Assembly: GCA_007132505.1 (NCBI GenBank)
Contig: SLOM01000211.1
Coordinates: 1 to 32,134, forward strand
Source: Candidatus Sumerlaeota bacterium
Lineage (GTDB): Bacteria > Sumerlaeota > Sumerlaeia > SLMS01
Reading direction: 5' to 3'
DNA: 32,134 nt
The translations under genes and the position numbers were made by a program. The notes below the pieces were generated by a model. The model searched no databases. It was not told the origin of the DNA and saw only the letters and a program-made list of their open reading frames with translations. Shown one piece after another: positions 1 through 32,134 of the stretch. Position 1 is the first letter of the stretch; each line of letters begins with the position of its first letter.

Positions 1-2196
1 ATGTTCTGGTTCGGGTATCTGGGGCGCCCCATCCCGGAGGATGGCGGCATCTACGAGATCACGATGAGCTTCCCGGAAAGCCTCTCCCCCGCCTCAGAGA
101 CGGTGGAGCCGCTCACCGCCTCCTCCGAGCCGCACGCCACGGAAGAAGCCCGCGTGCCGGGTCCCCAGCGTGACTACATCATTCCAGAACCAAAGGAGCT
201 GGCCTATACCGGTGCCGAAATACCCCTGAACGGCGGAGTGGTCGTCTATACAGGCCCTGATCCGGGCCCGGGTATCGAGACCGCCGCGGAATTCCTCGTG
301 CGCGACCTTCGGGAGATCTACCGGACCGAGGCCCGCATTGTCCGCGGACCGGCCCCGGCCGATCCACCACAGGGCGCCATCCTTCTCGGGGAGGCCGGCC
401 GTTACGCCGAGCCTGCGGAAATGCTCGAACAGCACGGACTCAGCCTGCCCGATCACGAGGAGGGCTACGCGCTCCGCGTGGGCGACCGGTACGCAACCAT
501 TGCCGCAAACACCGAGCAAGGCGTCTTCTTCGGCGTCACCACGCTCCTTCAGCTGGTGGGAACTGGTGAGGACGGCGTGGTGTTGCGCGGCGCGGAGATC
601 GTGGACTGGCCGTCCCTCGACTTCCGGGGGATTCACGCGCTTTCCGGCAGGGATGCCGGAGACCAGATATCCAAGGCCGTCCGCGAGCTGATGGCCCGCT
701 ACAAGCTCAACTCTTTCATCTGGGAGTGTCAGTACATCATCTGGGACAATGCGCCGGAGCTTGAGCATCCACGCTTCGGCATGACCAAGGACGATGCGCA
801 GAAGGTTATCGAGGCGGCGGACAGGTACTTCGTGGACCTCATTCCGCTCATTCAGTCGCTCGGCCACAGCGAATGGATCTTCACCGGCGGGCACAACCTG
901 GACATCGCCGAAGACCCCGAAACGCCCTACGCCTACATGGTGACGAATCCGCGCACCTATGAGTTCATCTTCACGATCTTCCAGGAGGCGCTCGACTTCT
1001 TCGAGCCCACCGGCTTCCACATCGGCCACGACGAGGTCACGATGCGCGGGCGATTCCCCTACCGGAGCGCCGACTCCGGCATGAGCGTCACGGACCTGAT
1101 CATCAAGGACATCGAGAAGCTGAATGACTGGTTCCGGGAGCGCGAGGTGGACGTCTATATGTGGGGTGACATGTTCCTCCACAGCAGCGAGGCCTCCGAC
1201 GCCCACTTCGCCCCCTCCGTGGAGATCGCGCAGGAACGGCGGGAGCGACTGCCCAGGGACATCATCATCACCGACTGGCATTACGCGACGGTTGAGCCGG
1301 AGGAGTTCATCTCCATTCCGCTCTGGATCGGGGAAGGATTCCAGACCATCGGCGCCGGATGGTACAGGCCCCGCAACATCAAGAATCTGGCCCTGGCCTG
1401 CATTCAGAATGACGCACTCGGGTACCTGCAGACCACGTGGGCGGGGTTCAATTTCGCAATAGACAACAACGAGGCGCAGTGGTTCCAGTACTGGTCCTAC
1501 ATCACCGCGGCCCACTATGCCTGGTCCGGCGACGACACGCCGCTGGAGGACCTTCCCTTCGTGCCCAAGGAAGAGTTCCTCAACACCTGGTTCCGCACAC
1601 AGCCGCTTCTCGAGAAGCGCGAGGGCTTCCACCTCGACCTGCGGGAGGCGTACAATCGTTCCCTCGTGGACGAGGACGGATCGGGCTGGCTCGGCTTCGG
1701 CCCGCAGAATGACTTCCGTAACCTGCCCGAAGGGGACGTCCTCCTCGGCGAAACGGCCTTCCGGCTGGACCGGAACGAGCAGGGTCATGGCGCCATCGTG
1801 CTTGCCGGCATGATGAACCCAGCCGGCGAGTTCCCCGAGGCCGTCACCCTGGAAACAGGTGGCGTCAGCGCCTCGGAGCTTCGCTTCCTCATGACGGCAG
1901 CCTTCCCCACACGCGAGCAGCGCCGCGCCGGCACCATCGAGGTGCACTACGCAGACGGCGAGGTGGAGAGCATGCCGCTGAACTACGGGCAGCAGCTCTT
2001 CGCCTTCGGGGACGAGCGGGCCGGCGGCATCTCCCGCATCGCCTGGGAGGGTGAGTCCGCAGATGGCTCGCCCATCCGCCTGTGGGATACCCTCTGGATG
2101 AATCCTCATCCGGAGAGGGAAATCGAGGCAGTCCGAGTCTCCAGCACCGGAACGGAGGCCGCCCCGGTCATCCTCGCCATTACGGGCGTGAAGTAA
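1..2196 (+). CDS. Glycoside hydrolase family 20-like protein (beta-N-acetylhexosaminidase-like), possibly 5'-truncated
   Basis: 731-aa ORF. GH20b-like N-terminal region (IPEPKELAYTG...), catalytic-domain motifs DFRGIHALSGRD and FHIGHDEV with the adjacent Asp-Glu pair. ORF starts at base 1, so the true start may lie outside the window. Confidence 0.8.
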   Translation: MFWFGYLGRPIPEDGGIYEITMSFPESLSPASETVEPLTASSEPHATEEARVPGPQRDYIIPEPKELAYTGAEIPLNGGVVVYTGPDPGPGIETAAEFLVRDLREIYRTEARIVRGPAPADPPQGAILLGEAGRYAEPAEMLEQHGLSLPDHEEGYALRVGDRYATIAANTEQGVFFGVTTLLQLVGTGEDGVVLRGAEIVDWPSLDFRGIHALSGRDAGDQISKAVRELMARYKLNSFIWECQYIIWDNAPELEHPRFGMTKDDAQKVIEAADRYFVDLIPLIQSLGHSEWIFTGGHNLDIAEDPETPYAYMVTNPRTYEFIFTIFQEALDFFEPTGFHIGHDEVTMRGRFPYRSADSGMSVTDLIIKDIEKLNDWFREREVDVYMWGDMFLHSSEASDAHFAPSVEIAQERRERLPRDIIITDWHYATVEPEEFISIPLWIGEGFQTIGAGWYRPRNIKNLALACIQNDALGYLQTTWAGFNFAIDNNEAQWFQYWSYITAAHYAWSGDDTPLEDLPFVPKEEFLNTWFRTQPLLEKREGFHLDLREAYNRSLVDEDGSGWLGFGPQNDFRNLPEGDVLLGETAFRLDRNEQGHGAIVLAGMMNPAGEFPEAVTLETGGVSASELRFLMTAAFPTREQRRAGTIEVHYADGEVESMPLNYGQQLFAFGDERAGGISRIAWEGESADGSPIRLWDTLWMNPHPEREIEAVRVSSTGTEAAPVILAITGVK

Positions 2197-2230
2197 CGCA
2201 CAACGACGCGATAGCACGGAGAAGCACGCC

Positions 2231-3160
2231 ATGATGCAAATAACCGGCACGTTCCTTGACGAAATCACCTACGACATCCCACCCCACAACTGGGGGCCGG
2301 AGGAGTGGCGTGAGGAGTTCCGCACCATGGCAGACGCGGGACTGGACACGCTCGTGGTGATCCGGTCAGGGCTGCGGGACATGGCGTGCTTTCCCTCCGA
2401 GACGCTGGGCATCCGCGATGTCCCGGACCTGTTGCGCTTCTTCCTCGACGAGGCGGAGCGCCATAACATGTCCCTCTTCATCGGCAGCTATGATTCCGGT
2501 ACGCTGTCCTATGAGTGGACGAACTGGCGCCACGACTGGGAGATCAACCGGCGCTTCGTGGAGGAAATCGAGAGCCGCTACAACGGGCATCCAGCCTTCA
2601 CGGGCTGGTACATGGCGAACGAAACAGTGCAGCCCTCGCGCAACGCGGCGGAGCTATACACCCGCATCCCCGCCCGCATGAAGGAGCTGAGCCCCGACCG
2701 CCCGGTCCTGATCTCCCCCGGGTACCCCTCCTACGTCAGCCGGGACGACTCGGCGGAAATCCGACACGCGAAATTCCTCGACGGCTGGGATGCCATCCTC
2801 CGCCAGGCCGGAGCCGTGGATATTTGCGCCTTCCAGGACGGCTCCTGCGCCTACGCCAACGACAGCGACCAGACATTCGAACTGGAACGTTACCTGGCCG
2901 AGACGCAGCAGCTCTGCCGCGCCCACGATGTCCGCCTCTGGCAGAACATCGAGACCTTCTCCTGGAAGTTCCCCATCAAGTTCCCGGTCATTGACTGGCG
3001 ATACCTCCAGCGCAAGATGCGCATCGCCGAGACGTACGCGGAGAAGCTGATCACCTTCGAGTTCAGCCATTTCCTCAGCCCCAACTCCATCTTCCCCTCC
3101 GCGCAGCACCTCTACCGGCGCTATCGTGAGCAGATTCTGGACGGCAAGCCCTTTGAATAA
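2231..3160 (+). CDS. DUF4434-like / glycosyl hydrolase-like (TIM-barrel) protein
   Basis: 309 aa; ITGTFLDEITYD...WREEFRTMADAGLDTLVV and FTGWYMANE resemble DUF4434-type proteins. 34 nt downstream of the GH20 ORF. Confidence 0.65.
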   Translation: MMQITGTFLDEITYDIPPHNWGPEEWREEFRTMADAGLDTLVVIRSGLRDMACFPSETLGIRDVPDLLRFFLDEAERHNMSLFIGSYDSGTLSYEWTNWRHDWEINRRFVEEIESRYNGHPAFTGWYMANETVQPSRNAAELYTRIPARMKELSPDRPVLISPGYPSYVSRDDSAEIRHAKFLDGWDAILRQAGAVDICAFQDGSCAYANDSDQTFELERYLAETQQLCRAHDVRLWQNIETFSWKFPIKFPVIDWRYLQRKMRIAETYAEKLITFEFSHFLSPNSIFPSAQHLYRRYREQILDGKPFE

Positions 3161-3249
3161 GGGCCCATCACCCAAACGGGCTTGCCGCTCCCCCCGCCTT
3201 CGGGCCTTGCTGTCCGTTGACCGGCAGAATCCCACCGGAGGAGGAACCC

Positions 3250-4266
3250 ATGGAGGACGTACTCAGCCGCAAGCGCACCATCAGCCTGAAGAAGGGCGGG
3301 GACATGGTGGCAGGCGTGGTGGAGCAGCAAATGCCCCAGGAGTTGATGCGCCGGCTCCAGTACCTCCTTGTCGCCAAGGCCCCCCAGTACTACACGCACT
3401 TCGACGAGTACATGCTCCACGGCCGGGACGGTATCGAGGAAGGACTGGAGTGGCGGTTTTACCTGGGCCTTCTCGACAACCAGCTTGTGGGCAACATCTG
3501 CACTTGGGAGTATCGGGGCATCGGTATCCTGGGCCATGTCTATACGTCGGACTCCGCCCGTGGGAAAGGCGTGGCCACAGCCCTGATGGAGATGGTGCGG
3601 GATGACTTTGGGACACGCGGCGGCCGCATCATGGAACTGAACACTCACCCCGGCACGACCGCACACCGCATCTACTCGCGCTTTGGCTTCAAGGACACCG
3701 CCGAGGTTCCCGGCGCGATGATCCTTGAGACGGTGCCCGGCACGCTCGATTCGCTGTTCGAGGCCGAGGATTCCCGCATCGTGCCGCTTGAATGGCGCCA
3801 CTGGCCCACCCTCAATCTGCTGACGCTGCAGGGCGAAGGCGAGTTCATACGCTCCGTGGCCACGAACCTCTACGGCCCGGGCGACATGGAGGGCCGGCTC
3901 ATAAGGGTCCGGGCGGCCCAGGCAAAGGGCAGGATCCCGGCATGTGTCATGAAGGTTCTCGAAAATGAGGCCGGCACGGCACTCGGGCTCGGTACCGTCC
4001 TTCCCGACCCCAACTTCGGCGCCCTCGGCACGCACCAGGTCCTGGACCTGTTCATTCACCCGAAATGGCGCCACCTCGAAGCGGACTTGGCGAAGGCCTG
4101 CGCCAGTGAATGGGCCGGGGACCTCCTGTGTTACCGCTCCGAGCCCGCCGAATGGTTCGAGGAATTCGGATTCAACCGCACCGGCACGATCCCCGGCGCG
4201 GCAAACAGCCAGGACGTCATGATCTGGGTAAGGCGCCCCACCGGCGCGAAAGGAAACTCAAAATGA
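3250..4266 (+). CDS. GNAT family N-acetyltransferase, apparently two GNAT-like halves
   Basis: N-terminal half has the acetyl-CoA loop SARGKGVATALMEM and AHRIYSRFGF. ATG at 3250 preceded by GGAGGAGGAA; the ORF track start (3217) is upstream of this RBS. Confidence 0.75.
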   Translation: MEDVLSRKRTISLKKGGDMVAGVVEQQMPQELMRRLQYLLVAKAPQYYTHFDEYMLHGRDGIEEGLEWRFYLGLLDNQLVGNICTWEYRGIGILGHVYTSDSARGKGVATALMEMVRDDFGTRGGRIMELNTHPGTTAHRIYSRFGFKDTAEVPGAMILETVPGTLDSLFEAEDSRIVPLEWRHWPTLNLLTLQGEGEFIRSVATNLYGPGDMEGRLIRVRAAQAKGRIPACVMKVLENEAGTALGLGTVLPDPNFGALGTHQVLDLFIHPKWRHLEADLAKACASEWAGDLLCYRSEPAEWFEEFGFNRTGTIPGAANSQDVMIWVRRPTGAKGNSK

Positions 4267-4985
4267 CCCACATCTTCTACTGTCCACATGCGGACGATGA
4301 GACGCTCACCATGGGGGTCGGCATCCTGCAGTGCCTCGAGCGGGGCGAGCAGGTCTACCTTGTCCTGATGACCGATGGCTCGGCCTGCGGCTCCATTCAC
4401 TTCCTCAACGGCACAGCCAAGTGCCCAATCCACAACAAATTCCACGACCCGATCGAAGAGCACTACCTTGACGGAATGCTGGACACACAGGACCATATCG
4501 CCGCGCGACGGCGCGAGTTCCTCTCCGCTGCCAGCCTGCTCGGCGTCCCCTCCGCGAACTGCCGCGTGTATGGCTACAAGGACGGCAAGCTCACCGAGGA
4601 GCAGGCACGCCAGATCGCCATGCGCATCGAGAAGGACGAGGACATACCCTCCCCGAAGACACACCACACCACCACCTCCAAGTACGACGACCACAACGAC
4701 CACATCTCCTGTGGCAACGCCTTGGCCGCACTGCACCAGGAGGGCATCATTTCCACTGTCCCCGTCTATTACGTGAAGCGCAGCAAGTGGAAGACGATCC
4801 CGGACGGCGGGCCGGTGGAGAAGATCGCCGCCGAGGGGAAACAGAAGGAAATCCTACGCAAGGTGTGCGAAGACGTCTACATGAACTGGGACCCTGAGAA
4901 GGGGCACTACGCGGTGGGGTACCATTCCGTGCCGCAGAGCTTCGATCATCTGCTGAAGGACTTCACGAACAGGGTGCACAAGTAG
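4263..4985 (+). CDS. PIG-L (LmbE-like) family deacetylase
   Basis: IFYCPHADDETLTMG (PHxDDE motif) and DDHNDHISCGNAL (HxDH motif). Start overlaps the upstream stop as ATGA (4263-4266). Confidence 0.85.
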   Translation: MTHIFYCPHADDETLTMGVGILQCLERGEQVYLVLMTDGSACGSIHFLNGTAKCPIHNKFHDPIEEHYLDGMLDTQDHIAARRREFLSAASLLGVPSANCRVYGYKDGKLTEEQARQIAMRIEKDEDIPSPKTHHTTTSKYDDHNDHISCGNALAALHQEGIISTVPVYYVKRSKWKTIPDGGPVEKIAAEGKQKEILRKVCEDVYMNWDPEKGHYAVGYHSVPQSFDHLLKDFTNRVHK

Positions 4986-5010
4986 GGCCCGCGCTTTTTG
5001 TTGGCGGGCC
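4986..5010 (+). terminator. Hairpin after PIG-L gene (possible terminator)
   Basis: GGCCCGC - GCTTTTTGTTG - GCGGGCC, 7-bp perfect stem directly after the stop codon; no following T tract. Confidence 0.4.
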
Positions 5011-5095
5011 ATATTTGCGTTTGACATGCCAAACTCCCTGAAGGACACCTTCCACCGCCTGCACGGCACACCCCCACTGGAAGGAGTCATCAGTC

Positions 5096-5839
5096 TTGTT
5101 TGTACCCCCACCACGCAAGGCCTTCACCCTGATTGAGCTGCTGATCGTCGTTGCGATCATCGCGATTCTGGCAGCCATCGCAGTTCCCAACTTCCTTGAG
5201 GCGCAGACCCGCGCCAAAGTCTCCCGCGTGCAGTCCGACATGCGGGCACTGGCCACCGCCATCGAGTCCTACCGGGTGGACCACGGCGAATACCCGGAGG
5301 GAACCGACAACCCCGGCAAGTTCGACCCGGCCTACAGCGATTTCTTCGGGCCGCTTGCTGCCGGGTACTACACCTTCGCCACCCGCACCCCCGAGGGCGC
5401 CGTGGCGGGGAGAGACTTCTTCACGATCACCACGCCGATCGCCTACATGACGAGTATGGTGCATGATCCCTTCGCGGCGCACCTCGGCGGCAACATCACC
5501 TACTGCTACCGGAACGCCAAGGACCTGAAGAACGGGTACATCATCACGAGCTTCGGTCCCGCTGCGAATGTCCTGACGAGCCTGGACGGACGGCCGGGCG
5601 TCGGCACACGCAATCCGAACCCGCTTTCCACGTGGTCCGACCCCGGCGTGCCGGCACGGCTGGGCGACATCAACGAACGCGCCGTCATCCACTACATGGA
5701 GGGAACGGGCGGGAACCTCCGCCAGATTGTGGATCAGCAGTATGGCTCACTCAGCAACGCGTTGGAGGACCTCGCCTACGATCCCACCAACGGAACGACG
5801 AGCACGGGCGACATCTACCGCATCGGGCCGATGCAGTAG
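5096..5839 (+). CDS. Type II secretion / type IV pilin-like prepilin (pseudopilin)
   Basis: KAFTLIELLIVVAIIAILAAIAVPNFLEAQTRAKVSR class III prepilin signal; TTG start with upstream GGAAGGAG. Confidence 0.9.
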   Translation: MFVPPPRKAFTLIELLIVVAIIAILAAIAVPNFLEAQTRAKVSRVQSDMRALATAIESYRVDHGEYPEGTDNPGKFDPAYSDFFGPLAAGYYTFATRTPEGAVAGRDFFTITTPIAYMTSMVHDPFAAHLGGNITYCYRNAKDLKNGYIITSFGPAANVLTSLDGRPGVGTRNPNPLSTWSDPGVPARLGDINERAVIHYMEGTGGNLRQIVDQQYGSLSNALEDLAYDPTNGTTSTGDIYRIGPMQ

Positions 5840-5872
5840 GGCCCCGGGGCGGTAGCGGGTGGCTCCCACGGC

Positions 5873-6373
5873 TCAGCGCGGGGGGCCGCCCTCCTGCGGT
5901 GGAGGCGGCGCACGATTCTCGTCCCGCTCCTCGTCACGCCACAGCGCCCGTGTGTTGGGGAAGTACATGCTCCACCACGACTCGCCCGGCCTGCGCCAGG
6001 GGCTTACCCCCGCCGGGAAGTTCGGCCAGATGGACCGGCAGGGGATGTACGTCACCACGCCGAACACGCCGGAGAGCGCCTTGAACACGTAGTGGCTGAA
6101 GTCCATGCCGACACCCGCGTCGAAGCCGCGCCGGAACGTCCACCCGCCAGTGACGCGGGGGACCGGGTCGGGACGGGTCATCCACGACCAGGTTTCGAAG
6201 GCGTTGGTGACGGTCACCAGCGGCGCATCCACAACATCGCGCGTCACGGTGATTGGCGTCACGACCACCTTCACGGGGGTTGGCGTCCTCGAGGCACACC
6301 CTCCGGCGAGCGCCACCACAAGTGCCAGTGCCGGCAGGAGGAGTGCGAATCTGCCCATGGCCGGTCGTGTCAT
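5873..6373 (-). CDS. Putative lipoprotein of unknown function
   Basis: MTRPAMGRFALLLPALALVVALAGGCASR: signal peptide plus lipobox (AGGC). Internal start of the 5873..7174 ORF chosen because of this signal. Confidence 0.6.
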   Translation of the reverse strand: MTRPAMGRFALLLPALALVVALAGGCASRTPTPVKVVVTPITVTRDVVDAPLVTVTNAFETWSWMTRPDPVPRVTGGWTFRRGFDAGVGMDFSHYVFKALSGVFGVVTYIPCRSIWPNFPAGVSPWRRPGESWWSMYFPNTRALWRDEERDENRAPPPPQEGGPPR

Positions 6374-6423
6374 TCCTTGTGCTCCCCTTCGGACAGTTGG
6401 TTGGGGCGCAGGATCCGCCGCCA

Positions 6424-7512
6424 TCACCCGAGGTGCAACCCAATCGTCATCCAGACAGGCAGGACGATGGCGGCGGCGAGGCTGGCGATGAGCTGCACGC
6501 CGGAGGCCACCTCCCATTCCCCGCCGTAGCGCCTTGCCGCGATGGCCAGGTTCATGGCGGGGGGCGCCGCGGCCACCAGCAGCAGCACGAACGCCGTCAG
6601 CGGGTCCGCGGGGATCCAGTCCCATCGCAGCATCAGCATGATGATCCCCGGCACGAGGAGGAACCGGAAGAGCATCACCGGCAGGAGGCTCCGCAGCGTG
6701 AAGGCGTGCCCGATGCGGCACTGCGCGATCAGCGCCCCGACGATGATCATGGCCAGGGGCGGCATGGCGGCCGCCACGACCCCCATCGCCCCGAAGAGCA
6801 TGCGCAGGGGCGCGAAGGCCTCCGCTTCGCCCCGCGCCGCCTCCGGCATGCCCGGCAGCAGCGCGAGACCCGCCCCGACGATCACACCGAGCACAGGGCC
6901 ATTGAACGTCGAGGCGAGCGACTGCCGCCAGTCGCGCCTCTCCGCCCCGCCGTTGCCCGTGACGAGCCAGGTGCCAAGCGTCCACTGGAACGGATTGATC
7001 GCAAAAACGCCCACGCCGATCAGCACGCCGACAAGGATGTGCTGGTCCTCGCTCGTTACGGCGAGTGCCAGGGGCAGTGGCACGTAGAAGCTGTTCGGCA
7101 GCGCCGCCATGGCGGAGACGGCGCGATCCGTCCCCGGAAGCCCGGCCGGACGGAGGCGAAAGAAGAGCAGACACAGCGCCACGGTCAGCGGAATGTACAG
7201 CGCTGGCAGCAGAATCAGCGGCGAGGCCTCCGCCAGCGTGTCCAGGTCGAAACCCCGCACCATCGCAAGGCAGAGCATCGCCGGCACGATCACGTCAATC
7301 ATCAGCTTGGTCAGGCCCTCGAGCCCCTCGTTGGAGAGGAACCGCCAGCGGATGGCCAGGAACCCGAGCAGAGCGACCAGGAAGAGCTTCCCGATCGCCT
7401 CCAGGCAGACGAGAAATGTTTCGAGAGCGGAGGCGTGCTCAAGCAACGGAGGAAGGGGTGCTCCGGAGATCGGTCTTCCCCGCAGGAAGCCCCGCCCGCC
7501 ACGGCGGGCCAA
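6424..7512 (-). CDS. AEC-family (auxin efflux carrier-like) transporter; true start uncertain (TTG at 7446 is an alternative)
   Basis: 362 aa, many hydrophobic helices, LVALLGFLAIRW...LTKLMIDVIVPAMLCLAMVRGF; N-terminal 22 aa of the ORF look non-native and lie over a hairpin. Confidence 0.75.
   Translation of the reverse strand: MARRGGRGFLRGRPISGAPLPPLLEHASALETFLVCLEAIGKLFLVALLGFLAIRWRFLSNEGLEGLTKLMIDVIVPAMLCLAMVRGFDLDTLAEASPLILLPALYIPLTVALCLLFFRLRPAGLPGTDRAVSAMAALPNSFYVPLPLALAVTSEDQHILVGVLIGVGVFAINPFQWTLGTWLVTGNGGAERRDWRQSLASTFNGPVLGVIVGAGLALLPGMPEAARGEAEAFAPLRMLFGAMGVVAAAMPPLAMIIVGALIAQCRIGHAFTLRSLLPVMLFRFLLVPGIIMLMLRWDWIPADPLTAFVLLLVAAAPPAMNLAIAARRYGGEWEVASGVQLIASLAAAIVLPVWMTIGLHLG
7494..7509. 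other. Perfect inverted repeat GCCCGCC-AC-GGCGGGC
   Basis: Read directly between the RdgC-like C-terminal ORF and the AEC gene. Confidence 0.5.
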
Positions 7513-7530
7513 GCCAAAGGACGAGGCGGG

Positions 7531-8043
7531 TCAGATGCCGCGCGCCCAGCGGGCCAGCTCCTCGCGCCAGGTATCCGGGGAAAGCCGCTCGGGCAGGAAG
7601 GCCTCAAACAGTTCGTCCAGCAGCGTATAGACGCGCAGCACCGCCTCGATGCGCGCCTCCAGGTAGGACTCCGCGTCGGGGATCGGCGGGACGGGCAGCT
7701 TGAGCGAGCGGAGGTCGAACGTCCCGCCGTCGAGCGTGAACGTCCAGGTGTCCTCCACCGCCGTCAGGAGGAACTTCCCGCGCATGAGGCGTTTCCCCCG
7801 GCGCAGGGCGCTGATGACCTCCGGCGCCGTGGCCGCCTCCTCCCCGGAGAGCGTCACCTTGCGCGCCTCGCCCGCCTCGGAGGCGAACTGCAGCGGCCCC
7901 TGCACGTCCAGCTTCAGGCCGGGCTCGCTAGGAATGCCTGGTACCTTGTCCTCCAGCACCCGCACGAGCAGCCAGGTCAGGAAATCCGGGCCGAGGGCCC
8001 CGTAGCGCTCGAATGCCTCCAGCGGCGCGAGTTCACTGGCCAT
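7531..8043 (-). CDS. RdgC-like protein, C-terminal part
   Basis: MASELAPLEAFERYGALGPDFLTWLLVRVLED...KVTLSGEEAATAPEVISALRRGKRLMRGKFLLTAVEDTWTFTLDGGTFDLRSLKLP, resembling the C-terminal half of RdgC-type proteins. ATG at 8043 overlaps the upstream ORF stop. Confidence 0.6.
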   Translation of the reverse strand: MASELAPLEAFERYGALGPDFLTWLLVRVLEDKVPGIPSEPGLKLDVQGPLQFASEAGEARKVTLSGEEAATAPEVISALRRGKRLMRGKFLLTAVEDTWTFTLDGGTFDLRSLKLPVPPIPDAESYLEARIEAVLRVYTLLDELFEAFLPERLSPDTWREELARWARGI

Positions 8044-8692
8044 CGCCCTGCTCCTCTCCCCCGCCGGATGCGACGGCCGGTCCTCCGCCACCGCCTGCGC
8101 CGGCCAGGCGGAACTCCTCCTCCAGACCCTGCGCCGCGATGGCGTCCGCCCCGATCAGTGCAGGGAAGAGAGGCCGGACCTTGAGGTCAAAGGTCGCCTC
8201 GAAGATCTCGATTGTGCGTTCGCAAAAGGTGTTGGCGGTCGTTCCGACGAGCAGCAGGTTGCTGTTCGTGTCCCAGACGACCTCCGCGAAGGTGCTCTGG
8301 GGCGATGTTTCCCTCAGCATTTCGACGGTGAGCTGCTCCTCAAGGGCGAGGCGCTGCTGGCGGCTGAGGCGGGTGATGTTACGTTCGGACTTTGTGCGGT
8401 CGAACAGCTCGTCGCGCCGCGCGCGGAAGAGCACCTGGGAGAAGTTCTTCCTGTCCCGCCGCACGCCGAGCAGCACGTAGGGCCCGTCCACGACGTCCTC
8501 CCACGTGAACGTCTCGGCGAGCAGCCGGCGGGGGTTCACCCACCCGAAGCTCTCGCGCTCCCCGCGGGCATCGTCAATCGGACGCCACAGGTACCGCCGC
8601 AGGGCGACCGTGGCGGTCTTGGGCAACGTCTCGGGGATGTCTTCCACAACCTGGAACCTGCTGACGCTCAGGGCGCCGGAACGAAACGGCAT
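8033..8692 (-). CDS. RdgC-like (recombination-associated) protein, N-terminal part
   Basis: MPFRSGALSVSRFQVVEDIP...FGWVNPRRLL...LLGVRRDRKNFSQVLFRARRDELF...LSRQQRLALEEQLTVEMLRE...TFAEVVWDTNSNLLLVGTTANTFCERTIEIFEATFDLKVRPLFP follows the RdgC N-terminal pattern. Confidence 0.6.
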   Translation of the reverse strand: MPFRSGALSVSRFQVVEDIPETLPKTATVALRRYLWRPIDDARGERESFGWVNPRRLLAETFTWEDVVDGPYVLLGVRRDRKNFSQVLFRARRDELFDRTKSERNITRLSRQQRLALEEQLTVEMLRETSPQSTFAEVVWDTNSNLLLVGTTANTFCERTIEIFEATFDLKVRPLFPALIGADAIAAQGLEEEFRLAGAGGGGGPAVASGGGEEQGDGQ

Positions 8693-8855
8693 AGGGCGGA
8701 CTCTTCAACTGGAACGGGCTGACCTGCCGGCCTCAGCCGGGGGCAGCATTGCCCGCGAACCACCACCCAAGGGTCAAGGGGAGGGGTAGGCGAGGGCGCG
8801 GAGGGCCGGACGCAGGCCAAGGATGGCTCCCCCACCCGGCTTCCTGGCACCACCA

Positions 8856-11177
8856 TCACTGTGAGCTGGTGTAGGTGAGCGATGTTGTCCATCGCTCGTT
8901 CGTGTAAATGATCGGTCTCTCGTAGGCCGGTACCCTCGGGGCCGGTCCGAACTCATGGGGAATTACGAATCCGTCGCCGTCCTCTCCCTTTGAGTAGCTG
9001 GCAACAGGAGCCTGCGTGTCAGCCTGCCAGGCAACCCAATAGGTGCCACGCCGCAGCGAAAGACTCGAGGGCGTGCCGTCAGAGATCGGAACGACAAGCT
9101 CATCACCTTCGGCCGTATTTCTGATCTGATCGGACTGCCATGCCAAGCTTATGCCCCCGGCCACTTCCCGGTAGACTGCAAGACGCACATGACCCTCTGC
9201 CACGTGACTGTAGAGCCTTACGTCCTCGATGTCTCCAGCCTCTGGCAATCTGACCTTGGTGGCTCTGAGTGTTCCCTTGTGGCCAAGTGCGAAGGGGAAC
9301 ACCCGAAACGGGGGATCCACGGGGAAGTAGTATCCGAATCCGTCGAAGGCATGCAGAACGCCCGGGAGCACTCCGCTCGGCACCACCTCACCTGGAAGCG
9401 GAAGCAACCCGACTTCGCGATCCCCTGCCTGACCATCACCGGGTACGGCCTTGATGATTCCCGGAGGACCGTCGTAGGTGGAGAAATAGACGATACCTGT
9501 ATTGGGGTCCTGCGCCCTGTTTGCAGGAGGCGCGGGATCGGCACTCGAATCGGCATGTGGGCCAATGCACTTGGCTTCCCTGGACGCAGGCTCATCCACC
9601 CTCCTCGGGGGTTCGCTGCCATCCCCACGGGATACTGCCACGAGCATAAGGTGGCATTCCCTCTCCTCATCCTCATCGAAATCAGAGCGCGTTGCAGGGA
9701 CACAGAAGACGAGGTCTCCTGTCTCGGTGTCTATCACGGCATTTTCCAGAGCACGCACGTTCTCGTGGAGCAGGAGGGAACCGGCCAGCCTCGGCTCTTC
9801 AACTGGATAGTTCAGCTCCACTTTCACCACCTGTGCGGAACCATGCTCGGCCGTCGTACCAAGATAGACGTAGCCATCGCCATGATCCAAAACCGAGGTG
9901 CTGACGTGGTGACGTTCGTCCCCCAGAGGGGATACCGTACTGACGCTTGGTGACGTCTCCGCCCCTGCAAGTGGGAAGCTTCCCAAGCCTATTGGAGAGC
10001 CGATGGTGAGGAAAAGGGCATGGCCATCATGGTCTTCACGGGTCATCGCTCCAAGAGGAAGGTCCGGACCCATTTCCCACGAGGCTATTACGTCGGGCGG
10101 AGAATCCCCATCTCCGAGGGTCACCAGCATCAATTCTCCCCAACTTCGGCGTGTCCCGGCAATTGTGTATGCGTGCCGCCTCTGCTGGTCCACGACGCCT
10201 AAAATGGCGGCTTCTTCCCGGCCCAGGATGATGCGGCCCACTTCGTATGGCGATGCATCACCAGCACCCAATGCCACCTTGAGAAACGTCGCCCGTATTG
10301 GCCGGCCAGGTCCAATGCCATGGCCCGTGAAATATGCATAACCTCCCCTGGGGTCCAGGAACGCATCCCGAAAAAGGACCATTTCCTCCTCCTCGAGCAC
10401 AAACCCGCTTACAACTCTGGGCATGCTGTCACCTTCCCCGAGATCAACCTTTGCGATATGGCCGCCCACCTCTGAGCCAAAATAGCCGAAGCCGTTCTTC
10501 TGATCAATGACAGCAGCATGGAAACTGCCCCGTCCGATAGCTATTGCACCAATCCGTCTTGGCAGAGTGTCGCCCTCTCCCATCTCCAATTTGACAAGCC
10601 GGTTGCTGACAGCGAAATATATATACCCGTTATCCGGATCAACGACGGCCGCATTTGCATCTATCTCACCCGCCTCCATTGTGATTGATCCTACGCGCCT
10701 TGGTGCCTCACCTTCATCGCCAAGAGCTATCTTGACTATGCGGGCCGGTCCCCCGGACGATGGCCTGATTCCCAGGTAAGCGTAGCCGTTCTCCGTGTCG
10801 AATGCTGCGCTCTGAATCCATCTTTCGTCGTTCAGCAGGCCGAGGGAACCTACCCGCCGATGAGCCTCTACGTCGGGTCCAAGCTCAATCTTCAGGATGC
10901 CGGGAATGCGCGACCTGTGACCGGCGATGGCGTAGGCATGGGCGCCGTCGGAGGCGATGTGTAACAGGCCGGCAGAAGTCGGTGAGAGACCCCTTGGCTC
11001 CAACGCGAGCATGCCGCCGTTCGGATAGTCCGTGGTGCCGGGGGACAGGACTCCAGCGCGGCGCGGCTCCTCAGCGGGCGCCACCGGGCACAGCACCAGC
11101 ACCGCCAGGCAGGCGAGGACCCGTGCTGCAAGCAGAAGAGGAGGCCATGCCTTCGAGCAATGGTTGCCAGCCCTCAT
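8856..11177 (-). CDS. Secreted beta-propeller-like repeat protein
   Basis: Signal peptide (LLLAARVLACLAVLVLCPVAPAEE) and about eight repeats of the type AVVDPDNGYIYFAVSNRLVKLEMGEGDTLPRRIGAI. Start taken as ATG at 11177. Confidence 0.7.
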   Translation of the reverse strand: MRAGNHCSKAWPPLLLAARVLACLAVLVLCPVAPAEEPRRAGVLSPGTTDYPNGGMLALEPRGLSPTSAGLLHIASDGAHAYAIAGHRSRIPGILKIELGPDVEAHRRVGSLGLLNDERWIQSAAFDTENGYAYLGIRPSSGGPARIVKIALGDEGEAPRRVGSITMEAGEIDANAAVVDPDNGYIYFAVSNRLVKLEMGEGDTLPRRIGAIAIGRGSFHAAVIDQKNGFGYFGSEVGGHIAKVDLGEGDSMPRVVSGFVLEEEEMVLFRDAFLDPRGGYAYFTGHGIGPGRPIRATFLKVALGAGDASPYEVGRIILGREEAAILGVVDQQRRHAYTIAGTRRSWGELMLVTLGDGDSPPDVIASWEMGPDLPLGAMTREDHDGHALFLTIGSPIGLGSFPLAGAETSPSVSTVSPLGDERHHVSTSVLDHGDGYVYLGTTAEHGSAQVVKVELNYPVEEPRLAGSLLLHENVRALENAVIDTETGDLVFCVPATRSDFDEDEERECHLMLVAVSRGDGSEPPRRVDEPASREAKCIGPHADSSADPAPPANRAQDPNTGIVYFSTYDGPPGIIKAVPGDGQAGDREVGLLPLPGEVVPSGVLPGVLHAFDGFGYYFPVDPPFRVFPFALGHKGTLRATKVRLPEAGDIEDVRLYSHVAEGHVRLAVYREVAGGISLAWQSDQIRNTAEGDELVVPISDGTPSSLSLRRGTYWVAWQADTQAPVASYSKGEDGDGFVIPHEFGPAPRVPAYERPIIYTNERWTTSLTYTSSQ

Positions 11178-11463
11178 GGAACTGCTCCTGACGAATTTTG
11201 GGAAGCGCACTGCCGTTGGCCACAGAATGCAAGCTGAATCGCCTACGAGGAAGCCGTGCCGATTCGGGCAGGTGCCAGTGTTCGTGCCTTGGGAGGAGGC
11301 CCGGAGCACGACGCAATGCAGATGGTGCAGGCCGGTAATCACTCTTCCTTGCTCGCTCCCCCTCTCCACTTGCCGCCGGGTGGCGGGGAGTGGATTCGTG
11401 CTGCGCCGGGGCGGGAGGCGTGTGTGCCGTCTGCTCCGGCTCATTTCACGCAACGGCCCGCTC

Positions 11464-12147
11464 ATGCACCCATCCGCCGACGACGCGCGCTTCCCACTGT
11501 GGCTCGAGCTGTCCGGCCTGCCCGGCAGGGTGAACGAGGTGGCGAAGGTGCCGTATGCGTGGGTGGTGTTCCGCAAAGTCGTCGAGCTGGACATGGCCGC
11601 AAACCCGCTCCGGCCGGGACTGGTGGAGGTCACACCGGCGGAACTGGCCGAGCGGTGCGGCCTCGACGCGAAGAAGCTCGGACGCGCGGTGAAGGGCCTG
11701 CGAAAGGCCGCCGTCCTGCGGGCTTTCCTCCCTGATCACGAGGAGGAACCGGCGCTCTTCCAGGTCCTGACACCCGTGCCCACGCCGCAGCCTCCCGACG
11801 AAGTGCGCGCCCGCCACCCGGACCTCTTCCTCGAGTCGCTCTGGCCGCCGCGCTACGCCGAGGCCACGCCGGAGGAGACCGGGGCGGACGCGGAAGGCGC
11901 GGAGCTGCGCGGCGAGCAGAAGATCAAGCGCGTCGTGGAACTCTACCTCAACACCTTCTCGATGCGCCTGAACTCGCTGATTCTCGACCAGCTCCAGCTC
12001 ATGGCGAACCACTACGATCTGGCGCTTGTCGAGCGGGTGTTCGAGCGGGCGCGAAAGCGCGAGGCGCGATCGCTCGGCTGGGTAATGACGGAGATTCGGC
12101 GCGAGATAAGGCGGCGGGAAGAAGCCGGAATGAAGGAGGGCGAATGA
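11464..12147 (+). CDS. DnaD-like / replication-protein-like domain protein
   Basis: MHPSADDARFPLWLELSGLPGRVNEVAKVPYAWVVFRKVVELD...LTPAELAERCGLDAKKLGRAVKGLRKA (winged-helix-like) plus C-terminal helical RVVELYLNTFSMRLNSLILDQLQLMANHYDLALVERVFERARKREARSLGWVMTEI. Confidence 0.5.
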   Translation: MHPSADDARFPLWLELSGLPGRVNEVAKVPYAWVVFRKVVELDMAANPLRPGLVEVTPAELAERCGLDAKKLGRAVKGLRKAAVLRAFLPDHEEEPALFQVLTPVPTPQPPDEVRARHPDLFLESLWPPRYAEATPEETGADAEGAELRGEQKIKRVVELYLNTFSMRLNSLILDQLQLMANHYDLALVERVFERARKREARSLGWVMTEIRREIRRREEAGMKEGE

Positions 12148-12287
12148 AGTGCGCCGGCGGGCATCTCTTTCGCCGGGGGAGTGTGCAACGTGGCGTTTCG
12201 CCTCAGGACGGCGCAGCTCGCCGTGCTGGTTGCTATTGTTGGCCAGGGGCTGATGTCCCACTCACCATTGGAAGGGGGAACCATTCC

Positions 12288-12650
12288 ATGAAGTTGCGTT
12301 CGATTGCGGGTATTTGCGGGTTGTTTGTCGCTGCCGGGCTGCTGTCCGGCTGTGTGTTTGCCTCCGTGGTGCCACCGCGCGGTGTGATCTACACGGACCA
12401 GACCGCACCACTCTTCCCGGGAGGAGGTCCCGGGACGGCGGAAGGCCGGGCCTCCGCTCACAACATCCTGTTCCTTGTCGGCTGGGGGAACGTCGGGCTC
12501 GATAAGGCCATGAAGAACGGCGGCATCAAGCAGGTGAGCCACACCGACTACCGCATTGAGAACTATGCGCTTATCTATCAGCGGTTCACAATCATCGTGA
12601 AGGGTGAGACGGAGCCGAGGGAAGGGCCTCCGGGAGGCGGCCGCCCATGA
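12288..12650 (+). CDS. TRL-like family lipoprotein 1
   Basis: MKLRSIAGICGLFVAAGLLSGC lipobox; GVIYTDQTAPL...AHNILFLVGWGNVGLDKAMKNGGIKQVSHTDYRIENYALIYQRFTIIVKGE. RBS-like GAAGGGGG upstream. Confidence 0.75.
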   Translation: MKLRSIAGICGLFVAAGLLSGCVFASVVPPRGVIYTDQTAPLFPGGGPGTAEGRASAHNILFLVGWGNVGLDKAMKNGGIKQVSHTDYRIENYALIYQRFTIIVKGETEPREGPPGGGRP

Positions 12651-13108
12651 GCAGCCCATCGCTCGTTCGGACTCTGGCGGTCTGCATGGGACTGCTGCCG
12701 GCCTTTGCACTTCTGTCCGGATGCAGTCCAACCGGCACCCGGGCCGGCATTGGAATGCCGCGCGCCTTCATCTACTCAAATTACGAGACGCCCTTCACCG
12801 CCAAGCGCACACGGGGCGAGCCCCTCGTCATTCCCGATGGGCTTGTCATGGGCAAGGCCACCACGCACCAGATATCCCTCAGTCCGCCCTCCGCGCCGGG
12901 GTTCTCCTACACGGATGATTTCCTCACGGACCGCGCCATGGGTGCTGCAAGTGCCGGCTGGGGAAACATGGGCCTTGAGAAAGCCATGGCGGATGGAAAC
13001 ATCACCGAAGTCATCTACGGTGATGCACACAAGCTGAACATCCTCAGCATTTACAAGCGCGTTACCCTGAAGGTGTATGGCCCACCCGCGGAAAACGGAG
13101 AGGACTGA
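12647..13108 (+). CDS. TRL-like family lipoprotein 2
   Basis: Lipobox LLSGC; SAGWGNMGLEKAMADGNITEVIYGDAHKLNILSIYKRVTLKVYG. ATGA overlap with the upstream gene. Confidence 0.7.
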   Translation: MSSPSLVRTLAVCMGLLPAFALLSGCSPTGTRAGIGMPRAFIYSNYETPFTAKRTRGEPLVIPDGLVMGKATTHQISLSPPSAPGFSYTDDFLTDRAMGAASAGWGNMGLEKAMADGNITEVIYGDAHKLNILSIYKRVTLKVYGPPAENGED

Positions 13109-13179
13109 ACCCTTTCGAGCAGATGCCTCACCGCGCGATCATCCGAAGAGCCCGTGAACTCAGCCTCCGGAGGCACGCC

Positions 13180-13557
13180 ATGACGGAGACATTGCTCCTG
13201 ATCGCCCTTGCGGGGGCGCTTGGGACTCTTGCGCGTCACTTCATTGCCACCTACGTCCAGCTCTCAGCCGGACCCGGGTTCCCTTGGGGGACCATGACGG
13301 TCAACGTGATCGGCTGCTTCCTGTTCGGCTTCCTGTGGGTTGCACTCGGCAGCCGGTGGGAGGTGAGCCTCGAATCGCAGCGCGTGGTTTTCATCGGGTT
13401 CCTCGGCGCCTTCACCACGTTCTCCACCTACGTGTTTGAGGTGGGCGGGCTGGTGAACAGCCAGGACTGGTTGAAGGCGGGGCTTTACTTCACCGGTGTG
13501 AACGGGGTCGGCGTCGTCTGCCTGGTGGCGGGGGCGCTGCTGGCCAAGATGTTGTAG
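13180..13557 (+). CDS. crcB: Fluoride efflux transporter CrcB
   Basis: GALGTLARHFIATYVQL...FPWGTMTVNVIGCFLFGFLW...FIGFLGAFTTFSTYVFEV; RBS GGAGG just upstream of ATG 13180. Confidence 0.92.
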   Translation: MTETLLLIALAGALGTLARHFIATYVQLSAGPGFPWGTMTVNVIGCFLFGFLWVALGSRWEVSLESQRVVFIGFLGAFTTFSTYVFEVGGLVNSQDWLKAGLYFTGVNGVGVVCLVAGALLAKML

Positions 13558-13620
13558 TGGGGAGGCAGGACAGAGAGCCGCGCGGCTGTCAATGTCCGGC
13601 CGGAGGATTCACGGCGCGTC

Positions 13621-14640
13621 TCAGTAGGTGAGCACGGCCCCGAGGACCGACTCCGGCGCCCGTTGCGCTTTTTCGTAGACCGCCGAGGCGCGCTCGATGG
13701 GGAGACGGTCGGTCACGAGGGGCGAGACCTGCACCTTGCGCTCGGCGAGCAGGTTGCAGAAGCAGCCCATGTTGTCGCGCTCGGTCCAGCGTGCCAGGGC
13801 GCGTGGGTAGCCGGCGCCCTTGACCTCGAAGTCGCGGTCCCCGGCGCCTTCTCCCCCGCCGAGAGCCGAATGCAGGGTCAGGCGCTTCTCCACCAACAGC
13901 TCCAAGTCGGTCAGCCCATTGACTGCCGTGCCCAGCACGATCATGCCGGCGGGGCGCAGGAGGCTGATGGCCAGGGGCAGGGACTCGGGGTTCTGTGCCG
14001 TCGCCACCAGTGCTGCGTCGGCGCCGTGCCCGCCCGTCAGGGCATCCACTGTGCGGATGAGCCCGTCGTCGTCCGGCAGGAAGGTCTGGGAGATGCCGAT
14101 TGTGCGCATCTTGTTGAGGCGGAATTCGGAGGGATCCACGAGCAGGGGCGTCGCCCCGGCGGCCCGAACGAGCTGTGCGGCGAGCAGGCCCATCAGCTCA
14201 CCGCCGATAATGAGAACGACTTCCCCCAACTGAACGCGGGCACTTCGCACCAGGTGGAGCGCGGCGGCGCCCTGTCCGGCGAAGGCACCCTCCTCGTGGT
14301 TGACCTTCTTGGGCAGCTCCACGGCCAGGTTCTCCGGCACGACAAGCTGTGCGCCGTGATAGACGTAGGGATTGCCGGCCACGGCCACGCGCACGCCGGT
14401 CTTGAGAGTACGGACCGAGGGACCGACCTCCAGCACCGTGCCGCTGGCACATTCGCCAAGCGGGACGCCGTCCTCTCCACGCTTGAGGCCGCGTGGTGCC
14501 TCCTTGAGGACCTGCAGCTCGTCGGGCAGCGTGAGGGCGGAGTGACTGACCCGTACGCTGACAAAATTCCGCCCCATCCGCGGTTCCGGAAGGTCCACCA
14601 CCTTGGGCGAACCGGATCGGTGTGCGATCACGACTTTCAT
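13621..14640 (-). CDS. MDR-superfamily oxidoreductase, like the N-terminal domain of bi-domain MDR/Gfo-Idh-MocA oxidoreductases
   Basis: PLGECASGTVLEVG, EEGAFAGQGAAALHLVRSARVQLGEVVLIIGGELMGLLAAQLVRAAGATPLLVDPS, GYPRALARWTERDN. Confidence 0.75.
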   Translation of the reverse strand: MKVVIAHRSGSPKVVDLPEPRMGRNFVSVRVSHSALTLPDELQVLKEAPRGLKRGEDGVPLGECASGTVLEVGPSVRTLKTGVRVAVAGNPYVYHGAQLVVPENLAVELPKKVNHEEGAFAGQGAAALHLVRSARVQLGEVVLIIGGELMGLLAAQLVRAAGATPLLVDPSEFRLNKMRTIGISQTFLPDDDGLIRTVDALTGGHGADAALVATAQNPESLPLAISLLRPAGMIVLGTAVNGLTDLELLVEKRLTLHSALGGGEGAGDRDFEVKGAGYPRALARWTERDNMGCFCNLLAERKVQVSPLVTDRLPIERASAVYEKAQRAPESVLGAVLTY

Positions 14641-14827
14641 CGGAATGCCATCCCTTCCTTGCGGAAATGGGTGCCGTGCGGGCGGTAGGGGGGTACTCCA
14701 CGCCGCTCGTGCGTCCCGGCGGCGGGAAGCCGGCAATAGTCACCCTTTGGCCAGTGGCCAGTTTCACCCGCCCGGCGGGCGGATGGGCAAGCCCCGAAAG
14801 CTCCCGCACCGTGCCGGGAGGTGCTTC

Positions 14828-16315
14828 TCAGTCACCGTTGGCCGCACGATCCCGCTCTTCGGAGAAAAGACCGTACCGCACCATCTTGTTGTGGAGGCTC
14901 TTGCGGCTGATGCCGAGCAGGCTCGCGGTTTCCTGGCGATGCCCACTGGTCTTCTGAAGGGCACGGCGGATGAGGTACTTTTCCAGGTGGTCCCCGAGAA
15001 GCTGAAGCCGGTCCGCGAGCGACTGTGAGAAGTCCTCGGTATCAAGCAGTGAGGCCAGGTCCAGCTCCCCGAACGCCTCGGCACCATCTCCTCCCGGAGG
15101 GGCGAGGTTCTGCGTGACGACGGGCTGATCGCCCCGAACGCTCGGGGGAAGGTGCTCCACCTCGATCGAAGTGCCTGAAGCCATGAGCATGGCGCGCTGC
15201 ACTGTGTTTTCCAGTTCGCGAATGTTCCCCGGCCATGGGTAGTTGAGCAGCTTCTGCAACGCCGCATCCGACACCGAGGAGATGGTCCGGCGCAGGCGCG
15301 GGTTGTACTGCCCGATGAAGTGGTCAATCAGCACGGGGATGTCGTCGCGCCTCTTGCGCAGGGGGGGAACGTGGATGGGCAGGACGTTGAGGCGGTAGTA
15401 AAGATCCTCGCGGAATTCCCCTTCCTCGACCATCTTGGCCAGGTCGCAGTTGGTGGCCGCGATGACCCGAATGTCCACGGAGATCGGCTTGTTGGAGCCG
15501 ACGCGCTCGATTTCGCGCTCCTGCAGCACGCGGAGCAGTTTTGCCTGAAGCGGCGGCGACATGTCGCCAATCTCGTCGAGGAACAGCGTCCCATTGTCCG
15601 CCGCCTCCACCTTGCCAATCTTCTGAGACACCGCCCCGGTGAAGGAACCGCGCTCGTGGCCGAACATCTCGCTCTCGAGCAGCGCCTCCGGGATGGCCAC
15701 CGTGTTCACCTTCACCAGCGACTGGCTGCGCCGCAGCGAGTGATTGTGGATGGCGGTGGCGATCAGCTCCTTGCCGGTGCCGCTCTCCCCGGTGATGAGC
15801 ACGGTCACGTCGTTGTCGAGGACCCTCTCGATCAAACCGAAGATCTCCTGCATGGCGGCACTCTGGCCAATGAGGCGATCGAAGGAGTAGCGCTGCGCCT
15901 GAGTGCGCCGCATATCCTCGAGCTGCTGGAGGAGGTTGACCTTCTCGACGGCGCGGCGGACGACGACGCGCACCTCCGTCAGGTCGAACGGCTTGGTGAA
16001 GTAGTCATAGGCCCCGGCCTGAAGCGCTTCCATGGCGGTGCGCTGGGTCCCGTGCGCAGTAATAAACACCACGATGAGGTCCGGTCGGATGGCACGCATG
16101 GCCCTGAACGCCGCCATGCCGTCCATGCGGGGCATGCGCATGTCCATCAGGACGAGGGAGTAGGGCGCGGATCGGACCTTCTCGAGGGCCTCGGCGCCGT
16201 CGCCGGCTTCGTCAATCTGGTAGGTGGGATCCTCGCGGCGGAGGACCTCGCGCAGCGTGAAGCGGATGTTTTCCTCGTCGTCAACGAGCAGGATGCGGGG
16301 CGCGGACATGGGCAT
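14828..16315 (-). CDS. Sigma-54-dependent response regulator (NtrC family)
   Basis: Receiver (ILLVDDEENIRFTL, LVLMDMRMPRMDG, VFITAHG), AAA+ (GESGTGKELIATAIH, GSFTGA, GTLFLDEI), Fis-type HTH (RQETASLLGISRKSLHNKMVRYGL). Confidence 0.95.
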   Translation of the reverse strand: MPMSAPRILLVDDEENIRFTLREVLRREDPTYQIDEAGDGAEALEKVRSAPYSLVLMDMRMPRMDGMAAFRAMRAIRPDLIVVFITAHGTQRTAMEALQAGAYDYFTKPFDLTEVRVVVRRAVEKVNLLQQLEDMRRTQAQRYSFDRLIGQSAAMQEIFGLIERVLDNDVTVLITGESGTGKELIATAIHNHSLRRSQSLVKVNTVAIPEALLESEMFGHERGSFTGAVSQKIGKVEAADNGTLFLDEIGDMSPPLQAKLLRVLQEREIERVGSNKPISVDIRVIAATNCDLAKMVEEGEFREDLYYRLNVLPIHVPPLRKRRDDIPVLIDHFIGQYNPRLRRTISSVSDAALQKLLNYPWPGNIRELENTVQRAMLMASGTSIEVEHLPPSVRGDQPVVTQNLAPPGGDGAEAFGELDLASLLDTEDFSQSLADRLQLLGDHLEKYLIRRALQKTSGHRQETASLLGISRKSLHNKMVRYGLFSEERDRAANGD

Positions 16316-16393
16316 TCGGCGAGGATTGTCTTTCGGCGAAGGGGGGCATCGTGCTGTTTCCGGGCAAGGAAGCGCCCCCGCCCGGGGAGCTTC

Positions 16394-16425
16394 AAGAGGA
16401 AACCCCGCCCGATGACCGGGCGGGG
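16394..16425 (-). terminator. Rho-independent terminator for the ferritin-like gene
   Basis: On the minus strand CCCCGCCCG-GTCAT-CGGGCGGGG followed by TTTCCTCTT; 9-bp stem, 5-nt loop. Confidence 0.75.
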
Positions 16426-16459
16426 CGTTGGGGATGCAGCTTTGGAGCGGTGAGCGGGC

Positions 16460-16873
16460 TCAGCCGAGCATGCGCTCCATTTCGAGGGCGTGGCCTTCCT
16501 CGTCGGCGGCCTGATCCTCCATGTGGAGTTTCAGCTCGATCAGGCCGGCCTCCTCGGCCAGATCGGCCAGCTTCTTGTAGTGCTCCACGTCCTTCTTTTC
16601 CTCGGCTATATCGTTCTTGAGCATCGCCCTAACCTCTTGCGGGGGCGGTGTCAGGTCGGGGTTCAGCTTGGGAACGCCGCCGAGCATGACGATTTTCTCG
16701 GCCAGATACTTGGCGTGGCCGATCTCATCGTTGACCTCCGCGTCATACATCGAGCGGACAGGGGCGTACTCGATGCCCTTGATCATCGAGGCCTGAAGCA
16801 TGTAGCGGAGGAAAGTACTGACTTCGCGATTCAGGGCCTTCTGAAGCCCGTCAATCAGTTCCTGTGATGCCAT
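16460..16873 (-). CDS. Ferritin-like / bacterioferritin-family protein
   Basis: NREVSTFLRYMLQASM, NDEIGHAKYLAEKIVMLGGVP, AEEKKDVEHYKKLADLAEEAG, DEEGHALEMERML: repeated E and ExxH diiron ligands. ATG at 16873 with upstream GGAGG. Confidence 0.88.
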   Translation of the reverse strand: MASQELIDGLQKALNREVSTFLRYMLQASMIKGIEYAPVRSMYDAEVNDEIGHAKYLAEKIVMLGGVPKLNPDLTPPPQEVRAMLKNDIAEEKKDVEHYKKLADLAEEAGLIELKLHMEDQAADEEGHALEMERMLG

Positions 16874-17153
16874 GGGAGAAACCTCCATAGGTTACGTGGT
16901 ATGTCGCTCTTTCCGTGCTTCGTCCGTACCGAACTGTTTCTATCAGGGGGCCAGTCGCGTGCCAACCGCAAAGCCCCCGCGATAGCGAAGCGGGGTGCGG
17001 ACGCGCGGGCGAGTGCATGCCGGCCACCGGGAATGCGGGGAGGTGTTGGACCATCTTCGCTTGCGGCTCCGGGCCTGACGCGGGCAGGAATCGGGTATTC
17101 CGGACATGCCCCAGGGCACCCGATACTGTCGTCCGGCGGACCCGAGGACACCC

Positions 17154-18686
17154 ATGCCGAAACCGCTCGTTGGGGTGGTGCTGAGTTCACGCTCCGAATT
17201 CAACATCATGCGCAGGGGACTTGAGTTGCTGCGTATGTTGGGGGTACCATACACAGTAGAGGTGGTCTCAGCTTCCCGGGGGCCGGACAAACTGACACGT
17301 TTTGCCTCCCAGGCACCTGACCGCGGCATCGAGGTGCTCGTGTGCGGGTCCGGGGGATCGGCGCTGGTGGCGGGGATGCTGGCCAGCCATTCGCAACTGC
17401 CTGTGGTGGCGGTCCCGATTGATTCAAGCCCCCTGCGCGGGCAGGACGCGCTCTTCTCCATGGCCCAGATGCCCCCCGGGGTGCCAGTGGCGACGGTGGG
17501 GATCAACAGCTCGGAGAACGCCGCGCTGCTCGCCACACGCATCCTGGCCATCAAGTATCCCAAGTTCCGCTCCACACTGGCGCGCCATTGCGGTGCCCTT
17601 TCGGACCGTCTGGAGGGCACGCGCAGGGAACTCGTGGGCGAGTACGCGGACCTCTGCGACCCGGCACGCACTGCTGCCCCGAAGCTGCTCGACAGCTCCA
17701 TGGAGGTGGAAACCGATCCGGCCGGCGAGGAGATTACCCCAAATATCTCCGAGGCGGAGACGCCGCCCGCCGCCACCGAGGTCATCCGCCCGGGAGCAGC
17801 CTCCGCCGGGAGTTCGCACCTCGGACTCTCCGGCCGCCTCATCAAGACACCGACACCACAGGAGCCGGGCACCGTGACCGAGGACCCGGCGTTGACCGAG
17901 GACCTGACGCGGGTCCGCTCCGCCGGCTCCCGCGAGCGGAAGGACGACCTCCCACCGCCGCCGGAACTCGAGGACCTCAGCCCCGGGCCGGAGACGGCCG
18001 CGCTCGGCGGCAGTCCGGACACCCGGGAGGTCATCGAAACCAAAGTCTTCGCGATAGATGCCAAGGCACCGGACGAGGACGTGCTTTCCCACGCCATGAT
18101 GGTCCTGATCGAGGGCGGCATCGTCGCTTTCCCGACCGACACGGTGTACGGCCTTGCGGCGGACGCCTCCAACCCGGAAGCGGTCCGCCGTCTGTACGAA
18201 ACCAAGGGGCACGAACCACAGCGTAAGAACCTTTCCGTGCTGCTCCATGCGCAGCAGCAGCTCGACGAGCTGGTGCGGGAGGTGCCGCCCGAGCTGGAGA
18301 CAGTTCTGGAGCGCTACTGGCCCGGCGGACTGACGGTGCTCTTCTTCAAGCAGGCGGCGGTGCTGGGCACCATCACCGAAACGCCGTCCATCGCGGTGCG
18401 CATTCCGGACCACCCGGTGGCCCTCCGGCTCATGGAACTGGTGCAGCGCCCGCTCGCGGTGATCAATGCGGCGCTCCCGAACAAGCCGGCCGCCGTGACC
18501 GCCGAGGAGGTACTCGAGCGCTTCGACTCGCGGGTTCATTGCGTACTCAACGCCGGACCGTGCGACTCCAAGCGTATATCCACGGTGCTCAGCGTGCTCA
18601 GCGAGCCCTTTGAAATCCTGCGCGAAGGGGTCGTTCCCGCAGCCGAGTTGCGCTCGATCCTCGGCGACAAGGTGCGGGTGAGTTAG
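17154..18686 (+). CDS. Fusion protein: PurE-like domain + acidic Pro-rich linker + Sua5/YciO/YrdC (TsaC-like) domain
   Basis: PurE-like: VGVVLSSRSEFNIMRRGLELLRMLGVPYTVEVVSASRGPD...PLRGQDALFSMAQMPPGVPVATVGI. YrdC-like: GGIVAFPTDTVYGLAADASNPEAVRRLYETKGHE...IAVRIPDHPVALRLMELVQRPLAVINAALPNKPAAVTAEEV...FEILREG. Confidence 0.85.
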   Translation: MPKPLVGVVLSSRSEFNIMRRGLELLRMLGVPYTVEVVSASRGPDKLTRFASQAPDRGIEVLVCGSGGSALVAGMLASHSQLPVVAVPIDSSPLRGQDALFSMAQMPPGVPVATVGINSSENAALLATRILAIKYPKFRSTLARHCGALSDRLEGTRRELVGEYADLCDPARTAAPKLLDSSMEVETDPAGEEITPNISEAETPPAATEVIRPGAASAGSSHLGLSGRLIKTPTPQEPGTVTEDPALTEDLTRVRSAGSRERKDDLPPPPELEDLSPGPETAALGGSPDTREVIETKVFAIDAKAPDEDVLSHAMMVLIEGGIVAFPTDTVYGLAADASNPEAVRRLYETKGHEPQRKNLSVLLHAQQQLDELVREVPPELETVLERYWPGGLTVLFFKQAAVLGTITETPSIAVRIPDHPVALRLMELVQRPLAVINAALPNKPAAVTAEEVLERFDSRVHCVLNAGPCDSKRISTVLSVLSEPFEILREGVVPAAELRSILGDKVRVS

Positions 18687-18703
18687 CCTCCGGTCCGGCC
18701 CCC

Positions 18704-19807
18704 ATGAAAGTCGTCCACCTCACCGCCCCCGACACGATCACCGTGAGCAACTTCCCGGTCCGCTGTGAATTCGGCCCGTGCGAATTGCTGCTGGAGCCGA
18801 CCCTGGTGGGTCTGACCGGCAGCGACCTCCTTCGCTACCGGCTGGGACCGCCCATCCAGAACGGATTCCGGCAGCCCCACATCCCCGGCGGGGAGTTCGT
18901 GGCCCGCGTGGCCGCCTGCGGGCGGGGGACGGCCAACCGGGGGCTGCTCGGCAAGCGCGTGGTGGGAAATCCCGTCTCGCCCTGCATGAAATGCGAATGG
19001 TGCCTGGAGGGGAACCGGCATCAGTGCCCGAACGTGCGGGTGCTCGGCTGGCCGCCGGTCAACGGAGCCCTGCGCCAGCGGTTTGCCTGGCCAGCGGACC
19101 TCTGCATCGAGGTCCCGGATTCCATCCCGGACGAACTGGCAGTCCTCGTCGCCCCGATTTCCCTCGCGCTATCCATTGTGGACAACGCACAAGCAACGAT
19201 CATGGGGCGGGTTGCCGTCATCGGCGCGGGGCAACTGGGCCTGATGCTCATCAGGATCCTGCGTGCCACCGGCGCTGGGGAGATCCTCTCCGTGGACCCA
19301 AACGGTTACCGGCGGGACCTGGCCATGGAGCACGGCGCCACGGCAGCGTTGGACCCCTACGATGCGCCCGCTTTCATCCGCAGTTGGCCGAGGCGAGGGG
19401 CAGACGTCTCCATTGACGTGACGAATGCCTCGGAGGGCTCGCGCGAGGCCGTGGCCGCAACGCGAGTGGGCGGACGGGTCATCATCGCGGGCATCCCGCG
19501 CGACAACCGCATCCTTTTCAATGCCCGGGACGCGCGCCAGAAGGAGCTCACCCTGCGCTTCGTCCGCCGGCCCTACAAGCCGCTCGACAGGGCATTGCGG
19601 TTCCTGCAGCTTGGCGCGCTCGCTGGAATCGAAAAGCTGATCACCCACCGCTTCCCCATGGACCAGGCGGCGGAAGCCTATGAAGTCATGCGCTTCCAGC
19701 GAGAGGGGGCGATCAAGGCGGTGCTGGAGATGCCGCCCTATAGTCCATCGGAGGAATCCCCGGCGCGCGTCTATACACCGGGACCGGATCCGGCCCCGGA
19801 ATCCTGA
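18704..19807 (+). CDS. MDR-superfamily (zinc-type alcohol dehydrogenase-like) protein
   Basis: Structural zinc motif CMKCEWCLEGNRHQC; Rossmann VAVIGAGQLGLMLIRILRATGAGEILSVD; 17 nt after the PurE-Sua5 ORF. Confidence 0.85.
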   Translation: MKVVHLTAPDTITVSNFPVRCEFGPCELLLEPTLVGLTGSDLLRYRLGPPIQNGFRQPHIPGGEFVARVAACGRGTANRGLLGKRVVGNPVSPCMKCEWCLEGNRHQCPNVRVLGWPPVNGALRQRFAWPADLCIEVPDSIPDELAVLVAPISLALSIVDNAQATIMGRVAVIGAGQLGLMLIRILRATGAGEILSVDPNGYRRDLAMEHGATAALDPYDAPAFIRSWPRRGADVSIDVTNASEGSREAVAATRVGGRVIIAGIPRDNRILFNARDARQKELTLRFVRRPYKPLDRALRFLQLGALAGIEKLITHRFPMDQAAEAYEVMRFQREGAIKAVLEMPPYSPSEESPARVYTPGPDPAPES

Positions 19808-20532
19808 CCCGCCGCTGCGTCGAGCAGCCCTCTCAGTCCCCGTATATCTTCTATCACGCGGATGCGGCTGTTGGGAGGATCGGGCAGCGGCCGGCCATGG
19901 GAAAGCCACACCGCCTGGAAGCCGAAGGCCTCGCCCCGGACCACATCCTCCTCCCATGAATCGCCGACCATCCAGACGGACTCCCGCGGAGGATTCCCTG
20001 CCTGCCGCACTGCCTCCTCGAAAAACTCGTCCTGCGGTTTCACGGCGGGTACGTCGCCGGCGCAAAGCACGAAGGACAGCAGGTCCCCGGCACCGCCGAA
20101 ATGCGCGAGCTTGCGTGTCTGGGTGCGCCGCTCGCCGTTCGTCAACAGTGCCAATGGCGCCACGGACGCGGCATGGCGCAGAGCCTCCTCCGCGCCCGGC
20201 AGGGGGGAGCGCTGCCCGATGTAATTCTCGATATAGAATTCGCTGACTTCCTGCGCATCAAAGGAGCAGCACCCGCCCGAGGCACGATCCAGTGCCAGTT
20301 CAAAGCGACGGACGTTCAGCATCGGAAAATCAATCCGCCCCTTGGCAAGGTCCTCCCAAAGCAGCGTGTTCGCCTCGACGAAGACAGGATGCAGGGTCAT
20401 GGGCGGAATGCCGTAACGCTCCCCCACCATCGCGATGGCCCGCTTGCTCGCGGCCGGGTGGTCCCAGAGCGTTCCGTCCAGATCAAGGAAAATCCATTTT
20501 GGTGGCTGTGAGAAGGGCTCCATGTGACTCAT
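19771..20532 (-). CDS. HAD-superfamily hydrolase
   Basis: WIFLDLDGTLWD (motif I), LALLTNGE (motif II), KPQDEFF and VWMVGDSWEEDVV (motifs III/IV). ATGA overlap with nth. Confidence 0.9.
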   Translation of the reverse strand: MSHMEPFSQPPKWIFLDLDGTLWDHPAASKRAIAMVGERYGIPPMTLHPVFVEANTLLWEDLAKGRIDFPMLNVRRFELALDRASGGCCSFDAQEVSEFYIENYIGQRSPLPGAEEALRHAASVAPLALLTNGERRTQTRKLAHFGGAGDLLSFVLCAGDVPAVKPQDEFFEEAVRQAGNPPRESVWMVGDSWEEDVVRGEAFGFQAVWLSHGRPLPDPPNSRIRVIEDIRGLRGLLDAAAGQDSGAGSGPGV

Positions 20533-21293
20533 TTCTCGAATGTCCCCGCACTCGGGCAGAGGTCCGCCAGGCAGCAGGCTGCGCATTTCGGGGAACGGGA
20601 TTGGCACGTCTTGCGTCCGTGCAGGATCACGGCGTCGGTGAACCGCGTCCAGCGCTCCGGTGGGAGGAGGGCCGCTGCGTCTGCCTCGATCTTCTCCGGC
20701 GCGCTCTCGCTTGTGAAGCCGAGACGCTGCATGATGCGCATGAAATGCGTGTCCACGGAAATACCGGGCAGCCCAAAAGCGTGCATGCGGACGACGTTGG
20801 CTGTCTTGCGGGCTGTGCCGCGAAGCATCAGCAGGTCCTCCATGGCGCTCGGGACCTTGCCACCGAAATCCTCCACGATGGAGCGCGCCGCGCCACGGAT
20901 CGCCTTCGCCTTGTTGTTGAAAAATCCGGTCGGACGGATCGCCTCCTCCAATTCGCCCTCCGGGGCATACGCAAAGTCCTTCGCGTTGCGATATACCTTG
21001 AAGAGCTCCGGCGTGACCTGATTCACGCGCGCATCGGTGCACTGCGCGGATAGGATGGTCGCGACGAGAAGTTGAAGGGGTGTCTTGAAATCGAGAGCAC
21101 AGAAGGCGGAGGGGAACTCCACCTCGAGCCTGTCCGCGATCTTGATCGCGCGGTCCCGGAGCTTCTTCGCCGGCCGGCGCAAAGCGATCTGCTTCTTCAA
21201 TGCCTCGTCCACATGCTCCCAAACGGGAGATTTCGCATGCATGGGGTCCAGTCTCGGCTTCGCTGCTCGGCGGGGGTTGGGCTTTGCGGGCAT
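20529..21293 (-). CDS. nth: Endonuclease III
   Basis: LVATILSAQCTDARVN, HhH LRGTARKTANVV with catalytic Lys, SVDTHFMR with catalytic Asp, Fe-S motif C-x6-C-x2-C-x5-C (CQSRSPKCAACCLADLC). Confidence 0.93.
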   Translation of the reverse strand: MPAKPNPRRAAKPRLDPMHAKSPVWEHVDEALKKQIALRRPAKKLRDRAIKIADRLEVEFPSAFCALDFKTPLQLLVATILSAQCTDARVNQVTPELFKVYRNAKDFAYAPEGELEEAIRPTGFFNNKAKAIRGAARSIVEDFGGKVPSAMEDLLMLRGTARKTANVVRMHAFGLPGISVDTHFMRIMQRLGFTSESAPEKIEADAAALLPPERWTRFTDAVILHGRKTCQSRSPKCAACCLADLCPSAGTFEK

Positions 21294-21318
21294 GATGGAA
21301 TCTTTGTGGGCGAGGTGT

Positions 21319-23058
21319 CTATTCCGACCGCTTCTTCTTTTCCTTCACGAACTTGAGGAACTTCTCTGCAGAGAGGCAGTTCAAAACGTCCCTCTTCCCC
21401 AGCCAGCCCTTCCGGGCCATGGCGATGCCGAACTGGATGTCATCCAGCCCCTCGATGCGATGTGCATCAGGGCCGATGGTGATGGGGACGCCCTGCTCCA
21501 TGGCATAGGGGATCAGGCGCCAGTCCATGTCCAGGCGGCGGGGATTGGCGTTGATTTCGATAGCGGCTCCCGTCTTGGCCGCGTGGCGAATGGCGGCGTG
21601 CTGGTCGAGCGGGAAACCATCCCGGGCAAGAAGGAGACGGCCTGTCGCGTGGCCAAGGATTGTTGCGCACGGGTGCTCCAGTGCCTTCATCACGCGAGCG
21701 GTCTGTTCCTTCTCCGTCAGATTGAAATAGGTGTGCACGGAGCAGATCACGAAATCGAACTCCTTCAGTACCTCGTCCGGATAGTCCAGCGACCCGTCCT
21801 TGAGGATGTCGCACTCCACTCCCTTCAGCAGCCGGACGCCCTTGCTCTTCCACTTCTTGTTGATGGCGTCTATCTCCTCGTGCTGCTCCCACACTCTCTC
21901 AATGGACATGCCCCGGCCGATGGTGAGCGACTGGCTGTGGTCGGCAATGCCCATCCACTCGTAGCCGTGGGCGGCGGCCCATTCGGCGTAGTCCTCCAGT
22001 TTCGGCCGGCCGTCGCTGTATGTGGTGTGCATGTGCAGGATGCCCCGGAGGTCCTTCTGCTCGAGAAGCCTGGGGAGCTTGCCCTCACCGGCCGCCTCCA
22101 CCTCCCCCATGTCCTCGCGCATTTCCGGAGGGATATACGAGAGGGCGAGGTGCTTGTAGACATCCTTCTCGGACTTGGCACGGAGGGACTCTTCCTTGCC
22201 GTCCGGGAAGAGTCCGTATTCGTTCAGCTTCATCCCCTTTTCCCGGGCGATCTGGCGAAGCCGCGTATTGTGCTCCTTGCTTCCGGTGAAATGTAGAAGT
22301 GCAAAGGGATACTCCGCGCCGGAGACGCAGCGCAGGTCAGCCTGCAGCGTGCCTCCAAGCAGCACAGAGGACTTCGTCTCCCCCTTCCCGATGACGGATG
22401 TCACACCATCGAGCGAGACAAAAGCCTCCATCACCTTCCCGGGTTCCTTGGTGGAAGCCACGAAGTCCAGATCACCAACTGTTTCCTTTCGCCGCCGGAG
22501 GCTCCCACCGATTTCAGCCTCCTGGACTGACTTCAGGCTGCGGATCTTTTCGAGAATGGGCAGGGCCGCTTTCAGAGCCGCATCCAGCCTGTGCCGGCCG
22601 CTGAAGCGCGCGAGCTGCTCGATTCCGTCGAGTATCTTACGGGCCGTCTTGTCACCAAAACCCTTCAGCCCGGCTATCCGTCCGTCCTCGCAGGCAGCCC
22701 GCAATTGATCCACCGAGGAGACACCCAGTTCCGTATATACAGCACGTGCCTTCTTGGGTCCAAGCCCGGGAATCAGCGTCATCTCCAGGAGTCCCTCTGG
22801 AAACTTTGACCGCATCTCCTCCAGCTCGGAGATGGTACCGGCCTGCGCGAACTCCTCGATCTTCTGTGCAATGCCCTTGCCAATACCGTCCAGATCGGTG
22901 AGGGTGCCGTTCTCGACGTGCTCCTCCAGGTCCGTGTCAAGCGCCTCCAGAGCCCTTACGGCTTTGCCATAGGCGCCGCTGCGGAAGGGGTTCGCACCGT
23001 CCAACTCCAGCAGCACTTCCATTTCCGAGAGTGCCTCGACAAGCGCCTTTTTGTTCAT
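21319..23058 (-). CDS. polX: Bacterial family X DNA polymerase with C-terminal PHP domain
   Basis: NPFRSGAYGKAVRALEAL, GGSLRRRKETVGDLDFV, ADLRCV, PHP motifs HMHTTYSDG, GIADHSQS, GPDAHR. Confidence 0.95.
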   Translation of the reverse strand: MNKKALVEALSEMEVLLELDGANPFRSGAYGKAVRALEALDTDLEEHVENGTLTDLDGIGKGIAQKIEEFAQAGTISELEEMRSKFPEGLLEMTLIPGLGPKKARAVYTELGVSSVDQLRAACEDGRIAGLKGFGDKTARKILDGIEQLARFSGRHRLDAALKAALPILEKIRSLKSVQEAEIGGSLRRRKETVGDLDFVASTKEPGKVMEAFVSLDGVTSVIGKGETKSSVLLGGTLQADLRCVSGAEYPFALLHFTGSKEHNTRLRQIAREKGMKLNEYGLFPDGKEESLRAKSEKDVYKHLALSYIPPEMREDMGEVEAAGEGKLPRLLEQKDLRGILHMHTTYSDGRPKLEDYAEWAAAHGYEWMGIADHSQSLTIGRGMSIERVWEQHEEIDAINKKWKSKGVRLLKGVECDILKDGSLDYPDEVLKEFDFVICSVHTYFNLTEKEQTARVMKALEHPCATILGHATGRLLLARDGFPLDQHAAIRHAAKTGAAIEINANPRRLDMDWRLIPYAMEQGVPITIGPDAHRIEGLDDIQFGIAMARKGWLGKRDVLNCLSAEKFLKFVKEKKKRSE

Positions 23059-25934
23059 GCGTTCGTCACCTCCACGGGGATGTCTCCACCGGTGCGCAGA
23101 AACCGCCCGGTCAGGCTCTGCGAGGCCGCAGCGACAGACTCCGGGGTGCCCTCCACCACGATCGTCCCGCCTTCCACTCCGCCCTCCGGACCAAGATCAA
23201 TAATATAGTCCGCCCGCCGGAGCAATTGCAGATTATGTTCGATCACAATGATCGAATAGCCGCGCTGCAGCAACTCGTCGAACACGGACAGGAGTACATC
23301 CAGGTCCGCCGGGTGCAGGCCGGTTGTCGGTTCATCGAAGAGCAGCAACTGGTTTCCGCGGCGCTCCGCCTCAGCCAGGTGACCCGCCAGCTTGAGCCGT
23401 TGCGCCTCGCCGCCGGAGAGTGTCGCGGTGCTCTGGCCAAGGCGGAGATAGCCCAGGCCGACGCGTTCCAGGGGCCTGAGCCCATCCAGCACGCGCCGCT
23501 CCTCCGCAAAGAACCCGCACGCCTCCGTGACGGTCATGTCAAGAATGTCTATTATTGTTTTGCCGCGCAGGTGCGCCTTCAATACACGGTCCTGAAAGCG
23601 CCGGCCCTCGCAGGCCTCGCAAATCACCTGCACGTCCGCCAGGAAGTGCATGTCTATCGTCTGGAAGCCGGACCCCTGACAGGCTTCGCACCGCCCACCC
23701 GTGACATTGAACGAGAAATCGCGCGGGCTGAGGCCGAGCTGCATGGATTCCGGTGCCATTGCCATGAGCGCCCGGATCCAGTCATAGGCCTTCAGGTAGG
23801 TCGCGGCGTTGCTCCGGGTGCTGCGTCCGATGGGCGACTGATCAACCAGCACCATGCCGTCTATATGCTCCAGCCCGTCCAGCCCCAGGATGCTTCCCGG
23901 CTCCGCCTTCGGATCGCCGAGCACGCCACGCCGGTAGTTCTCGTACAGACAATCGCGCACGAGCGTGGATTTCCCCGACCCACTGACACCGGTGACGCCA
24001 CAGAGGACGCCGAGGGGAAAACGGACGTCCAGATGCTTGAGATTGTGCTCACTCGCCCCGCGGACACTCACCCATCCGGAGGGCTTTCGGCGCCCGTGCC
24101 GGTTCCTGCGTGGCGCATCCGCAGCCTTCCCTGCCCGGGTAGTCCTTTCACCCTTCCCGGCAAGGTAGGGCGCCGTGCGGGAGAGTCCCGGCTTACCGGA
24201 AAGCCCCTCCGCCCGGCCCTGATAGACAATTTCGCCGCCCTTTTCGCCTGCACCGGGGCCGATGTCTATCAGATTGTCCGCGGCCCGGATGATGTCCAGA
24301 TCGTGCTCCACCACAACCACCGTGTTCCCGAGGCGGGTCAGCTTTCTGAGGACGCCAATGAGGCGCTCCGTGTCCCTCGGGTGCAGACCCACGGTCGGCT
24401 CGTCCAGCACGTAGAGCGTTTCGGTAAGCGCGCTGCCGAGCGCCGTCGAGAGGTTGATGCGCTGGCTCTCTCCACCGGAAAGCGTGCGCGTCTGACGCGA
24501 AAGGGTGAGATAGCCAAGACCCACTTCCAGCAGATAATCAAGGCGCGATCGGATCTCCTCCAGCGGGCGCTCCGCCACCTTCGCTTCCGCAGCGGAGAGA
24601 CGGAGCTTTCTGAACCACCCCGACAGGTCCTTCACCGTCATGTCGCAAAGCCTGGCAATGCTTCTGCCGCCGACCTGCACGGCCAGCGCTTCGGGGCGCA
24701 ACCGCGTGCCACCGCACTCTTCGCACTCCCCGTAGCCCCGGAAGCGCGCGATCTGGATGCGCGCCTGGACCTTGTAGCGCCGGGAATTGAGCCAGTCGAA
24801 GAAGCCCCTGATGCCGTACCACTCGCCCTTACCGTCTATAACAATCTGCTGCTCACGTTTGGTGAGGTCCCTCCATGGAACATCCATGCGGACGGCAAGG
24901 GTGGCCGAGAGGGCTTCGAGGTCGCGCAGGCATTCGCGCCCCGCTTCACCGGTCCATGGTGCCACGGCGCCGCCCCTCAGCGTCCGTCCCGGATCCGGGA
25001 GGATCTTTCCCCAGTCGAGGCCCGTCGTACGGCCGAAGCCCTGACAGCCCGGGCAGGCACCCGCGGGACTGGAGAAGTTGAGGAGCTGCAACGTTGGGGG
25101 GCGGAACGTCTGCCCGCAGTCCCCGGGACAGGAGGGGCAACGCCACTCCTCTGTGAACAGGCGTTCTCCGCCCTCGGCCGTGCGGACGAGACAGCGGCCA
25201 CGGCCGAGCCGGTAGGCGTTCTCCACCGCCTCCGTGAGCCTGCCGCGCGAGCCCCTGCGCCCCACGAGCCGGTCGGTCACAACCATCAACTCGTCCTGCC
25301 CCGTGGGGAGCTTGAAGTCCGGCACATCCATCTCCACGATCTCGCCGTGGAAGAGCAAACGCGTATAGCCCTGGCGGAGGAGTTCCTTTGCCGCCGCAGC
25401 GGCCATGCTCTTCTTCGCAAGGCGGACCGGCGCCATGATGTATAGACGAGCATCCGGGAAGCGGCTGAGCACCTCCCGGGCGGCTGTGGCGGGCGAGTCC
25501 TGGCGCACCTCCTCGCCAGTGAGCGGGCAGACCATGCGGCCGGCTTTCGCGAAGAGCAGCCGGAGATAGTCGTTGATTTCCGTCGCGGTGCCGATGGTGG
25601 AGCGGGCGTTGCGGACGGGGTTCTTCTGTTCGAGAGCGATCGCCGGCGGGATATGGACGATCTCTTCCACGTCGGGCCGTGGCATGCGCGCGATGAACTG
25701 CCGCGCGTAAGTGGAGAGCGACTCCACGTACCGCCGCTGGCCCTCGGCGAAAAGTGTGTCAAAGGCCAGGGAGGATTTGCCGCTGCCGCTCACGCCCGTA
25801 ACGACCGTGAGCGACCCGGCAGGAATCGCACAGGAAACGCCCTTCAGATTGTGGGTCCTCGCCCCCCGCACCTCGATCGCCGGAGGGGCATCAGCAGCCG
25901 GCCGGACCTTCCGGCGTGTCTTCGTCAAAGGCAT
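23055..25934 (-). CDS. uvrA: UvrA-family excinuclease ABC subunit A
   Basis: Two ATPase cassettes (TGVSGSGKSSLAFDTL; TGVSGSGKSTL; LSGGESQR; LSGGEAQR), ARQFIARMPRPDVEEI, zinc-binding CEACQGSG/CEACEGRRF. ATGA overlap with polX. Confidence 0.93.
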   Translation of the reverse strand: MPLTKTRRKVRPAADAPPAIEVRGARTHNLKGVSCAIPAGSLTVVTGVSGSGKSSLAFDTLFAEGQRRYVESLSTYARQFIARMPRPDVEEIVHIPPAIALEQKNPVRNARSTIGTATEINDYLRLLFAKAGRMVCPLTGEEVRQDSPATAAREVLSRFPDARLYIMAPVRLAKKSMAAAAAKELLRQGYTRLLFHGEIVEMDVPDFKLPTGQDELMVVTDRLVGRRGSRGRLTEAVENAYRLGRGRCLVRTAEGGERLFTEEWRCPSCPGDCGQTFRPPTLQLLNFSSPAGACPGCQGFGRTTGLDWGKILPDPGRTLRGGAVAPWTGEAGRECLRDLEALSATLAVRMDVPWRDLTKREQQIVIDGKGEWYGIRGFFDWLNSRRYKVQARIQIARFRGYGECEECGGTRLRPEALAVQVGGRSIARLCDMTVKDLSGWFRKLRLSAAEAKVAERPLEEIRSRLDYLLEVGLGYLTLSRQTRTLSGGESQRINLSTALGSALTETLYVLDEPTVGLHPRDTERLIGVLRKLTRLGNTVVVVEHDLDIIRAADNLIDIGPGAGEKGGEIVYQGRAEGLSGKPGLSRTAPYLAGKGERTTRAGKAADAPRRNRHGRRKPSGWVSVRGASEHNLKHLDVRFPLGVLCGVTGVSGSGKSTLVRDCLYENYRRGVLGDPKAEPGSILGLDGLEHIDGMVLVDQSPIGRSTRSNAATYLKAYDWIRALMAMAPESMQLGLSPRDFSFNVTGGRCEACQGSGFQTIDMHFLADVQVICEACEGRRFQDRVLKAHLRGKTIIDILDMTVTEACGFFAEERRVLDGLRPLERVGLGYLRLGQSTATLSGGEAQRLKLAGHLAEAERRGNQLLLFDEPTTGLHPADLDVLLSVFDELLQRGYSIIVIEHNLQLLRRADYIIDLGPEGGVEGGTIVVEGTPESVAAASQSLTGRFLRTGGDIPVEVTNA

Positions 25935-26095
25935 CCAACCATTCCCGTCATCATTCGCAGGCCCGCGTGCGCGAGCAAGACAACCACCCTCCCATGCAAG
26001 AATCGTCCGCCCTGTGGGCCCGGCGCACCCGGAAAGTTCTGAGCACGTGGACTCTGCACCGGCCTTCGCCCGGCCGGTACGACCCCTTAACCACG

Positions 26096-26125
26096 CCTGC
26101 CCCGGCGGGACTCGGCCGGGGCAGG
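26096..26125. terminator. Strong hairpin between uvrA and the BACON-protein gene
   Basis: CCTGCCCCGGC-GGGACTCG-GCCGGGGCAGG, 11-bp perfect stem, 8-nt loop; downstream of the minus-strand gene ending at 26158. No clear T tract. Confidence 0.5.
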
Positions 26126-26157
26126 GCAGGTGCGGTTGCCGGGTTGGGGACGGGGGG

Positions 26158-29100
26158 TCAGTCCTCCGGCAGTTGATACGAGGTGATTTCCAGTGATTCG
26201 AGGATCAGCTCCAGGTCCGGGTCCTTGTTGGCGAGCTCGGAGAGCAGATAGTCGAACGCCACGAGGAGCTCATTGCCCGCAAGGGCTCCGGGAGCGCGGT
26301 ACCAGACCTCGTACTCCTGTTTCTCGGTGAAGGTGGGGATGCGCGCGGCCTCGCTGGTGGACTCGATGGCCAGGACCGACGCGGAGGCGAGACTGGCATC
26401 GTTCACCCGGAGACGGAAGGCGGGTACCTTGGTCTTGCGGACCGGGGCCGCGTCCCGCCCGCGAGCTGAGACCTGGAACCGCAGCCGGTAGATCCGGCCC
26501 TGTTCGATGGTGACGCCGGTCTCACGCGTCCAAGCGCCGAAGGTGGTGGGTGCCGTTCCGGCCCCGCTGTGACCGCTCGTGATGGAGAGGCCGCGGGGGT
26601 TGGTGCCAAAGACGGCCTCGGCGAGCGGTGGGGCCACGGCGGGCACCCAGCCCTCGCGGGCGGAGGACGTCGCGAGCAGGTACTGGCGCTCGCTCCGCTC
26701 GTCCGTGAGTGCCTCACGCTGGAGCGGGGTGATGATGATCGTTTCGAGCGAAATGCGGGCGTCCGCCGCAGCCATTTCGCTGAAGCTCAGCACGTCGAAG
26801 AAGACGCGCAGCCCCTCAGTGCCCGCAGGGAGACCGAACAGGTGCCGGTAGGCGCGCCCGGCCTGCGATGGGCCATAGGTACCACCGCCGCCCCGGGGGG
26901 TCACGACGAGGGAACTCGTCTGATGGAAATCCTCCGAGGACCCGCGCAGGCGGAAGGAGGGCGCTTCGGCAGGGTCGTCACGGTCCGTACTGACGGCAAA
27001 CTGGGCCACGAAGAGGTCCCCCGCAGCGGCGGGCCCGGTGAGCGTCAGCACCGGGGACTTCCAGTAGCCGAACGTGTTGGTGTTGTCACTGGTGATGAGG
27101 TTCAAGCGTCCGGAACCGGTCCCCTCCGGAAGCTCAAACGCACCTTCGGGTGCGATGAACACGTCCGGTGACTCGAAGGCCCACCCCTCGGAGCTGCTGC
27201 GGAAGTCGAAGGGGAACTCGTTGCCGCCGAACTGCTGGACTTCGTGCTCCTCACCGCCGACGCGGATGGCGCCCGTTCGCGCCAGGCCGTCGTTCACCGC
27301 GACGGAGAAGCTCACGGTCGTTGGGCCCTGGCCGGTAAGGCTGGAAGCAATTTCGATCCAGTCCTCCGCGCCAGAGGAGACAGTAACCTGCCAGGGGCAG
27401 TCAGCGCCGGTTTCGAGCTGGAAGGAGGCGGTCCCGCCATCCCCGGAGAAGAGCGTCCGGTCCGGCGAGATGGCATAGTCGCAGTCCGCCACGCCGAGCT
27501 GCTGGACGGTGTGGGAGCGGCCCTCCACCACGATCGTACCGGTGCGGAAGCCGCCGAGGTTCTGCCCGACGGTGTAGCCGACGGTTGACGGCCCCACGCC
27601 ACCATCGCCGTCCAGGTTGACGGTGATCCAGTCCGCGTCCGTCTGGTAGGTCCAGGGGCAGAAATCATCCGTCAGGATGTCGAAGGTGCCCTGGCCGCCG
27701 GTGGGTCCGAATTCGCCGGAGAGAAGGGGCTCAATGGCAAAGGTGCAGACGCGCTGCTCAACGATGAACTCCTTGCCGGCGATGGCTATAATGCCGGTGC
27801 GGGGTGCCCCGACGTTTTCCTCCACTATGAACTCCACGGTGCCCGTGCCGGTGCCAAAGCCTGGGCTGACAACGACGATCCAGCTATTCTGCGAGATGGC
27901 TTCCCACCCGCAGGTGCCGGTCGTGGTGATCTGGAACGATCCCGAGCCGCCTCTTCCGGAGAAGATGGCCCGTGGGGGATCGAGTTCAAATTCGCAGCCG
28001 TCCTGCTCGATGGTGTGAGTCAGACCGACAACCTCGATGGTGGCGGTACGGGGACCACCAGTGTTGGGCTGGACCGTGTAGCTGATGGTGCCGGAATCGA
28101 AGCCGGCGCCTCCGCCGGTGATCTCAACCCACGGGGCGCTTGTCGTGGCAACCCAAGGGCAGCCGCTTTGTGTCTCGATCTCGACGGAACCACTGCCGCC
28201 AAGGGTGGTAAACTCTGCCCCGGCGGGATCAAGGACGTACTCGCAGGCATCCCCCGCCACGATGATCTGGCCTTCGGGGAAGCGGGAAACCAGGGGCACG
28301 CCAAACACATCCACGATTTCCACCGTGTCGCCGAGCTTGGTGAATGCCATGGGGGCCGTGAACGCGTCCCCCGCGACTTCCGGCGTGCGGAAGCGCAGGT
28401 TGGCAAGAATGCGCCGGCCGGGCTCGAAGGTCTTGCCCGGCTGGAGACCGATCAGCACCCGCAGTTCACCGTCTGCGTTTGCCTGATCGGCGAAGCCAGG
28501 CGATGTCTCGTCCGGGTTGGTGTAGAAGAAGGCCTCGAAGGGGACGTCGCGGCCGCGCTCGACGGAGAGCAGCTCGACCTCCGGCGGGAAGTTGAGCGTG
28601 AAGCCGGTGGCGTTCTCCAGGCCGACCGAATCGAGGGCGATCTGCACTGTGCCTTCTGAATCGCTGGAAAGGACGGTGTCCACGACGCGGATGGTCGGGC
28701 GCGCGTCCACGTTGTCTATGATGGTGATGCCGCCCGAGACGAAGCTGGCGTACTGCGCGATGCCCGCCATGTTGCGCACGGACGGGGTCGGGAAGACGAG
28801 CGGATTATCCACGAACTCCAGCTCCGTGGCGGCCGCGCCGCTGCCGGGCCGGGCCCGGAAGTAGAACCGCGCGAGCTGAATGTCCTCGTTCACCGGCTCG
28901 AAGACGTAGGCGGGATCATCAAAGTCTATTTCGGTCGGGAAGGTCTGCCCGGGGAGGAGGCCGACCTGGAAACCGATGACGCCGTCATCCCCGAACACCT
29001 CGTTGTTGAGCTGGAAGTTGGCGTTGGGGGGCACGGCGTCCCCGCGCTCGGCGCGCACGAACTCGAGCAGCTCCGCGTCATAGGAGACGCCGAAAGCGAT

Positions 29101-30261
29101 CTCGTGTTCCACGCCTTTGGAGCGCATCATGATGGGTATCATGACTTCCTGGCCGCGTGGGAGGGCGGGCCGGATGCCACGCTCGCCGATGCGGACGATC
29201 CGGTCGTACTCGGAGAGCGGCCCGCCGGCGGCCACGGGCGGATCGAAGCCCTCGCCCTCGGCATAGCGTGTTGTCTGAACCCAGTCGGCCACGGTGATCA
29301 GGCCGTCGCCGTCGCTGGAGGAGGGGGCTGAATCGAGCCGGAGGTACTCGCTGCCGCTGCTCTTGAGCAGGTTGGCACGCAGGTCCGCCGGCAGCGTGGC
29401 GAAGTCCAGCGGCAGGTCCCCGCCGAACACACGGTCGTCAATGCTGTTGTAGGCCAGCAGGAAACGGGCGCTCTCGATGTGGTCCCCGATGGTCAGGATG
29501 CCGTTACCGCTCTGTCCCTGGGAGACACCCGGGGTGCGCTTGCGGGGCGCCACGTCACCCGACTGGATTGTGTTGAACAGGAGACACACCTCAACGAGGT
29601 CCACCGTGCCGTCCTCGGGGCCGCGGATAACGAGCTCGAAGAGCCCGGCGCCGGCCTGCCGGCCATTGAACTCGGAGAGGCCGACGTCATCGGAGTCTAT
29701 CAGAAGGATGTTGCTGGGACGAAGCCGGCCGTTGAGCACGGGAACGGCGCGGTCCGTGGCGAAATCCACACTGGCGAACGCACTGTCGTCCAGATACACG
29801 GCTACGTCGCTGTCCTGGTAGGTTCCCTCGGGGTAGCCGAGCCCCACACCACCGCTGAGGTTGAGCAGGGGGATCATCTTAACGTCGGGCCTGCGGTCCG
29901 CGATGATCGTATGCCGGAGGGCGAACGTGTACTCGGACACGTTGTCCACCTTGGCACGGAGGACGACATCGAGGTCGCGGATCGGTCCGGCAGGTCCGCC
30001 GGGCAGGGGCACGGTTGCCTGATGGACCAGGATGGGCTCGAAGTCCTGCTTCGAGCCGCCGTTCTCCTCGTCGTCGCCGTTGTCCTCGCCGTTATCCAGG
30101 TCAAGGAAGACCGGCTCGAGGGTCACGGTGCGGGGAGTACCGCCGAAATCGAGGCATGAGGAGACCGCCTGGGCCATGGGCTGGCCGATCCAAAGCAACA
30201 TGGCCGTGAAGACGGCAAGGGCGGGCAGGGTGCGGCGCCCTGAGGGGGAGATCCCGTTCAT
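26158..30261 (-). CDS. Large secreted multidomain protein: dockerin-like, cohesin-like, four BACON-like domains, two C-terminal paired domains
   Basis: Signal peptide (LPALAVFTAMLLWIGQPMAQA), RBS AAAGGAG; dockerin-like GILTIGDHIESARFLLAY/GDGLITVADWVQTTRY; two cohesin-like stretches; four repeats of C..(D/S)P....GG.G......C.W......W(I/V).........T(A/G).I.V.G..H..EQ. Confidence 0.8.
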   Translation of the reverse strand: MNGISPSGRRTLPALAVFTAMLLWIGQPMAQAVSSCLDFGGTPRTVTLEPVFLDLDNGEDNGDDEENGGSKQDFEPILVHQATVPLPGGPAGPIRDLDVVLRAKVDNVSEYTFALRHTIIADRRPDVKMIPLLNLSGGVGLGYPEGTYQDSDVAVYLDDSAFASVDFATDRAVPVLNGRLRPSNILLIDSDDVGLSEFNGRQAGAGLFELVIRGPEDGTVDLVEVCLLFNTIQSGDVAPRKRTPGVSQGQSGNGILTIGDHIESARFLLAYNSIDDRVFGGDLPLDFATLPADLRANLLKSSGSEYLRLDSAPSSSDGDGLITVADWVQTTRYAEGEGFDPPVAAGGPLSEYDRIVRIGERGIRPALPRGQEVMIPIMMRSKGVEHEIAFGVSYDAELLEFVRAERGDAVPPNANFQLNNEVFGDDGVIGFQVGLLPGQTFPTEIDFDDPAYVFEPVNEDIQLARFYFRARPGSGAAATELEFVDNPLVFPTPSVRNMAGIAQYASFVSGGITIIDNVDARPTIRVVDTVLSSDSEGTVQIALDSVGLENATGFTLNFPPEVELLSVERGRDVPFEAFFYTNPDETSPGFADQANADGELRVLIGLQPGKTFEPGRRILANLRFRTPEVAGDAFTAPMAFTKLGDTVEIVDVFGVPLVSRFPEGQIIVAGDACEYVLDPAGAEFTTLGGSGSVEIETQSGCPWVATTSAPWVEITGGGAGFDSGTISYTVQPNTGGPRTATIEVVGLTHTIEQDGCEFELDPPRAIFSGRGGSGSFQITTTGTCGWEAISQNSWIVVVSPGFGTGTGTVEFIVEENVGAPRTGIIAIAGKEFIVEQRVCTFAIEPLLSGEFGPTGGQGTFDILTDDFCPWTYQTDADWITVNLDGDGGVGPSTVGYTVGQNLGGFRTGTIVVEGRSHTVQQLGVADCDYAISPDRTLFSGDGGTASFQLETGADCPWQVTVSSGAEDWIEIASSLTGQGPTTVSFSVAVNDGLARTGAIRVGGEEHEVQQFGGNEFPFDFRSSSEGWAFESPDVFIAPEGAFELPEGTGSGRLNLITSDNTNTFGYWKSPVLTLTGPAAAGDLFVAQFAVSTDRDDPAEAPSFRLRGSSEDFHQTSSLVVTPRGGGGTYGPSQAGRAYRHLFGLPAGTEGLRVFFDVLSFSEMAAADARISLETIIITPLQREALTDERSERQYLLATSSAREGWVPAVAPPLAEAVFGTNPRGLSITSGHSGAGTAPTTFGAWTRETGVTIEQGRIYRLRFQVSARGRDAAPVRKTKVPAFRLRVNDASLASASVLAIESTSEAARIPTFTEKQEYEVWYRAPGALAGNELLVAFDYLLSELANKDPDLELILESLEITSYQLPED

Positions 30262-30519
30262 CGGTAAGGCTCCTTTGACTGAAGACCGCTATGTCGTCAG
30301 GGGACCGGCGGAGCGCGGGCAAGAAGGGAGTGTTGTTTCCCGCCCGGGGCAGTGTTTCACGCGGGGGAATTCAGGCGACCGGGAGTGGGAACTCGGCGTC
30401 TGCCCCATGTAGAGGCGAACATGGGAACCTTCCCACGGCCATCCGGGCCGAATCTGTCCGGCCCTAGCTCTCCCGCCCGCGGCGGGCCTGCTCTCACGCT
30501 TTGCGGAACCCTTCTCTGG

Positions 30520-30556
30520 TCTCGTCACGCGACGCTATCCTTGTCACTGTGACGAG
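30520..30556. promoter_or_regulatory. Inverted repeat CTCGTCAC-N21-GTGACGAG upstream of ppa
   Basis: 8-bp perfect inverted repeat in the divergent intergenic region between the BACON-protein gene and ppa. Confidence 0.3.
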
Positions 30557-30677
30557 TGTCAACCTTGAAGCTGACCGCTCGCACCCAGGGCTGTTTCCCG
30601 GCGAAACAAAACGCGGTTGACCGCCCCCTGCCACACGGAGAGGACAGGGACAACGATCGCACGAACGGAACCCCACC

Positions 30678-31226
30678 ATGCACCCCCTGCACGATCTGCC
30701 GCCAGGCTCCAACCCACCACAGCAAATCACCGTCATTGTCGAGATCCCCAAGGGCTCCCGGAACAAGTACGAGCTGGACAAGGACACCGGCATGTTCCGG
30801 CTCGACCGCACGCTCTACTCACCCATGATCTATCCGGGCGACTATGGCCTCGTCCCCCGTACCCACTACGACGACGGGGACCCGCTCGACGTCCTCATCC
30901 TCGGCAACGAGCCCACCTTCACCGGCTGCCTTGTGGAGGTCCGGCCCATCGGCATCTTCCGCATGCTCGACAAGGGCGACCACGACGACAAAATTCTGGC
31001 CGTCCCGGTCACCAACCCCTTCTTCCGGAACTTCCACGACCTGATTGACGTGCCGCCGCACTACCTTGACGAGGTGGCCCACTTCTTCACCGTCTATAAG
31101 GACCTCGAGGGCTCGCGCACCCAGCCGCTCGGCTGGGAGTCGGTGGACGTGGCGCGCCGGCGCATCCAGCACTCCATCCGTCTATACCGCGAGCTGCAGC
31201 ACAAGAGGTCCCTGACGGGCTCCTGA
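30678..31226 (+). CDS. ppa: Inorganic pyrophosphatase (family I)
   Basis: VIVEIPKGSRNKYELDKDTGMFRLDR, YPGDYGLVPRTHYDDGDPLDVLIL, MLDKGDHDDKILAVP, FFTVYKDLEG. Confidence 0.95.
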   Translation: MHPLHDLPPGSNPPQQITVIVEIPKGSRNKYELDKDTGMFRLDRTLYSPMIYPGDYGLVPRTHYDDGDPLDVLILGNEPTFTGCLVEVRPIGIFRMLDKGDHDDKILAVPVTNPFFRNFHDLIDVPPHYLDEVAHFFTVYKDLEGSRTQPLGWESVDVARRRIQHSIRLYRELQHKRSLTGS

Positions 31227-31525
31227 GCTTCCGCTCGTGGACATTCCTGCCGATTTCAGCGATCCGGAAGCTGGAACAGAAACCGCTAAAGGGAGGGGGC
31301 GAGCGCTTGCGGAGCATTGCCCCTCACCATCATCCTTCTGCGAGGGCGCTCCGAGTTTCCCCACGGTCCAAGGCCGGCAGTCGCCTCGAAATCCTCTGAA
31401 ATGGGGCCGCAGCCTTCAGTTTTCTCTGGCGCAGCCGTACCCCAACCCGGTAAGGGAATACAGTAACGATACCAGTGGGGCACCGGAGCCGTCTCCAAGC
31501 TACCCCGTGCCCTGAGAGACCTCCC

Positions 31526-32134
31526 ATGAAAATTATCCCGCTGGAGAACGCAGACACGGGCGTGACTCGTGCGGCAAGGCGTGCCTCCATCCTGATGACG
31601 ACCGCCATCATGCTGGTGGTAGCGGGACTCTCGATTGTCGCGCTGATTCAACTCACCACCCACAACGTCCGGGACGTGGCACGCTCGGAGGCCCGCCTTC
31701 AGGCCTTCTACGCGGCCGAGACAGGGGCCCAGCACGTCCTCGACTGGTTCAACCGCCCCGCAGCGTCGCCCGATCTCGACTACTTCAGCCCCGACGAGAG
31801 TGGCCATTACCTCGATGAGGACCAGAACTCTCTCATCACCCAGGCCAAGGAAGTCCCTCCCCAGCACCTTCCGCGCGTCCTCACCGGGAGCACCAGCGAG
31901 GAGCGGGGCCGGGTGGTCCAACTCCGTGTGGAACCACCATGGGAGACCGATCCCCGCGGCACCGTCGCCCGCGTGATCAGTGTGGGGGAAGCGGGACGGG
32001 GCGGCGTGCAGTCCACCGTGGAAATCAGGCTCGTTGACAACCGTGTTCCGGCCATCACATCACCCGGGGCGATTCTCTCCGGCGAGGGTGCCACCAGCGG
32101 GGGACTCTTTCAGGTCAACTGGGGGGAAGTCTGG
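31526..32134 (+). CDS. PilX/minor pilus-like protein, 3'-truncated by the window
   Basis: ATG at 31526, open for 203 codons to the window end: MKIIPLENADTGVTRAARRASILMTTAIMLVVAGLSIVALIQLTTHNVRDVARSEARLQAFYAAETGAQHVLDWFN; hydrophobic N-terminal helix followed by AFYAAETGAQ typical of PilX-type proteins. Not in the ORF track because no stop. Confidence 0.65.
   Translation, partial: MKIIPLENADTGVTRAARRASILMTTAIMLVVAGLSIVALIQLTTHNVRDVARSEARLQAFYAAETGAQHVLDWFNRPAASPDLDYFSPDESGHYLDEDQNSLITQAKEVPPQHLPRVLTGSTSEERGRVVQLRVEPPWETDPRGTVARVISVGEAGRGGVQSTVEIRLVDNRVPAITSPGAILSGEGATSGGLFQVNWGEVW

Follow-up and report, generated by a model that had tools for sequence, protein, structure and literature searches.

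The window, by which we mean the whole 32,134-nucleotide stretch of DNA that was analysed, carries a gene in which a PurE domain and a TsaC/Sua5-like domain are joined in one open reading frame. The features of the gene are as follows:

17154..18686, + strand: PurE-TsaC/Sua5 fusion gene, 510 aa; the start is backed by the orthologue in genus mate G001 (MPKPLVGVV) and by a ribosome-binding-like GAGGA immediately 5' of the ATG at 17154
17169..17585, + strand: PurE (AIRC) domain, residues 6-144 (Pfam), with the fold backed by AlphaFold and superposition
17274..17276, + strand: codon of Ser41, at the site of catalytic His45 in E. coli PurE (alignment)
17364..17366, + strand: codon of Leu71, at the site of His75 in E. 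coli PurE (alignment)
17586..18035, + strand: acidic, Pro-rich linker of ~150 aa, predicted to be disordered (pLDDT mostly <50 at residues 175-294; omega 0.37)
17838..17867, + strand: short linker motif LxxTPxPQEP (L229-P238), conserved in orthologues of the window's order
18036..18683, + strand: TsaC/Sua5-like domain (Pfam match at residues 318-492, positions 18105-18629)
18204..18212, + strand: K-G-H (351-353) instead of KxR, with the Lys kept and the Arg lost (alignment)
18462..18473, + strand: I-N-A-A (437-440) instead of T-S-A-N, the SxN motif (alignment)

Both domains score above the family cut-offs. The PurE domain matches Pfam AIRC (8.9e-47, 158.8 bits, cut-off 30) and NCBIfam TIGR01162 purE (150.2 versus a cut-off of 149.6). 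The second domain matches Pfam Sua5_yciO_yrdC (PF01300; 1.9e-44, 151.8 bits, cut-off 25.1) over positions 3-178 of 178, and thus as a full-length domain, as well as NCBIfam TIGR00057 (162.5 versus 123.2). The coordinates and motifs agree with the first-pass annotation, which had described a single 510-aa PurE-like and YrdC/Sua5 open reading frame, except that the linker measures about 150 aa rather than ~130. Annotation pipelines would label this gene as PurE plus threonylcarbamoyl-AMP synthase, which is probably wrong for the protein in the window. Two zinc-type (MDR) dehydrogenase-like genes flank the fusion, at 13621-14736 (-), assigned by eye only, and at 18704-19807 (+); the downstream one also adjoins the fusion in G001.

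Residues were numbered by alignment to E. coli PurE and E. coli TsaC. The numbering fits the published Thr138 signature residue (PMC10321239). In the PurE domain His45 is replaced by Ser41, His75 by Leu71, Asp19 by Glu and Trp20 by Phe, and E. coli positions 16, 18, 43, 46, 71 and 72 (Ser16, Ser18, Ser43, Arg46 and the glycine pair) are kept. In the TsaC domain the substitutions are Arg52 to His353, Thr138 to Ile437, Ser139 to Asn438 and Asn141 to Ala440. Lys50 is retained (Lys351), but the other three residues of the tetrad are gone. The equivalents of Thr27, Arg117, Ser176 and Arg188 are all retained, and T27, S176 and R188 correspond to the threonine-site residues T33/S181/R195 of Pa-Sua5. 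In this family KxR/SxN serves ATP binding and T33/S181/R195 threonine binding (PMC10321239), and the yeast Sua5 mutants cited in that paper indicate that the ATP-tetrad and threonine-site residues are all needed. The alignments thus bear out the earlier description of substituted motifs in both domains, and they contain no catalytic residues at shifted positions in either domain, an alternative that the first-pass annotation had raised.

The PurE fold is conserved, as had been proposed. The AlphaFold model of the PurE domain has a pLDDT of about 85-95 and superposes on solved PurE with an rmsd of about 1.0 Å and a TM of 0.9. The best structure matches are Acetobacter and E. coli PurE (rmsd ~1 Å over 150 residues), and the predicted monomer fold matches octameric PurE entries. 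The AlphaFold model of the Sua5 domain, made from 3 sequences, is unreliable (pLDDT 41); for this domain the evidence is the alignment along the whole length of the TsaC/Sua5 family. It has no SUA5 domain and is therefore of TsaC-type length.

The genome of the window also encodes stand-alone counterparts. A canonical purE adjoins purK on contig C271, and a full-length Sua5 with intact KxR/PSAN lies on C176; LarB is found on C296 and TsaD on C17. The separate canonical genes that the first-pass annotation proposed to look for are thus present, and the absence of stand-alone copies, which it had named as a refutation of its reading, does not apply. Given the loss of the residues for TC-AMP synthesis together with the strong purifying selection described below, the fusion protein probably does not serve the cell in purine or t6A synthesis.

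The window belongs to the phylum Sumerlaeota, for which NCBI lists one class, Sumerlaeia. We compared 39 genomes of this class, the window's own (G000) and 38 relatives. These are metagenome-assembled genomes of 58-97% completeness, and in any single one of them a stand-alone gene cannot be called missing with certainty. The fusion is an uninterrupted open reading frame in about 30 of the 39, from many families. An alignment-based search of a contig collection returned two Sumerlaeota fusions, the other matches being PurE-only, and a single-sequence search of the collection gave no match to the fusion. In the trees, the fused TsaC-type domains form one group apart from the stand-alone Sua5-type proteins of the class, and the fused PurE domains also form one group, with a modest support of 77. 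We conclude that the fusion has one origin.

Eight genomes (G014, G017, G023, G025, G028, G030, G032 and G034) have no PurE besides the fusion and, HypF apart, no further Sua5-family gene; the same probably holds for G018, in which the fusion gene is split between contigs. In these nine or so fusion-only genomes His45 is kept throughout, the tetrad is kept wherever fully readable and the T/K/R/S/N/S/R set is intact. TsaD-family matches occur in 39 of the 39 genomes, in 33 of them over the cut-off; TsaD needs TC-AMP, so the fusion should supply TC-AMP in fusion-only genomes. A PurK match above the cut-off was obtained in 15 genomes of the class, none of them fusion-only, and PurE without PurK is known to work at high CO2 (PMC3261824). 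The gene purH lies directly upstream of the fusion in G014 and is its divergent neighbour in G010 and G011. Based on this gene content, the intact motifs, the presence of TsaD and the purH neighbour, the fusion very probably started out in the class ancestor as a functional enzyme with both activities. In several lineages of the class, two universal reactions apparently depend on the fusion alone.

His75 is replaced by Ala in four of the nine (G023, G032, G034 and G018) although no other PurE was found there, and this residue thus seems dispensable in these genomes. Class-wide (G000-G038), stand-alone PurE proteins are of two kinds, one with GAGGAAHLPGM encoded beside purK and one with AxGxAAHLAG without purK. 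Stand-alone TsaC proteins of G016 (L191, with a long N-terminal extension) and G013 (L047) are placed either inside the fusion clade or at its base, and are possibly fission products of the fusion.

Adjacent purE and tsaC genes are found well beyond the class. In another phylum, 51 of the 63 genomes in which both were matched have them side by side on one strand. In G062, G067, G068 and G147 the two share one frame with a single stop codon between them; three genomes with this arrangement belong to a further phylum. In G039, the one genome that is from Sumerlaeota but outside the class, purE adjoins a sua5 of the long type. The natural origin of the fusion would be a union of neighbouring genes, most likely of a purE and a tsaC that became linked in frame. 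Candidate fusions in other phyla (G062, G067, G068 and G147), first suggested by open-frame lengths, were rejected as adjacent genes with one in-frame stop, and G090 was rejected because its purE and tsaC are separate genes. No uninterrupted PurE-TsaC fusion was found outside Sumerlaeia in the groups sampled, which do not cover all bacteria. Tight purE-tsaC pairs (L193-L198, L227-L232), often overlapping or one in-frame stop apart, occur in several phyla; we found no earlier account of this conserved link between purine and t6A genes.

The state of the fusion follows the presence of stand-alone genes. The tetrad is lost in 13 of 13 fusions that occur together with a stand-alone Sua5 or TsaC, whereas 17 scorable fusions without a stand-alone Sua5 keep it, the exceptions being G004 (80% complete) and G038 (66% complete). 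On the tree, the tetrad was lost twice independently, in the window's order and in family f6, and both branches carry a stand-alone Sua5. Because these two losses make only 2 pairs, too few for a sign test, we regard the association as a pattern and not as statistical proof. The correspondence is looser on the PurE side. Where a stand-alone PurE is also present, the fusion lacks His75 in 20 of 20 cases and His45 in 14 of 20, and the degenerate fusion of G021 (82% complete) forms an exception. In G012, the stand-alone Sua5-family gene was considered as a TsaC and rejected, as its motifs (KGV, SSS) are YciO-like, and G012 is thus no exception to the rule. This YciO-like protein (L190:174-830; KGV, SSSAS) occurs beside a fusion with an intact tetrad.

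These observations support only in part the earlier claim that the gene is not a normal purine or t6A enzyme. The claim probably holds for the protein in the window, which has lost the residues and is accompanied by stand-alone copies; it does not stand as an oddity of the fusion, since sister fusions are intact. Across the class there is a natural series of states, from intact bifunctional, through one domain decayed and both decaying, to both pseudo but strictly conserved.

All 11 genomes of the window's order have lost His75 and the tetrad from the fusion. S-x-N is replaced by a fixed N-A-[AST] in 11 of 11 orthologues, with Asn438-Ala439 invariant, and the signature residue Thr138 is Ile in the window and Arg in the sister family. 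The equivalents of T27, R117, S176 and R188 are invariant across the order, and that of Lys50 is kept in 9 of 11 orthologues. His45 is patchy (lost in 5 of 11, kept in 6). In the linker, L229, T232, P233, P235, E237 and P238 are invariant in all 11, and the Q of the motif is H in one. The Sua5 domain of the fusion has 64.8% identity within the window's family f1, versus 57.1% for the active stand-alone Sua5, and 64.7% versus 62.2% in the sister family. A comparison of the genus mates G000 and G001 yields an omega of 0.055 in the Sua5 domain, 0.12 in PurE and 0.37 in the linker, and for the two domains omega ranges over 0.03-0.25 in other pairs from the order. Thus, the fusion of the window's order is under purifying selection and is not decaying. 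The fixed N-A-[AST], the near-invariant linker motif, the identities and the omega values together argue that selection maintains a function that differs from the ancestral chemistry or is a reduced form of it. Gene context within the order gave no shared or conserved operon partner that would hint at a new role.

In family f6 the fusion is decaying: the mean identity of its Sua5 domain is 42.6%, versus 64.2% for the stand-alone Sua5 that these genomes also encode, and the fusion is apparently absent in G035. Four f6 fusions (L049, L058, L060 and L062, in G015, G029, G033 and G036) contain a Clp_N domain between the PurE-like domain, which is strongly degenerate, and the TsaC-like one (Pfam 9.8e-14 in G015 and 2.9e-14 in G036), an odd feature for a metabolic fusion.

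We propose that the fusion in the window is probably a displaced bifunctional PurE-TsaC enzyme that no longer acts as a catalyst and has been retained to bind ligands or to serve as a scaffold. In the ancestor of Sumerlaeia, a PurE making CAIR would have been joined to a TsaC making threonylcarbamoyl-AMP. Both reactions may then have passed, in the window's order, to a purE-purK pair and a Sua5-type gene outside the fusion, after which the fusion would have lost the ATP-binding tetrad of TsaC and the PurE histidines, yet stayed under strong selection. A PurE-type oligomeric core could carry TsaC-fold domains on flexible linkers with the threonine-site residues kept, and the protein may now act as a ligand-dependent regulator or scaffold. 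A non-catalytic, ligand-binding protein is favoured by the retention of the threonine set, by the loss of the tetrad and both histidines, and by PDB 2nsh, the entry for E. coli PurE H45Q with nitro-AIR, which indicates that a ligand can bind without His45. The presence of His45 in 6 of 11 orthologues counts against it, as does the Ala in place of His75 in four fusion-only genomes, and PurE activity may persist in some members of the order. The nucleotide-binding sensor suggested by the first-pass annotation gains no clear support here. The TsaC half has lost the ATP tetrad and kept the threonine set; the PurE half keeps several phosphate-side positions.

More tentatively, the protein might be a two-ligand sensor or scaffold, although we hold this to be doubtful. 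Here an oligomeric PurE core would still bind a purine-pathway ribonucleotide, the TsaC-fold domain would bind threonine but not ATP, and LxxTPxPQEP would be an interaction or phosphorylation motif. If so, purine supply would be coupled to threonine or t6A supply.

That the fusion still has one or both ancestral activities, weak or conditional, and serves as a backup PurE/TsaC in which the substitutions are tolerated, is unlikely. The patchy retention of His45, the Lys50 equivalent in 9 of 11 orthologues and the intact threonine set are consistent with such a role, and in E. coli YciO, whose tetrad is altered, TC-AMP formation in vitro does occur, although its rate is more than 4 orders of magnitude below that of TsaC (PMC12506659). 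The protein in the window has, however, neither of the PurE histidines and only one residue of the tetrad, the tetrad being required according to the yeast Sua5 mutants cited in PMC10321239, and intact stand-alone genes are present. We consider it about as unlikely that the N-A-[AST] pocket has acquired new catalysis on a related substrate, such as the transfer of a carbamoyl or carboxyl group without an adenylate. In favour of this, all 11 orthologues share Asn438-Ala439, omega is very low and the TsaC fold serves other carbamoylations in HypF and TobZ (PMC10321239), but no conserved new catalytic-looking residue was identified and no metabolic neighbour is conserved.

A decaying relic heading for loss after displacement is very improbable for the gene in the window. 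Displacement is clear and the f6 fusion does decay, but every copy of the gene found in the window's order has its two domains intact, collinear and under strong constraint, and within f1 the fusion is more conserved than the active stand-alone Sua5. An assembly artefact can be dismissed with near certainty, as the same uninterrupted architecture occurs in about 30 independently assembled genomes from many families.

The displaced enzyme that we favour would offer a clean test case for the conversion of an essential enzyme to a conserved pseudoenzyme after a foreign copy takes over. A full-text search of the open-licence literature found no published PurE-Sua5/YrdC/TsaC fusion, in line with the first-pass annotation, and we provisionally regard the domain architecture as undescribed. 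The window's PurE domain shares its fold with class I N5-CAIR mutase (TIGR01162, PF00731; about 40-48% identity), including Acetobacter aceti PurE (rmsd about 1.0 Å for the predicted structure). It differs in being fused to a TsaC-like domain, in having lost the histidines and in the separate canonical purE-purK of its genome. The second domain is a full-length match to the TsaC/Sua5 synthase profiles (TIGR00057, PF01300) but reads KxH/NxA for KxR/SxN. The Sumerlaeota fusions of G014, G017 and G028 are orthologous to that of the window, with the same domain order and one origin, but have intact His45 and tetrad and are the only PurE and TsaC of their genomes.

HypF and TobZ, in which TsaC-like and Kae1-like domains are combined, provide a precedent for multidomain TsaC-like proteins with other chemistry (PMC10321239). 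Their partner domain is a different one, and HypF-length genes are separate in Sumerlaeia genomes. YciO, a diverged protein that many bacteria possess, resembles the window's domain as a TsaC paralogue with an altered tetrad that is retained beside an active TsaC, but the replacement residues in the window are others and the domain is fused to PurE. In a quick tree, the window's TsaC domain lies inside the Sumerlaeota fusion clade, together with intact fusions, and the YciO-like G012_L190 lies outside it, on a long branch.
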